Positions 1 through 64,000 of a DNA stretch of 64,000 nt are shown in pieces. The notes beneath the pieces are model-generated. The model had not been told where the DNA came from, made no database searches, and saw only the letters and a program-made list of their open reading frames with translations. Positions within the stretch are counted from its first letter, which is position 1, and each line of letters starts with the position of its first letter. This DNA is from Pseudidiomarina halophila (GTDB lineage: Bacteria; Pseudomonadota; Gammaproteobacteria; Enterobacterales; Alteromonadaceae). Position numbers and translations under genes: made by a program. The stretch spans positions 496,001 to 560,000 of the forward strand of contig NZ_PIPW01000002.1 in assembly GCF_003987215.1 (NCBI RefSeq), in the 5' to 3' direction.

Positions 1-737
1 GGCGCTTTAGCCTACACCCACAGCAACACGAGCATGGCGTGTATGCCACAGCCATCCATTACGGTGATAGCGGTACTGAGTTTACGCTCAATGTGCCTGA
101 TACCGATGGTCGGTCAAGCTATCCGGTAGCTTCGCCGCTACTGGGCGAATTTAATGTCTATAACCTGCTGGCAGCGATTGTCACGGTTGCGCGCTTAGGC
201 CATAGCTGGGATGTGATTTGTCAGGCGGTGCGAACCCTGCACCCAGTGCCCGGGCGGATGGAAGCCTTTACTCAGCAGGGCCGGCCATTAGTAATCGTTG
301 ACTACGCCCATACTCCGGACGCGCTACAACAAGTCCTGACCGCTGTGCGGCGGCATTGCCATGGTGAGCTTTGGTGTCTGTTTGGTTGTGGCGGCGACCG
401 TGATCGCGGGAAGCGTCCACAGATGGGTGCTGTTGCCGCTCAGTTTGCCGACCGTGTGGTCGTGACCGATGACAATCCGCGCACCGAAGATCCTGCCCAA
501 ATTGTACGCGATATTCTGACAGGAATACCGCAGCAGGATCATGTGGAGGTAGTGGCGGGGCGTCGGCAGGCCGTTACGGCAACCATTGCTAAGGCTCAAC
601 CCAAAGATGTGGTGGTGTTGGCAGGCAAGGGCCATGAAGATTATCAAGTGATTGGTCAGCAGCGCATTGCGTACGACGAGCGAGCGCTGGTGGCTGAGTT
701 ATTAGCGACCCAAAACGTGAATGGGGGGCTGTCATGA
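1..737 (+). CDS. murE: MurE, UDP-MurNAc-tripeptide synthetase, 3' part only
   Basis: Cytoplasmic Mur ligase that adds the third amino acid, normally meso-diaminopimelate, to UDP-MurNAc-L-Ala-D-Glu. The frame is open from base 3, so the gene begins outside the window and only about 244 C-terminal residues are present. They cover the end of the central ATPase domain (VDYAHTPDAL) and the C-terminal domain. The motif DNPRTEDP at about 471-494 matches the DNPR signature of diaminopimelate-adding MurE enzymes, so a Gram-negative type A1-gamma peptidoglycan is expected. The stop overlaps the murF start (ATGA), typical of the dcw cluster. An internal ATG at 39 is not the true start. Confidence 0.96.
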   Translation, partial: RFSLHPQQHEHGVYATAIHYGDSGTEFTLNVPDTDGRSSYPVASPLLGEFNVYNLLAAIVTVARLGHSWDVICQAVRTLHPVPGRMEAFTQQGRPLVIVDYAHTPDALQQVLTAVRRHCHGELWCLFGCGGDRDRGKRPQMGAVAAQFADRVVVTDDNPRTEDPAQIVRDILTGIPQQDHVEVVAGRRQAVTATIAKAQPKDVVVLAGKGHEDYQVIGQQRIAYDERALVAELLATQNVNGGLS

Positions 738-2173
738 TTAAAACTGATATGCAGTGGATATGTCGTGCCGTTGATGGTCAGTTGTTTGGTGATAACTGCA
801 GTATCGATGCGGTCAGCACCGATACCCGTGACTTACCCGAAGGCTGCTTGTTTATCGCGCTGCAGGGCCCTAATTTCGACGCCCATGAGTTCGCCGCAGA
901 CGCCGTTAGCAAAGGTGCAAAAGCATTGATGGTTGCGCGCCACGTGCAGTTGCCGGAAGGACAGCAGGTACCCCAAATCGTGGTGAAAGATACGCGCTAC
1001 GCGCTCGGGCAGTTAGGTGCCGCAGTCAAAGCCAGTGTGCAGCCCAAGACCATCGCGATTACCGGCAGCAGCGGTAAAACCACAGTGAAAGAAATGCTGG
1101 CGGCCATTTTACGGACCCAGGGCAACGTTCTCGCTACGGCGGGGAATTTTAACAATGACATCGGTGTGCCGCTTACTTTGTTGCGTTTAGAGCCAAGTCA
1201 TGACATAGCGATCATCGAGCTTGGCGCCAACCATATAGGTGAGATCGGTTACACCACCCGTTTAACACAACCTGACGTGGCAATTATTAATAATGTTGCA
1301 CCTGCTCATGTTGAAGGCTTTGGCAGTGTACATGGCGTGTTCCGGGCAAAATCTGAAATTTTTAAAGGCTTAAATGCTGATGGTCTGGCGCTGACGCCGA
1401 TCCGCTCGGAATTTGCGCCAAGCTGGCAGAAGCAGATTACCCATTGCCAGCATTTAACCTTTGGCCAAGACGAAGCTGCGGCGATTCGCGCCACCGACGT
1501 GACCCTGAATGAACAAGGCTGCGCACATTTTCGGGTACACCTCGACAGTGCCCTGACCGGTACCGCCGAAACGGCTGAAATTCAGCTGAATCTGCCAGGT
1601 TTACATAACGTTGACAATGCACTGGTAGCCATAGCTGCGGCGGTTGCGGTAGGTTGTCCGCTCGCTGATGCCCAGACTGCACTGGCCGGACTTAAACCCG
1701 TCCCCGGACGCATGCACGTGATGCCGTTAAGTGACCAGATCAAACTCATTGATGACAGTTACAACGCCAATGTAGGGTCGGTCAAAGCCGCGCTCGATAT
1801 GCTCGCGGTATACCCCGGCTGGCGCATGATGGTGCTCGGCGATATGGGAGAGCTTGGTGAGCAGGCCCGCCACTATCATGAAGAGGTGGGAGCTTATGCG
1901 ATTCAAGCCGGAATTGACAACCTCTATACCTTGGGTGTGCTCAGCCAAAGTGCCAGTGAAGTCTTTAATGGCCGTGGAGGTAAACATTTCTCCACCAAAG
2001 ATGCTCTGGTCGACGCCATTATCGACGTTGCCCAGCAGGCAAGTACGCCAATCACCATTTTAGTAAAAGGCTCGCGCAGTGCGCACATGGAGCAGGTGAT
2101 TAGTGCATTACAGGAACGCGCGGCTGAATTGCACCCAAGCTTAAGCAAAGAAGAAGGAACCCAGGCATGCTAG
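734..2173 (+). CDS. murF: MurF, UDP-MurNAc-pentapeptide synthetase
   Basis: Adds D-Ala-D-Ala to UDP-MurNAc-tripeptide, the last cytoplasmic step of the peptide stem. 479 residues, a little longer than the usual ~450. Three Mur-ligase domains are visible: an N-terminal substrate domain with VSTDTRDL near residue 27, the ATP-binding P-loop GSSGKTT at 111-117, and the C-terminal domain after PVPGRM and IDDSYNAN. It overlaps murE by 4 bp and mraY by 7 bp, so translation is probably coupled along the operon. Confidence 0.97.
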
Positions 2174-3249
2174 TTTGGCTTGCTGAATACCTCACCCAGT
2201 TTGCGACCGGCTTCAACGTCGTCTCGTACCTGACCATGCGCGCTATCCTGAGCGTATTGACAGCATTGCTGATTGCGTTGTGGATGGGACCGCGGCTGAT
2301 ACGCTACTTGCAGCGGTTACAAATTGGTCAGTCGGTACGTGATGATGGTCCACAGTCGCACCTGAGTAAAGCGGGCACTCCGACCATGGGCGGCGTGCTC
2401 ATTATTGCCGCTATTGTGCTCTCGACCCTGTTATGGGCGGACCTTTCCAATCGTTATGTACAGGTTGTACTTGGTGTGGTGATTGGCTTTGGCCTAGTTG
2501 GCTTTATCGATGATTACCGCAAAGTGGTACAAAAGAATTCACGTGGCTTACCGGCGAAATGGAAATATTTCTGGCAGTCGTTAATTGCCACAGTTGCAGC
2601 AGTATTCTTATACGCCAACGCTACCGTTGGTGCTGAGACACAGTTGCTGGTGCCGTTTTTTAAAGACGTGATGCCGCAATTGGGCATGCTTTACATATTG
2701 TTGGCTTATTTTGTCGTGGTCGGCACCAGTAACGCGGTGAACCTGACCGATGGCCTGGATGGTCTGGCGATTGTGCCGGTGATTATGGTTGCCGGAGCTT
2801 TAGGGATTTTTGCCTACGTGTCGGGCAACATCAATTTTGCTGCGTATCTGAATATTCCGCACCTGCCATTATCCGGCGAGTTGCTGGTTGTCTGTACTGC
2901 AATTTGCGGGGCAGGGTTAGGTTTCCTTTGGTTTAACACCTACCCGGCGCAAGTATTTATGGGCGATGTCGGCTCACTTACCTTAGGTGCTGCGTTAGGC
3001 ATTATCGCTGTGATGGTTCGTCAGGAACTCGTTTTATTCATCATGGGCGGGGTGTTTGTGATGGAAACCGTATCGGTGATGTTGCAGGTGGGCTCGTTTA
3101 AGTTGCGCGGTAAACGCGTATTCCGGATGGCACCTATCCATCACCATTATGAATTGAAAGGCTGGCCGGAGCCGCGCGTTATCGTGCGGTTCTGGATCTT
3201 ATCAATCGTGTTCGTGCTGATTGGTCTGGCGACCCTGAAGCTGCGTTAA
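2167..3249 (+). CDS. mraY: MraY, phospho-MurNAc-pentapeptide transferase
   Basis: Inner-membrane enzyme that transfers phospho-MurNAc-pentapeptide to undecaprenyl phosphate, making lipid I. 360 residues, equal to the E. coli length, with about ten hydrophobic segments. Family motifs are present: FIDDYRK near residue 115 (catalytic Asp pair), [10 protein letters not shown] near 190 and [12 protein letters not shown] near 320. The ATG at 2167 lies inside the murF end. It sits between murF and murD as in most dcw clusters. Confidence 0.97.
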
Positions 3250-3258
3250 GGAGATACC

Positions 3259-4647
3259 TTGAGTTACCTTGCTGCACTACGCAATTACGAAGTTATCGGA
3301 GTGGTCGGCCTCGGCCAATCCGGACTTTCGTGCGTGCGTTTCCTGCTGCAACAAGGTATCCGGCCGCTGGTATTTGATACCCGCAACGAACCACCGCTAA
3401 CTGACGCGTTACGGGAGCTCGACACTAGTATTGAGCTGTTTGCCGGCGAACTTGATATCGGTGAACTTGCAGCGTGCGATGTATTGATTGTCAGCCCGGG
3501 GCTGGACTTACGGATGCCGGCACTGCAAATGGCACATGATGCGGGTATTCCGTTGGTTGGCGATGGCGATATTTTCGCCCAGTATGCGAAAGCCCCGGTC
3601 ATAGGCATTACTGGCTCGAACGGTAAATCAACGGTTACTAAGCTAGTCGGTGAACTGCTGGCCGCAGCAGGTAAGAAAGTAGCCGTTGGCGGTAACATTG
3701 GTGTACCGATGCTGGATGTGCTGGCTGACGATATTGATTTTTATGTACTGGAGCTTTCGAGCTTCCAGCTTGATAGTCTGCATGATTTACAACTGCAGGC
3801 GGCAACCTTACTGAATATCAGCGACGACCATCTGGATCGTTACGCTGACCGTCACGCCTACGCTCAGGCCAAGCAAAATATTTATACCAATGCCAGACAA
3901 GGTGTATGGAATCGTGACCAGCGTGCTACCGCACCGGAGCATCTGCCGCTCGCACGGCAGTTAAGTTTTGGCAGCGATGCGCCCGATGCGGAAGCGCCGG
4001 GGCTGTTCGGTCTGGTTATGCATGACAATGCGCTGCACATCAGTGTTGCTGAGCAGCCGTTAATCGCCGCCAGTGAATTGCAACTGACCGGCATCCACAA
4101 CCTGCTGAACGTTCAGGCAGCGCTGGCGTTAGTGCACAGTGTCGGCGTTGAATTGTCTCTCATTCTCCCTGCGTTACGCGAATTCAAAGGTCTGCCGCAC
4201 CGCTGTGAGCTGGTTGCAGAGCACCATGGCGTGCGCTGGATAAACGACTCCAAGGCAACCAACATTGGCGCAGCGGAAGCTGCGATTCAGGGACTGCGGC
4301 CGTTGGTTAGTGGCAAACTGATACTGATTGCAGGCGGCGATGGCAAAGGTGCAGACTTTGCAACATTCCGCGATGCTTTAGATCAGGTTGATGAGCTTAT
4401 TGTGCTCGGGCGTGACGCAGAACGGATCGCTCAGCATCATCCGTGTGTGACCCGGGTGCAAACGCTGGATGAGGCGGCGCACGCTGCCGCCAGACTAGCG
4501 GACAAGGACAGTGTTGTGCTGCTTGCGCCTGCGTGTGCAAGTCTGGATATGTTCAGTAACTACCAGGAACGCGGTGAGCTATTCAAGCGCGCGGTGCAGG
4601 AGCAGATTAAATCAGCGGGTAAAACTACGGAGGTGGCACATGACTAA
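3259..4647 (+). CDS. murD: MurD, UDP-MurNAc-L-Ala:D-Glu ligase
   Basis: Adds D-glutamate to UDP-MurNAc-L-alanine in the cytoplasm. 462 residues. The N-terminal Rossmann-like domain begins VIGVVGLGQSGLS; the ATP-binding loop GSNGKST is near residue 118; the central domain has the ELSSFQLD motif near 165; HRCELV and NDSKATN near 310-330 are typical MurD signatures. The start is a TTG at 3259 preceded by AAGGAG, spaced 6 nt (3248-3253); no ATG fits better. The 3' end overlaps the next gene by 8 bp. Confidence 0.95.
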   Translation: MSYLAALRNYEVIGVVGLGQSGLSCVRFLLQQGIRPLVFDTRNEPPLTDALRELDTSIELFAGELDIGELAACDVLIVSPGLDLRMPALQMAHDAGIPLVGDGDIFAQYAKAPVIGITGSNGKSTVTKLVGELLAAAGKKVAVGGNIGVPMLDVLADDIDFYVLELSSFQLDSLHDLQLQAATLLNISDDHLDRYADRHAYAQAKQNIYTNARQGVWNRDQRATAPEHLPLARQLSFGSDAPDAEAPGLFGLVMHDNALHISVAEQPLIAASELQLTGIHNLLNVQAALALVHSVGVELSLILPALREFKGLPHRCELVAEHHGVRWINDSKATNIGAAEAAIQGLRPLVSGKLILIAGGDGKGADFATFRDALDQVDELIVLGRDAERIAQHHPCVTRVQTLDEAAHAAARLADKDSVVLLAPACASLDMFSNYQERGELFKRAVQEQIKSAGKTTEVAHD

Positions 4648-5938
4648 TGCTGCAGCGCTTCGTAGTAAGAAGCTACAAGAGCAGAAAGCGCGCAAAGAGC
4701 GTAATGAACAGCAACTTGAACTGAGCATACAGGAAGTTGCGGCGGCGCAATCACCCTGGACACGGATTCGTGACTGGTGGTTGCCTGAGCAAAGTATATT
4801 ATTCGACCGCGTGTTGCTGTGGCTGGCGCTAGGTTTGTTAACCTTTGGCTTTGTTATGGTCAGCTCCGCTTCATTCCCGATAGCCGAGCGGTTAACCGAT
4901 AATCCGTTCCATTTCGTGGTTCGTCACTGCATGTACCTGGTGCTGGGTGTCGCCCTCTTAGCAACGGTCATACAAATCCCGTCAGACTGGTGGTTTAAAG
5001 GTAGTGGCGTGTTATTGCTAGGCGCGTTGGCCTCCCTGATTCTAGTGCTGATCGTTGGCCATGAAGTTAACGGCGCCCGTCGCTGGATTAAAATAGGGCC
5101 GATGACCTTACAGGTGGCAGAGCTGGCGAAGCTGTTCTTCGTGGTTTACCTGGGTAGCTATCTGGCCCGGCGTATCGACCTGGTGCAGGAAAACCTGCGT
5201 GAATTTATAAAACCGCTGGTAGTGCTGTTTTTCTTCGCGGTGTTGTTGTTGATGCAACCGGATTTTGGCTCGTTAGCGGTGATGGTCAGTATCGTTGTCG
5301 GCATGCTGTTTTTAGCCGGTGCACGGTTGTGGCAGTTCTTCGCCATTATGATCGTACTGGCCTTCGGACTGACCCTGCTGATTATTAAAGAGCCTTACCG
5401 GATGCAGCGGGTCACCTCCTTTCTCGACCCCTGGCAAGACCCCTTCGGCAGCGGCTATCAGCTGACCCAGTCACTGATGGCCTTTGGTCGCGGTGACTGG
5501 TTCGGTCAGGGACTTGGCAACAGTATTCAGAAATTACAGTACCTGCCGGAAGCTCATACCGACTTCATTATGGCAGTGGTTGGCGAAGAACTGGGCTTCA
5601 TCGGTATCGTTGCGGTATTGCTGGCGGTGTTTGGCATTGTGATACGCGCCTTGCTGATTGGCCGTCGTGGACTGCAGATCGACCAACGCTTCGGCGCCTT
5701 TGTCGCCTATGGAATTGGTATTTGGTTCGCTTTTCAGGCGCTGGTCAATATTGGCGCCGCAGCCGGCATGTTGCCCACCAAGGGCTTGACGCTGCCGCTG
5801 GTATCTTATGGTGGTACCAGCTTGCTGATCAGTTGTGTCGCTCTGGGGTTATTGCTGCGTATTGATTATGAAATTCGGGTGGCGAGTGTGAAGGTCGCGC
5901 CACGTTCAGGGGTACGGCGCCGGAGGGCTTCGACATGA
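4640..5938 (+). CDS. ftsW: FtsW, septal SEDS glycosyltransferase
   Basis: Septal peptidoglycan polymerase of the SEDS family, acting with FtsI in the inner membrane. I chose the ATG at 4640, with GGAGGTG just before it, giving 432 residues. A longer reading from 4511 would overlap murD by 137 bp and adds a sequence unlike FtsW. A lysine/glutamate-rich cytoplasmic N-terminus (to ~residue 55) precedes about ten membrane segments. Family motifs are VNGARRWIKIG, FGSGYQLTQSLMAFG, the HTDFIMAVVGEELGF loop and the LPLVSYGGTS signature near the C-terminus. The gene overlaps murG by 4 bp. Confidence 0.95.
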   Translation: MTNAAALRSKKLQEQKARKERNEQQLELSIQEVAAAQSPWTRIRDWWLPEQSILFDRVLLWLALGLLTFGFVMVSSASFPIAERLTDNPFHFVVRHCMYLVLGVALLATVIQIPSDWWFKGSGVLLLGALASLILVLIVGHEVNGARRWIKIGPMTLQVAELAKLFFVVYLGSYLARRIDLVQENLREFIKPLVVLFFFAVLLLMQPDFGSLAVMVSIVVGMLFLAGARLWQFFAIMIVLAFGLTLLIIKEPYRMQRVTSFLDPWQDPFGSGYQLTQSLMAFGRGDWFGQGLGNSIQKLQYLPEAHTDFIMAVVGEELGFIGIVAVLLAVFGIVIRALLIGRRGLQIDQRFGAFVAYGIGIWFAFQALVNIGAAAGMLPTKGLTLPLVSYGGTSLLISCVALGLLLRIDYEIRVASVKVAPRSGVRRRRAST

Positions 5939-7008
5939 GTCAGATTATGATCGCAGCCGCTGGTACTGGCGGACACGTGTTCCCTGCCTTGGCAGTTGCC
6001 GAACAGTTACGTGAGCGTGGACACGAGGTGATTTGGCTGGGTACCACGGAGCAACGGCTTGAAGCGCAGGTGGTGCCAGCGGCAGGCTTTACACTCGAGC
6101 AGATTTCCATGCAAGGACTGCGCGGTCACGGCTTCTTGCGCAAGCTGATGATGCCACTGCGTATGATGAAAGCTATTAGTCAGTGCCGCAACTTATATCG
6201 CAAGCACAACACCCAGCTGGTGTTGAGTTTCGGTGGCTACGTTTGTGGGCCGGCGGGGCTTGCGGCGAAAGCGGCGGGCATTCCGCTGCTGGTACACGAA
6301 CAAAATGCCGTCGCCGGACTTACCAATAAGATGCTGGCGCGTTTTGCTCAGCACGTGATGGTTGGTTTTGCCGCGGCGCAGCAGCAGCTCCCGCAGGCGG
6401 AAGTGACCGGTAACCCGTTGCGCGCCGACTGGCTCGCGGCACAGCAACAGAGTAAAGCGAAATCTGACGATAACTTACGCCTGCTGGTCGTTGGCGGCAG
6501 CCTCGGCGCCCAGGCGTTAAACCAGGCGGTGCCCGAGGCGTTGGCGCAATTGAGCCAGCGTGACAAATTAGAGGTGCTGCACCAGTGTGGCAAAGGTCGT
6601 ATCGCTGAAGTTGAACTTGCCTACAGGGAGCGTGGCCTGGAGCAGGTTGAAGTGGTCGAGTTTATTAACAGCATGCATGCAGCTTACGCCAATGCCGATG
6701 TGGTGATTTGCCGGGCGGGCGCCTTAACTGTCAGCGAGTTGGCAGTCGTGGCTACTCCGGCAATATTTGTGCCGTTACCGCACGCAGTGGATGATCATCA
6801 GACTGCCAACGCCAACGAACTGGTGCGCGCAGGTGCTGGCGCCTTGCTGCCGCAGCATGAATTAGAACGTATCAAGCCGTTAGTCGAATTACTTGAAGCC
6901 TGGCTGGCGGCACCTGAACTATTAGCACAAATGCGTACGCGTGCAGAAGCCGCTGCGCGTCCGGATGCCACCGCTGTCGTGGTCGAGAGGTGTGAGCAAT
7001 GGCTATGA
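5935..7008 (+). CDS. murG: MurG, lipid II-forming GlcNAc transferase
   Basis: Peripheral inner-membrane glycosyltransferase that adds GlcNAc from UDP-GlcNAc to lipid I, producing lipid II. 357 residues, the usual length. The N-terminal glycine loop [13 protein letters not shown] (from residue 8) and the second loop [12 protein letters not shown] near 186 are the expected GT28 motifs; [11 protein letters not shown] and [14 protein letters not shown] near 265-290 form the donor-binding region. It overlaps ftsW by 4 bp and murC by 10 bp. Confidence 0.97.
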
Positions 7009-8489
7009 AGTCACCATCATTTACCGTCGTAAGCGTGCCAGAGATGCGTCGTGTCCGCCGTATCCATTTTGTCGGTATCGGCGGCGCCGGTATGGGTGGT
7101 ATTGCCGAAGTTCTGTTAAACCAGGGCTATGAGATTACTGGCTCTGACCTGGCTGAGAATACCAACACCAAACGACTGGCTGAACGGGGCGCGACCATTT
7201 ATATCGGCCACGACGCAGCCAATGTCAGCGGTGCTGATGTGATTGTGGTCAGTTCAGCCATCGATGCCGGTAATGCCGAATTAAAAGCTGCTCAGGCAGC
7301 CTTTATTCCGCAAGTCCGGCGTGCCGAAATGCTGGCTGAGCTAATGCGTTTCCGTCATGGCGTCGCTGTTGCCGGAACCCATGGCAAAACCACCACCACC
7401 TCATTGCTGGCGAGTATTTTCGCTGAAGCTGAGCTGGACCCAACTTTTGTCATTGGCGGTTTGTTGAACAGTGCCGGCAGCAATGCACGACTGGGATCGA
7501 GTAAATACCTGATTGCCGAGGCTGATGAGTCTGATGCATCTTTTCTGCATTTGCAGCCGATGGTCGCGGTGGTGACCAACATTGAAGCGGATCACATGGA
7601 CACCTACGGCGGTGATTTTAACCGCCTGCTCGACACTTATATCGACTTTTTGCATAACTTGCCGTTCTACGGGTTAGCCGTAATGTGCATTGATGATCCG
7701 GTGATCCGGAACCTGTTGTCGCGCGTTGGCCGTCAGTTCACCACTTATGGTTTCAGCGACGACGCTGATGTGCGTGGCGCGGATTACCAACAGCAGGGCG
7801 GGCAAAGCCATTTTACCGTACATCGGAAAGATAAAGCGCCATTAACGGTCACGGTGAATTTGCCGGGCCGTCATAATGTGTTAAATGCGCTGGCGGCTAT
7901 TGCCGTCGCAACCGATGAAGGCATCGATGATGAAGCCATTCAGCGGGCGTTAGAGAAATTTGATGGCATCGGCCGGCGGTTTCAGTTGCTGGGGCAGTAT
8001 CCAGCAGAACGAGACGACCAGCGTGGCGAAGTCATGCTGATTGATGACTATGGTCATCACCCGACGGAGGTCGCGGCGACTATTGCTGCTGCGCGCGCCG
8101 GTTGGCCTGACCATCGTTTAGTTATGGCGTTTCAACCGCATCGTTACTCGCGTACCCGCGATCTTTATGATGAGTTTGTCTCAGTTCTGGCCGAGGTTGA
8201 TGTATTGCTGTTGCTTGATGTGTACAGCGCTGGTGAGGCACCGGTGCAGGGTGCGGACAGCCGCTCGCTGGCAAAGTCGCTACGTTTACGCGGCAAGGTC
8301 GAGCCGATTTATGTCGGCGACCGGGGTGAATTAATGCAAGTGCTGGCCGACGTATTGCAACCAAATGACATGTTGCTGGCGCAGGGTGCCGGGAATATTG
8401 GCGCTATCGCACGGGATCTGGCGGCCACTGAGTTGCAGCCCGATGCGCTGCGCAGTGCCGGCAAAGCTTTTACGGAGGAGCAGGCATGA
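6999..8489 (+). CDS. murC: MurC, UDP-MurNAc:L-alanine ligase
   Basis: First Mur ligase of the pathway, adding L-Ala to UDP-MurNAc. 496 residues. The N-terminal UDP-binding domain has [18 protein letters not shown]; the P-loop GTHGKTTTT lies around residue 126; [10 protein letters not shown] near 350 and FQPHRYSRT near 380 are characteristic of MurC. Start 6999 is an ATG inside the murG end; a second ATG at 7005 is possible and would shorten the protein by two residues. It overlaps ddlB by 4 bp. Confidence 0.96.
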
Positions 8490-9400
8490 GTGAATTTGGC
8501 AAAGTAGCTGTACTGCTTGGTGGTGACTCCGCAGAGCGCGAGGTTTCGCTACGCTCAGGTCAGGCGGTGGTGAAGGCGTTACGCAATGCTGGCATTGATG
8601 CGCATGCCTTTGATCCAGCGCACAATCCTCTGGCCGAACTTAAAGAACAAGGCTTTGACCGGGCTTTCAATGTATTGCATGGTCGCGGCGGTGAAGACGG
8701 TACCATTCAGGGGGCGTTGCACTACTTAGGCGTTCCTTACACAGGCAGCGGTGTACTGGCCTGCGCCCTGGCAATGGACAAAGTAAAAACCAAGCAGATC
8801 TGGCAGGCGTCCGGCTTGCCTGTCGCCCCGAGTGTGGTGGTGCAGAAAGGTCAGACGCTGGACTATCAAATGTTGCTTGGTGAACTGGGTGGCAAGGTGA
8901 TGGTGAAGCCGGCACAAGAGGGTTCCAGCATTGGCATGAGTTCAGCGGCAAACGCCGAACAACTCGAGCAAGCGCTGGCCCTGGCATTTGAGTTCGACCA
9001 TGAAGTGTTGGTGGAGAGCTGGTTAACCGGACCTGAATATACCGTGGCGTTATTAGGCAATAAGGCGCTGCCAGTGATTCGGCTGGAAACCACCCACGAA
9101 TTTTACGATTACGATGCTAAGTATCAGGCTTCGGATACGCAATACCATTGCCCGGCTGGCTTGCACGAGGTTGAAGAAAACGCCTTACGCCATCTGGCTG
9201 AAGTTGCTTTTGCCAGCCTGGACGGAGCAGGCTGGGGACGCATCGATGTGATGTGCGATAAAGCCGGCAACTACCGGCTACTCGAAGCCAACATGGTGCC
9301 GGGAATGACAGAAAAGAGTTTAGTGCCGATGGCAGCAAAAGCAGCTGGAATGAGCTTTGAGCAGTTAGTCGTGGCGATATTACGCCACAGCGAGGGCTAA
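8486..9400 (+). CDS. ddlB: D-alanine--D-alanine ligase (DdlB type)
   Basis: ATP-grasp ligase joining two D-Ala to make the dipeptide used by MurF. 304 residues, matching E. coli DdlB (306). The N-terminal motif [16 protein letters not shown], the [10 protein letters not shown] loop near residue 60, the ATP-binding [11 protein letters not shown] segment near 145 and the metal-binding end [17 protein letters not shown] near 265 are all present. It lies between murC and ftsQ as in enterobacteria, one base upstream of the ftsQ start. Confidence 0.96.
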
Positions 9401-9401
9401 T

Positions 9402-10160
9402 ATGGCCGCTGCAGAACGTAAACCGAACTGGCAATTTTGGTCAGGACTTGCGTTCTTTTTAGTGGTTATTGCCAGCACTTTCACGGGTATAGGCTGGTTG
9501 TATTACACCGCCATGGATGCTCAGGAAGTGCCGTTAAAACGGCTGGTAGTGCAAGGTGAACTGAATTACATGACGCCAAATGATGTGCGTGACACCTTGC
9601 TTGGCGAACCGCTGGGAAGTTTTTTCTCGGCTGATGTGGATCAGATTCGGGCGCGTGTTGAAGCCATGCCCTGGGTGGCGAAAGCTTCGGTGCGGAAAGA
9701 ATGGCCCGATATATTGAAAGTTTTTGTGGTGGAGCAGCAACCGCTGGCCCACTGGAATGCAAATCAGCGCGATGACGCGCTGGTGAATCAGGAGGGTGAA
9801 GTGTTTTACGCCGATAAGTCAGTGCTGGAACATGCGTTGCCTTACTTGTCCGGACCGGAGCATGCGGTCGCGGAAGCGGTAAAACATTATCGAAATACCA
9901 GTGAGTTACTGGGCCTGAACGGTTTTCAGGTGAGTCAGGTTGAGCTCAGCGAGCGGTTTGCACTGGAGCTGCTACTGAATGACGGTACCAACCTGCGTTT
10001 AGGGCGCGAAGCGCTGTTGGAGCGCGTACAGCGGTTTATTGACCTGTACCCGCAACTGAAAGAGCATCAGGATGCGCCGCTGGATTCGGTAGATTTACGT
10101 TATGACACGGGTGTCGCCGTACGCTGGCGCAACCCAGAAGAACAACAACAAGAGAGTTAA
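9402..10160 (+). CDS. ftsQ: FtsQ, divisome bitopic protein
   Basis: Divisome assembly protein forming the FtsQ-FtsB-FtsL subcomplex. 252 residues: short cytoplasmic tail, one membrane segment at about residues 13-36, then a periplasmic POTRA domain beginning near VPLKRLVVQGELNYMTPNDV and a beta domain. The MPWVAKASVRKEWPD segment (around residues 88-102) is a well conserved FtsQ feature. It follows ddlB by one base and precedes ftsA by five. ftsL and ftsB are not in the window. Confidence 0.94.
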   Translation: MAAAERKPNWQFWSGLAFFLVVIASTFTGIGWLYYTAMDAQEVPLKRLVVQGELNYMTPNDVRDTLLGEPLGSFFSADVDQIRARVEAMPWVAKASVRKEWPDILKVFVVEQQPLAHWNANQRDDALVNQEGEVFYADKSVLEHALPYLSGPEHAVAEAVKHYRNTSELLGLNGFQVSQVELSERFALELLLNDGTNLRLGREALLERVQRFIDLYPQLKEHQDAPLDSVDLRYDTGVAVRWRNPEEQQQES

Positions 10161-10165
10161 TAGGC

Positions 10166-11398
10166 ATGTCAAAAGCAACAGAACGGAACATGGTCGTTGG
10201 CTTGGATATCGGCACAAGTAAGATTGTGGCGTTAATTGGCGAAGTCATGCCTGACGGTGAAATCAGTGTGATCGGCGTGGGGGCGGCAGCAGCCCGCGGC
10301 ATGGACAAAGGCGGAGTGAACGACCTGAACCTGGTGGTGCAGTCGATTCAACGGGCGGTTGAAGAAGCCGAGCTGATGGCAGATTGCCGCATTGCCTCGG
10401 TTTACCTGAACATCTCCGGACGCCATATTTCATGTCAGAACGAAAGTGGCATGGTACCGATTAATGAAGCAGAAGTGACACAGGATGATGTTGATAGCGT
10501 GATTCACGCCGCAAAATCCGTGCCCATTGCGCAGGAGCGCCGCATCCTGCACGTGCTGCCACAAGAATTTGTCATCGATTCGCAGGAAAGTATTAAGAGT
10601 CCGATTGGTATGTCCGGTGTGCGGATGGAATCCAAGGTGCATATCGTCACCTGTGCCAACGACATGGCCAAGAATATTGAAAAAGCGGTTGAGCGCTGTG
10701 GCTTTCGCGTCGACCGGCTGATTTTCTCAGCACTGGCATCGAGCTATTCGGTGTTAACCGATGACGAAAAAGATTTGGGCGTGGCACTGGTCGATATGGG
10801 GGCCGGTACTATTGATATCTGCATCTACACCGGTGGTGTATTGCGGCATACGGCGGTCATACCGGCCGCCGGTAATCAGGTGACCAGCGATATCGCCAAG
10901 ATTTTCCGCACGCCGCTCAATCATGCGGAAGAAATTAAGACCAAATACGCATGTGCACTTTGTCAGTTGGTCAGCAAGGACGACAACATTGAAGTGCCAT
11001 CGGTAGGCGGTCGCCCGTCGCGGGTCATGCAACGCCATATTTTGGCCGAGGTGGTTGAACCACGGTACCAGGAGCTGTTTGAATTGATCCGGGACGAAAT
11101 TAAACAAAGCGGATTGGACGAGCAAATTGCTGCAGGCATCGTGTTAACGGGTGGTTGCGGTCGCATGGAAGGCGCTATTGAATTTGCCGAAGAAATATTT
11201 CAGATGCCCGTGCGCTTAGGCGAACCGTTGGGAATGCAGGGTTTAAGCGACTATGTGCAAGATCCAACCTACGCCACGGCCGTCGGATTACTCCGTTATG
11301 GCCAACAAGATCTGCAATCGCGCCAGGACGAAGCGCGTGACAACAACGTGATCGGATTATGGAAACGAGTTCACGGTTGGTTTAAAGGCGAATTTTAA
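10166..11398 (+). CDS. ftsA: FtsA, actin-like Z-ring membrane anchor
   Basis: Actin-fold ATPase that tethers FtsZ to the inner membrane and recruits later division proteins. 410 residues. Nucleotide-binding motifs are VGLDIGTSKIVALIGE near the start, VDMGAGTIDI near residue 210 and VLTGGCGRMEG near 328. The last residues (LWKRVHGWFKGEF) form the expected amphipathic membrane-targeting helix. Directly followed by ftsZ. Confidence 0.97.
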   Translation: MSKATERNMVVGLDIGTSKIVALIGEVMPDGEISVIGVGAAAARGMDKGGVNDLNLVVQSIQRAVEEAELMADCRIASVYLNISGRHISCQNESGMVPINEAEVTQDDVDSVIHAAKSVPIAQERRILHVLPQEFVIDSQESIKSPIGMSGVRMESKVHIVTCANDMAKNIEKAVERCGFRVDRLIFSALASSYSVLTDDEKDLGVALVDMGAGTIDICIYTGGVLRHTAVIPAAGNQVTSDIAKIFRTPLNHAEEIKTKYACALCQLVSKDDNIEVPSVGGRPSRVMQRHILAEVVEPRYQELFELIRDEIKQSGLDEQIAAGIVLTGGCGRMEGAIEFAEEIFQMPVRLGEPLGMQGLSDYVQDPTYATAVGLLRYGQQDLQSRQDEARDNNVIGLWKRVHGWFKGEF

Positions 11399-11411
11399 TA
11401 AAAACAACACT

Positions 11412-11439
11412 TTGGAAATCATTTTTGGGGTAGTACACT
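11412..11439 (+). promoter_or_regulatory. Candidate promoter for ftsZ
   Basis: TTGGAA at 11412-11417 and TACACT at 11434-11439 are separated by 16 bp in the ftsA-ftsZ gap, 23 bp before the ftsZ start. This resembles a sigma-70 promoter, although both boxes are imperfect. Extra ftsZ promoters in this position are known in other proteobacteria. Prediction only. Confidence 0.4.
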
Positions 11440-11462
11440 TAGCAGGTAAAAGGAGAAACAAC

Positions 11463-12680
11463 ATGTCTGAAGTATTCGAAGTAGTCGACAACTTTGACAG
11501 CGATGCCGTTATAAAAGTAATAGGCGTTGGTGGCGGTGGTGGTAATGCCGTCAAACACATGATCACAGAGTCCATCGAAGGTGTGCAGTTTATCGCTGCC
11601 AACACCGACGCGCAGTCTTTGCGTAACCACGGTGCCCACGTGACCATTCAACTGGGTGACGATATCACCAAGGGACTTGGTGCTGGGGCGAACCCGGAAG
11701 TAGGTCGTCAGGCAGCGGAAGAATCACGTGAAGAGATCAAGAAGCACTTACAAGGTGCCGACATGATCTTTATCGCTGCAGGTATGGGCGGGGGTACCGG
11801 TACTGGTGCTGCTCCTGTGGTTGCCGAGATCGCACGTGAACTGGGCATTCTGACGGTGGCAGTGGTTACCAAACCCTTCCCGTTCGAAGGCCGTAAGCGC
11901 ATGGCGATCGCCGATGAAGGTATCGCGCAGCTGGCGCGTAACGTTGACTCGCTGATCACCATTCCGAACGAGAAGCTGCTGAAAGTCTTAGGTAAAGGTA
12001 CCAGCTTGCTGTCAGCGTTCAGTGAAGCGAACAACGTGTTACTGGGTGCGGTGCAAGGTATTGCCGATTTGATTACCCGCACCGGTTTGATCAATGTCGA
12101 CTTTGCTGACGTAAGAGCTGTTATGCGTGAAATGGGTACCGCAATGATGGGTACCGGCATCGCGCGCGGCGAAGAACGTGCTCAGGAAGCTGCTGAGATG
12201 GCGATTAACAGTCCGCTGTTAGAAGACATCGACTTGTCAGGTGCGCGTGGCGTACTGGTGAACATTACTGCCGGTATGGACATGAGCATTGAAGAGTTCG
12301 AAATCGTGGGTAACACGGTGAAAGCTTTCGCTTCAGAAAATGCCACAGTTATCGTAGGTACGGTCATCGATCCGGAAATGTCGGAAGAGATGCGCGTTAC
12401 CGTGGTAGCGACCGGTATTGGTGCAGAGCGTAAGCCGGATATTTCACTGGTCAATAATGCTGGCCGTGAGAAACCGCGTGATACAGGTTACGGTCGTTCT
12501 GCCGGCTACCAGGGTAGCGGTGCAGCAACAGCACGTGTACTTGACGAAGATGCGGACGAGCTGGAACAGGACGATTACGAAGTTCAGGTTGAGAAGCCGA
12601 CAGCAAAACCGCAGGCGCAGGGCAACAAAGATATGGATTACCTTGATATCCCAGCGTTTTTACGCCGTCAAGTAGACTAA
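11463..12680 (+). CDS. ftsZ: FtsZ, tubulin-like division GTPase
   Basis: Forms the cytokinetic Z ring. The ATG at 11463 has AAAAGGAG 5-12 nt upstream and gives 405 residues; an in-frame codon at 11412 has no ribosome site. VIGVGGGGGNAV begins near residue 20, the tubulin signature GGGTGTGAAPV is near 105, and NVDFADVRAVM follows. A variable linker leads to the C-terminal peptide DYLDIPAFLRRQVD, which binds FtsA, ZipA and ZapD. Next to ftsA, with zapD also in this window. Confidence 0.98.
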   Translation: MSEVFEVVDNFDSDAVIKVIGVGGGGGNAVKHMITESIEGVQFIAANTDAQSLRNHGAHVTIQLGDDITKGLGAGANPEVGRQAAEESREEIKKHLQGADMIFIAAGMGGGTGTGAAPVVAEIARELGILTVAVVTKPFPFEGRKRMAIADEGIAQLARNVDSLITIPNEKLLKVLGKGTSLLSAFSEANNVLLGAVQGIADLITRTGLINVDFADVRAVMREMGTAMMGTGIARGEERAQEAAEMAINSPLLEDIDLSGARGVLVNITAGMDMSIEEFEIVGNTVKAFASENATVIVGTVIDPEMSEEMRVTVVATGIGAERKPDISLVNNAGREKPRDTGYGRSAGYQGSGAATARVLDEDADELEQDDYEVQVEKPTAKPQAQGNKDMDYLDIPAFLRRQVD

Positions 12681-12712
12681 AAGCTGCGTAAAGAATAGGT
12701 AAAGTGGTGTAG

Positions 12713-12736
12713 AAAATTGCGAAAAATGCAATTTTT
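12713..12736 (+). terminator. Possible AT-rich terminator after ftsZ
   Basis: An 8-bp perfect stem (AAAATTGC and GCAATTTT) with a 7-nt loop is followed by a further T. It sits 32 bp after the ftsZ stop. The stem is weak (AT-rich) and overlaps the putative lpxC promoter, so it may attenuate rather than fully terminate. Confidence 0.45.
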
Positions 12737-12745
12737 AGGTAAACT
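12718..12745 (+). promoter_or_regulatory. Candidate lpxC promoter
   Basis: TTGCGA at 12718-12723 and TAAACT at 12740-12745, 16 bp apart, lie 45 bp upstream of the lpxC start. The boxes are imperfect, and the -35 overlaps the hairpin described at 12713-12736. Confidence 0.35.
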
Positions 12746-12789
12746 ATTGCGCCTTTTACTGGTCAGACGACAAGTGAGATTGAGATCGA

Positions 12790-13704
12790 ATGATGAAACA
12801 ACGCACAATTAAACAGCCGATTGCGACCACTGGTGTGGGTTTGCACAAAGGCAACAAGGTTCAATTGACCCTGCGTCCGGCACCGGCGAATACCGGTCTG
12901 GTGTTTCGCCGTGTTGATTTGAAACCTGCCGTGGATATTCGTGCCGATGCTGAATTGGTGCGCGATACCCGTATGTGTACGTGTTTGATCAACGATGACA
13001 ATGTCCGCGTTTCTACGGTTGAGCATTTGCTTGCCGCAGTTGCTGCAATGGGCATCGATAATCTCATTATTGAAGTCGACAGCCATGAGATTCCAATCAT
13101 GGACGGTAGCTCGCATCCTTTCATTTACCTGCTGCAAAGTGCGGGCATCCAGGAACAGGGCGTAGCGAAAAAGTTTATCCGGATCAAGCAACCGGTTCGT
13201 GTTGAAGAAGGTGACAAATGGGCGGAACTACTACCCCATAATGGCTTCCGCATTGATTTTGCCATCGACTTCGACCATCCGGCGATTGCTGACACCAACC
13301 AAGTCGTAAGTATGGACTTCAGTACGTCCAGCTTTATGAAAGACATTAGCCGTGCGCGGACCTTTGGCTTTATGAAAGACATCGAGTTCCTGCGCGCCAA
13401 TAACCTGGCGCTCGGCGGAAGCTTTGATAATGCAGTAGTGCTGGATGAGTTCCGTATTCTTAACAGCGATGGTTTGCGTTATGACGATGAGTTCGTCAAG
13501 CACAAGATCCTGGATGCCGTGGGCGACCTGTACATGGGCGGCCACGCTATCCTCGGTCACTTGCGCGCCTTCAAATCAGGCCACGCGCTGAACAACCAGC
13601 TGTTACGCGAAGTCCTGCAGCATCAGGAAGCATGGGAATTTGTCACCTTCGAAGACGAAGCTGTCGAAGCCCCCATCACCTTCGCCAACCCCGTCACCGC
13701 GTAA
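12790..13704 (+). CDS. lpxC: LpxC, UDP-3-O-acyl-GlcNAc deacetylase
   Basis: Zinc enzyme of the committed step of lipid A synthesis. 304 residues, E. coli length 305. The zinc motif VEHLLAA near residue 79 and [11 protein letters not shown] near 237 supply the two His and the Asp ligand; MDGSSHPF near 104 is a conserved loop. It lies between ftsZ and secA as in E. coli. In E. coli the C-terminus governs FtsH degradation; here it ends in ANPVTA, and the stop codon abuts a REP hairpin. Confidence 0.97.
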
Positions 13705-13727
13705 CCCGTAGTAGAACTACGGGCTAC
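13705..13727 (-). repeat. GTAG-type REP hairpin, copy 1
   Basis: Read on the minus strand this is GTAG followed by CCCGTAGTTCTACTACGGG, an 8-bp perfect stem with a TCT loop. It lies between convergent lpxC and dciA, starts on the base after the lpxC stop, and supplies the last codons and the TAG stop of dciA. Five more copies are in the window (31059, 31419, 34102, 56630, 56720). Confidence 0.9.
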
Positions 13728-14181
13728 TGTATTTGTCGGCTAAAGCGAGCAGTTGCGAGCGCAGCGGCTCGTCACACAATTCCGCTTGTTCGCGCAGTTT
13801 GCGTACGGTATCTGACTCTTTTACCTCAACTTTCGGCGGCGCGGCCGGCGCTTTTTCAGTGCTCAGATGACGACTCGGGCGTATGCGGATCTCAAGGGAT
13901 GTCACCGTAGGCGTAGCATGCGTTTGAAAATACGTTATAATGCGGCCTTGTTCGGTTTTTAGGCGCTGCGCAATAGCAGCCGAAGAAACCTGTAAAATCA
14001 GGCTCGGTGCACGTACCGCAATGACCTCACAGTGAGGCAATAGCTGCTCCAACGGCTGTTCTTTGAAACAGTCGCGTAATAGCTGTTGCCAGCGTTGGTG
14101 TTGCTCGGTAAAGTCAGCAAACTGTTGTAGCCGCTGACTACCCAGCAATTGATCCAGTTTCTTCGGTCGGCGACGTGGCAT
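13717..14181 (-). CDS. dciA: DciA-type DUF721 protein
   Basis: 154 residues with a DUF721 domain over about residues 15-105. Members of this family (DciA) assist loading of the replicative helicase DnaB in bacteria that lack DnaC. The sequence features are the N-terminal RPKKLDQLL element, the LPHCEVIAVRAPSLILQVSS core and a charged, probably disordered tail after residue 110. The last residues (SSP) and the TAG stop are encoded by a REP element, so the C-terminus may be shorter or different in relatives. It diverges from the M23 peptidase gene, 33 bp away. Confidence 0.8.
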   Translation of the reverse strand: MPRRRPKKLDQLLGSQRLQQFADFTEQHQRWQQLLRDCFKEQPLEQLLPHCEVIAVRAPSLILQVSSAAIAQRLKTEQGRIITYFQTHATPTVTSLEIRIRPSRHLSTEKAPAAPPKVEVKESDTVRKLREQAELCDEPLRSQLLALADKYSSP

Positions 14182-14214
14182 AGCCCAGTAAATGTTTTAG
14201 CAACGAGAGGTTGC

Positions 14215-15150
14215 ATGAGTTTAACAGTCTTCTATAAAGGCGCCAAAGTTAAATTTGGTCTGCGCCTGAGCCGGCGGCGATTAGCTTCGTTCGCCGGAAT
14301 TATGGTGCTTGGCGCTTTAGTCATCGGCCAACCCTGGTCCAGCTTAGATGCCATGGATCCTGCCGAAGTGCGCAGCAAGATAACCGCTGAGCAAATCGCC
14401 CTTGCAGCGCAGTCCGCGGCGGTACAGCAGATCAAGGACGACACCGAAAAGAAACTTACCGCCATGACCATGCAACTAGGTGAGATGCGGGCCAAGCTGC
14501 TGAGCCTCGACCAACTGGGCGCACGCCTGGCGCAAGCCGCTGAGATTGATGCCAGTGAACTGGCGCCAAGTGAGCAAGATATGCTCGCCATGGGTGGCCC
14601 GGAAGTATCCATTCTTGATGCACCGAAGATGGCACCAGCCGATGTCATGGCCGACCTCGATTTAGTGCTTTCACAGCTGGAAGATAAACAAAAACAGCTG
14701 GCGCTACTTGAATCTGTGCTTATGAGTCATCATATCTCTGCAGAGAGCTTCGTTGCCGGGCGACCGGTGGACGATGGTTGGCTCAGTTCACATTATGGCG
14801 TGCGCAAAGACCCGTTTAACGGTACGCCAACCATGCATAACGGTATTGATTTCGCGAATCTGGCGGAAGATGCTGGTGTTTTTGCAACAGGTGCGGGCGT
14901 AGTGACCTGGTCGGGCGAGCGGTACGGCTACGGAAAACTCGTCGAGATTGACCACGGTGGCGGTTTAAAAACGCGCTACGGCCATTGTGCCGAACTCTTA
15001 GTTAAAGAGGGTGACGTTGTAACGCGCGGCCAACAAATCGCGAAACTGGGCAGCACAGGACGCTCGACCGGGCCCCATGTGCATTACGAGGTGTTGCGCA
15101 ACGAACGCCATATCGATCCCAGCAAGTATGTTTATCGTGATGCTCGCTAG
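14215..15150 (+). CDS. Exported or membrane-anchored M23 family metallopeptidase
   Basis: 311 residues from the ATG at 14215 (GAGAGG upstream). A basic start and one hydrophobic segment at about residues 24-44 suggest export or anchoring. Residues 60-175 are Gln/Ala/Leu-rich and probably coiled coil. The C-terminal LytM/M23 domain has the zinc motifs HNGIDFA (near 209) and HVHYE (near 288), so the peptidase looks catalytically intact. Such proteins cut peptidoglycan cross-links or act as division hydrolases. Its place between lpxC and secA is occupied by secM in enterobacteria; it has no resemblance to SecM. Confidence 0.88.
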
Positions 15151-15188
15151 AGCATCGCTGTCATTTAAATACAGGATTAAATAATCAC

Positions 15189-17924
15189 ATGTTTGGTAGT
15201 CTTTTCCGCAAAGTATTTGGTAGTCGCAACGACCGCATCCTTAAAGGGCTGCAGAAACCAGTTAATGCGATTAATGCCTTAGAGCCAGAATTTGAAGCAC
15301 TCAGCGATAGCGAACTCAAACAAAAAACCGCTGAATTCAAACAACGTCTGGCCGATGGTGAAACCCTTGATGACATCCTCAACGAAGCTTTCGCAACGGT
15401 GCGGGAGGCCAGTAAACGGGTCTTCAACATGCGCCATTTCGATGTGCAGCTGGTCGGCGGGATGATCCTTAACGATAACCGTATTGCGGAAATGCGTACA
15501 GGTGAGGGTAAAACCTTAACCGCAACGCTTTCAGCCTATCTGAATGCCTTATCCGGCGACGGCGTCCACATCGTGACCGTGAATGACTACCTCGCGCGTC
15601 GTGATGCCGAAACCAACCGTCCGCTGTTTGAATTTCTTGATATGACCGTGGCGTTTAACATCCCCGGCATGCCCCATCAGGAAAAACAAGAGGCCTATCG
15701 GGCAGACATTACTTACGGTACCAACAACGAATTTGGTTTCGATTACCTGCGCGATAACATGGCGTTCTCGCCGAAAGAGCGCGTGCAGCGCAAACTGAAC
15801 TACGCCATCGTGGATGAGGTTGACTCCATCCTAATCGATGAAGCACGTACGCCATTGGTTATTTCCGGTGCCGCCGAAGACAGTTCTGAACTGTACATGA
15901 AAATGAATGAGATCGTGCCATTACTGGTGCGGGCCGACGAAGAAGATACCGAAGAAAAACGTGGCGAAGGCGATTTCACCATCGACGAAAAATCCAAGCA
16001 GCTGCACTTGACTGAGAACGGTCAGGAGCACGTCGAAGAGATCCTCAAAGAACGCGGCTTGCTGGATCCGGAAGACTCGCTGTACTCGGCAGCCAACATT
16101 ACTTTACTGCACCATGTGAATGCCGCCTTGCGGGCGCATCACCTGTTCCAGAAAGACGTCGATTATATCGTCAAAGATGATCAAATTATTATCGTTGATG
16201 AACATACCGGACGTACTATGGAAGGCCGCCGCTGGTCTGAAGGTCTGCATCAGGCGATGGAAGCCAAAGAAGGCGTGAAGATCCAGAATGAAAACCAGAC
16301 GCTGGCATCGATTACCTTCCAGAATTATTTCCGTCTGTACGACAAGCTTGCCGGCATGACCGGTACAGCTGACACCGAAGCCTTCGAATTTCAATCCATT
16401 TATGGCCTGGAAACCGTCGTGATTCCAACTAACCGGCCGATGGTACGTGATGATCGTCCTGATTTGATTTTCATCACCGCCGAAGAGAAATTCGAAGCAA
16501 TCGTTGCTGACATCGAAGAATGTCGGAAGAAAATGCAGCCGGCGCTGGTGGGTACCATTTCCATCGAAAGCTCAGAGCTGTTATCTAACTTCCTGAAGAA
16601 GAAAAAGATCCCGCACGAAGTGCTGAATGCGAAGTTCCACGCCAAAGAAGCACAAATCGTTGCCCAGGCGGGTATGCCGGGCGCGATTACTATTGCAACC
16701 AACATGGCTGGTCGTGGTACCGACATCGTGTTGGGCGGTAATTTGCAGGTCGAAATTGAGCAACTGGAAGAACCGACTCAGGAACTTATCGACAAAGTAA
16801 AAGCCGACTGGCAAAAACGTCATGACGAAGTCGTGGCCGCCGGTGGCTTGCATATTATTGGCACTGAGCGCCACGAGTCGCGCCGTATCGATAACCAGCT
16901 GCGCGGTCGTTCCGGCCGTCAGGGTGACCCGGGTTCATCACGTTTCTATCTGTCACTGGAAGATAGCCTGATGCGCATTTTCGCGTCAGACCGCATGGCA
17001 GGCCTGATGAAGCGTCTTGGCATGAAGCGCGGCGAAGCCATTGAACATCCATGGGTAACGCGCGCAATTGAAAACGCCCAACGTAAAGTTGAAGGGCGTA
17101 ACTTCGATATCCGTAAAGCCTTGCTGGAATTTGATGATGTTGCCAACGACCAGCGTAAAGTTGTGTACGAACAGCGTAATGAGCTGCTCGATGAGGGCGA
17201 TATCTCTGAAACCATCCAGGTGATTCGGGCGGATGTGATTGATCAGGTGATCAGCGAATACATCCCACCACAGTCTTTGGAAGAAATGTGGAACGTGCAG
17301 GGTCTTGAAGATCGGCTGCGTTCTGACTTCGATCTGCCATTGCCAATTCAAAGTTGGTTGGATGAAGACGATAATCTGCATGAAGAAAACCTGCGCGAGA
17401 AGATCGCCGAAGAACTGGAAAAAGCTTACGCCGCGAAAGAAGAGCAGGTTGGCAAAGAAGTTCTGCGTCAGTTTGAAAAAGCTATCATGCTGCAAAGCCT
17501 GGATTCACACTGGAAAGAGCATCTGGCGGCCATGGACCATCTGCGTCAGGGTATTAACCTGCGTAGCTACGCGCAGAAGAATCCGAAGCAAGAGTACAAG
17601 CGTGAGGCCTTTGAGCTGTTCACCGATATGCTGGAAGCACTGAAACTTGATGTCGTGACCATTCTTAGCAAAGTGCGGGTGCGCGCCGAAGAAGACGTTG
17701 AAGCGGTAGAGCAGAAGCGTCGCGAAGCCGCTGCGCGTCAGCAACAGGAATTCAAACACGAAAGCGCTAGTGCGACCGCTGCCGCTGACACCCAGCCAGC
17801 GCCACAAGCCACTCCACAAACTGCACCTCCAGCGCCTGCGCAAGCCGGACCGCGGGTTGGCCGCAACGAGCCATGCCCATGTGGTTCAGGTAAGAAGTAC
17901 AAGCATTGCCATGGCAAGCTCTGA
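15189..17924 (+). CDS. secA: SecA, preprotein translocase ATPase
   Basis: Motor ATPase of the Sec pathway, acting at SecYEG. 911 residues (E. coli 901). Walker A is MRTGEGKT near residue 102, Walker B is [12 protein letters not shown] near 208, and the second nucleotide-binding fold has [14 protein letters not shown] near 507. The C-terminal linker is Ala/Pro/Gln-rich and ends in the zinc-binding, SecB-interacting motif [15 protein letters not shown]. The last 14 bp overlap mutT. Confidence 0.98.
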
Positions 17925-18312
17925 TCCGGTTCACGTTGCCGTCGGCGTTATTGAAAACGCTGACGGTGACGTGTTCATTAGCAGACGTCACAAAGATCTC
18001 CATCAAGGCGATAAATGGGAATTTCCCGGCGGCAAAGTTGAAGCCGGGGAGACCGTTTACGATGCGCTGGTGCGCGAATTGCAGGAAGAGTGCAACATTC
18101 GCGTAGAGTCAGCTTCGCCGCTGACAGTGATCAACCATGCCTATAACGATAAACGCGTCGTATTGGACGTCTGGCGGGTTACATCCTTTACTGGTGAGGT
18201 GAGCCAGTGTGACGGTCAGGAGTGGCTCTGGGTGCCAATATACGCCCTGGGCGCCTACCAATTCCCCGAAGCTAATGTAGCCATCATTGAATTACTGGAG
18301 AATCCGCTTTAA
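17911..18312 (+). CDS. mutT: MutT, 8-oxo-dGTP diphosphatase
   Basis: Nudix hydrolase that cleans 8-oxo-dGTP from the nucleotide pool. The ATG at 17911, inside the secA end, gives 133 residues (E. coli 129). The Nudix box begins GGKVEAGET near residue 37 and continues to RELQEEC, with all metal-binding Glu residues present; KWEFPGGK is typical of MutT. An in-frame reading from 17770 would lie wholly inside secA and is rejected. It is convergent with zapD, ending in a 4-bp overlap. Confidence 0.92.
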
Positions 18313-19139
18313 GGGCAGAGCGCCAGTTCGAATTCGACATTGTTTTCGAAGGAGGCTTTGCCTTGCTGCGGGGTGCAACTCAGAAAGCGGATGCTGAAGC
18401 GTTGCTTGTGACCGCTGATTACCGGGTACGCCGGCACTTCGTCTGGCACACGGATGCGCAATAAACTCAGCGGCTCAGTACTTTCCTGCAATAAACCACC
18501 TTCTGCGACCACCCACTGAAAATGCGCCTGCCCGCGCAGCAGTTGAAGTTCCAGTTCCAGGCCATTAAACAAAACCGAAAATTCGTGCCACCAACGCCGG
18601 CAATCTTCGTCGCGCTTGGCCTGGTCCTGGTGCAACCAGAAATGCAGCTGCGGTACGTCAAAATTACAGGTACCGCCTGGCATGCCAAAACGCTGACGGG
18701 TGACGCTGAGCAGACGGTCCTGCTTGAGGTGACTGCCAATGCGAGTGAGTGGTTGGATCGACTTGATGGCGTCCTGAACCCGATTCGCCAGGGCTTGCAC
18801 CTGATCCTGATTGACATCAGGATGCTGGGCCCAGATTTGTATCTGCCCGCGGCGACGGTCGAGATCTTTTTGCACATCGGTGCGCACATCACTGCGCTCG
18901 CAGAGTTCCAGAATCGCGAACAGTGCGTCAAAATAGCGCGAGTAATTGGTGGCGTCGACGGTTTGCTCAGGTTTCAATAACTGCTTGAGGTGTTCGAGGC
19001 GCAGGTAAGTACGTACCCGCTCATGTAACGGATATTCGTAATTAATTGTGGCACCTTCAAATTTTTCGCTCATCGGCTCTATGATAGCGGCTTCTTCCAC
19101 CGTTGCAACGTCTTGAAACAAGTCTGACTGGTAACTCAT
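18309..19139 (-). CDS. zapD: ZapD (YacF), Z-ring associated protein
   Basis: Cytoplasmic protein that bundles FtsZ filaments by binding the FtsZ C-terminal peptide. The YEYPLHERVRTYLRLE segment and the later PQLHFWLHQDQ region identify the family. The start at 19139 has GGAGAG spaced well upstream and gives 276 residues, with about 28 extra N-terminal residues compared with E. coli (247). A second ATG at 19073 would give 254 residues, closer to the family, but has no clear ribosome site. It follows coaE by one base. YacG, often encoded next to zapD, is absent. Confidence 0.9.
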   Translation of the reverse strand: MSYQSDLFQDVATVEEAAIIEPMSEKFEGATINYEYPLHERVRTYLRLEHLKQLLKPEQTVDATNYSRYFDALFAILELCERSDVRTDVQKDLDRRRGQIQIWAQHPDVNQDQVQALANRVQDAIKSIQPLTRIGSHLKQDRLLSVTRQRFGMPGGTCNFDVPQLHFWLHQDQAKRDEDCRRWWHEFSVLFNGLELELQLLRGQAHFQWVVAEGGLLQESTEPLSLLRIRVPDEVPAYPVISGHKQRFSIRFLSCTPQQGKASFENNVEFELALCP

Positions 19140-19140
19140 C

Positions 19141-19782
19141 TCAGCTCTCCGGCGCTTGGTCGGCTTGCTGCGACTTGCTGGAACGGGCGGATGCCGCAAA
19201 CTTAAGGTAGTTCTGGTGGAGTTTGGCGACCTGGGGCGCGAGGTCTTCCAAGGGGCCGTCGTTGTTAATGACATCATCCGCCGCGTTTAACCGATCCTGG
19301 CGGGTCGCTTGTGCTGCCAGAATTTGTTCAATCTGCTCCGCGCTAACATTGTCACGTTTTAGGGTGCGTTCGCGTTGGGTGTCTTCGCTAACATCAACCA
19401 CTAACACCCGATCACAAAATTTAGTGAGATTGTTTTCGACTAAAAGTGGCGCAGAGAGAATCACGTAGGGTGAATCAGCTGCCTTGAGTTGTTCGAGAAT
19501 CTGTTTGCGGATCAGCGGATGGGTCAGCTCATTCAGCCATTGTTTTTCATCGGGCTCGGCGAAGATTTTTTCGCGTAACCAGGCGCGGTTGAGTGCGCCA
19601 TCCTGCTGCAACGCCTGTCCGCCAAAACGCTCGGTAACTGCCGCCAACGCCGGTGTGTCTTTGTCGATGATATGACGGGCGATAACATCGGCATCGACAA
19701 CCTCAATGCCCTGACTGGCAAAAAGGTCAGAGACGGTTGTTTTACCGGAGCCAATACCGCCTGTTAAGCCAAGAACCCACAT
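19141..19782 (-). CDS. coaE: CoaE, dephospho-CoA kinase
   Basis: Last enzyme of coenzyme A synthesis, phosphorylating the 3'-hydroxyl of dephospho-CoA. The ATG at 19782 gives 213 residues starting MWVLGLTGGIGSGKTT, where the P-loop is expected. VVDADVIARH near residue 32 and the LTHPLIRK segment near 80 are typical. The pilD stop and coaE start overlap in TAATG, so the two are translationally linked. A longer frame to 19830 lies inside pilD and is not used. Confidence 0.95.
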   Translation of the reverse strand: MWVLGLTGGIGSGKTTVSDLFASQGIEVVDADVIARHIIDKDTPALAAVTERFGGQALQQDGALNRAWLREKIFAEPDEKQWLNELTHPLIRKQILEQLKAADSPYVILSAPLLVENNLTKFCDRVLVVDVSEDTQRERTLKRDNVSAEQIEQILAAQATRQDRLNAADDVINNDGPLEDLAPQVAKLHQNYLKFAASARSSKSQQADQAPES

Positions 19783-20684
19783 TAGATGCGCACCAGGCCC
19801 CAATACCACTGAAGTAATGGCTCGCCCCAAAGCAGTGCAATGACACCACCTAAGATCAGAAAGGGACCAAAGGGAATCGGCTGACCGCGCTTGTTGCGTT
19901 GAACCAGTTGCAGGGTAATGCCAATTACTGCACCACTGAAAGCCGCCGCAAGCACGATGACCGGCAAAAGTTGGTAACCCGCCCAGGCCCCAAAAGCCGC
20001 CAGCAGCTTAAAGTCGCCATAACCCATACCTTCCTTGCCAGTGAGCAACTTAAACGCCCAGTACACCGACCACAGGAAGAGGTAACCGCCAATAGCACCC
20101 ATCACCGCATCGGGTAAACTTACCGGACCACCGGTCCAGGCGACAAATAACCCCAACCAAAGGGTGAAGTAGGTGAGCTGGTCAGGCAACAGCATGTGAT
20201 CGTAATCGATGAAGAACATCGCAATCAGTAAGGCTGCAAACACCATGTAATAAAATGCCGGCCAACCGGCACCGTAGAACCAGGCGATGCTGGCAAAGAC
20301 CACTCCTGTCAGTAATTCAATGGCAGGGTAACGTAGTGAGATCGGCGCATTACAGTGACGGCATCTCGCTTTTAATATTAGCCAGCTGATAACCGGTATG
20401 TTGTCGTACCATTTAATCGGATGTTTGCATTTGGGGCAGTGCGAGCCGGGGGTCGAGATGTTGAAAGTGTCGGGTTTGGCAGCTGGATTCTCGTTAACCG
20501 TATCACTGCCCGTATCGCCTGAAAGAAAGACCGCGCACTCCCGCTGCCACTGCCGCTGCATCATGATCGGTAAGCGGCCGATGACGACGTTTAAGAAGCT
20601 GCCGACCACCAGGCCAAGTACGAGTCCTAGAATCAAAGTGAGGTGGCTGTAGGCCGGATACAACTCATAAATTTGTTGCAGCAT
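19782..20684 (-). CDS. pilD: PilD, prepilin peptidase and N-methyltransferase
   Basis: Inner-membrane aspartic protease that cleaves and methylates type IV prepilins and type II secretion pseudopilins. 300 residues. The N-terminal cytoplasmic domain carries the paired cysteines CPKC and CRHC; the catalytic aspartates lie in FFIDYDHMLLPDQL near residue 157 and GYGDFKLLA near 220. About seven membrane segments are visible. It overlaps pilC by one TAATG junction. Confidence 0.95.
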   Translation of the reverse strand: MLQQIYELYPAYSHLTLILGLVLGLVVGSFLNVVIGRLPIMMQRQWQRECAVFLSGDTGSDTVNENPAAKPDTFNISTPGSHCPKCKHPIKWYDNIPVISWLILKARCRHCNAPISLRYPAIELLTGVVFASIAWFYGAGWPAFYYMVFAALLIAMFFIDYDHMLLPDQLTYFTLWLGLFVAWTGGPVSLPDAVMGAIGGYLFLWSVYWAFKLLTGKEGMGYGDFKLLAAFGAWAGYQLLPVIVLAAAFSGAVIGITLQLVQRNKRGQPIPFGPFLILGGVIALLWGEPLLQWYWGLVRI

Positions 20685-21919
20685 TAACCGACCACCGCGC
20701 CGAGGTTAAAGATCGGCAAGTACATCGCGATAATTAGGCCGCCCACGAGTATACCAATGACCACCATGATCATCGGCTCTAGCAATGCGGTAAGGTTATC
20801 AACCAGATCGTCAACTTCCCGCTCATAAACATCAGCGACTTTGGAGAGCATGTCGTCCAATGAACCGGCTTCTTCACCGATATAAACCATTTGTGTGGCC
20901 ATGGTCGGGAAGATATCCACGCTCATCATTGCGGTGTGCATTTGCATGCCTGAGGTAACATCCTCCTGAATACGGTAAATGGCATCGCGGTAGACAGAGT
21001 TACCAGAAGCGCCGGCAGCGGATTCCAGTGCGCTGATAAGGGGAACACCTGCGGCAAAGGTGGTGGACAGTGTGCGGGCAAAACGCGCAACGGCGGCTTT
21101 GTCGAGAATCATGCCCACCACAGGAATTTTTAAGGAGTAAGCTTGCACTTTGTCCCGGAATTTATCACTTTTAAGCATTGCGCGGGCAAATAGCCAACCG
21201 AACACGAAAAAACCTGCAATGACATAAATGGCGTAAGCTTGCATTATTTCGGAAAGATTCACGACGAATTGGGTCATTGCCGGAAGCTCGGCACCGAAAT
21301 CGCTAAAGACACTTTCAAACTGAGGAACAACATAAATCAGCAAAATCATGGTTACTGCGATAGCAACGACAATGACTGCAGAGGGGTAGACCAGGGCTTT
21401 TTTAATTTTCGCTTTTAACGCTTCCGATTTCTCACGATAGGTCGCAATACGATCGAAAATAGCTTCGAGTGAACCTGACTCTTCGCCGGAAGCAACAAGG
21501 TCACAATAAAGCGGATCAAAAACCTCGGGATGCTTACGTAATGAAGCTGCTAATGGCGAACCGGAACCCACATCGTCAGCGATGGTCAGCATAAGGTTAC
21601 GGACTCTGACATGGTCGGTACCCTTGGCCACCATCTCCAAACCTTGCAACAGCGGTACGCCTGCTTCGAGCATGGTGGCAATCTGACGGGTAAATAGCGC
21701 AATATCGCCGCCTTTTATTTTTTTATCGCCAAAAAGCGGTTTAGCTTTTTTCTTAACCGAGCGGGGATTAATGCCCTGATCGCGAAGTCGCGCACGAACT
21801 TCTTTCTCGTTGTCGCCCCGCATCAGGCCTTTTACTTTTTTGCCCCTACGGTTTAGCCCTTGCCATTGGAATTCACTGAAGTCTTCGATTTTTTTACTTT
21901 TTTTAGCTGCAGTTGCCAT
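20684..21919 (-). CDS. pilC: PilC, type IV pilus platform protein
   Basis: Inner-membrane assembly platform of the pilus machine, a member of the GspF/PilC family with two repeated domains. 411 residues. The Lys-rich N-terminus (AAKKSKKIEDF) precedes FQWQGLNRRGKKVKG, followed by the first T2SF domain (about 80-205) and the second (about 283-405), with three long hydrophobic segments. It is translated directly after pilB (9-bp gap). Confidence 0.95.
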   Translation of the reverse strand: MATAAKKSKKIEDFSEFQWQGLNRRGKKVKGLMRGDNEKEVRARLRDQGINPRSVKKKAKPLFGDKKIKGGDIALFTRQIATMLEAGVPLLQGLEMVAKGTDHVRVRNLMLTIADDVGSGSPLAASLRKHPEVFDPLYCDLVASGEESGSLEAIFDRIATYREKSEALKAKIKKALVYPSAVIVVAIAVTMILLIYVVPQFESVFSDFGAELPAMTQFVVNLSEIMQAYAIYVIAGFFVFGWLFARAMLKSDKFRDKVQAYSLKIPVVGMILDKAAVARFARTLSTTFAAGVPLISALESAAGASGNSVYRDAIYRIQEDVTSGMQMHTAMMSVDIFPTMATQMVYIGEEAGSLDDMLSKVADVYEREVDDLVDNLTALLEPMIMVVIGILVGGLIIAMYLPIFNLGAVVG

Positions 21920-21928
21920 AGCGGACCC

Positions 21929-23626
21929 TTAGTTGCTGCTGACGCGATTTGCCTCCGCAAGGCTAATGGTGCCGTCAGCGACTTTTTCTAATGCGGACTG
22001 TCGTAATGAATTATAGCCTTCTTTTCGCGCTTGCCGGGCAATTTGTATGGATCCGGCACTCGACATAATAAGCTCCTGGATGGCTTCCGTCACTGGCATC
22101 ACTTCGTAAATACCTGTGCGCCCTTTATAACCGTTTGTGCATTGGTCGCAGCCAATGGGCTTATGAATCGTCAACGTAGGGATTTGTTCTTCGGTAAAGC
22201 CCTGACGAAGAAGTTCCTCGTGGGGAATTTCTTCTGGTTCTTTACATTCATTACATAGGCGGCGGGCCAGGCGCTGGGCGATAATCAGCGATACCGAGCC
22301 AGCAATGTTGTACGAAGGCACACCCATGTTCATAAGGCGCGTAAGAGTTTCTGCAGCTGAGTTGGTATGCAGGGTCGACATTACCAGGTGACCTGTTTGT
22401 GCTGCTTTGATGGCAATTTCGGCGGTTTCAAGATCGCGAATCTCACCGACCATTACCACATCGGGATCCTGTCGCAAGAACGACCGCAAAGCATCGGCAA
22501 AGGTTAAGCCTGCTTTGACGTTGATCTGCACCTGGTTAATGCCGTACAGGTTAATCTCGACGGGGTCTTCAGCGGTCGAAATATTGACCTCCGGGGTATT
22601 TAAAATATTAAGACCAGTATAAAGGGATACCGTTTTACCTGAACCAGTGGGGCCGGTGACTAATATCATGCCCTGCGGCTTGTTAAGCGCTTCTTCGTAT
22701 AGCCGTTGCTGCTCGGGTGCATAACCGAGTGATTCAATCCCCATCATGGCCGCAGCGGAATCGAGAATACGCAGAACTATTTTCTCACCGTACATGGTGG
22801 GCAGCGAGCTCACCCGAAAATCAATGGCTTTGTTTTTTGACAGGCGCAGCTTAATACGACCATCCTGGGGTAAGCGTCGTTCGGCAATATCAAGCTGTGA
22901 CATTACTTTTAAACGCGCTGCAATTCGTGCAGAAAGCGCAAAGGGTGGTCGTGCTATTTCAAGCAACACACCATCGACACGGAAGCGAATACGGTATTCG
23001 CCCTCGTAGGGCTCAAAGTGCAAATCCGACGCGCCCCGCTTAATGGCATCAAGCAACATCTTGTTGATATAAATGACGATAGGCGCATCGTTTTTTCCAT
23101 CAAGAGCGACTGCCCCGTGTTCTTCGCGAACTTCGCCGTCAGCATCGATTTCCCGCAGTTCTTGTTCATCCTGCTCAGTAACACCAAGCATCGAACTTTC
23201 GTTTTCCAGCAACTTATCAATAAGCTTTTGCAGTTTGTCTTCCTGAACCAACACTGCTTCGGATTGCAAACGGGTGCGGAACTGAAACTCGTCTAAGGTT
23301 TCAATCCGGGTCGGATCAGAAACTGCGACGTAAAGCACATTGCCACGCTGATACAAAGGCACCGCATGGTTTTTGCGTATCAAACGCTCATTGATAAAGT
23401 GTTGGGGGATGAGTTCGGAATTGAAGCTATCGAGATCTAACCAGGGACAATTTGATTCCTGATAACAAAATGCAGCCAGTTCCTGGGGCTGCATAAGTTT
23501 ACGTTCAAGCAAAATCGAGGTGAAAGGTAACTTGGTTTCCCAGGCGTATTCACTACAACTTTTCAGTTGCGCTTCAGGAATTCTTCGATCGCGCAGCAAA
23601 AGCGCCGCAAGGGAGTGGTGTAGCAT
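21929..23626 (-). CDS. pilB: PilB, type IV pilus extension ATPase
   Basis: Hexameric ATPase driving pilus extension. 565 residues. An N-terminal MshEN/T2SSE domain (about 1-150) precedes the GspE-type ATPase core with Walker A GPTGSGKT near residue 325, the Asp box EDPVEI near 358, Walker B and the His box LHTNSA near 417. Four cysteines in CNEC and CDQC near residues 460-490 form the expected zinc element. Upstream to the pilA stop there are 198 bp without a gene. Confidence 0.95.
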
Positions 23627-23824
23627 ACTGCTTGAGTAACCTTCTAGAATTTAATTGAGCCGAGAAAGTTACCTTATCTCAGCTCAAACTTTATCTAAAT
23701 ATGAATTGGCGTAATGTTAAGTTGGTATTCATTGATTCGGGAGCGCGTGTAACTTCCTGACAACACCAAATACATACGCTACAGGCTCAAGACTACAACT
23801 AACTAAATCATATTGACGGAATTA

Positions 23825-24346
23825 CTAAGTCCCTGTAGTCCCTGTCGATACGACAGTGTTTGTAATAGTGCCCGCCGTCAACTGTTCTTCAGTTGTACAG
23901 CCGTCTACTCGGTTGAGATCTGTACAGTGTATTTTCCAATCAATATTGCTGCCGCCGACAGGATTTGGTACCAGTTCAACAACTATGTTACCAGAGGTCA
24001 CTGCACCATCCGGACCATTCGTAGCGTCTAACTGGGCATTAATTACTCCATCGGTAACAGTCGAGGCAATAATTCCGCTAACATCATCTGCATCAGCTAT
24101 ATTTTCTGGAATCCGAGTTGGAACGGAAGCCGTAGACGCTGAACAGCCCGCAAATGATCCAGTATTTTGATAGCAAAGTGAAATAGCTTGTTTGTAAGAA
24201 GATAATGCCGAAATACCAGTGCTAGCCTTAGCACGCTGCGTATAATCAGAATAAAGTGGAATGGCGACGGCCGCCAAGATGCCAATGATCGCAACAACGA
24301 TCATCAATTCGATTAAGGTAAAACCTTTTTGTACTTGCGCTTTCAT
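23825..24346 (-). CDS. pilA: PilA, major type IV pilin
   Basis: Type IV prepilin, 173 residues from the ATG at 24346 (GGGAG upstream). The leader MKAQVQKG is cut by PilD before Phe; the mature chain begins [19 protein letters not shown], with the conserved Glu at position 5. The globular domain has cysteines in [12 protein letters not shown] and near the C-terminus ([11 protein letters not shown]), consistent with a D-region disulphide. The C-terminus is Thr/Ser/Gly-rich. A longer in-frame extension to 24478 is not a real N-terminus. Expected to be secreted and assembled with PilB/C/D encoded alongside. Confidence 0.95.
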
Positions 24347-24702
24347 GTCAAATCTCCCGAAAGGTACGGTAAGTAAAGTTATTATTGTTGTACGGTGTGG
24401 CATTCCCTTGTTGGTAAAAACACACACCAACAACAAACTCTGCATCAGCCGAAAGACTGTGGTTGCGCCTGCGACCAAAAAAGTCGAAAAGCCACTCCAT
24501 CCACCAGACTTTAGCCTGCAGCCCCGCTATCCGCCAGTACCTTTACAATAAAGGTTAAAAAGGCACCGGTGGGACCGGAGGTTTTGCGTCACCGCTTCTC
24601 AACGGCTTTGCCTTTTAAGCAATTGCCTGGCATTCCACAGACTGAGTCTGCGGTTTGCGCACTGCAAGATAAACATAGCAGATGTAAGGGAATCGTCAAT
24701 AC
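24347..24702. other. 356-bp gene-free stretch between pilA and nadC
   Basis: Should hold the pilA promoter, which reads on the minus strand. I could not find a convincing sigma-54 box with correct spacing. A 13-bp inverted repeat CAGACTGAGTCTG, flanked by CC and GG, lies at about 24635-24653. A second short hairpin (CCGGT and ACCGG, minus strand, followed by a T-run) near 24567-24586 may terminate nadC. No coding region or tRNA seen. Confidence 0.6.
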
Positions 24703-25602
<900 letters not shown>

Positions 25603-25697
25603 TTATTGTAATGGCTTGCAGCGGGGGTGACAATGGTGGAACTATCAAGGCCGCGACAAAGAACCTTTAATAAGATGATAGAAATGATGGCAGACGC

Positions 25698-26261
25698 ATG
25701 ATCAAAAACGGAACCTATCCACAAGCAGAACAAAAGTTATCGCCGCACCATGACGATCGCACGGATCCCGATGGTATCAGCGTGTTAGTGGTGCATTGCA
25801 TTAGCTTGCCCGCCGGCGAATTCGGTCAGCCTTACATTGACCAGCTGTTTATGGGCACCATAGATACCAACGAACACCCGACGTTTGGGATTTTAAAGGG
25901 CCTGCGCGTTTCAGCGCACATGGTCATCCATCGTGATGGGCGAATGGTGCAGTATGTCCCCTTCCATAAACGTGCCTGGCATGCAGGAGTCTCCCATTAC
26001 TGCGGGCGCAAAGGCTGTAATGAGTTTTCGATCGGAATAGAGCTTGAGGGAACGGACACCGCCCCCTACACTAAAGAGCAGTACCAGCAACTGGCAAAAG
26101 TAGCCGCGGCACTGGTGCAGGAGTATCCCGCCCTGACGCCGCAGCGCATCGTTGGTCATCAGCATATTGCGCCCGTACGCAAGACCGATCCAGGTCCGGC
26201 ATTCGATTGGCAGCACTTTAAACAGCTACTTGATCAGCAGCTGTATAACGAGGACATTTAA
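25698..26261 (+). CDS. ampD: AmpD, cytoplasmic 1,6-anhydro-muramoyl-L-alanine amidase
   Basis: Removes the peptide from anhydro-muropeptides during peptidoglycan recycling, and so controls AmpR-type induction of AmpC in species that have it. 187 residues, amidase_2 fold. Zinc ligands are the His of VVHC near residue 33, the His of GHQHIAP near 153 and the Asp of KTDPGPAFDW; the catalytic Glu is in IGIELEG. No signal peptide, as expected. The following ampE starts on the next base. No ampC or ampR is present in the window. Confidence 0.95.
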   Translation: MIKNGTYPQAEQKLSPHHDDRTDPDGISVLVVHCISLPAGEFGQPYIDQLFMGTIDTNEHPTFGILKGLRVSAHMVIHRDGRMVQYVPFHKRAWHAGVSHYCGRKGCNEFSIGIELEGTDTAPYTKEQYQQLAKVAAALVQEYPALTPQRIVGHQHIAPVRKTDPGPAFDWQHFKQLLDQQLYNEDI

Positions 26262-27098
26262 ATGCAATTACTGGCGATTTTATTGGCGTATTCATTAGAA
26301 CGTTCGGTAACCCTAAGTCGCAATTTGCACTGGCGCCGCATCGTGTTGCGCTGGCAACAATGGCAGGCGAAAAAGACCCAGGTAGGTAGCGACAGTCAGG
26401 AAAAAATCGCTGAGTGGCGTCAGCATTTGCTCGGCGAAGTGGTCTGGGCGGTATTGCCGGCGCTGATCATCACCTTTGTTGTGGTGTTGGTTGATTCGTT
26501 CCTGCTTTCCTTTGTGATTGGCGTGCTGGCGCTGCTTGCCGCCATGCAATGCGGACAAGCGCGGGCTGCGTACAAAGCTTATCTTGAAGCCGCAAATAGC
26601 GGTGACACCGGCGCAACCGCCGAGCAGTTACGTCAGATACGTCGGGCGTCGGGCCATCAGGAAGCGGCGCCGGTTCATGATCTGCTGCTGTGGATTCACT
26701 TGCGTTATTACTTCGCTCCGCTGCTTTACTATGTGTTGTTCGGCATCTTCGGGGTGCTGGTGTACGCCACGCTGCGCGATATGAAACATCCACGCAATAA
26801 GGCCTGGGATCAGCTACAACTGATTGTGCACTGGCTACCTACACGTATCATGAGCTTCGGCTTTTTGATGGTCGGTAATTTCGGTAAAGCTTTGCCGGTG
26901 TGGCTGAGCTCAGTGGGCAACACGCCGCAAAACAATTTTGCCGCCTTAAGTAAAGTCGCAAACGCGGCGGAACAGCTGGAACCGAGCCATGAAGACGACG
27001 TTACTTCTACTGCTCTGACCACTGTTGCGTTAATGAAGCGTAACTTGCTGTTTTTCATTGTCTTACTCGCAGTAATGACCATCGCTGGCTGGTTCTGA
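26262..27098 (+). CDS. ampE: AmpE, inner-membrane protein of the ampDE operon
   Basis: 278 residues, predicted four-pass inner-membrane protein of unclear biochemical role. Hydrophobic segments lie near residues 66-93, 145-168, 190-207 and 258-276. The N-terminus MQLLAILLAYSLERSVTLS and a basic cytoplasmic loop around residues 100-140 fit the family. It begins directly after the ampD stop, so expression is linked. Confidence 0.9.
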   Translation: MQLLAILLAYSLERSVTLSRNLHWRRIVLRWQQWQAKKTQVGSDSQEKIAEWRQHLLGEVVWAVLPALIITFVVVLVDSFLLSFVIGVLALLAAMQCGQARAAYKAYLEAANSGDTGATAEQLRQIRRASGHQEAAPVHDLLLWIHLRYYFAPLLYYVLFGIFGVLVYATLRDMKHPRNKAWDQLQLIVHWLPTRIMSFGFLMVGNFGKALPVWLSSVGNTPQNNFAALSKVANAAEQLEPSHEDDVTSTALTTVALMKRNLLFFIVLLAVMTIAGWF

Positions 27099-27107
27099 TG
27101 AATTAAT

Positions 27108-27127
27108 GTTTGGGTTCACGCCCAAAC
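27108..27127 (+). terminator. Hairpin after ampE
   Basis: A perfect 7-bp stem, GTTTGGG and CCCAAAC, with a 6-nt loop lies 10 bp after the ampE stop. There is no T-run, so termination is uncertain. It overlaps the -35 of the candidate pdhR promoter. Confidence 0.35.
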
Positions 27128-27138
27128 TAGTCTAAAAT
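27110..27138 (+). promoter_or_regulatory. Candidate pdhR promoter
   Basis: TTGGGT at 27110-27115 and TAAAAT at 27133-27138 are 17 bp apart. The PdhR-type operator begins 4 bp downstream of the -10 box, covering the expected transcription start, as fits autorepression. Confidence 0.6.
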
Positions 27139-27141
27139 ACG

Positions 27142-27156
27142 TTTGGTAAGACCAAT
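27142..27156 (+). promoter_or_regulatory. PdhR operator
   Basis: TTTGGTAAGACCAAT contains the PdhR half-sites TTGGT and ACCAA with a 3-bp spacer, the arrangement known from E. coli. Its position just downstream of a -10 box suggests PdhR represses its own operon (pdhR-aceE-aceF) when pyruvate is low. Confidence 0.85.
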
Positions 27157-27171
27157 GCACCAACAAACAGC

Positions 27172-27300
27172 AAGAGCGTTATTCGTTGTTCGAACGCTTC
27201 GCTCTTCGTACGCTACGCTATTCGGTAACTTCAAGCTCGAGCAGCGTAGCGTACGAACAGAGAGGCGAAGCCGAACGTACGAGCAACGGACAACGCTCTT
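27172..27300. repeat. ~129-bp palindromic element upstream of pdhR
   Basis: Two inverted arms of about 50 nt. The outer ends are AAGAGCGTT and AACGCTCTT; the inner arms contain TTCGTACGCTACGCT and its complement. The whole unit could form one long hairpin in the pdhR leader. A diverged relative of the same size is at 49291-49417. No coding frame. Confidence 0.8.
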
Positions 27301-27314
27301 AAAGGTTTTTATGA

Positions 27315-28061
27315 ATGGCTTTTGATCGCATACAACCGACGAAGCTTTCTGATGTCATCATGCAGCGGATTGAAGTGATGATTGTCGACGGCACCTTAGA
27401 AGCTGGCGCGCGCTTGCCGTCGGAGCGGGATCTTGCGCATCAATTTTCGGTGTCGCGGCCAAGTTTGCGCGAAGCCATTCAAAAGTTAGAAGCGCGCGGT
27501 TTACTTGAGCGACGTCAAGGCGGCGGCACATATGTTTGCGATAATATGCAGAAGCGCGTGGCGGAACCCCTCCTGGAACTGCTGACACAGCACCCTGAAT
27601 CGCAGTTCGACCTGCTAGAGTTTCGCCACGCGCTCGAAGGCATTTCGTCGTATTACGCTGCTATGCGTGGTACGCCAACCGACATCGCCCGCATTGAAGA
27701 GAGCTTTGCGGCGATTAAGCAGGACGATAATGCGGAGCTCACCGCACAAGCGGAAGCACTCAACGAATTCAACCTGCGCATCTGCGAAGCATCGCATAAT
27801 GTGATCCTCCTGCACCTGGTGCGGAGTATGCAGCCACTATTACAAAAAAATATTCAGCAAAACCTGCAGGACCTGTCGCATAAGGCAGGCGTCATGCAAC
27901 AACTTCACGAACACCGGCAGCACATTGTCACTGCCATTTCAGCTGGCGAGCCAGAACAAGCGCGCGAAGCTTGTCATCAGCTGCTAGCCTATATTGAACA
28001 CGCGTTGCTGACCTCGAATCGTGAACAGTCACGGATTCAGCGGTCATTGCGCCGAACGTAA
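27315..28061 (+). CDS. pdhR: PdhR, GntR-family pyruvate-responsive repressor
   Basis: 248 residues. The N-terminal winged helix (residues 8-75) shows the GntR signature LPSERDLAHQFSVSRPSLRE; the C-terminal FCD domain (about 95-225) binds the effector, pyruvate in E. coli. The ATG at 27315 has AAGG 8-11 nt upstream. Its operator (27142-27156) lies before the gene, and aceE starts 18 bp after its stop, the same order as in E. coli. The leader is about 170 bp and contains a long palindromic repeat. Confidence 0.92.
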   Translation: MAFDRIQPTKLSDVIMQRIEVMIVDGTLEAGARLPSERDLAHQFSVSRPSLREAIQKLEARGLLERRQGGGTYVCDNMQKRVAEPLLELLTQHPESQFDLLEFRHALEGISSYYAAMRGTPTDIARIEESFAAIKQDDNAELTAQAEALNEFNLRICEASHNVILLHLVRSMQPLLQKNIQQNLQDLSHKAGVMQQLHEHRQHIVTAISAGEPEQAREACHQLLAYIEHALLTSNREQSRIQRSLRRT

Positions 28062-28079
28062 ACTGGGTAAGGATAAAGT

Positions 28080-30749
28080 ATGACTGACCATTTAAAAGAC
28101 GACATTGATCCACAGGAAACACGCGAGTGGCTTGACTCCCTCGAAGTCGTGTTAGAAGAAGATGGCCCGGAGCGCGGCCATTTCCTGATGGAATCATTGA
28201 TTGAGAAGGCGCGTCGCAGCGGTGCTTACCTGCCTTATGCGGCGACTACCGCTTACTTGAATACGATTCCGGCCAGTCAGGAGCCGACCATGCCAGGCGA
28301 CCAGAGTATGGAAGCCCGGATCCGCTCAGCGATTCGCTGGAATGCGCTGGCAATGGTACTGCGCGCATCGAAGAAAGAGCTCGAGCTCGGCGGTCACATT
28401 TCCAGCTTCGCGTCATCAGCGATGCTTTATGATGTTGGCTTCAACCACTTCTTCCGCGCCCCGACCGATAAAGACGGCGGCGACTTCCTGTTTATTCAGG
28501 GCCACGCATCGCCAGGTATCTACGGTCGCGCATTCTTGGAAGGCCGCATCAGTGAAGAGCAGCTCAACAATTTCCGTCAGGAAGTTGACGGCGAAGGCGT
28601 GAGTTCTTACCCGCACCCGAAATTGATGCCTGATTTCTGGCAGTTCCCGACGGTATCTATGGGCTTAGGTCCGATTCAGGCCATTTATCAGGCCCGCTAC
28701 CTGAAGTACCTGACTGACCGTGGCATTAAAGATTGCTCAAATCAGCGCGTGTACTGTTTCTTAGGCGATGGCGAAGTCGATGAGCCAGAAAGCCTGGGTG
28801 CCATTGGTCTTGCCACCCGTGAAGGTCTGGATAACCTGACCTTTATCGTTAACTGTAACTTGCAGCGGCTGGACGGCCCGGTCCGTGGTAACGGCAAAAT
28901 CATTCAGGAACTTGAAGGCACCTTCCGCGGCGCTGGCTGGGAAGTAATTAAAGTGATCTGGGGCCGCTACTGGGATCCATTGCTGTATCGCGATACCGAA
29001 GGCAAGCTTGCGCAAATCATGCAGGACAGCGTCGACGGTGAGTATCAGAACTACAAAGCCAAAGGCGGCGCTTACACCCGTGAGCACTTCTTCGGCAAAA
29101 CTGAAGAAACTAAGGAAATGGTCGCCAACCTGTCTGATGAAGACATCTGGCGTCTGAACCGCGGTGGTCACGATCCAGTGAAAGTCTACGCGGCTTACCA
29201 TAAAGCGGTGAACACTAAAGGTCGGCCACAGGTGATCCTGGCGAAAACCGTCAAAGGTTACGGCATGGGCTCGGCTGGCGAAGGTAAAAACATCGCTCAC
29301 CAGGTTAAGAAAATGGACATGGACGCGATCAAACACTTCCGTGACCGTTTCAATATTCCGATTAAAGACAGCGAGTTAGAAGACATCCCATTGTACAAAT
29401 TCCCGGACGACAGCCCGGAAATGAAATACATGCGCGAGCGTCGTGAGTCGCTGGGTGGCTACATGCCAGTACGTCGTCCGAACACCGACGTAGAACTGGA
29501 AATGCCAGCCCTGAAAGCATTTGAGTCAGTACTGAAAGGCTCAGGTGACCGTGAGATCTCAACCACCATGGCCTTTGTGCGGGTGCTTAACTCACTGTTG
29601 AAAGACAAGAAAATTGGTAAACGCATTGTGCCGATTATTCCGGACGAAGCGCGTACCTTTGGTATGGAAGGCTTATTCCGTCAAGTTGGTATTTACTCCA
29701 GCCAGGGCCAGAAATATGAGCCGCAAGATGCGGATCAGGTCGCCTATTATCGCGAAGATAAAGAAGGCCAAGTACTGCAGGAAGGTATTAACGAGCTTGG
29801 CGCCATGGCCTCATGGGTGGCGGCAGCGACCAGCTATTCAACCAATAACGAACCGATGATTCCGTTCTACATCTATTACTCGATGTTCGGGTTCCAGCGC
29901 GTTGGTGATTTGGTCTGGGCTGCCGGCGATAGCCAGGCACGTGGTTTCCTGATTGGCGGTACCGCCGGTCGCACCACGCTCAATGGCGAAGGTTTGCAGC
30001 ATCAGGATGGCAGCAGCCACTTGTTGTTCAACACCGTACCAAACTGTGTGACTTACGACCCAACTTTCGGTTACGAAGTTGCTGTTATCGTACAAGACGG
30101 CTTACGTCGTATGTATGGCGAGCAGGAGAACGTGTTCTATTACCTGACCGTCATGAACGAGAACTACCAGCAACCAGAAATGCCTGAGGGTGTCGAAGAA
30201 GGCATCATCAAGGGTATCTATGAACTGGAAGAGCACAAAGCGAAAGGCTCGAAAGGTCATGTGCAGTTGCTGGGCTCAGGCACAATTCTACAGCAGGCTC
30301 GTAAAGCCGCGCTTATCTTGCTGGAGCAGTTTAACGTATCGTCGAAAGTCTACAGCGCGACCTCGTTCAATGAACTGGCCCGCGATGGTATGGACGTCGA
30401 TCGTCATAACATGCTGAATCCGGGCAAAAAAGCCGAAGAAGCTTATGTGACCAAAGTACTGAGCAAGGCGAAGGGCCCGACCATTGCCGCAACGGATTAT
30501 CAGAAACTTTACGCTGACCAGATCCGCGCCTGGGTGCCAACCCCTTACCGCGTGTTAGGTACCGATGGTTTCGGTCGTTCAGACAGCCGCGAAAACTTGC
30601 GCCGTCACTTTGAAGTGAGTGCCGAGTACATTGTGGTAGCAGCCTTGGCAGAACTTGCCAAAGCAGGGGATATTGATGCCAAGGTGGTGCAAAAAGCCAT
30701 TAAGGATTTCGATATCGATACCAACAAAATCAACCCACTGTACGCATAA
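28080..30749 (+). CDS. aceE: AceE, pyruvate dehydrogenase E1
   Basis: Homodimeric thiamine-diphosphate enzyme that decarboxylates pyruvate and acetylates the lipoyl domains of AceF. 889 residues (E. coli 887). The thiamine pyrophosphate motif GDGEVDEPES lies near residue 229 and continues to NCNLQRLDGPVRGN; the HASPGIYGRAFLEGR segment near 141 carries the active-site His; the C-terminal third has GTDGFGRSD near 824. aceF follows after 21 bp. Confidence 0.97.
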   Translation: MTDHLKDDIDPQETREWLDSLEVVLEEDGPERGHFLMESLIEKARRSGAYLPYAATTAYLNTIPASQEPTMPGDQSMEARIRSAIRWNALAMVLRASKKELELGGHISSFASSAMLYDVGFNHFFRAPTDKDGGDFLFIQGHASPGIYGRAFLEGRISEEQLNNFRQEVDGEGVSSYPHPKLMPDFWQFPTVSMGLGPIQAIYQARYLKYLTDRGIKDCSNQRVYCFLGDGEVDEPESLGAIGLATREGLDNLTFIVNCNLQRLDGPVRGNGKIIQELEGTFRGAGWEVIKVIWGRYWDPLLYRDTEGKLAQIMQDSVDGEYQNYKAKGGAYTREHFFGKTEETKEMVANLSDEDIWRLNRGGHDPVKVYAAYHKAVNTKGRPQVILAKTVKGYGMGSAGEGKNIAHQVKKMDMDAIKHFRDRFNIPIKDSELEDIPLYKFPDDSPEMKYMRERRESLGGYMPVRRPNTDVELEMPALKAFESVLKGSGDREISTTMAFVRVLNSLLKDKKIGKRIVPIIPDEARTFGMEGLFRQVGIYSSQGQKYEPQDADQVAYYREDKEGQVLQEGINELGAMASWVAAATSYSTNNEPMIPFYIYYSMFGFQRVGDLVWAAGDSQARGFLIGGTAGRTTLNGEGLQHQDGSSHLLFNTVPNCVTYDPTFGYEVAVIVQDGLRRMYGEQENVFYYLTVMNENYQQPEMPEGVEEGIIKGIYELEEHKAKGSKGHVQLLGSGTILQQARKAALILLEQFNVSSKVYSATSFNELARDGMDVDRHNMLNPGKKAEEAYVTKVLSKAKGPTIAATDYQKLYADQIRAWVPTPYRVLGTDGFGRSDSRENLRRHFEVSAEYIVVAALAELAKAGDIDAKVVQKAIKDFDIDTNKINPLYA

Positions 30750-30770
30750 GCGACGGGAGCGGAGACAAAC

Positions 30771-32588
30771 ATGGCAGATTCAAAAGAAGTGCTCGTCCCC
30801 GATGTGGGCGGCGAAGAAGTCGAAGTAATTGAAATTATCGTCAGTAAAGGCGACAGCGTTGACGCTGAAGATGGCTTGATCACCGTTGAAAGCGACAAGG
30901 CATCAATGGACATTCCTGCGCCTTTCGCTGGTACGGTGAGCGAAATCAAAGTCAGCGTCGGCGATAAGATCAGCGAAGGCGACTTGATCGCGATGATCGA
31001 AGCTGCGGGTGACTCCGATGACGATTCCGACGACACCAACGGTGATTCCGACGATGATGTAGCCCGCAGTTCTACTGCGGGGAAATCCTCCGACGACACC
31101 AATGGCGATTCCGACGATGACGAGTCCGACGACGATGACGACGATAAAGAAGGGTCAGCCCCTAAAGGGTCTGACCCGGACGGCGACACCGAAGTCATCG
31201 ACGTCAAAGTCCCCGACATCGGCGATGACGGCGAAGTCGACGTCATTGAAGTATTGGTCAGCGTTGGCGATACCATCGAAAAAGAAGACGGCTTAATCAC
31301 CCTCGAAACCGACAAAGCAACAATGGATGTACCCAGCCCGGAAGCAGGTACAGTGAAATCCGTTGAAGTCAGCACCGGCGACAAAGTGAAAGAAGGCTCG
31401 CTGGTAATCACCCTAGAAGTAGCCCGCAGTTCTACTGCGGGGGATGCTTCAGGCGACGAAAAATCATCGTCCAAAGATTCGAAATCATCGTCCAAAGATT
31501 CGAAATCTTCGTCGGCTGACGCCGATGCATCTTCTGACGAAGATGCAGAAGGGTCAGACCGCTCCGGGTCGGACCCAAGCGGCCGGATAACGGCAAGTGG
31601 TGAGCGCAAAGCGCCGCCAGTACCTGATCACCCGTTGGACAAAAAAGGTAAAGCTGAAGGCTTAGCCTATGCTTCACCGGCAGTGCGTCGTCTGGCCCGC
31701 GAGTTCGGTGTCGATCTGAACCAGGTAAATGGTTCTGGCCGCAAAGACCGCATCCTCAAAGAGGACGTGCAAGAGTACGTGAAGTATGAACTGTCACGTC
31801 CGAAAGCGACCTCCTCTGGCAGCACCTCCCAAGGCGCTGGTGGTTTGCAGGTTATTGCGCCGCCGAAAGTCGACTTCAGTAAGTTTGGTGAAGTAGAAAA
31901 AGTACCGATGTCTCGGATTCAGAAAATTTCCGGTCCGAATCTGCATCGCAACTGGGTGACCATCCCGCACGTTACGCAATTTGATGAAGCGGATATCACC
32001 GAGCTGGAAAACTTCCGTAAGCAGGAAAACAAACTGCAGGAGAAGAAGAAAGACGGCGTGAAGATCACCCCATTGGTGTTCATCATGAAAGCAGTGGCCA
32101 AAGCGCTGCAGGAGTATCCGCAATTTAACTCGTCGCTGCATGAAGATGGCGAGCACCTGATCATGAAAAAATACATCAATATCGGGATTGCGGTGGATAC
32201 CCCTGGAGGCCTGGTGGTACCGGTTATTCGCGACGTCGACAAGAAAGGCATTTACGAGCTTTCTGAAGAACTCATTGATGTCAGTACGCGGGCCCGTGAC
32301 GGCAAGCTGAAAGCGCAGGACATGCAGGGCGGTTGTTTCTCAATTTCCAGCCTGGGCGGCATTGGCGGTACGGCATTTACGCCAATCGTTAATGCACCGG
32401 ATGTCGCTATCCTCGGGGTTTCGAAAAGTGAAATGAAACCTAAATGGAACGGCAATGAATTTGAGCCGCGCTTAATGTTGCCAACCAGCCTGTCTTACGA
32501 CCATCGTGTCATTGACGGTGCGGTTGCGGCGCGCTTTAGTGTGTATCTGTGCAACGTGTTGTCAGATATCCGTAAGATGATTCTATAA
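30771..32588 (+). CDS. aceF: AceF, dihydrolipoamide acetyltransferase (E2) with acidic, repeat-invaded linkers
   Basis: Core of the pyruvate dehydrogenase complex; transfers acetyl groups to CoA. 605 residues. Two lipoyl domains are seen: the first has the lipoyl Lys at residue 43 (ESDKA), the second at residue 182 (ETDKA). An E1/E3-binding domain follows near residues 300-335 ([14 protein letters not shown]), then the catalytic domain with [10 protein letters not shown] near 575. E. coli has three lipoyl domains and Ala/Pro linkers; here the linkers are Asp/Ser-rich. Two in-frame GTAG REP elements each encode VARSSTAG (residues 97-104 and 217-224), and two GGGTC palindromes encode GSAPKGSDP and GSDRSGSDP. 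The frame stays open, so the protein is probably functional. Confidence 0.95.
31026..31120 (+). repeat. 32-bp direct repeats flanking a REP inside aceF
   Basis: 31026-31057 and 31089-31120 are 32-bp direct repeats differing at two positions, both coding for an acidic run containing DDTNGDSDD. They enclose the REP at 31059-31081. This could be a duplication made during REP insertion or a later unequal exchange in the acidic linker. Confidence 0.8.
31059..31081 (+). repeat. GTAG-type REP hairpin, copy 2, in frame in aceF
   Basis: GTAG followed by CCCGCAGTTCTACTGCGGG (8-bp stem, TCT loop). Relative to the intergenic copies, a T-A pair in the stem is replaced by C-G on both arms. It begins exactly at codon 97 of aceF and codes for VARSSTA plus a Gly. 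Confidence 0.9.
31152..31177 (+). repeat. GGGTC-type palindrome in aceF linker, copy 1
   Basis: GGGTCAG (31152-31158) pairs with CTGACCC (31171-31177), and inner CCC with GGG, with one bulged T. It codes for part of the linker (GSAPKGSDP). It is similar in layout to the GGGGCAGCCCC elements at 52134 and 53679. Confidence 0.75.
31419..31441 (+). repeat. GTAG-type REP hairpin, copy 3, in frame in aceF
   Basis: Identical to copy 2 over GTAG plus the 19-nt hairpin and in the same reading frame (starts at codon 217). It lies at the exit of the second lipoyl domain (ITLE then VARSSTAG). Confidence 0.9.
31461..31502 (+). repeat. 21-bp tandem duplication in aceF linker
   Basis: Two identical 21-bp units code for KSSSKDS twice in a row, followed by a partial third (KSSSADA). 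It is probably a slippage-type expansion of the flexible linker before the E1/E3-binding domain. Confidence 0.85.
31551..31576 (+). repeat. GGGTC-type palindrome in aceF linker, copy 2
   Basis: GGGTCAGACC (31551-31560) pairs with GGTCGGACCC (31567-31576) with one mismatch and a 6-nt loop. It codes for GSDRSGSDP in the linker. Related to the copy at 31152. Confidence 0.75.
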
Positions 32589-32613
32589 ATTAAACAAATG
32601 CCGGCGGGGCTGC

Positions 32614-32619
32614 TATAAT
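32614..32619 (+). promoter_or_regulatory. Candidate lpdA promoter (-10 box)
   Basis: A perfect TATAAT preceded by TGC (extended -10) lies 58 bp before lpdA in the 89-bp aceF-lpdA gap. It sits in the loop of a GCGGGGC/GCCCCGC inverted repeat (about 32604-32629). A separate lpdA promoter is known in E. coli, where LpdA also serves 2-oxoglutarate dehydrogenase and the glycine cleavage system. I do not see a strong -35. Confidence 0.6.
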
Positions 32620-32677
32620 GCGCCCCGCGCGATAATTAACCGAATTCAACGAAATTCTACGAAAGTAAGAGGTCGTC

Positions 32678-34105
32678 ATGAGCAAAGAAATTAATGCCCA
32701 AGTGGTCGTACTCGGTGCGGGCCCTGGTGGTTACTCAGCAGCCTTCCGCGCTGCCGATTTAGGTTTGGAAACAGTACTTGTTGAGCGTTACAGCACTCTT
32801 GGTGGCGTCTGTCTGAACGTCGGTTGTATCCCATCAAAAGCCTTATTGCACCTTGCTAAGCACATTGAAGATGCCAAGCACATGGATGCCGAAGGCGTTG
32901 AATTTGGTGAGCCAAAAATCGACCTCGACAAAATCCGTAAGCACAAAGAAAAAGTCGTGGGTCAGTTGACCGGCGGTCTTGGCCAGATGTCGAAAATGCG
33001 TAAAGTGAAAGTCGTTACTGGTAAGGGCGAGTTCGCCAGCGACAAGCAGCTGAGTGTAAAAGATGACGACGGCAATGAAACCGTGGTTAATTTTGAGCAT
33101 GCCATTATTGCCACCGGCTCACAATCGATCAAGCTACCTTTCGTACCTCATGACGACGAGCGTATCTGGGATTCGACAGCGGCACTTGAGCTGCGCTTCA
33201 TCCCAGATCGTATGCTGGTACTTGGTGGCGGTATTATAGGCCTGGAAATGGGCTGTGTTTACAGCGCACTAGGTTCGAAAATTGACGTAGTCGAAATGAC
33301 CGATCAGCTGATTCCGCCAGCAGATAAAGACATCATTAAGCCTTTCACTAAGTCAATGAAGAACAAGTTCGACAACGTCATGCTGAACACCAAAGCAGCG
33401 AAGGTCGAAGCCAAAAAAGACGGCATCCACGTTACCTTTGAAGGTGATAACGCACCTGACAAGCCGGTTAAATATGACGCAGTTCTGGTCGCTGTTGGCC
33501 GCGCGCCAAATGGTAAGAAGATTGCTGCTGATAAAGCTGGCGTGAAAGTAACAGACCGCGGTTTCATCGAAGTTGACAAGCAAATGCGTACCAACGTGAA
33601 GAATATTTTCGCGATTGGCGATTTGGTAGGCCAACCGATGCTGGCGCACAAAGCTGTGCACGAAGGTCACGTTGCCGCGGAAGTTATTTCTGGCAAGAAA
33701 CACTACTTCGATCCGAAAGTGATTCCATCGATTGCTTACACGGATCCAGAAGTCGCGTGGGCCGGTCTCACCGAGAAAGAAGCCAAAGAGCAAGGTATTG
33801 AGTACGATACAGCGGTATTCCCGTGGTCAGCTTCTGGCCGTGCCATCGCACAAGGCGCAACGGACGGCATGACCAAGTTGTTGTTCGATAAGAACAACCG
33901 CATCATCGGTGGCGCTGTGGTCGGTTCTAACGGTGGTGAACTGATGGGCGAAATCTGTCTCGCTATCGAAATGGGTTGTGACGCAGAAGACATCGCACTC
34001 ACCATCCATGCTCACCCAACCCTGCACGAATCTGTAGGCCTGGCAGCTGAAGTGTTTGAAGGCTCAATCACTGACCTGCCAAACAAAAAAGCCAAGAAAA
34101 AGTAG
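32678..34105 (+). CDS. lpdA: LpdA, dihydrolipoyl dehydrogenase (E3)
   Basis: FAD-dependent oxidoreductase that reoxidises dihydrolipoamide in the 2-oxoacid dehydrogenase complexes. 475 residues (E. coli 474). The N-terminal FAD motif is VVLGAGPGGYSAAFRA; the redox-active pair lies in GGVCLNVGCIPSK near residue 45; the NAD domain has LGGGIIGLEMG near 186; the C-terminal interface has HAHPTLHESV near 447. The start has AAGAGG upstream. The TAG stop is formed by the GTAG head of a REP element. Confidence 0.97.
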   Translation: MSKEINAQVVVLGAGPGGYSAAFRAADLGLETVLVERYSTLGGVCLNVGCIPSKALLHLAKHIEDAKHMDAEGVEFGEPKIDLDKIRKHKEKVVGQLTGGLGQMSKMRKVKVVTGKGEFASDKQLSVKDDDGNETVVNFEHAIIATGSQSIKLPFVPHDDERIWDSTAALELRFIPDRMLVLGGGIIGLEMGCVYSALGSKIDVVEMTDQLIPPADKDIIKPFTKSMKNKFDNVMLNTKAAKVEAKKDGIHVTFEGDNAPDKPVKYDAVLVAVGRAPNGKKIAADKAGVKVTDRGFIEVDKQMRTNVKNIFAIGDLVGQPMLAHKAVHEGHVAAEVISGKKHYFDPKVIPSIAYTDPEVAWAGLTEKEAKEQGIEYDTAVFPWSASGRAIAQGATDGMTKLLFDKNNRIIGGAVVGSNGGELMGEICLAIEMGCDAEDIALTIHAHPTLHESVGLAAEVFEGSITDLPNKKAKKK

Positions 34106-34124
34106 CCCGTAATTCTATTACGGG
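34102..34124 (+). repeat. GTAG-type REP hairpin, copy 4
   Basis: GTAG followed by CCCGTAATTCTATTACGGG. Both arms carry a matching change (GTAAT/ATTAC instead of GTAGT/ACTAC), so the 8-bp stem is preserved. The TAG of the GTAG head is the lpdA stop codon. Confidence 0.9.
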
Positions 34125-34156
34125 TCCAATCCTCGTACACCACGATGATTAAACAA

Positions 34157-34191
34157 ACACCGCGATGGCTCAGCCGCCGCGGTGTTTTTTT
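34157..34191 (+). terminator. Rho-independent terminator of the pdh operon
   Basis: ACACCGCG (34157-34164) pairs with CGCGGTGT (34178-34185), with an inner GGC/GCC pairing in the loop, followed by seven T. It lies 51 bp after lpdA and just past the REP. Confidence 0.9.
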
Positions 34192-34275
34192 GTATGTATT
34201 CCAACCCTCACTTGTACGCCAGAGTAAAAAAATATACAATCTAAATCCAACATAAAAAATACAAGGAGTTTGAAG

Positions 34276-35424
34276 GTGAACTATTCAAGGAGTCAGTTAT
34301 TTAACACAGGATGTTTGCTACTTAGTTTGATTACCTTCCCATCGTTTGCGCTACAGGTGGACGCCGTACAGCCCTCGTCTGATCATTTAATTGTCTGTGA
34401 TTCAGGTATTGATGCTACCCGTTGCCAAAGTTTTACCGATCAGCAACTGGTTGAAAGTGTGCGCGTCAGGTATGGCGATGCCGAACTGGGGAGTTGTAGT
34501 TTGAACTGCTCAGAACCTTCCCCCGCGATACCATCGTTGCGGGTGCCGATATTGATTCTTGATATAGATAATGAACAAGCCTATCGAAAGGAGGTTATTC
34601 GCGTCGAAATTTCGGGTCAAAGCACTTATTCTGTTTGGGATAAACCTGTCTTAGATTCCGACTTAGCACTGCTTACAAAAACCGTTGATGCAGTGGAGGC
34701 ATTCGATGTTTTATCGATGAAGCTATCCTTTGTTCAGGACACAAGCTCATCAGAATTTAAGAATAGTTGGGGGGAAATGCCCTCGGAACTTGGAATGTCC
34801 TATGGAACGGTCAGTGACGCTGTTCTTAACAGATTAGGAAATTGTCAGACAGCTTATTCCTGGTACGATCAGCGCCTGGCCGATGAAACGCTACCATTTT
34901 GCAGTGCGTTTGTGACTCGACAACTCGATCGTATGTTTGCTGAAGCGCGAGCAAGTCGCAATTGGCTTGATCATCTGGTTGAGGTTGTCAGAGATTGGCA
35001 AATGGCAGTAAATCCATTATTTATTTCCATAAGTGTGCCGCAAGCTGACCATTTGGTTCAACGATTTCAGTTTGCAGATGGCTCACTACTTGTCATTGAA
35101 ATTGAGCCCAGTGATGAAGGGAGCCCTGCAATTGCGGTTAACAAAACGAAGTCGCGAACGAGTACCGGCGAATCTTTTGAGAACTTTTCCGCACGGTTGG
35201 CAGACCTAGGTAGTGGTTCACAACTTAACCTGTCGTCTGGTGAGGCATTTGGTCTATTTGGAACCTTTGATTGTCGACATCAATTGCTAAACGCGGGCGT
35301 ATTTCAAAGGTTTCGTGTCGAGATCCTTGCTGTCGATAGTGAAGGCAAACCCACCCGGGTTAATTTTGTATTGCTCTCACAAGAGTCACTCGTTGAAGAA
35401 CAATTTGTGTGTGAAGCATTTTAA
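34276..35424 (+). CDS. Exported protein of unknown function
   Basis: Not recognised. 382 residues from the GTG at 34276, chosen because AAGGAG lies 7 nt upstream; a TTG at 34270 is too close to that site. The N-terminus has a typical signal peptide (FNTGCLLLSLITFPSFALQ), so the protein is probably periplasmic or secreted. The mature part has seven Cys, including CSLNC near residue 75, which suggests disulphides, and no metal, catalytic or repeat motif I know. Base composition looks more AT-rich than in flanking genes. It stands alone after the pdh terminator and before hicBA, and may have been acquired. Confidence 0.6.
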   Translation: MNYSRSQLFNTGCLLLSLITFPSFALQVDAVQPSSDHLIVCDSGIDATRCQSFTDQQLVESVRVRYGDAELGSCSLNCSEPSPAIPSLRVPILILDIDNEQAYRKEVIRVEISGQSTYSVWDKPVLDSDLALLTKTVDAVEAFDVLSMKLSFVQDTSSSEFKNSWGEMPSELGMSYGTVSDAVLNRLGNCQTAYSWYDQRLADETLPFCSAFVTRQLDRMFAEARASRNWLDHLVEVVRDWQMAVNPLFISISVPQADHLVQRFQFADGSLLVIEIEPSDEGSPAIAVNKTKSRTSTGESFENFSARLADLGSGSQLNLSSGEAFGLFGTFDCRHQLLNAGVFQRFRVEILAVDSEGKPTRVNFVLLSQESLVEEQFVCEAF

Positions 35425-35494
35425 TTTGATTTAACTGACGCGCTGCGGCCGGATTACCTCTAGGTCGCAGCTTCCTCAACATTGCGACCAAACC

Positions 35495-35932
35495 TCACGC
35501 ACCGCGTTGTTTTTTGTTGGTCATCAGCTCATCCGCCGCTTGTGCTAAAAAATCGGATCGATCTTTGTACTCAGAATGGACCTGTACGAATGAATCGACC
35601 CGTGTCAAAAGTGTTTCAGGAAGCGTAATGTTGATGCGCTTTTGCCTTACGCGCAAAGAGTCAACGGGCACCTCTAACGCCAGCCACTCCAGACGCTCCG
35701 GGTTGTCCTCGCGGTAATTCGCTAAATCAATCTCTAAAGCACTCAGCAAATGTCCATCGCGCAACGCTTCTTCGACCATCGTTAAAATAGCTTCTTTGGC
35801 TCTAAAAATGATGTCATCGCGCTTATTAGCGGCAGAAGCACATACCATGCCCAACTTTTCAAAAACTGGCACGACAATACCCCAGGCTTCGTTTTCATTC
35901 TTTGGCGCTTCAATCCCAACTAAAAATAACAT
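35495..35932 (-). CDS. hicB: HicB-type antitoxin
   Basis: Antitoxin of a HicAB module. The ATG at 35932 has AGGAG 8 nt upstream, giving 145 residues; a GTG at 35941 is too close to that site. Residues 1-65 form a degenerate RNase-H-like HicB fold that covers the toxin, and the C-terminal part (KRINITLPETLLTRVDSFV and following) is a ribbon-helix-helix DNA-binding domain, so it should repress its own promoter. Downstream of hicA on the same strand with an 11-bp gap. Confidence 0.85.
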   Translation of the reverse strand: MLFLVGIEAPKNENEAWGIVVPVFEKLGMVCASAANKRDDIIFRAKEAILTMVEEALRDGHLLSALEIDLANYREDNPERLEWLALEVPVDSLRVRQKRINITLPETLLTRVDSFVQVHSEYKDRSDFLAQAADELMTNKKQRGA

Positions 35933-35943
35933 ATCGCTCACTC

Positions 35944-36141
35944 CTAATGAGGATTAACATCAATGCCTGCGGCTCGCAAAATGGCCTTCAAAGTGCCGAT
36001 GGGCAGATTTTTCTTCGGATGAGGTACGGTGAACTTAAGTCCTGTGCTTGGTGAATACCAAACCTGATGGTCTCCCTTACCTTGTCTGACAAACGTGCAT
36101 CGATGACTTTTTAAAAGTCGAATAAGCTCGCGTGACTGCAT
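35944..36141 (-). CDS. hicA: HicA-type mRNA interferase toxin
   Basis: 65 residues, normal for HicA. The dsRBD-like fold has the catalytic His in KGDHQVWY near residue 25, and the C-terminal part IGTLKAILRAAGID is typical. HicA cuts mRNA in a ribosome-independent way when free of HicB. First gene of the pair, with a strong promoter and palindrome just upstream. Confidence 0.87.
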   Translation of the reverse strand: MQSRELIRLLKSHRCTFVRQGKGDHQVWYSPSTGLKFTVPHPKKNLPIGTLKAILRAAGIDVNPH

Positions 36142-36163
36142 ACTATTCCCTTAGATTTAATTG

Positions 36164-36192
36164 TTTATACACACGCATGTGTAATATGTCAA
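36164..36192 (-). promoter_or_regulatory. hicAB promoter with operator-like palindrome in the spacer
   Basis: On the minus strand, TTGACA (36187-36192) and TATAAA (36164-36169) are 17 bp apart, close to consensus. The spacer holds an inverted repeat (ACACA/TGTGT, around 36170-36182), which is where a dimeric ribbon-helix-helix repressor such as HicB could bind. Prediction from sequence only. Confidence 0.75.
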
Positions 36193-36340
36193 TATCGAGT
36201 TAAGCGTCTTGTAACCTAAGTCAAAAAGACATTTATCTGCGACATCGAGCATAGCATTCCAGTTGTATAGCTGCGGCGCATCCCGTAAGGTAAAGAGGTG
36301 CTTCACAGAAAGACTTTTTAACAAAAGAAAGGAGCGAGTT

Positions 36341-36625
36341 ATGGCGAATGAAGGTTATCATGAACCCTATGAACTTTTGTCGGACGAAACCCGTGACATG
36401 CATCGTGCGCTGATTTCCCTCATGGAGGAGCTGGAAGCTGTCGATTGGTACAACCAACGCATTGATGTCTGCAAAGATGATGAGCTCAAGAAAATTCTGA
36501 TCCACAACCGTGATGAAGAGAAAGAACATGCGGCCATGACGCTGGAATGGATTCGTCGCCGCGACAAGAAGTTTGATGAACAATTGAAAGACTACCTATT
36601 CACCGACGACGTGATAGGACATTAA
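36341..36625 (+). CDS. Encapsulated-ferritin-like (EncFtn) protein, no encapsulin beside it
   Basis: 94 residues from the ATG at 36341 (AGGAG upstream). The two-helix EncFtn signature is present: DMHRALISLMEELEAVDWYN (residues 19-38) and HNRDEEKEHAAMTLEW (55-70), ending DYLFT. By comparison with Rhodospirillum rubrum EncFtn, E30, E60 and H63 should form the ferroxidase site between two subunits, and W36/Y37 are conserved. EncFtn proteins normally work inside an encapsulin shell and carry a C-terminal targeting peptide; here the chain stops soon after the core and the next gene is a peptidase. Role likely iron oxidation or storage, inferred. Confidence 0.85.
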   Translation: MANEGYHEPYELLSDETRDMHRALISLMEELEAVDWYNQRIDVCKDDELKKILIHNRDEEKEHAAMTLEWIRRRDKKFDEQLKDYLFTDDVIGH

Positions 36626-36633
36626 TAACAACA

Positions 36634-36724
36634 AAACCGTTATTGGCTATTTGATGTTGGTTATTAGATAGAGCGAAACGCTTTTAAACCAATAACTAAT
36701 AGCGAATAGCCAATAACGCTCTTG
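36634..36724. repeat. CGTTATT-type palindromic element, copy 1
   Basis: About 90 bp with inverted arms: CCGTTATTGGCTATTTGATG on the left and the complement of GCGTTATTGGCTATTCGCTA on the right. It ends 17 bp before the M13 peptidase start. Same family as 47906, 59988 and 62058. Confidence 0.85.
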
Positions 36725-36741
36725 AATTTAATGAGGAAGTT

Positions 36742-38820
36742 ATGCGTAAAGTGAGTACTTTGGCCCTAAGCGTGGCCCTGGCCCTTGGCGTTGCAGCATG
36801 TTCACCGCAACAAAACCAAACCGAAACTGCCAGCGAACAATCTGCTGAGCAGGCACAAAAACAGTTGTCTTCAGGCCTGGACATGAGCGACTTCAACACT
36901 GAAGTCCGTCCACAAGACGACCTCTTCACCTATGTGAATGGCGGTTGGGTTGAGAAGACTGAAATTCCTGCGGACCGTTCACGGGTTGGCTCATTTAATG
37001 AGCTCCGTGATGAAAACCAGGAACGCCTGCGCAAAATTATTGAAACAGCTGCTGCGAGCTCACCAGAGCCAGGCTCTAACGCTGACAAAATCGGTGATTT
37101 TTTCAATAGCTTTATGGACGTTGAGCGCCTGAATGAGCTTGGTTATCAGCCAATTGCGGGCGATCTGGAAGCCATTAATAAATTACAGAACCACGATCAG
37201 GTGGCGGCTCACTTTGCACAACTTTCACGTTTAGGGGTCAGTTCACCCTTTGGTTTTTACGTCTACGCTGATGCGAAAAACCCTGATGTGAACACCATGT
37301 ACATGTCGCAATCAGGCCTGGGCTTACCCGACCGTGATTACTACCTGAAAGACGAAGAAAAATTTGTCGAAATTCGCGATGCCTACCAGTCGTACATCGC
37401 CGATATGTTGACCTTAGTGGGCTACGAAGCAGAAGCGGCAGCAACTGCTGCTGAGAAAGTGCTTGAGCTTGAGACCAAACTGGCTGAAGTACAATGGAGC
37501 CGGGTCGAGAGCCGTAACGCTGACAACACCTACAACAAAAAGACCATGGATGAAGTGCAGGAGTTGCTGGGCGAGTTTAATTTAGGCGCGTACACAGAGG
37601 CTGCAGGTATCGCAACCGTGCAGGAAGCTGTTGTTCGTCAACCTTCATACTTCGAAGAGTTCGGTGGCATGTTTGAGAATGTACCGCTGGACACCTGGCA
37701 GGATTACATGAGCCTGCGTCTGGTTAGCAATTTCTCCAATGCATTAAGTGAAGAAATTAACGACCGTCAGTTCGCTTTCTACGGTAAAGTTTTGCGTGGT
37801 ACACCAGAGCAGGAACCGCGTTGGAAGCGAGGCGTTGATGCAGCTGACAGCGCCTTAGGTGAAGTTCTTGGTCAGCTTTACGTAGCCGAATACTTCCCAC
37901 CAGAAGCGAAAGATCGGATGGAAACCCTGGTCGACAACCTGATCAAAGCTTATGGTGAGTCGATTAAAGAACTCGAGTGGATGAGCGAAGAAACCAAGCA
38001 GAAAGCGTTGGAAAAACTCAGCAAGTTCACCCCTTATATCGGTTACCCGAGCGAGTGGCGCGATTATTCCGCATTAGTTGTAGCGGAAGATGATCTGGTG
38101 GGCAACTACAAGCGCTCAGCGGAATTTGACTATCAGGAAAACATCAGCAAAATCGGCGAGCCAGTGAAAGCTGAAGACTGGGGCATGACACCGCAGACGG
38201 TAAACGCTTATTACAGCCCAGTGCGTAATGAGATCGTATTCCCTGCGGGTATTCTGCAGCCGCCATTCTTTGATATGAATGCTGAAGATGCAGTGAACTA
38301 TGGTGGTATTGGTGCGGTTATCGGTCACGAAATCGGTCACGGCTTTGACGACCAGGGTTCAAAATACGATGGCGACGGAAACCTGAAAAGCTGGTGGACC
38401 GATGCTGATCGCGCAGCCTTTGATGAGCGCGGCGCACAATTAGCTGCGCAATACGGTACCTATGAGCCGCTCGAAGGTGTATTCGTCAACGGTAAATTAA
38501 CCCTGGGTGAGAACATCGGTGATTTGGCCGGCCTGACCATCGGTTACCGTGCTTATGTCGATTCACTGAATGGCGAGCCGTCGCCGGTACTTGATGGTTT
38601 CACCGGTGAGCAACGCGTATTCCTGGGTTGGGCGCAAGTCTGGCAAACCAAGCAACGCGACGAATACACCCGTAACCAGGTGCTGAGCGATCCGCACTCG
38701 CCAGCTTACTACCGGGTCAACGGTACTGTTGTCAATGTACCTGCGTTTTACGAAGCCTTTGACGTCAAGCCAGGAGATGACCTGTACTTGCCGCCAGAAG
38801 AGCGCGTGACTATCTGGTAG
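36742..38820 (+). CDS. M13 family metallopeptidase (neprilysin/PepO-like) lipoprotein
   Basis: 692 residues. A signal peptide with lipobox GVAAC (Cys at residue 20) predicts a lipoprotein. Residues 50-430 are the M13 N-terminal domain; the catalytic part has the zinc motif HEIGHGFDDQG near residue 530 and the third ligand in ENIGDLAG near 592. DPHSPAYYRVNG near 650 is typical of the substrate-binding end. Such enzymes degrade oligopeptides in the periplasm or outside the cell. Preceded by a palindromic repeat at 36634; no partner gene is evident. Confidence 0.93.
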   Translation: MRKVSTLALSVALALGVAACSPQQNQTETASEQSAEQAQKQLSSGLDMSDFNTEVRPQDDLFTYVNGGWVEKTEIPADRSRVGSFNELRDENQERLRKIIETAAASSPEPGSNADKIGDFFNSFMDVERLNELGYQPIAGDLEAINKLQNHDQVAAHFAQLSRLGVSSPFGFYVYADAKNPDVNTMYMSQSGLGLPDRDYYLKDEEKFVEIRDAYQSYIADMLTLVGYEAEAAATAAEKVLELETKLAEVQWSRVESRNADNTYNKKTMDEVQELLGEFNLGAYTEAAGIATVQEAVVRQPSYFEEFGGMFENVPLDTWQDYMSLRLVSNFSNALSEEINDRQFAFYGKVLRGTPEQEPRWKRGVDAADSALGEVLGQLYVAEYFPPEAKDRMETLVDNLIKAYGESIKELEWMSEETKQKALEKLSKFTPYIGYPSEWRDYSALVVAEDDLVGNYKRSAEFDYQENISKIGEPVKAEDWGMTPQTVNAYYSPVRNEIVFPAGILQPPFFDMNAEDAVNYGGIGAVIGHEIGHGFDDQGSKYDGDGNLKSWWTDADRAAFDERGAQLAAQYGTYEPLEGVFVNGKLTLGENIGDLAGLTIGYRAYVDSLNGEPSPVLDGFTGEQRVFLGWAQVWQTKQRDEYTRNQVLSDPHSPAYYRVNGTVVNVPAFYEAFDVKPGDDLYLPPEERVTIW

Positions 38821-38841
38821 GAAATAGGTTAGACTGTCGCC

Positions 38842-39216
38842 ATGAAAGCATTTCTTTGGTTGATTATCGTCTCATTACTTCTGGTGCCGCTTGCGGCGCC
38901 AGTTGCTGCTGCGTCTGCGTCATACGTAGAGCCAGCGAGTGAGACGGCAGTCAGCCACCATGCCAACATGGCGGCGGATCACGCCTGCTGTGATGAATCG
39001 GTAAAGGCGCAAGCAGCGTCTTTTGCCAGTCAAATGGATTGCGATGGTAGTTGTGGCGATTGCCAACACCATTGTGGTGCCAGCGCGCTAGCGTTGTTGC
39101 CAAGCTTTAGTTCAGCCGCACCTGTCAGTGAGCAGGGGCAATGGCTACTCCCTTCACGTCATTTATTAACCCGTCAGGATCGTCACGATCGTCCCCCTAT
39201 GCCTGCAAACAGCTGA
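38842..39216 (+). CDS. Small exported Cys/His-rich protein at the head of the cus operon
   Basis: 124 residues with a signal peptide (MKAFLWLIIVSLLLVPLAAP...). The mature part has HACCDE near residue 47 and MDCDGSCGDCQHHCG near residue 65, a cluster of seven Cys and several His that looks metal-binding. It precedes cusB by 36 bp and is probably cotranscribed, so a periplasmic copper/silver-binding or sensing role is inferred. Not similar to CusF as far as I can see. Confidence 0.7.
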   Translation: MKAFLWLIIVSLLLVPLAAPVAAASASYVEPASETAVSHHANMAADHACCDESVKAQAASFASQMDCDGSCGDCQHHCGASALALLPSFSSAAPVSEQGQWLLPSRHLLTRQDRHDRPPMPANS

Positions 39217-39252
39217 TTAAACCTTTTTCAGTTTTTATTGCAGGAGTAAGTT

Positions 39253-40521
39253 ATGTTTTTACAACGTTTTCTAGTGGCTGTCATTGCCATGACTCTTATG
39301 GTTTCTGCCGTTGCGGCACAAGACCATAGTGATCATTCTGAGCATCAACAACAGCAGGATTTAACCGCACCAACCCCCGCTGAGCAACAGCTAAACGATG
39401 CTGATGCTATCGAGTACGTGTGTCCGATGCACAGTCACATTGTGCGTGATGAGCCGGGTACCTGCCCGATTTGCGGTATGGATCTTGAGCCGCAGGTTCA
39501 GGTCGATGAGATTGTGGTGCAGGTCAGTGGACAAATGCAGCAAAACTTAGGCATCACCACCGCGACTGTTGCAGAAACAACCCTATGGCGCTATCTGCCG
39601 ACGCTTGCCACCGTGCAATGGAACGATAATGCGCGATGGCACGTGCATCCGCGAGCCTCGGGCTGGCTGGAAGAGTTGTTTGTGCGCAGCGAGGGCGCGC
39701 AGGTGCAAGTCGGCGATCCGCTTTACAGCATTTACAGCAAAGAGCTGGTGGTCGCGCAACAAGACTTCCTGCAAACGCTGGACACCATTAACGGCTTATC
39801 CGCACAGCAAAAACAGCGGCTGATCCGCGACGGACGCTTACGGCTGGAATTGCTCGGATTATCTGCCGAACAAGTGAAAGACATCGAACAAAGTGGTGAA
39901 ATTCTTTACCGCGTACCGGTGTATGCCAAGCATGCCGGCGTTGTAACAGCATTGAACGTCGCTGAAGGCATGTACGTCGAGCCGGGCGTTGAGGTGATGA
40001 CAATCACCGGTGCTGACAGTGTCTGGCTGATTGCCGATGTACCTGAGCGTTATGCTGACTGGATGCGTCCAGAGGCGCCGGTTGATGTGACCTTGCCGGC
40101 GGCAGGACTCAATGCCTACGAAACTGAAATCGATTACATCTACCCGGAGCTGGATCCGGTTGCCAGAACTCAGCGGGTGCGCATCAAGCTGCCACAGGAT
40201 ATCGATGCTGGCAGTCTGCATGTCGGCATGCAGGCCCAGGTTGAGCTGTACGGTGGACCTAAGCGTGACGTACTGGCCGTTCCGGTGAGTTCATTGATCA
40301 TGACGGGCACCAACAACCGCGTGATTGTGCAAACCGATGATCAGACCTTTGAGCAGCGTGATGTTCATGTCGGCTTGATTGTTGATGATGAAGCAGAAAT
40401 TATGCATGGTTTAAGCGCCGGTGAGCGCGTGGTCACCTCAGGCCAGTTCCTGCTCGATTCCGAGGCAAGTCTTAAAGGCAGTCGCCTGAAAGGCAGCGCT
40501 GGAGGCGGTCATGCTCACTAG
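39253..40521 (+). CDS. cusB: CusB-like periplasmic adaptor with a heavy-metal-binding domain
   Basis: Membrane-fusion protein of a heavy-metal RND pump, linking the inner-membrane pump to an outer-membrane channel. 422 residues. A signal peptide ends near AVAAQ, then a His-rich stretch and the HMBD motif YVCPMHSHI...[11 protein letters not shown] (about residues 54-80), which binds soft metals. The adaptor domains (alpha-hairpin, lipoyl-like and beta-barrel) follow from about residue 95, with a Met/His-containing end. Overlaps cusA by 11 bp. Confidence 0.9.
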
Positions 40522-43500
40522 TGTTATTGACTGGAGTTTGCGCAATCGCATTCTCGTACTTATTGCTGCACTGCTCGCCGCCTGGTTCGGCTGGCGCGCG
40601 ATGACCAGTACGCCCTTAGACGCGATACCGGATCTGTCCGACGTACAGGTTATCGTCAAAACACCTTACCCGGGACAAGCTCCGCAGTTGGTAGAAGAGC
40701 AGGTGACCTGGCCGTTGGCTAATCTGATGTTGGCCGTGCCCGGTTCGACCCAGGTTCGTGGTTACTCGTTCTTTGGCGATTCTTATCTGTACATACTGTT
40801 CGAGGAAGGTACCGATATTTACTGGGCCCGCAGCCGTGTGCTTGAGTATCTGAATCAAGCCAGTGAGCGCCTACCTGAAGGCGTGACGCCCCGACTTGGC
40901 CCTGATGCCAGTGGGGTTGGCTGGGTGTTCCAGTACGCGTTGGTGGATCGCACCGGAGAACATCATCTTGGTGAACTCACCAGTTTGCAGGACTGGTTTC
41001 TAAAGCAAGAGCTGCAAAGTGTTGCTGGTGTGTCTGAGGTTGCGACCGTCGGCGGTATGGTGCAAGCCTACCAGGTCGTGGTTGAACCGCGTCGTTTGCA
41101 GACCTATGGCCTGACTTTAGAACAGGTGCAGGACACCATTGTCGCTGCCAACCAGGAAGTCGGTGGTGGCATTGTGGAAATGGCCGAAGCTGAGTACATG
41201 GTGCGCGGCACGGGTTATATTCAGTCGCTGGAAGATTTACGCAGCTTACCGTTGCCAGTGCAAAGCGCAGCCGGCACCAATATCACGTTGGCTGACGTGG
41301 CGACGGTACGCCGTGGACCGGAAAGTCGCCGCGGTATTGCTGAACTGAACGGTGAAGGCGAAGTGGTCGGCGGCATCGTGGTGATGCGGCACGGCGAAAA
41401 TGCCCTTGCCACCATCGAACGCGTGCGCGACAAATTAAAGAGCCTGCAGCAGGGGCTGCCCCCTGGGGTCGAAATCGTACCGACGTACGACCGTTCTGAC
41501 CTGATTAATCGGGCAGTAGATAATCTGACCACCAAGCTGATTGAAGAAATGGGCTTTGTGGCGCTGATCACGATTTTATTTCTGCTGCATATTCGCTCTG
41601 CAATGGTGGCAATTATTACCCTGCCATTGGCGGTACTCATGAGCTTTATCGTCATGCGTGCGCTGGGTATTAATGCCAATATCATGAGCCTGGGCGGTAT
41701 TGCGATTGCGATTGGTGCTTTGGTGGACGCTGCTATTGTTATGGTGGAGAACGCCCATAAACACCTGGAAAATTACCGTAATAAACATGGTGAGGAACCT
41801 AAGGGCGCCACACATTGGCAGTTGATCCGCAACGCTACCGTCGAAGTGGGACCCGCGCTGTTCCTGTCCTTGCTGATCATCACCTTAAGTTTCGTACCGG
41901 TGTTCTCGCTGGAAGCCCAGGAAGGACGCTTGTTCGCGCCGTTGGCGTACACCAAGACCTTCGCTATGGCAGCGGCGGCATTACTTGCCATTACGCTGGT
42001 GCCAGTGCTGATGGGCTATTTCGTGCGTGGCAAAATCATTAGCGAGCAACGTAACCCATTAACCCGTGCCTTGATATGGATTTACCGGCCGGTGTTGCAT
42101 TGGGTATTGGCGTGGCCGAAATTGACAGTGGTCATCGCCGTGGTGGTCGCGGCAAGCGGTTACTACCCGTTAACGAAAATGGGTAGCGAGTTTATGCCGA
42201 CCATGCAGGAAGGTGATTTGCTCTATATGCCAACCACACTGCCGGGTATCAGTCCGGGTGCAGTGGGCGAGTTATTGCAACGCACTGACCGCTTGATCAA
42301 GCAGGTTCCCGAAGTCGAGAGCGTATTTGGTAAAACCGGACGCGCTGATACGGCAACGGATCCGGCACCACTGACGATGCTCGAAACCACCATTCAGCTA
42401 AAACCTGAAAGCGAGTGGCGCGAGGGCATGACGCTGAATAAAATCATTGAGCAGCTGGATGCTACGGTGCGGGTACCGGGCATCACCAATGCCTGGGTGC
42501 AACCGATAAAAACCCGTATTGATATGCTCTCAACGGGTCTCAAAACACCGTTGGGTCTGAAAATTGCGGGTCCGGAACTGGCGGCTATTCAAGAAATCGG
42601 CGGTGATCTCGAAGAGCGTTTAAACAACGTTCCCGGGGTGGCTTCGGTGTTTGCTGAACGACCAGCTTCAGGGCGTTACCTGGAGATCCGACCGCGTCTG
42701 GATGAAGCAGCACGCTATGGTATCAGTCAGGCCGTCATTCAACGGGCAATTAAGTTCGCCATTGGCGGCGCTGAGATTACGGAGACCGTTGAAGGGACCG
42801 AACGTTATCCGATCACCTTGCGCTACCCGCGCGAGCTGCGTGACCACGTCGAGCAAATTAAACAACTACCTATTGCCAGTGCCAGCGGTACTTGGGTGAC
42901 TCTGGAACAGGTTGCCGACGTCGAGGTTACCGTTGGTCCGGCAATGATCCGCAGTGAAAATGCGCGGCCGACGGGCTGGGTGTTTATTGATGTTGATGCG
43001 GATGTCGCCGTCGGTGACGTCATCGCCGCAGCTGAGCCGTTACTTGCTGATTATGAGCTACCACCGCGCTATTCCTTGTCGTGGTCAGGGCAATACGAAT
43101 CGATGCAACGGGTCGAGGCGAAGTTAAAAGAAGTGGTGCCGGTCACTCTGGCGGTTATCCTGATCTTGCTGTATTTCACCTTCCGCTCGTTTAAACAAGC
43201 GGCACTGATCATGGCCACACTGCCATTAGCATTGACCGGTAGTCTGTGGTTCATCTGGTGGCTCGACTATAACCTGTCGATAGCGGTCATGGTGGGTATG
43301 ATTGCGCTGGCTGGGGTCGCGGCAGAGTTTGGGGTGGTGATGTTGCTCTACCTCAACAATGCCTGGAAGGACCGCCAACAACACACCCGTGCGACACTTT
43401 ACGACGCGATAGAAGAGGGCGCGGTGCTGCGAGTGCGGCCGAAGGCGATGACAGTGATCACTATCATTGCCGGCTTGTTGCCGATCATGCTTACTCAGGG

Positions 43501-43627
43501 TACGGGTAGCGAGGTCATGCAACGTATCGCAGCGCCGATGATTGGCGGCATGATATTGGCACCGTTACTGTCGTTACTGGTACTGCCAGCGGTGTACCTG
43601 TTGTGGCACCGCCGGCATTTGAGTTAG
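40511..43627 (+). CDS. cusA: CusA-like heavy-metal efflux RND pump
   Basis: Twelve-helix proton-driven exporter of Cu(I)/Ag(I). 1038 residues. Methionines at 573, 623 and 672 fall at the same numbers as the three Met that bind metal in E. coli CusA, in contexts LLYMP, LTMLE and [27 protein letters not shown] near residue 395 and [11 protein letters not shown] near 936 are the proton-relay helices. No cusC (outer-membrane channel) or cusF gene is in the window, so the channel must be encoded elsewhere. Converges with a second RND pump, with a 4-bp overlap. Confidence 0.93.
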
Positions 43628-46600
43628 TCGCCGCTCTGAGGTACGCGCATCACCAGCGCGTACATCACCGGCACGACGATTAGCGTGAGCAGGGTGGCGA
43701 AGCCCAGGCCGAACATGATGACCACTGCCATGCTGACAAAGAAAGCATCAAATAACAGCGGCACCATGCCCAAAATCGTGGTGACCGCTGCCATCATTAC
43801 CGGCCGTACGCGGCTGACCGCAGCATCTTCCAGAGCTTTTAACGCTGCTTTGCCTGACGCCAGCTCAACCCGGATTTGTTCAAGCAGCACCACACCGTTT
43901 TTAATCAGCATGCCTGACAAACTTAAGAAACCGAGCAAGGCCATAAAGCCAAAGGGCTGTCCTGATAGCGCCAGACCCAGGGTTACGCCGATAACGCTAA
44001 GCGGCACCGTGGTCCACAATACCCCGGCCTGACGGATAGAGCTAAACAACAGCACGGTGATAATAAACATCACCACAAAGGCTAACGGCAGGGCCTGAAA
44101 AACTGCCCCCGTAGCTTTTTGCGAAGCTTCATGTTCACCACCCCATTGCAGCTGATAGCCTACGGGCAGCTCGATGGCTTCAACCGCAGGACGGATGCGT
44201 TCCAGCACCATTGCCGCAGTTTCCTCACCAAAAATGTCATGATCAGCCATTACGGTTAGGGTGCGTTTGCGATCGCGGCGCAGAATCAGGTTATCTTCGG
44301 CAATCAGACGCATGTCACTGACCACCTGAGCCAGTGGGACATGCTGTTGCAATGCCTGCGAGTAAATCTGCAATTCATGCCAGTCAGAAATTTCCCGACG
44401 CTCGGCAAGGGGTGCCCGTACAACGATAGGCATTAGCTCAGTGCCGTCACGAAATAAGCCCACGGTCTGACCGCTGAAATTGCGCTTGAGTACGTCATTG
44501 ACGTCAGCTTTAGTGACTCCAAGCCGACGTGCGGCGGGCTCATTGAACACCGGCTGCAATACTTTAGTGCGCTGGCGCCAGTCGTTGCGTAAATTGCGAA
44601 TGCCGGGGTCTTTGGCCATGATAGCTTCCGCCTGCGCGGCCAGTCGATGCAGCACCAGCGGATCAGAGCCGCTGAAGCGCGCTTCAATTTTAGCGGTCTG
44701 CGACGGTCCCATTTCTATCGGCTTCATTTTGAATTGCACATCGGGCTGATGCTGGCGCAGGTACTCCGCCAAGCCGTCATGCACCGGCGCTAATTCTTCG
44801 TTCGACGCCGCGCGTAAAATGATTTGCCCGTAGCTTTCGTAGGACTTCTCGACCATGTAAGTCAGGGTAAAACGCGGCGCACCGCGGCCAATGGTACTCG
44901 CCACATAATCCAGCTGTGGGTAATTATCCTGCAGGTAGCTTTCAAGCTCGGCGACCTGGCGGGCAGTGGCCCGGATATCGGTGCCCTGCGGATACCAGAC
45001 ATCGACAAACAGCATTGGTGTGGTCGAAGGCGGGAAGAACGACTGTTTGATGGTGGTAAAGCCACCTATGGCCACAATCAGCAGCACCAACATGCCCAGC
45101 ATGGTCGCCTTGCGCCATTTCAGGAACCTTTGCAGAAGTCGGCGATACCCCTGGAAAAACCAGTGCTGATACACATGGTCATCATCTTCTGGCTGTTCTT
45201 TCGCGCTTTTTGCCCGTGCGTCGCGGCGGTACAGCATATTCCCCAGAAAGGGCGTCAATGTGATGGCAGTAAACCAACTCAGGAACAGCGAAATAAACAG
45301 CACCCAGAACAGCGAATTGGCGTATTCACCACTGGCATCTTTTGACAAGCCGATGGGGGCAAAGGCAATGACAGCGACAGCCGTGGCACCAAGTAATGGC
45401 CAGATGTTTTGCTGGACGATGACACTTGCCGCCTGCAGCCGCGACAATCCGCGCCGCACCCCAACGAGCATGCCTTCGGCAATAACTATGGCGTTGTCGA
45501 CCAGCATACCCAGCGCGATGATCAGCGCGCCGAGGGATACCCGCTGCAACTGAATGTCCAACAGGTACATAAAGATAAAGCTACCCAACACGGTGATCAG
45601 TAACACGCTGCCGATGAGCACACCGCTGCGCAGACCCATAGTGAGGAGCAGGGCGATGACAACAATGGCTACGGCTTCGGCAAGATTAAGCAAAAAGCTT
45701 TGTACTGACTCATCAACTTCAGCAGGCTGGTTGTAAATGTAATGCACGTCGATACCGACGGGCTGTGCGTACTTCAGCTCGGCCAGACGTTGTTCAACGC
45801 GTTGACCAACCTCCACCACATTCACGTCAGGGCCAAATGACACGCCCAACCAGAGAGAGGGCTCGCCGTTGTAGCGTACGAGATGTTCCGGAACCTCGCG
45901 GTAGTCACGCGTTACGGTAGCGACGTCGCGCAGCAATATGCGCTCATCAGCTCCCGGGTTACTGATCATCAGGTTAGCCAGGTCCTCAACCTTGTCGAAC
46001 TCACCGGTGGTGTGCAAACGAATGCGTTCATCGCCACTTAACACGCGTCCCGCATCAGAGACTACATTTTGTGTTTGCAGTAAGTTCACTACCTGCTGCG
46101 GTGGAATATTGACGTTAGCGAGCTTGCTGCGGGAAATCTCGACAAATACCTGTTCCTGCTGCTCACCATCGACCAATACTTTGCCAACGCCTTCAACCAG
46201 AACCAGTTCGCGGCGCAGAAAGTCGGTGTAATCTTTGATGTCTTCATAGCTGTAACCGCTGCCGGTAACAGCGAGCATAATGCCGTAGACGTCGGCAAAG
46301 TCATCACGCACCATGGGTTGCTGAGCGCCGGGCGGTAAACGCCGGGTCACATCATTTACCTTGCGTCTTAATTCGTCCCAGATCTGGGGCATGTCATCGG
46401 CACGTAAGGTGGTCTTCATATCGATGGTGATTTGGCTGAGACCGGGCTGGGAAATCGAGCTGATGTGATCGATATTGCCGAGTTCCTGAATGGCATTTTC
46501 CAGCCGATAAGTGACTTCCTCTTCGACCTGTTGCGCCGAAGCACCGGGGTAGGCGGTAATCACCATCGCCCGTTTTAAGGTGAACTCGGGATCCTCAAGC

Positions 46601-46701
46601 CGACCTATGTTGGTAAGCGCTAACACACCGCCAACAAACAGTAGAATAAGGAGTAACCAGCTGGTGGTGCTACGACGAATACTATAACGGGCGATATCCA
46701 T
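43624..46701 (-). CDS. RND multidrug efflux permease (HAE1-like)
   Basis: 1025 residues, twelve membrane segments and two large periplasmic loops, typical of drug-type RND pumps. The proton-relay helix reads LIIALGMLVDNAIVIAEGM near residue 400. The first periplasmic loop starts PEFTLKRAMVITAYPGAS, unlike CusA. Substrate cannot be told from sequence. It begins on the base shared with the adaptor stop (46701), so both are one operon. The opposite-strand open frames seen here are shadows. Confidence 0.93.
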   Translation of the reverse strand: MDIARYSIRRSTTSWLLLILLFVGGVLALTNIGRLEDPEFTLKRAMVITAYPGASAQQVEEEVTYRLENAIQELGNIDHISSISQPGLSQITIDMKTTLRADDMPQIWDELRRKVNDVTRRLPPGAQQPMVRDDFADVYGIMLAVTGSGYSYEDIKDYTDFLRRELVLVEGVGKVLVDGEQQEQVFVEISRSKLANVNIPPQQVVNLLQTQNVVSDAGRVLSGDERIRLHTTGEFDKVEDLANLMISNPGADERILLRDVATVTRDYREVPEHLVRYNGEPSLWLGVSFGPDVNVVEVGQRVEQRLAELKYAQPVGIDVHYIYNQPAEVDESVQSFLLNLAEAVAIVVIALLLTMGLRSGVLIGSVLLITVLGSFIFMYLLDIQLQRVSLGALIIALGMLVDNAIVIAEGMLVGVRRGLSRLQAASVIVQQNIWPLLGATAVAVIAFAPIGLSKDASGEYANSLFWVLFISLFLSWFTAITLTPFLGNMLYRRDARAKSAKEQPEDDDHVYQHWFFQGYRRLLQRFLKWRKATMLGMLVLLIVAIGGFTTIKQSFFPPSTTPMLFVDVWYPQGTDIRATARQVAELESYLQDNYPQLDYVASTIGRGAPRFTLTYMVEKSYESYGQIILRAASNEELAPVHDGLAEYLRQHQPDVQFKMKPIEMGPSQTAKIEARFSGSDPLVLHRLAAQAEAIMAKDPGIRNLRNDWRQRTKVLQPVFNEPAARRLGVTKADVNDVLKRNFSGQTVGLFRDGTELMPIVVRAPLAERREISDWHELQIYSQALQQHVPLAQVVSDMRLIAEDNLILRRDRKRTLTVMADHDIFGEETAAMVLERIRPAVEAIELPVGYQLQWGGEHEASQKATGAVFQALPLAFVVMFIITVLLFSSIRQAGVLWTTVPLSVIGVTLGLALSGQPFGFMALLGFLSLSGMLIKNGVVLLEQIRVELASGKAALKALEDAAVSRVRPVMMAAVTTILGMVPLLFDAFFVSMAVVIMFGLGFATLLTLIVVPVMYALVMRVPQSGD

Positions 46702-47801
46702 TACAGACCGCGCTCCTTAATCCATGGGCGCACCTGTTGGTCTTGTTTAAGTGCATGCACACCAGCAACGACAATTTGTTCACCCTTCTCGAGCCCTGCG
46801 GTGATTTCGATACTGGCATCCGTCACGCGGCCAACTTCAACTTCGCGTTGGCTGACGGTGCCTTGGCTGCTGCTTTCATCTGAGGGCGTATACACCCAAA
46901 CGCGCTGGCTGGAATTTACCGGTGTGGTGGTGTCGGAGAATACCGCCGACGTCGGTATCAACACGCCCTGGGTTGGCTGAGTCGCAACCGCATAAGAATC
47001 GACCCTTACTGTTGCGGACATGCCTGGCAGGATGTTGAACTGCGCGGGCGTCGGCATAGTGAATACGACTTCGTAGGTGTTGGTCGCTGGATCAGCGGTG
47101 GTATCCCATTCTTTTAATTTGGCGCGGAAGCTCTGTTCAGGAGCTGAGGCGAAGATAACTTCCGGCTGGTAGTCGAGCTGGCGCTGCACCCGGGCAAACA
47201 GCTGCTCCGGCACGCGAATACTCACGTCGATGGCGTCGGCCATTTGTAACGTGGCGATGGGGCGCTGTGGTTGCACGGTTTCGAAGGCTTCAACAAAAAC
47301 ATGAGCAATGGTACCGGCAAAGGGAGCACGTAATTCGGTGTAGCGCAGATTAGCTTTCGCGGTTTCCAGGTTTGCCCGGGTAACCTCAAGATTGGCTTTG
47401 GTTTCATCAAACTGCTGACGGGATATCACGCCCTGTTCAACTAAACTCTCCGTGCGCTGGAATTGCGCCTGGGCAAGTTCGTAGCGCGCCTGGGCTTGAT
47501 CCAGCACCAGTTGATAGTCGGTGGGATCCAACTTGGCGATCAGCTCACCTTGTTCGACGGCAGTGCCGGGCTTAATCGGGAATGCGCTGATTTCACCGCC
47601 AACCCGAAATGCCAGCTGTGCCACCTGCGCCGCTTCAATCACCGCCGGAAATTCGCGAAAACGCTGTTCGGTCAGGCTACCGACTTCGTGCAGTTTCACC
47701 GGCTGCACGACGGCGTCAGCTTGCTGTTGTGCGGGCGTAGGCTCGCAACCCGCGAGTATACTCAGGGATAGTGCGAGCACCAAACTTTGCCAGTTGTACA
47801 T
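46701..47801 (-). CDS. RND pump adaptor lipoprotein (membrane-fusion protein)
   Basis: 366 residues. Signal peptide with lipobox ILAGC (Cys 19), so it is anchored in the inner membrane outer leaflet, as AcrA-type adaptors are. The lipoyl/alpha-hairpin region spans about residues 60-175 (LIAKLDPTDYQLVLDQAQAR is its opening), followed by beta-barrel domains with RVDSYA near 265. AAGG lies upstream of the ATG. Partner of the permease at 43624-46701. Confidence 0.92.
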   Translation of the reverse strand: MYNWQSLVLALSLSILAGCEPTPAQQQADAVVQPVKLHEVGSLTEQRFREFPAVIEAAQVAQLAFRVGGEISAFPIKPGTAVEQGELIAKLDPTDYQLVLDQAQARYELAQAQFQRTESLVEQGVISRQQFDETKANLEVTRANLETAKANLRYTELRAPFAGTIAHVFVEAFETVQPQRPIATLQMADAIDVSIRVPEQLFARVQRQLDYQPEVIFASAPEQSFRAKLKEWDTTADPATNTYEVVFTMPTPAQFNILPGMSATVRVDSYAVATQPTQGVLIPTSAVFSDTTTPVNSSQRVWVYTPSDESSSQGTVSQREVEVGRVTDASIEITAGLEKGEQIVVAGVHALKQDQQVRPWIKERGL

Positions 47802-47905
47802 GGTTACCTTGTTCCTAATACGGATTCATTCGACTTGCATAAAGTGTAGACTTAAAATATATAAAGTAATACTGAATAAAAATTAAAAACACCATAAGAA
47901 AAACT

Positions 47906-47985
47906 AAAGCGTTACTAGTTATTAGATATTGGTTATTGGTTTGGTGTTTGGCTAATAACTGGTATCTGATAGCCAATAACGGGTT
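47906..47985. repeat. CGTTATT-type palindromic element, copy 2
   Basis: About 80 bp: left arm AAAGCGTTACTAGTTATTAG, right arm ending GATAGCCAATAACGGG. It ends 11 bp before the LysR gene start, in the divergent promoter region with the RND adaptor. Related to 36634, 59988 and 62058. Confidence 0.85.
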
Positions 47986-47996
47986 CAAGGGGTTCG

Positions 47997-48884
47997 ATGA
48001 AACTAAACCAGTTGGAAATGCTTTTGCACCTTGCCGACACCGGGTCCGTGCAAGGTGTTGCGGAGCGAATGCACCGGACTCAGGCGGCGGTGAGCATGGG
48101 GCTAAAGCATCTCGAGGAGGACGCTGGGTTTGAATTGTTCGATCGCAGTGGCTATCGCTTAACGCTTACCGCGCGGGGGCGTCAGTTTTTGCGCCAGGCG
48201 CGGGAAGTCATTCGGCAACAACAACGGCTGCAGTCCTTAGCGCAACAACTGCAAACGGGTGCCGAACCGCAACTACGCATTGCTTATGACTACACCTGTG
48301 CACCATCGGCATTGTTTCCGGCGATGCGTGAGGTGCAAACCCAGTATCCGGCGACTGAGTTACTGCTAAGTGGTGACTCGCAGCTACGCGTATTACGGAA
48401 AATTTCGAACGGTGAAGCTGAACTGGCGCTGTCACCCTGGTTACCCATATTTCGGCAACACGGTGACTTTGAAACTATTCGGGTGCGGCCGTTCGAGTTA
48501 TTAGTGGTGTGTGCGCCGGAATTGTTAGCGGGGCTTGATCGTCATCAACTGCAGCGGCACGACTTGCTGGAATTACCCATGCTGATCCCACAGAATCAGG
48601 ACGTCGGGATAGATCTCGACAGCATCATCCGTATGCCGAGTAAGCAGCGTATTCGGGTCAATGATTCGATTACCCAGCGCGAGCTGTTACTGGCAGGTAT
48701 GGGCTGGGGCATTATTCCCGGCGATCTAGTCGGGGATGCGCTGCAGCGTAAAGCGTTGCAGCGCATAGACATCCCCGGCTTCATTAATAACGTGAATCTA
48801 GAGGTACATTTGGTACGATCGGCCGAGCGTATAGCCGGTCCGGCGGAAGAGCTTATCTGGCGCTCCTTCGCTGCCAGCGTCTAA
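47997..48884 (+). CDS. LysR-family transcriptional regulator
   Basis: 295 residues. The winged-helix domain (1-65) includes HRTQAAVSMGLKHLEEDAGF; the effector-binding domain (about 90-290) begins LRIAYDYTCAPS. Divergent from the RND adaptor gene, 195 bp apart, so it may control that pump; target inferred from position only. The start follows a palindromic repeat element. Its last 87 bases are antisense to the small secreted protein gene at 48798-49184. Confidence 0.88.
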   Translation: MKLNQLEMLLHLADTGSVQGVAERMHRTQAAVSMGLKHLEEDAGFELFDRSGYRLTLTARGRQFLRQAREVIRQQQRLQSLAQQLQTGAEPQLRIAYDYTCAPSALFPAMREVQTQYPATELLLSGDSQLRVLRKISNGEAELALSPWLPIFRQHGDFETIRVRPFELLVVCAPELLAGLDRHQLQRHDLLELPMLIPQNQDVGIDLDSIIRMPSKQRIRVNDSITQRELLLAGMGWGIIPGDLVGDALQRKALQRIDIPGFINNVNLEVHLVRSAERIAGPAEELIWRSFAASV

Positions 48885-49184
48885 TGCCACTTGAGCAACT
48901 TGTGTGTAGCCACTGAGCTCGCTGGCACTTGCCTCTAGCGCAGCATGTGCGCTGAGTCTGTTCTGTTCGCGCACATCAGCCAATATCGACTGTTGCGTCA
49001 GTTGCAGGTCGTGCGCAATGCTGCCGGTAAAATTCGCCGGTGCGTAGGTGTAACGGTAGATCTGCTGCGGCTGTACTTTTTCACTTTGCCCAGTGTCTAC
49101 TTGCGCAATTGCTGGCGCGCTTAACGCGGTAAAGACAACAACCGCATATAATGTTTTTACAGTTTTGATGGTTGCAGTTTTCAT
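48798..49184 (-). CDS. Small secreted protein of unknown function, overlapping a LysR gene
   Basis: 128 residues with a clear signal peptide (LYAVVVFTALSAPAIAQ) and GGAGG 12-16 nt before the ATG, so the start is credible. The mature protein is polar, with no cysteine and no known motif. The last ~29 codons lie antisense to the 3' end of the LysR gene, which itself looks complete, so the C-terminus may not be under strong selection. Function unknown. Confidence 0.6.
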   Translation of the reverse strand: MKTATIKTVKTLYAVVVFTALSAPAIAQVDTGQSEKVQPQQIYRYTYAPANFTGSIAHDLQLTQQSILADVREQNRLSAHAALEASASELSGYTQVAQVALDAGSEGAPDKLFRRTGYTLGRSYQMYL

Positions 49185-49290
49185 AATAGGCCCCCTCCAG
49201 TTGACCTACCTATTAAGATAGATCGGGAATGTGAAAGGTTTATGTCAGCAACACATTTTTTAGCAACCAAGTGTAACCGGAAGTAACAAG

Positions 49291-49417
49291 AACGTTGTTC
49301 GTTATTCGTACGCTACGCTGTTCGTGCGCTCACTTCGTTCGCTGTTCGTTGATTTTGCGAAAAGCGAAGCGTACGAGCAGTGAGGCGTAGCCGAACGTAC
49401 GAATAACGAGTAACGGG
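49291..49417. repeat. ~127-bp palindromic element upstream of acnB
   Basis: Inverted arms: left AACGTTGTTCGTTATTCGTA, right the complement of ACTCGTTATTCGTACG, with internal GCTACGC/GCTTCGC blocks. Same size and word set as the element at 27172-27300 upstream of pdhR. Not related to the CGTTATT family except at the very ends. Confidence 0.8.
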
Positions 49418-49492
49418 TTTGTATTCACCACATTTATGCCAAAGATTACCTTTTATGCGGTCGGATGAATTTTAATTGGGCCGCAAACCCCC

Positions 49493-49498
49493 TATAAT
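49493..49498 (+). promoter_or_regulatory. Candidate acnB promoter (-10 box)
   Basis: A perfect TATAAT lies 43 bp before the acnB start codon. A convincing -35 at the usual distance is not visible (TTTAAT-like sequence only), so an activator may be needed. Confidence 0.5.
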
Positions 49499-49540
49499 TG
49501 CGCCACTTTTTCCACCCGCATAGCAAAGTAGAGGTAATCT

Positions 49541-52129
49541 GTGCTGCAAGACTATCGTAAGCATGTTGAAGAGCGCGCTGCTGAAGGCATCCCACCTAAG
49601 CCGTTAACGGCAGAACAAGTCGCTGATTTGGTCGAATTATTGAAAAACCCACCGGCTGGCGAAGAAGAGTTCTTAGTTGAGCTGCTGTCTGAGCGTGTGC
49701 CTCCGGGCGTTGATGAAGCAGCCTATGTTAAAGCTGGCTTCTTATCTGCCTTGGTTAAGGGTGAAGTATCCAGCCCGGTTATCAGCAAGCAGGACGCAGT
49801 AAAATTGCTGGGCAATATGCATGGCGGTTACAACATCGTGACGCTGGTCGATTTGTTAGATGATGCTGAGCTGGGCGAACTTGCGGCTTACGAGCTGAAA
49901 CATACTTTGTTGATGTTCGATGCCTTCCATGACGTTGAAGAGAAAATGAACGCGGGCAACGCGCTGGCAAAAGAAGTGGTTGAATCCTGGGCCAACGCTG
50001 AATGGTTCACCAGCCGCAATGAAATGCCTGAGCAAATCAAAGCCACTGTATTTAAAGTGACTGGCGAAACCAATACCGATGATTTGTCACCGGCACCTGA
50101 TGCGTGGTCACGTCCGGACATTCCTTTGCACGCTAAAGCCATGTACAAAATGCCACGTGAAGGTGTTACTGACGCGGCGAAACAGATTGAAGAACTGAAA
50201 GCCAAAGGTCATCCGGTTGCCTTCGTTGGCGACGTGGTCGGTACCGGCTCTTCACGTAAGTCAGCGACCAACTCGGTGCTGTGGTTCATTGGTGAAGACA
50301 TGCCTGGGACGCCTAACAAGCGTGCTGGCGGTATCTGTATTGGTGGCAAAGTTGCACCGATCTTCTTCAACACGATGAAAGACGCGGGTGCGTTGGTGTT
50401 TGAAGCTGACGTTGAAAAAATGGATATGGGTGATGTGATCACCATTTATCCTTATGCCGGCAAAATTGAAAACGAAGCGGGCGATGTCATTGCTGAGTAC
50501 GATTACGCTTCACGCGTCATTCTTGACGAAGTGCGTGCTGGTGGCCGGATCAACCTGATCATCGGTCGTGGTCTGACTGAAAAAGCCCGCGAATCATTAG
50601 GCCTGGGCCGTTCAGAGTTATTCCTGAAGCCGGAGCAGCCGACAGACACTGGTAAAGGCTATACCTTAGCGCAAAAAATGGTGGGTAAAGCCTGTGGTAT
50701 GGACGGCGTACGTCCAGGCACCTATTGCGAACCGAAAATGACCACCGTAGGCTCTCAGGACACTACCGGTCCTATGACCCGTGATGAGCTGAAAGATCTG
50801 GCGTGTCTGGGCTTCACTGCTGATTTAACTATGCAGTCATTCTGTCATACCGCTGCGTATCCTAAGCCTGTTGATATTGACACACAACACACTCTGCCAG
50901 ACTTCATCATGAACCGTGGCGGTGTGTCACTGCGCCCAGGTGACGGTATCATCCACAGCTGGCTGAACCGCATGTTGTTGCCAGACACAGTGGGTACCGG
51001 CGGCGATTCGCACACGCGTTTCCCGTTGGGTATCTCATTCCCTGCCGGTTCAGGGTTGGTCGCTTTCGCGGCGGCAACCGGTGTTATGCCGTTGGATATG
51101 CCTGAGTCAGTGCTGGTACGTTTCAAAGGTGAGATGCAACCAGGTATTACGTTGCGCGACCTGGTTCACGCGATTCCGGCGTTCGCCATTAAAGAAGGCC
51201 TGCTGACGGTTGAGAAACGCGGTAAGAAAAACGCCTTCTCTGGTCGTATTCTGGAAATCGAAGGTCTTGACCATTTAACCGTCGAGCAAGCCTTTGAGCT
51301 GTCTGATGCATCTGCTGAGCGTTCTGCTGCGGGTTGTACCATCAATTTGTCAGAAGAATCAGTGGCGGAATACCTGCGTTCTAACATCACCATGTTGCGT
51401 TGGATGATCAACGAAGGTTACGGCGATGTGCGTACCCTTGAGCGTCGTGCGCAGAAGATGGAAGATTGGCTGGCGAACCCGTCGCTGATGCGTGCTGATG
51501 CTGATGCAGAATACGCTGAAGTGATTGAAATTGATCTGGCTGAGATTCGTGAGCCGATCGTTTGTTGTCCGAACGATCCAGACGATGCCAAGTTCTTGAG
51601 CGAAGTTGCTGGCGATAAAGTCGACGAAGTGTTTATCGGTTCGTGCATGACCAACATCGGTCACTTCCGTGCAGCAGGTAAGTTGCTGGAGAAAAATACT
51701 GCGGAGCTGAACACGCGTCTGTGGATTGCGCCGCCGACCAAAATGGACGAAGCGCAGCTGCGCGAAGAAGGCTACTACAACATCTACGCCAATAACGGTG
51801 TTCGCACCGAAATGCCAGGCTGTTCACTGTGTATGGGTAACCAGGCACGGGTAGAGCCGGGCGCGACCGTGTTGTCGACTTCAACGCGTAACTTCCCGAA
51901 CCGCTTGGGTGATGGCGCCAATGTTTACCTGACCTCTGCTGAACTTGCAGCAGTGGGTGCAATTTTAGGTAAATTGCCAACGCCAGCTGAGTACCTGGAG
52001 TACGCGTCGGACATCAACTCGATGGCCGGTGAAGTCTACAAGTATCTCAACTTCGACCAGATGGACGCTTTCCGCGCCGCCGAAAAAGCCGCCAAAGCCA
52101 ACATCATCCCCACCATCAAAGTCGCCTAA
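49541..52129 (+). CDS. acnB: AcnB, aconitate hydratase B
   Basis: TCA-cycle enzyme converting citrate to isocitrate through a [4Fe-4S] cluster. 862 residues (E. coli 865). A GTG start at 49541, with GAGG upstream, gives [16 protein letters not shown], which matches the E. coli N-terminus. The N-terminal HEAT-like domain (to ~150) is followed by the swivel domain and the catalytic domains. Cluster ligands are the Cys in [10 protein letters not shown] near residue 706 and the CSLCMG pair near 765. A GGGGCAGCCCC-type element follows the stop. Confidence 0.96.
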
Positions 52130-52133
52130 CCCC

Positions 52134-52232
52134 AGAAGGGGCAGCCCTTACAATGTAAAGATGGTTTTAAAAGGAGGGGCTGCCCCTCCTTTTTTGTGCC
52201 TGCCATTCCAGCAGGGGCAGCCCCTCTTATTT
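52134..52232. repeat. GGGGCAGCCCC-type element A, with bidirectional terminator
   Basis: About 95 bp with three GGGGCAGCCCC-type palindromes. The central one (AAGGAGGGGC and GCCCCTCCTT, 52171-52191) is followed by T5 and preceded by a run of A, so it should terminate acnB and also the opposite-strand gene. The first ~75 bases match the complement of 53698-53772 with few changes. Element B is in inverted orientation relative to A. Confidence 0.85.
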
Positions 52233-52249
52233 TTTTACGAATAAATGAG

Positions 52250-53164
52250 TTAAATCTGAGTCAATCGTGAGTCTTTTTCGTGCGTGTAAAGTGAAGTCAA
52301 TATTGAAGTAAAGAATGGAGTATTTAGTGAGTTATTAATGAGTTCAGTATGAACGAAGTTAGACTTCGAATTTAACTCAATAAAGAATGCACTGTTCATT
52401 CTTTTGAATAGCAGATCTATCCCCAGCAGGCCATAGTGAATGGGTGAGCTCATGGCAATCATTTCATCAAGTACGGGTTTTAACTTACGTAGTTGTTGCT
52501 GAATACTAGATAGCTTTTTATCGGCATCGGGCAGTTCGGTGATGCGCTTCATCTTAATAGGGCTATCCGGTTGGTGATAGCCACGGTGGTCGACCTGTGT
52601 TGCGAAATCTATGCTTTTGTCGTTATAGGGCGTGCCGTGGATCATGACGAAACCATCATCGAAAACATATAGCTTTTTGTCGTGAATGAAGACATAAGCG
52701 CGAGCGGTATACTTACGGCCCTCGTACAGTTCTATTTCATCGACTTGCTCTTGAATGAAATGAAACTTCGGCAGCTCCAGACTTTTCAGTGACTCGTTCG
52801 TATGACAGGTAATCCCCCGACCGCCAGTCATATGGGTTGGTTTGACGAACCAAATAGCATCAGCTTTGGTGCGACTGGCTAATGCATCAGCAACCGAAAA
52901 ATAACTTCGCGGAAAAACATCCGTGATACCAAGCTCGTCAACCCGCTTGGCGATATATCCTTTGTTCTCAAAGCGTTGAATTGTCTTGTAATCAAGCAGC
53001 TGAAAGTGCTCTGAAGTAATCTGTGGATTTACGCCGTAATAGTTATCCCAATAGCTGAACGGTCGCAAGTGGCGATAGGGTAGCAGTTTCCCGCTAACCT
53101 GTTTAAAAGCAGCTTGTATGTTACTGCTGGCGCGGTTGGTTATAATTTCCGGGCTTACGTGCAT
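52250..53164 (-). CDS. ATP-grasp protein resembling tubulin-tyrosine ligase (TTL) family
   Basis: 304 residues from the ATG at 53164; a TTG at 53191 is an alternative, since neither has a strong ribosome site. Residues ~120-275 look like a TTL/ATP-grasp domain: WFVKPTHMTGGRGI (nucleotide-binding Lys and Gly loop), TARAYVFIHDKKLYVFDDGF, and near the C-terminus GIDLLF followed by FFIELNSKSNF (metal-binding Glu and Asn). Bacterial TTL-like enzymes add amino acids to peptides or other acceptors; the substrate here is unknown. More AT-rich than acnB, and enclosed with the DUF4870 gene between inverted elements A and B. Confidence 0.7.
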   Translation of the reverse strand: MHVSPEIITNRASSNIQAAFKQVSGKLLPYRHLRPFSYWDNYYGVNPQITSEHFQLLDYKTIQRFENKGYIAKRVDELGITDVFPRSYFSVADALASRTKADAIWFVKPTHMTGGRGITCHTNESLKSLELPKFHFIQEQVDEIELYEGRKYTARAYVFIHDKKLYVFDDGFVMIHGTPYNDKSIDFATQVDHRGYHQPDSPIKMKRITELPDADKKLSSIQQQLRKLKPVLDEMIAMSSPIHYGLLGIDLLFKRMNSAFFIELNSKSNFVHTELINNSLNTPFFTSILTSLYTHEKDSRLTQI

Positions 53165-53292
53165 CAATCGAATCTCATGGGAAAACAGCAAGATACTAGC
53201 ATAACAATAGATATTGTCTTACGCTTGATGTTGACAATTTGTGGGTATCCCGTAAGTCTAAAGCAAACATAACCCGAATAAAAAGGAAATTA

Positions 53293-53673
53293 ATGATGGA
53301 ACCTGTGCAAGAAACAACCGTAATTACCGGGCCAAGCCAGGAAGACCGTACTTATGCGATGTTACTACATCTCTCGCAGTTTACTGGCTACCTGATTCCA
53401 TTTGCTGGACTACTTGTGCCGTTAGTGATGTGGTTAATGAAAAAAGATACGAACCCCTATATCGACGCGCATGGGAAAGTGGTTTTTAACTGGATCCTTT
53501 CTGCTCTTATCTGGGGTGTGATAGGTGTGATATTAAGCTTTGTCGTTATCGGCATTTTCTTACTGATTGCGCTGGCTATTTGCCACATTATCTTTGCCAT
53601 TGTAGGCGCGATTCGAGCCAATGATGGTATCGTCCGAAATTATCCATTGACCATTAAGTTCTTCAAAGTCTGA
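53293..53673 (+). CDS. DUF4870 family membrane protein
   Basis: 126 residues from ATG 53293 (AAGGAAAT upstream). Three hydrophobic segments (about residues 28-48, 67-85 and 86-108) and the family signature MLLHLSQFTGYLIPFAGLL...YIDAHGKVVFNW identify DUF4870, whose function is not known. Divergent from the TTL-like gene, converging with the DUF885 gene; lies between elements A and B. Confidence 0.85.
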   Translation: MMEPVQETTVITGPSQEDRTYAMLLHLSQFTGYLIPFAGLLVPLVMWLMKKDTNPYIDAHGKVVFNWILSALIWGVIGVILSFVVIGIFLLIALAICHIIFAIVGAIRANDGIVRNYPLTIKFFKV

Positions 53674-53678
53674 TGCTA

Positions 53679-53772
53679 AGAAGGGGCAGCCCCCTTTATT
53701 TGCAGGCATAAAAAAAGGAGGGGCAGCCCCTCCTTTGAAAACAGTCTTTACAATGTAAGGGCTGCCCCTTCT
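53679..53772. repeat. GGGGCAGCCCC-type element B
   Basis: About 94 bp, nearly the reverse complement of element A at 52134. It contains AAGAAGGGGCAGCCCCC, AAGGAGGGGCAGCCCCTCC and a final GGGCTGCCCCTTCT. It lies between convergent DUF4870 and DUF885 genes; the TAG stop of the latter (53771-53773) touches its edge. Hairpins with flanking A/T runs could stop transcription from both sides. Confidence 0.85.
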
Positions 53773-55558
53773 AAACTTGTGAGTCGATCCAGGTGCGGAT
53801 TTCCTGCTCGAGTACGTCGAGCGGTATGCTGCCGTTTTTCAGAACTTGGTAGTGGAACTCGCGAATGTCGAATTTTCCACCTAAGGCAGCTTCAGCTTCG
53901 GCGCGCAATGAGCGAATCAAGATTTCTCCGAGTTTGTAGGAGAGCGCCTGACCTGGCCAGGTGATGTAACGGTCGATCTCGGTGCGCACGTTATGCAAGC
54001 TCAGCGCGGTATTCGCAGCCATGAACTCCATAGCCCTGGCGCGGCTCCAGCCCATTGAGTGCATACCCGTGTCAACGACCAGACGCGCGGCGCGCCACAT
54101 TTCGTAGCTTAAACGGCCAAAATTGCTGTAGGGGTCCTGATAAAACCCAGCTTCCAGACCCAGCCACTCAGAATACAGACCCCAGCCTTCACCGAAAGCA
54201 GAAATGTAGGTACGCTGACGGTAACTGGGTACATCTTCCATTTCACGGGCCAGGGCGCCTTGCAAGTGATGGCCCGGCACCGCTTCGTGTAAGGTCAAAG
54301 CTTCGAGTTGGTACAAGGGCCGGCGGTCAAGCGCGTAGGTATTCACCCAGTAGAAGCTGGCGCGGTCATCACGCGACGTCCCGGCGTAGCGGCCAGTGGT
54401 GTACTTCGGTGCAATCTCAGCCGGCACCGGTGCTATACCGTAAGGTTGCCGTGGCAGATGTTTAAAGAACTTCGGCAGCTCACCATCCATACGTTTAGCG
54501 ATGTACGATGCTTCTTTCAGCAACTCCTCGGCAGACGAAGGGTAGAAACGCGGATCCGTACGCAGGAACTCGACAAACTCGTCAAAGCTGCCGTCGGAGC
54601 CTGATTGCTCAATCACCACCGCCATTTCATTGCGGATACGTGCAACTTCGGCCAGCCCTATCTCGTGAATTTCGGCGGGGGTCATCGACAGAGTGGTAAA
54701 GTGTTCGATTCTGTTCTGGTAATACGCATCACCATTGGGTAGCGCACTTGCGCCCACGGTCTCGCGACAGTTGGGTAAGTAGTCCATCACCATAAAATCG
54801 AAGTAGCTTTGATAAGCCGGTATCACCTCATCGTCAATAACCTGCGCTGCTTCAGCCTGCAGTGACGCCCATTGCTCATCATCGATAAATGCTGGTTGCT
54901 GCAATAGCGGTTCAAAGAAAACGCTTTGAATAGGGTCTTGCACAATAAATGCAGCAATACTGTCTTCAAATCCCATCATGGCCGCGCGTGGTTGAGTGTA
55001 ACCTTCGTCCAGAGCGCGTTCGAGCCAGGCGGTTTGCTCGTCCATATAACGTGGGATCGTCGCCAGCTTAGCGACATAATTCTGATAATCTTCATAGCTG
55101 CGCAAGGCCGTATTGCGCACCATAAACGACAATGAGCTGTGGAATCCGCCTTCGGCATTTAGCGGCATGTAGTGCTCTTTGTAGTCGTAGGCATCAACTT
55201 CATTTTGCAAGCGATAGGTCAGCATGCGCCAGTTAATATAGGCTTGACGCGACAGTGCGTCTGTATCGATGCTTTGCAGCTCATTGAGCCATGCCCGCTG
55301 CTGTTCAGCGCGGGCGGCAACGGCTTCGGGAGTCATGCTGGGTAGCGCGGCGTCAAGGTTTTCACTGCCCACAGGATTTTGCATCCCCTCCCAGATACGT
55401 TCGGCCATTGCGGTAAAACGCTGATCTTCACTTGCGACGGTGCTGGTTTCTGCCGCAGCAGCTGACGCATCGGCACCTGAAGTTGTAGCGCAGCCGCCTA
55501 AAAGCATGGCCAACGAGGCGGCCATCAAAGTAGTTGTAAATCGCTGTGGTAGTCCCAT
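53771..55558 (-). CDS. DUF885 family lipoprotein, putative metallopeptidase
   Basis: 595 residues with a signal peptide and lipobox LLGGC (Cys 23), so probably membrane-anchored. The core has HEAVPGHHLQ near residue 418, the zinc-binding-like motif of DUF885 proteins, followed by the conserved AFGEGWGLYSEWLG. The family is thought to be metal-dependent peptidases; the substrate is unknown. It diverges from the peroxidase gene; the region upstream has no clear promoter. Confidence 0.85.
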   Translation of the reverse strand: MGLPQRFTTTLMAASLAMLLGGCATTSGADASAAAAETSTVASEDQRFTAMAERIWEGMQNPVGSENLDAALPSMTPEAVAARAEQQRAWLNELQSIDTDALSRQAYINWRMLTYRLQNEVDAYDYKEHYMPLNAEGGFHSSLSFMVRNTALRSYEDYQNYVAKLATIPRYMDEQTAWLERALDEGYTQPRAAMMGFEDSIAAFIVQDPIQSVFFEPLLQQPAFIDDEQWASLQAEAAQVIDDEVIPAYQSYFDFMVMDYLPNCRETVGASALPNGDAYYQNRIEHFTTLSMTPAEIHEIGLAEVARIRNEMAVVIEQSGSDGSFDEFVEFLRTDPRFYPSSAEELLKEASYIAKRMDGELPKFFKHLPRQPYGIAPVPAEIAPKYTTGRYAGTSRDDRASFYWVNTYALDRRPLYQLEALTLHEAVPGHHLQGALAREMEDVPSYRQRTYISAFGEGWGLYSEWLGLEAGFYQDPYSNFGRLSYEMWRAARLVVDTGMHSMGWSRARAMEFMAANTALSLHNVRTEIDRYITWPGQALSYKLGEILIRSLRAEAEAALGGKFDIREFHYQVLKNGSIPLDVLEQEIRTWIDSQV

Positions 55559-55718
55559 AATAACTCCGCTTAAATTCTCATTTTTTTAGATAATCTTTGC
55601 TAAACTGACAAGCATTGTATGCCAGTTGGTAAGCAGCGCAAGTTGGTTGCGACCAAGCTGCATGGTTTTTCGAGCAAGTACCGATAAAAATAACGATTAC
55701 AAACCGGTGAGGGTAGGC

Positions 55719-56633
55719 ATGGCACAAGCGCAAAAAGGCATCTTTGCAGAGCCAAATTTGCATGGCTTAACACTATCATTGAACGTAATGACCGATGATG
55801 TTGAGAGTGTGCGACGTAAGTTAGCCCAAATTCCAGCGTTGCTCAATGAGCTCGATGAACGTTTTTCCGAAGCTTTACTCAGTGGTTACGTTGCCATCGG
55901 CAGCGATTATTGGGACATTCTTTACCCGCAGCAGCGACCTTCTCAGCTGGGTAACTTCCCTGACCTGCGTGATGGTGATCGTCAGGCTCCGCGCGAGCCG
56001 GTTGATCTGTTGCTCACGGTGCGCTCAGATCGTTTCGATGTAAATTATCACAGCGCGCGGGCGTTACTCGAGTGGCTGGGGCATGACGTGGAACTCACCG
56101 AACAATTGCCCACCTTCAGATTTATGGACGGCCGCGATCTGACCGGCTTCATCGATGCGCCGGAAAATCCGCGCGGCATCCGCCGACGCCAACTCGCGCT
56201 GATTCATGCCGATGATGATCCGGTATTCGCTGGCGGCAGTTATTTGTATGTGCAAAAGTTTCGTCACGACCTGCGGCGCTGGGAACAATTGACGCAAGAA
56301 ATGCAGGAATTCGTTATCGGTCGTAAGAAGCTGACCGGCGAGCGCATCAGTGAAGCGGTGCTACAGATGGTGTCTCACACCCAAAAAGCCAAACTTCAGA
56401 ATGAACAAGAGCAGCCGCTGAGCATGTTGCGACAGAACATGCCATGGGGAGATATGCGCGAGCAGGGCTTGCTGGCAATGTATTTTTCGGGGCATTCACG
56501 GGACGTGCTGCAATGGCTGAAACAACGCTACATTGCCGATGAAAATGGCGATTACGACCCTTTGCTGGATTACACAGAAGCGGTTAGTAATGCGGCTTTT
56601 TTTGCCCCCTCCGTCGATTTCCTGACACAGTAG
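55719..56633 (+). CDS. Dyp-type heme peroxidase
   Basis: 304 residues from ATG 55719 (GAGGG upstream); the in-frame extension to 55626 has no ribosome site. The family signature GxxDG reads GFIDA here (G143 to A147), so the second Gly is replaced by Ala while the catalytic Asp146 is kept, followed by PENPRG. SHTQKAKL near residue 218 carries the proximal heme His, and LRQNMPWG near 238 the conserved Arg. No signal peptide, so cytoplasmic. The TAG stop is formed by the GTAG head of a REP. No encapsulin gene adjoins. Confidence 0.9.
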   Translation: MAQAQKGIFAEPNLHGLTLSLNVMTDDVESVRRKLAQIPALLNELDERFSEALLSGYVAIGSDYWDILYPQQRPSQLGNFPDLRDGDRQAPREPVDLLLTVRSDRFDVNYHSARALLEWLGHDVELTEQLPTFRFMDGRDLTGFIDAPENPRGIRRRQLALIHADDDPVFAGGSYLYVQKFRHDLRRWEQLTQEMQEFVIGRKKLTGERISEAVLQMVSHTQKAKLQNEQEQPLSMLRQNMPWGDMREQGLLAMYFSGHSRDVLQWLKQRYIADENGDYDPLLDYTEAVSNAAFFAPSVDFLTQ

Positions 56634-56652
56634 CCCGTAGTTCTACTACGGG
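56630..56652 (+). repeat. GTAG-type REP hairpin, copy 5
   Basis: GTAG plus CCCGTAGTTCTACTACGGG. TAG of the head is the peroxidase stop codon. Together with copy 6 on the opposite strand (56720-56742) it makes a 113-bp pair of inverted REPs with a 67-bp spacer. Confidence 0.92.
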
Positions 56653-56719
56653 TAAAACCTGCCGGCACCATCCATTGTTATGCCGTGACCGGTAGACACT
56701 GCTCATTTTTATAGTTTCA

Positions 56720-56742
56720 CCCGTAGTAGAACTACGGGCTAC
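56720..56742 (-). repeat. GTAG-type REP hairpin, copy 6
   Basis: Minus-strand GTAG plus CCCGTAGTTCTACTACGGG, identical to copy 5. On the minus strand it is preceded by three more GTAGGT units (56743-56760), one of which contains the TAG stop of argR. Confidence 0.92.
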
Positions 56743-56756
56743 ACCTACACCTACAC

Positions 56757-57224
56757 CTACACCACATTTTCAAAGAGTTCGGTGACTTTTTGCAGGGTGA
56801 AGTCGATATCTGAAACTTTTACCGGTGCAATAAAAATGGTGTCGTCGCCGGCAATAGTGCCGAGCACGCCTTCCTTTTTTCCGACCGAATCAAGCAAGCG
56901 CGCAATCAGCTGTGCAGCACCCGGAGAAGTGCGAATGATGACCATCACGTCGTTATGCTGAATATCCAGAACTAACTGCGATAGCGGTGCGCGGGTCGAA
57001 GGAATACCAAGCTCCGCAGGCAAACAGTAAACCATTTCCTGGCGCGCGTTACGGGTGCGCACAGCGCCATACTTACTAAGTAAACGTGAGACTTTCGATT
57101 GACTGATGTTATCGAAACCACGTTCCTTCATGGCATCAACGATTTCACTTTGCGAGCCATAACGTTCTTCTTTTAGCAGCCCTTTAAAAACATCGATCAT
57201 CAATTCTGATTTCGCTTGAGTCAT
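56757..57224 (-). CDS. argR: ArgR, arginine repressor
   Basis: Hexameric, arginine-dependent repressor of arginine biosynthesis and Xer recombination cofactor in E. coli. The ATG at 57224 gives 155 residues (E. coli 156); a longer frame to 57278 has no ribosome site. The N-terminal winged helix contains [28 protein letters not shown]; the C-terminal domain has the arginine-binding [10 protein letters not shown] near residue 124. It diverges from mdh, as in E. coli. The stop codon lies in GTAG tandem repeats next to a REP. Confidence 0.95.
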
Positions 57225-57408
57225 GGTGCGAAGTGACCTCTTAAGTTCATTCCGGTAAGCCAGGCAAGCGCAAGCCAACCCGTTGAAAGGTCAGTCTATC
57301 GCAAAAGCCGTAAAACGCCTAGCCAGAGCGGTCTCGGTTGTAATTTGGGCAGTTTTGCAGTAGTCTTTTGGCACCAAAAATTTCCCTAACAACTGGATGG
57401 AGTCTGAG

Positions 57409-58341
57409 ATGAAAGTTGCAGTTTTAGGTGCAGCTGGCGGTATCGGCCAAGCACTATCATTACTTTTGAAAACCCAATTACCTGCTGGATCTGAGCTGGC
57501 GCTGTACGATGTTGCGCCGGTAGTACCAGGCGTTGCTGTTGATCTCAGCCACATCCCAACCGCAGTCAACGTAAAAGGCTACGGTAAAGACGACCTCGCG
57601 CCGGCACTTGTTGGTGCTGACATCGTCTTAATTCCTGCTGGTGTGCCACGCAAACCTGGTATGGACCGTTCTGACCTGTTTAACATCAACGCTGGCATCG
57701 TTGCCAACCTGATTGAAGCCATTGCAGACAACTGCCCGGATGCGGCTATCGGCATCATTACTAACCCAGTGAACACCACCGTTGCTATCGCCAAGCGTGT
57801 GCTTGAGAAAAAAGGCGTGTACAACAAGAACAAATTATTCGGTGTTACTACCTTAGACGTGATCCGCGCGGAAACATTCGTAGCAGAAATCCACGGCAAG
57901 AACCCTTCAGAAGTTAAGGTTCCGGTTATTGGTGGCCACAGTGGCACGACAATTCTGCCATTGCTATCGCAAACAGGCCTTGATTTTACTGACGAGCAAA
58001 TCGAACAACTGACCCACCGCATCCAGAATGCCGGTACCGAAGTTGTTGAAGCAAAAGCTGGCGGCGGTTCTGCAACCCTTTCTATGGGTCAGGCTGCAGC
58101 ACGTTTCTGCCTGTCATTAGTGAAAGCCCTGCAAGGCGACGACAGTGTCGTTGAATGCACCTACGTTGAAACTGACGGCAGCGATGCATTGTTCTTCGCT
58201 CATCCGGTTCGTTTAGGTCCAAATGGTGTTGAAGAAATCCTACCTTATGGCGAGCTAAGTGATTTCGAGAAGAAAGCTAAAGCATCAATGCTCGACGGCC
58301 TGAAGAACGACATCCAGACAGGTTTGGATTTCGTAAACTAA
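57409..58341 (+). CDS. mdh: Mdh, malate dehydrogenase
   Basis: NAD-dependent TCA-cycle enzyme. 310 residues from ATG 57409, with GGATGGAG 6-13 nt upstream; a nearer in-frame ATG at 57397 is within that site. The NAD loop [14 protein letters not shown] begins at residue 4, [17 protein letters not shown] near residue 81 is the substrate loop, and the catalytic His is in [10 protein letters not shown] near 177. Divergent from argR. Confidence 0.96.
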
Positions 58342-58368
58342 AACGCGCTTCTGGCACGACGATAACTA

Positions 58369-58406
58369 AACGCCGGGTACGCTGAACACAGCACCCGGCG
58401 TTTTTT
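58369..58406 (+). terminator. Rho-independent terminator after mdh
   Basis: AACGCCGGGT and ACCCGGCGTT form a perfect 10-bp stem, followed by T6. Located 27 bp after the mdh stop. Confidence 0.92.
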
Positions 58407-58420
58407 ATAGGTAAAAAAGT

Positions 58421-59002
58421 ATGCAAGTGCTCGGCTTTCAGATTCCGACATCACGCGATGCAATCGCTCCCACGCTGAGTGTAATGGCGATTTTGACGCT
58501 AATTATGCTGTTGCCGGGGACCTGGCAGGATGCGCTAAAATTAAATCGACACGCAGTACTTGAAGGCCAGTATCTTTGGCAGCTTATCACTGGACAACTG
58601 GTGCATCATAGCTGGTCACATCTGGCGCTAAACCTGCTTGGCTTAATGGTGTGTTGGGCTCTTTTCATTGATCATCAACGCGGTTGGCAGCGCTGGTTAG
58701 GTGTGCCGGTGATTATGCTTAGCAGTAGCCTTGCACAGATTTTTTTCGACCCCGATGTACGCTTCTATGCTGGCTTCTCGGGCACATTGTATGGCCTGTT
58801 TGCGTATTGCGCTTTAATTGATGTGATCAACAAACGCTGGTTGGGAGTACTGATCCTGGCAGGGGTGATAGGAAAGGTTATTTTCGACCTGATTTACCTC
58901 CCCGAGTTAAGCGGGCTCGCATTTGCTGCGCACACAGGCGGAGTTGTTGCTGGACTTGTACTAGCATTTCTTTGTAAAATCTTAACCTTAAACCATAGCT
59001 AG
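58421..59002 (+). CDS. rrtA: Rhombosortase, rhomboid-like membrane protease
   Basis: 193 residues with about six membrane segments. The rhomboid-type motifs are HHSWSHLALNLLGL (near residue 63), the serine motif GFSGTLYGLF near 116 and the His helix FAAHTGGVVAGL near 167. This short rhomboid subfamily processes proteins with GlyGly-CTERM tails in Gram-negative bacteria with type II secretion. No GlyGly-CTERM protein was found in the window. It precedes ispB by 9 bp. Confidence 0.85.
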   Translation: MQVLGFQIPTSRDAIAPTLSVMAILTLIMLLPGTWQDALKLNRHAVLEGQYLWQLITGQLVHHSWSHLALNLLGLMVCWALFIDHQRGWQRWLGVPVIMLSSSLAQIFFDPDVRFYAGFSGTLYGLFAYCALIDVINKRWLGVLILAGVIGKVIFDLIYLPELSGLAFAAHTGGVVAGLVLAFLCKILTLNHS

Positions 59003-59011
59003 CGTTGCCGA

Positions 59012-59983
59012 ATGAAGTTATCTGAAATTAATACGTTAATGGCCGCCGACATGAACGGTGTCAACCAACTGATCGGCGCTGAGCTACAATCAGATGTTGC
59101 CCTTATCAATCAGCTTGGATTGTACATTGTAAATAGCGGTGGAAAGCGTCTGCGCCCCTTGCTGGCGGTGACTGCCGCGCGGGCCGTTGGCTATCAGGGC
59201 GAGGGCCATCTGACCCTCGCAACCATCATCGAATTTATTCACACTGCGACCTTGCTCCACGACGACGTGGTTGATGCATCTGAGCTGCGGCGTGGCCAGG
59301 AAACTGCTAATGCGGTATTTGGCAACGAAGCCAGTGTGCTGGTGGGCGACTTTCTTTATACTCGCGCCTTCCAGTTGATGGTGACGCTTGACTCGATGAA
59401 AGTGATGAAGATTCTGGCAGATGCCACCAATATCATTTCCGAAGGCGAAGTCCTGCAGTTGATGAATTGCAATGACCCAGACACCACCGAAGAGAGTTAT
59501 TTCGGCGTTATTTATGGGAAAACCGGCAAGTTATTCGAGGCCGCAACGCAACTTGGCGCTGTCCTTGCTGAACGTTCTCAGGCAGAAGAAGATGCTTTAG
59601 CTGCTTATGGGCGTCATCTCGGTACGGCGTTCCAATTAGTCGATGATTTACTGGATTACACAGCCGACAGCGAAGTCATGGGTAAGCAAGCCGGTGATGA
59701 CCTGGCGGAAGGTAAGCCGACACTGCCATTGCTGTACGCTATGTGGCACGGCAATGAAGACGAAGCCAGCCTGATCCGAAAGGCGATCGAGCAGGGTGAT
59801 GGTCGTCAGCATTTACAAACGATTTTGCTGGCAATGCGCCGCACTGGTGCGCTGGATTACACCCGCGATCGGGCATTGGCAGAAGCTAAACTGGCGCAGG
59901 AACAACTGGCGGAATTACCGGCGTCGGAGCATCGGGATGCATTACATGCACTCGCCGACATCGCCGTCGATAGGGTGGCGTAA
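59012..59983 (+). CDS. ispB: IspB, octaprenyl diphosphate synthase
   Basis: Builds the C40 prenyl side chain of ubiquinone. 323 residues, matching E. coli IspB. The two Asp-rich motifs are present: LLHDDVVD near residue 87 and LVDDLLDYTAD near 210, with GGKRLRP near 44. It is followed by a CGTTATT-type repeat and rplU. Confidence 0.95.
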   Translation: MKLSEINTLMAADMNGVNQLIGAELQSDVALINQLGLYIVNSGGKRLRPLLAVTAARAVGYQGEGHLTLATIIEFIHTATLLHDDVVDASELRRGQETANAVFGNEASVLVGDFLYTRAFQLMVTLDSMKVMKILADATNIISEGEVLQLMNCNDPDTTEESYFGVIYGKTGKLFEAATQLGAVLAERSQAEEDALAAYGRHLGTAFQLVDDLLDYTADSEVMGKQAGDDLAEGKPTLPLLYAMWHGNEDEASLIRKAIEQGDGRQHLQTILLAMRRTGALDYTRDRALAEAKLAQEQLAELPASEHRDALHALADIAVDRVA

Positions 59984-59987
59984 AAGC

Positions 59988-60105
59988 AAAACCGTTATTA
60001 GATATCAGATATTAGTTATTAGATATTGGATATTAGTTATTGGATGAAAGCGTTGGTGGGTTTTTAATAAACAATAACCAGTATCTAATATCCAATAACG
60101 CATTT
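59988..60105. repeat. CGTTATT-type palindromic element, copy 3
   Basis: About 118 bp. Left arm AAACCGTTATTAGATATC followed by a second, partly duplicated ATATTAGTTATT unit, right arm GTATCTAATATCCAATAACG. It lies between ispB and the rplU promoter. The largest of the four copies because of an internal duplication in the left arm. Confidence 0.85.
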
Positions 60106-60138
60106 GCAGTTTTAACGTATTTGCAGTTAAAAGGACTC

Positions 60139-60167
60139 TTTACTCAGGGGTGAAGTTCGCCTATAAT
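60139..60167 (+). promoter_or_regulatory. Candidate rplU promoter
   Basis: TTTACT at 60139-60144 and a perfect TATAAT at 60162-60167 are 17 bp apart. The leader between this promoter and rplU is about 45 nt. Confidence 0.6.
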
Positions 60168-60192
60168 TCGCGCCCTGATTTAAATCTAACGT

Positions 60193-60204
60193 GCCCATAT
60201 GGGC
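60193..60204 (+). promoter_or_regulatory. Palindrome in the rplU leader
   Basis: GCCCATATGGGC is a perfect 12-bp palindrome 15 bp before the rplU start, just upstream of GGAG. It could affect translation of the ribosomal operon (a protein-binding leader hairpin) or be a protein-binding DNA site. Function not known to me. Confidence 0.4.
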
Positions 60205-60219
60205 GAATCGGAGAAAACT

Positions 60220-60531
60220 ATGTACGCAGTATTCCAAAGTGGCGGTAAGCAGCACCGTGTGACTGAAGGCCAAATCGTCCGCCTGGAAAAGCTGGAAGCA
60301 GCCACCGGTGAAGTGGTTGAGTTCGACGAGGTATTAATGATGTCGAACGGCGATGACGTGAAAATCGGCGCGCCTTTTGTTTCTGGTGGATCCGTAAAAG
60401 CGGAAGTCGTCAACCATGGTCGTGCAGACAAAGTGAACATTATCAAGTTCCGCCGTCGTAAGCACCACATGAAACATCAAGGTCATCGTCAGTGGTTCAC
60501 TGAAGTGAAGATCACTGGTATTAACGGTTAA
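60220..60531 (+). CDS. rplU: RplU, ribosomal protein L21
   Basis: 103 residues, exactly the E. coli length, from ATG 60220 with GGAG upstream; an upstream in-frame ATG at 60199 lies in the leader palindrome. [14 protein letters not shown] and the end [13 protein letters not shown] are typical. First gene of rplU-rpmA; obgE follows as a separate unit behind a terminator. Confidence 0.97.
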
Positions 60532-60548
60532 TTAAGGAGTAACGACAC

Positions 60549-60806
60549 ATGGCACACAAAAAAGCTGGTGGTTCAACCAAGAACGGTCGTGACTCAGAAA
60601 GTAAACGTCTGGGTGTAAAACGCTTCGGTGGTGAGTCAGTTTTAGCTGGCAGCATCATCGTTCGTCAACGTGGTACTCGTTTCCACGCTGGTGATAACGT
60701 CGGTATTGGTCGTGACCACACTTTGTTCGCTCTGAGCGACGGTAAAGTTTCTTTTGCGGAGAAAGGTCCTAAAAACCGCAAATACGTTAGCATCGTTACT
60801 GACTAA
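60549..60806 (+). CDS. rpmA: RpmA, ribosomal protein L27
   Basis: 85 residues (E. coli 85). N-terminus [20 protein letters not shown] lies near the peptidyl-transferase centre in the ribosome. Follows rplU by 17 bp with AAGGAG before the start. Confidence 0.97.
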
Positions 60807-60833
60807 TTCAGGCGAGTTAACGAAAAACATAGA

Positions 60834-60863
60834 AACCCCGTCCTGTGTGGCGGGGTTTTTTTA
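60834..60863 (+). terminator. Rho-independent terminator after rpmA
   Basis: AAACCCCG (60834-60841) and CGGGGTTT (60852-60859) with a 10-nt loop, followed by more T. It lies 28 bp after rpmA and before obgE, which should reduce read-through into obgE. Confidence 0.88.
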
Positions 60864-60876
60864 TAGTGGCAGGTAA

Positions 60877-62052
<1,176 letters not shown>

Positions 62053-62057
62053 AAAAC

Positions 62058-62142
62058 AAAAGCGTTATTTGATATCGGATATTAGTTATTGAGCAAGGCA
62101 GCGTGTCACCAATAACTGATAACTAATATCGGGTAACGCACT
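62058..62142. repeat. CGTTATT-type palindromic element, copy 4
   Basis: About 85 bp: left AAAGCGTTATTTGATATCGG, right ATAACTAATATCGGGTAACG. It lies in the obgE-folA gap and ends 10 bp before the folA start. Confidence 0.85.
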
Positions 62143-62152
62143 GGGGTTTTTT

Positions 62153-62659
62153 ATGCGGATTGCTTTGATTGCGGCGATGGCTCGTGACCGTGTTATCGGT
62201 AAGAACGGTGACATGCCGTGGCACCTGCCAGCCGAACTTCAACACTTTAAACGTATTACTATGGGCAAGCCGGTAGTGATGGGGCGTACCACCTTTGAGT
62301 CCATCGGTCGCCCGCTGCCTGGTCGCACGAATATCGTGCTGACGCGCAGTTGCCAGCAACCGTATACCGATGAGCAGGGTGTTATCTGGGTGAGCGATAC
62401 CGAGCAGGCAGTTAACGCCGCCGGTGAAGCGGAGGAGCTCATGGTGATTGGCGGTGGCCAGGTTTATCAGGAATTTCTGCCGCATGCCGGACGTTTGTAC
62501 CTGACCCAGATTGATACCGAGGTTGAAGGCGACACCTGGTTTCCAGATTTCCAGGTGTTAGGCGAGTGGGAATTGCGCGAGCAAGTGGAGCATCCAGCTG
62601 ACTCACAGAACCCTCATGCCTTTACAACACAAGTATTTGAGCGCGTAAATAATTTGTAA
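62153..62659 (+). CDS. folA: FolA, dihydrofolate reductase
   Basis: Reduces dihydrofolate with NADPH; target of trimethoprim. 168 residues (E. coli 159). N-terminal MRIALIAAMARDRVIGKNGDMPWHLP has the catalytic Asp in an MPWHLP context; GRTTFESIGRPLPGR near residue 44 and VIGGGQVYQEFL near 97 bind NADPH and substrate. Confidence 0.96.
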   Translation: MRIALIAAMARDRVIGKNGDMPWHLPAELQHFKRITMGKPVVMGRTTFESIGRPLPGRTNIVLTRSCQQPYTDEQGVIWVSDTEQAVNAAGEAEELMVIGGGQVYQEFLPHAGRLYLTQIDTEVEGDTWFPDFQVLGEWELREQVEHPADSQNPHAFTTQVFERVNNL

Positions 62660-62750
62660 ATACGCGTCACGTTGTTAACAATTTATTCCGTTGTAAGGCC
62701 TGGTTTTGCAGGGTAGGATTAATCTCAATAAGATGAATTGGGGTTTGCCG

Positions 62751-63146
62751 ATGTTGAAAACGGTTACATCATGGCTTGCTGCGACGACTGCAGCCTTTGT
62801 CCTGATCCCGCTCATGCAGCCGGTCGCCGCGCAGTCGTACGTCGAGTCAGAGGAAGTCGCACTGATTTTCTGTTCTTATGTGCGCGACAACCATACAGTG
62901 CGCCTGCAGCGCAAACTCCGTGATCTGCGCATTCGCTTACGCGATGTATACGCCCATATCCGCTGTAATGACGCCACCCTGATTCAATTCGCAGTAAAAA
63001 ATAATGCCAATGATATCGGTAGTTTTATCGCCCGCAGTGTGAGCGCTGACGTTATTGAGAAAGCCGGGGATTACCGATGGTTACGCGAACAGAATCTGCT
63101 GCAAACTCCCATCGGTGAAGCTTTGGCTCCGCGTTTCCAGAATTAG
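62751..63146 (+). CDS. Exported DUF3718-type protein
   Basis: 131 residues from ATG 62751, preceded by GGGG; an earlier ATG at 62733 is an alternative. A signal peptide ends near PVAAQS. The mature part has two Cys (FCSYVRD and IRCNDATLIQFA), which could form a disulphide, and resembles DUF3718 family members of marine gammaproteobacteria. Function unknown. Confidence 0.7.
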   Translation: MLKTVTSWLAATTAAFVLIPLMQPVAAQSYVESEEVALIFCSYVRDNHTVRLQRKLRDLRIRLRDVYAHIRCNDATLIQFAVKNNANDIGSFIARSVSADVIEKAGDYRWLREQNLLQTPIGEALAPRFQN

Positions 63147-63241
63147 CTGCGGTATGCCACATTTCTTTACAGTTTTCCCTCTTTCAGAAGTATCCCCGAA
63201 CGTTTAGACTGACTGCATTCGTTACAAATGGATAACAATGC

Positions 63242-64000
63242 ATGAAAACCTTGATCGCACCTTTTATTTTGGCTCTCGGCTGCGCCAGTTTCGTTGCCCA
63301 GGGACAAGATAAGTCGATAGCTGACAGCGCACCCAAAGTTGAACTTGAACAGTGCTATCTAAAAGGTATCGCCGAGCAATTACGTTGCGGCACTCTGCAG
63401 GTTCCGGAAAATTATGACGAACCTGATGGCAAAACCATCGGGATAAACTTTGCCGTGTTACCTGCGGTGCGTGAAAATAAGCAGAACGATCCTCTGTTGA
63501 TTCTCGCTGGAGGACCGGGGCAGGCAGCGACGGAATTGGCGAACATGATCGATCGGACCTTTCAAAGCGTCCGTCAGCAGCGTGATATTCTGTTAATTGA
63601 TCAGCGTGGCACAGGCGATTCACATCCGCTTAGCTGTGCTATGAGCCATGTTGAAGAGCTGGTAAAAACCGATGAGGCAATAGATCTCGCTGAAGTTGCC
63701 GAACAGTGTTTAGCCAAATTCGAAGACACGGACCTAACGCAGTACCACACTGTCAACGCGATTCGTGATTTTGAAACCGTCCGCCAGGCGCTTGGCTACA
63801 ACCAGGTGAATCTCTATGGAGGCTCTTACGGATCACGGGCTGGCCTGGTCTATATGCGTGAGGCACCGGATTCAGTTCGTGCGGCAGTATTGGATGCAGT
63901 GGCACCGGTGCAGGTTGTGGTGGGCCCATTCGGCTTACATGGTGCCGAATCGTTTAGCAAATTGCTCGAGCGTTGCGCCGCATCAGAGGTTTGTAGCAGC
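63242..64000 (+). CDS. Alpha/beta-hydrolase, exported, 5' part only
   Basis: Open to the window end (253 residues seen). A signal peptide ends near FVAQG. The fold has LAGGPGQAA near residue 87 (oxyanion hole motif HGGPG-like), DQRGTGDSHPL near 121 and the nucleophile elbow YGGSYGSRAG near 193. This arrangement is typical of proline iminopeptidase/TAP-like peptidases. The acid and His residues lie outside the window. Confidence 0.85.
   Translation, partial: MKTLIAPFILALGCASFVAQGQDKSIADSAPKVELEQCYLKGIAEQLRCGTLQVPENYDEPDGKTIGINFAVLPAVRENKQNDPLLILAGGPGQAATELANMIDRTFQSVRQQRDILLIDQRGTGDSHPLSCAMSHVEELVKTDEAIDLAEVAEQCLAKFEDTDLTQYHTVNAIRDFETVRQALGYNQVNLYGGSYGSRAGLVYMREAPDSVRAAVLDAVAPVQVVVGPFGLHGAESFSKLLERCAASEVCSS

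Follow-up and report, generated by a model that had tools for sequence, protein, structure and literature searches.

In-frame GTAG-class REP sequences in the inter-domain linkers of E2 enzymes and Der of Pseudidiomarina

The window, a 64-kb stretch of the Pseudidiomarina halophila genome, contains aceF, which encodes the E2 component of pyruvate dehydrogenase with two lipoyl domains, an E3-binding domain and an acyltransferase core (Pfam). Composition and domain limits suggest that the AceF linkers are disordered. Two linkers carry copies of a GTAG-class REP family, named REP-A here, together with other palindromes and repeats. Genomes of the genus are referred to by label where needed: G000 (the genome of this window), G002 (P. 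insulisalsae), G005 (P. terrestris), G006 (P. salinarum), G007 (P. homiensis), G011 (P. donghaiensis), G012 (P. atlantica), G018 (Pseudidiomarina sp. CB1), and G019 (P. woesei). The gene and its features are as follows:

30771..32588, + strand: aceF, E2 of pyruvate dehydrogenase, 605 aa (ORF plus Pfam Biotin_lipoyl, E3_binding, and 2-oxoacid_dh)
30999..31202, + strand: linker 1, 68 aa, between the AceF lipoyl domains
31026..31057, + strand: 32-bp direct repeat, upstream copy, present in G000 only
31059..31081, + strand: REP-A copy 1, linker 1, with GTAG head, 8-bp stem, and 3-nt loop; VARSSTAG, eighth codon ending at 31082
31089..31120, + strand: 32-bp direct repeat, downstream copy, with counterparts in G018 and G016
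31152..31177, + strand: GGGTC palindrome, 26 nt, linker 1, not a dispersed REP
31416..31613, + strand: linker 2, 66 aa, ahead of the AceF E3-binding domain
31419..31441, + strand: REP-A copy 2, linker 2, identical to copy 1 and in the same frame
31461..31502, + strand: 21-bp tandem repeat, two exact copies, linker 2
31526..31547, + strand: family B hairpin 1, TGCATCTTC-TGAC-GAAGATGCA, with genus-wide matches in aceF only
31551..31576, + strand: family B hairpin 2, which is the second GGGTC palindrome, 26 nt

The 23-bp sequence GTAGCCCGCAGTTCTACTGCGGG occurs exactly at 31059-31081 and 31419-31441, beginning both times at codon position 1 of aceF and encoding VARSSTAG, which bears out the description, in an earlier note on this DNA, of two REP hairpins on codon boundaries in one frame. 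The window holds five copies (≤3 mismatches), compared with none in 100 dinucleotide shuffles. The estimate in that note of about 35 residues added to the linkers is reasonable by arithmetic (two inserts of 8 residues and two of ~9). Rfam gave nothing above the gathering score for the palindromes and two weak matches only, and no tRNA was found in a search of positions 26000-36000.

REP-A is dispersed within the genus. The search pattern GTAGCCCGNNNTTCTANNNCGGG matched 45 copies in G000 and 0 to 133 copies per genome across 26 genus genomes, 16 of which had a match, whereas the reversed pattern, used as a control, gave 0 matches in each of the 26. The left edge of the element (GTAG) is sharp, with scant upstream conservation, and a weakly conserved right tail of ~12 bp extends beyond the 23-bp core. 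The head of the G000 copies is GTAG (47/49) or GTCG (2/49). GTAG REPs are described as having GTAG or GTGG 0 to 2 nt ahead of a hairpin with a 7- to 20-bp stem and a 2- to 5-nt loop (PMC6006769), and REP-A has GTAG immediately 5' of an 8-bp stem with a 3-nt loop. Stem variants stay complementary (CAG/CTG, TAG/CTA, TGG/CCA, GCG/CGC, TAC/GTA, and TCG/CGA), and mismatched copies are few.

Most of the many copies are extragenic (36 of the 48 examined in G000 lie between ORFs, and 93 of the 130 examined in G018 are intergenic). By the same mechanical ORF calls, seven further G000 copies overlap the end of an ORF, whose stop codon they provide, and five are wholly intra-ORF (two in aceF and one each in a bkdB-like E2 gene, yjbH, and der), all on the coding strand and in the same frame. 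Among the 48 copies, the stop codon of the adjoining ORF comes from the TAG of the GTAG head in five and from an internal TAG in two (three in the window, listed below, and those in L046, L051, L054, and L057). In yjbH, which encodes an exopolysaccharide protein (L042 3756-6062), the in-frame REP-A lies within a Thr/Asn/Gly-rich stretch. Copies in the window outside aceF are as follows:

13705..13727, - strand: REP-A copy with a TAG/CTA stem, its internal TAG terminating a 154-aa ORF
34102..34124, + strand: REP-A copy, its TAG being the lpd stop codon (34103-34105)
56630..56652, + strand: REP-A copy, its TAG serving as stop for a 323-aa ORF
56720..56742, - strand: REP-A copy, intergenic, inverted relative to the 56630 copy and forming a pair with it

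In G018, where a slightly different pattern gives 155 copies in total versus the 130 examined, 17 of the latter lie partly across an ORF and 20 lie within a mechanical ORF. Eight of these 20 lie inside recognised genes (three in aceF, two each in bkdB and sucB, and one in der), all on the coding strand and in frame 0, and the remaining 12 belong to REP-array ORFs, N-terminal extensions, and one C terminus. Copies rejected as internal insertions were six on the opposite strand or in an odd frame (four in the first ORF codons, where the start is likely misassigned, and two in REP-array ORFs) and 6 of the 14 same-strand copies (five in REP-array ORFs and one forming the C terminus of a 261-aa ORF). 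In one G018 region (L215 1756-3155), REP arrays amid ORFs with a GFTLVEV motif, presumably pilin-like, produce long spurious open frames full of VARSSTAG.

The Pfam Y1_Tnp (PF01797) profile has matches in 19 of 26 genus genomes, including a RAYT-like transposase gene in G000 (L245 1325-1951, minus strand; E value of 3.5e-6, above the cut-off). Its ORF contains DHMHC and YNPVKHG, which we take to be the HxH and Tyr motifs of the Y1_Tnp domain. Three REP-A copies in one orientation lie directly upstream of the gene, with one opposite copy past a neighbouring gene; the RAYT-like gene of G018 has REP-A on either side, among the matches listed. Inverted REPs on both sides, the flanking pattern of a classical RAYT, were not distinct at the G000 gene. 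Copies also cluster near these genes: 18 of 45 in G000 are on the contig of the gene, no more than 110 kb from it, and, among the matches listed, 56 of 71 plus-strand copies on C1 of G018 lie within 160 kb. Clustering of REPs about RAYT has been reported for three marine gammaproteobacteria (Nunvar 2010, PMC2817692). The crowded zones (G000:C3 500-656 kb and C1 1-100 kb; G018:C1 1.13-1.43 Mb) include aceF and der. The association between RAYT and REP-A is imperfect, not one to one: G016 has 51 REP-A copies, yet its sole Y1_Tnp match belongs to another size class, and G020 has a Y1_Tnp match of similar size and no REP-A. The sequence evidence indicates that REP-A is very probably mobilised as single-stranded DNA by RAYT (a Y1 HUH transposase), and the RAYT-like gene here is presumably the mover.

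Intragenic copies were surveyed in 92 ORFs (25 aceF, 23 bkdB, 19 sucB, and 25 der), which contain 40 REP-A (20 in aceF, 11 in bkdB-like E2 genes, 6 in der, and 3 in sucB). Copies occur in aceF of 10 genomes, bkdB of 5, sucB of 2, and der of 6, with 10 Pseudidiomarina genomes involved altogether. Every one of the 40 reads on the coding strand in frame 0, within an open host ORF, and lies at an inter-domain linker position, as judged from the Pfam domain limits of G000 and homology (sucB by homology alone). The site in der is the linker between the two GTPase domains. The finding of REPs in three E2 genes (aceF, bkdB, and sucB), each time in linkers, strengthens the suggestion in the earlier note that transposition may contribute to the construction of E2 linkers. 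P. salinarum (G006) has 36 REP-A copies, none of them in aceF, bkdB, sucB, or der. In the part of G018:C1 below 1,127 kb, away from RAYT, 4 of 25 REP-A among the matches listed are in bkdB or sucB, compared with 0.07 expected by gene length (Poisson 1e-6), a figure that is descriptive because the two genes were picked after the matches had been seen. In linker 2 of G012 bkdB (L062; DVARDVARDVARTSSAG), the REP head is tripled, as if by slippage. The Der linker of several congeners (L231, L234-L240, L242, and L243) is long and made of repeated D-x-D/E-G-N-I-I-D-like units with no kinship to REPs.

In the frame used, REP-A encodes V-A/P-R-x-S-T/S-x-G. Across five stem variants, stops close 3 of 6 frames for TAG and TAC stems and 2 of 6 for CAG, TGG, and GCG stems, and stops alone therefore cannot account for the single frame. 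The copies in the four genes represent ~15 distinct positions by a by-eye count in which orthologous copies were merged by eye, and the chance of one frame each time at these 15 positions, with 3 or 4 of 6 frames stop-free, is ~1e-7. The restriction to one strand and one frame exceeds the prediction of stop avoidance. The other open frames yield peptides that are more hydrophobic, aromatic, or basic, and a filter on the peptide is therefore a plausible cause of the single frame. A mechanistic strand bias may be an alternative source of the one-strand pattern.

We consider it likely that RAYT-mobilised GTAG-class REPs enter coding DNA and that those in disordered linkers are retained when their reading frame gives V-A-R-x-S-T-x-G. 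REP-A, moved as single-stranded DNA by RAYT, would repeatedly enter protein-coding DNA and persist where the translated insert forms a small polar spacer in a disordered linker, read in one frame, with stop codons and selection on the peptide removing the other frames. The acceptor places would be the linkers of three E2 enzymes (aceF, bkdB-like, and sucB) and the inter-GTPase-domain linker of Der. Inserted copies would then undergo local duplication, decay, and pairing-preserving stem changes that resemble the host pool, through ectopic conversion or re-insertion. The linker inserts are most likely tolerated, with a near-neutral effect on the enzyme. This reading builds on the following observations: the inserts belong to a dispersed family, share one strand and frame, and sit in linkers; they are present in some species and absent from others; and a RAYT gene has REPs beside it.

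Comparison with relatives agrees with the claim, made in the earlier note, of an in-frame REP invasion of the aceF linkers. Eighty named aceF loci, from within Pseudidiomarina and from outside it, were compared: REP-A is present in the matched stretch of 8 (seven named Pseudidiomarina and one gammaproteobacterial MAG) and absent in 72, for a few of which the match spanned part of the gene only. In a tree of the AceF core and Der, G000 is sister to G005 with a bootstrap value of 100; support for several of the deeper nodes is weak (24 to 84). This sister species has no REP-A in aceF, bkdB, sucB, or der, and its aceF linkers contain three family B copies in place of REP-A. The linker 1 REP probably goes back to a single old insertion shared by G000, G018, and G016, because the downstream sequence is similar; its stem is CAG in G000 and TGG in G018 and G016.

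Stem variants within genes are like those of the host REP pool. All 22 REPs of the G011 pool are GCG, as are its aceF copies; TAC, the commonest stem in G012 (5/15), is also found in its aceF copy and one bkdB copy; and TGG, the commonest stem in G018 (72/133 copies examined), is also that of the aceF copies of G018, G007, and G016. This similarity is consistent with conversion from the pool or re-insertion. The sucB site of an intact REP in G018 and G007 is occupied by a decayed REP in G000, and a decayed copy was also seen in G007. The 32-bp direct repeats (31026-31057 and 31089-31120) do surround the first REP and differ at two positions, as described earlier, but they are no mark of insertion, since G018 and G016 have a single counterpart, downstream of the REP. 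The upstream copy is confined to G000 and thus points to later duplication, and the repeats were rejected as a target-site duplication. No exact empty/filled pair at one unaltered site was found in the linkers compared, which are too altered to provide one, and insertion is read from presence and absence.

The GGGTC palindromes lie in both linkers as previously described (31152-31177 and 31551-31576), but their interpretation as dispersed REPs was rejected, as there are no dispersed copies and matches are nearly all in E2 linkers. Family B (31526-31576) is restricted to aceF in the 26 genomes (9/9 pattern matches and 11/11 BLAST matches, E up to 1e-3). Family C has 13 of 14 matches (E up to 1e-3) in aceF or the third bkdB linker of the donghaiensis group, and the 14th (G025:C6:90673) covers a single arm over 29 bp. 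Seven matches to the pattern GTCAGACC..GGNTCTGAC were found in 26 genomes: six in E2 linkers and one, in a G006 ORF, by chance. Apart from that chance match and the single-arm match in G025, every match to families B and C in the 26 genomes is in aceF or bkdB, and dispersed intergenic copies were not found. Eight family B copies have both-side changes at 4 pairs (10 cells) with pairing kept, and the covariation score is 0.160 versus 0.054 (0/500 shuffles), which is not a probability because the sequences are related.

Families B and C, unlike REP-A, could have grown in place, with template switching in Ser/Asp-rich repeats of the linkers followed by duplication and gene conversion between linkers, an explanation to which we give somewhat less than an even chance. 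The absence of family B outside aceF fits such growth, as do the near reverse complementarity of Ser-run and Asp-run codons, the TGAC loop common to several stems, and the tandem duplications present in linkers. However, the third bkdB linker and aceF have a common core (CAGACCCAGC...GCTGGATCTG) with different outer stems and loop, and same-core palindromes in two genes are the expected look of a small mobile family. Families B and C may be a rare mobile family surviving in E2 linkers only, or palindromes grown in place. A broader proposal, that E2 linkers are a standing acceptor site, with REP-A and the GGGTC/TGAC-loop class moving among the aceF, bkdB, and sucB linkers and kept for tuning translation or linker length, appears rather doubtful. 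If it were true, mobile palindromes, and not slow drift, would drive the evolution of linkers in 2-oxo acid dehydrogenases.

Linker folding was compared with that of 100 synonymous codon shuffles per linker (62 ORFs entered, 7 without linkers, several genomes twice). Palindrome-bearing linkers had z values of -0.8 to -6.4, Ala/Pro-rich linkers had values near 0, and linker 2 of G003, which has no palindrome, had a value of +0.7. It is unlikely that the palindromes are retained for work in the mRNA, either slowing ribosomes between domains for co-translational folding or protecting or processing the transcript, with E2 linkers selected to hold hairpins of any source. Such a function would accord with the near restriction of the second palindrome class (B and C) to the E2 linkers of aceF and bkdB, with the two-sided changes that preserve pairing in eight family B copies, and with the several linkers that fold far better than synonymous shuffles (z to -6.4). 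The same is true of some linkers without REP-A, namely, those of P. gelatinasegens (L026; z of -3.0 and -3.5) and aceF linker 1 of Idiomarina zobellii, I. ramblicola, and I. piscisalsi (L149, L153, and L174; z of -3.2 to -3.6). Nevertheless, aceF linkers of palindrome-free species are mostly near a z of 0, which indicates that hairpins are no general need. Furthermore, copy number and place vary even among close species, decayed REPs are tolerated, and some REP-bearing linkers have little excess structure (G018 linker 1, z of -0.8).

It is very improbable that the palindromes are an ancient part of E2 linkers or a chance product of composition. Weak palindromes arise easily from Ser/Asp-rich coding DNA, and some REP-A-free linkers have excess structure, but REP-A matches a dispersed family exactly, with 0 in shuffles, and is missing from 72 of 80 named aceF loci. 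The Ala/Pro-rich linkers of G009, G015, G021, and G004 (A+P of 0.47 to 0.56) also lack palindromic inserts, and differences between species rule out an ancient or chance origin of REP-A. Assembly or sequencing error is scarcely credible, since, although repeats often cause misassembly, ten genus genomes have inserts of this kind, with other stem variants, and the frame is open in 25/25 aceF ORFs examined.

If RAYT-mobilised REPs do enter coding DNA and survive in disordered linkers, as these comparisons suggest, mobile DNA would have added sequence to the linkers of three related core enzymes and one GTPase in marine bacteria. In-frame REPs were formerly regarded as scattered oddities; here, many congeners have the same kind of event in the linkers of three paralogous core enzymes, and the varied stem variants, duplications, and decay allow the process to be traced stepwise. 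The uniform strand and frame provide a natural read-out of a linker-acceptable peptide. Whether mobile palindromes are raw material for disordered protein linkers, and whether the hairpins are relevant in mRNA, becomes a testable question.

The inter-domain linkers of E. coli E2 are Ala/Pro-rich. Like the Ala/Pro-rich E2 linkers of G009, G015, G021, and G004, REP-bearing linkers sit between the lipoyl, E3-binding, and core domains, but they are acidic/Ser-rich and total 112 to 136 aa over two linkers (five species, L009 to L013), compared with 81 to 100 aa. Intragenic GTAG and CGTC REPs have been reported, mainly in repair and replication genes, with flexible linkers or loops suggested (Di Nocera 2013, PMC3733652), and the main text of that paper makes no mention of dihydrolipoyl/pyruvate enzymes, EngA/GTPase, or Idiomarina. 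Literature searches, covering openly available main texts, yielded no paper describing REPs in E2 linkers. REP-A resembles the GTAG REP/RAYT systems described in PMC2817692 and PMC3733652 in its GTAG head, short GC-rich hairpin, and dispersed copies, which are mostly intergenic and near gene 3' ends, as well as in the RAYT-like gene with adjoining copies and the clustering round RAYT. Unlike the GTAG REPs in repair and replication genes described in the main text of Di Nocera 2013 (PMC3733652), most wholly intragenic REP-A in two genomes are in paralogous E2 enzymes. Rickettsia RPEs (Ogata 2000, as summarised in PMC2229807 and PMC10969869) are palindromic, function-compatible, and in frame in conserved genes, and REP-A likewise appears from its sequence to be a palindromic repeat inserted and read in frame within conserved proteins. 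Assignment to the RPE family was rejected, as REP-A belongs to another lineage and has a 23-bp core, encoding 8 residues, with a ~12-bp weak tail, whereas RPEs are 105 to 146 bp (~150 bp in the other review) and occur in many unrelated genes (PMC2229807, PMC10969869). Also unlike RPEs as described there, REP-A recurs in linkers and has a RAYT-like gene beside its copies. In-frame REPs and RPEs were already known; what is new is the concentration of REPs in paralogous E2 linkers, together with a further palindrome class nearly confined there.
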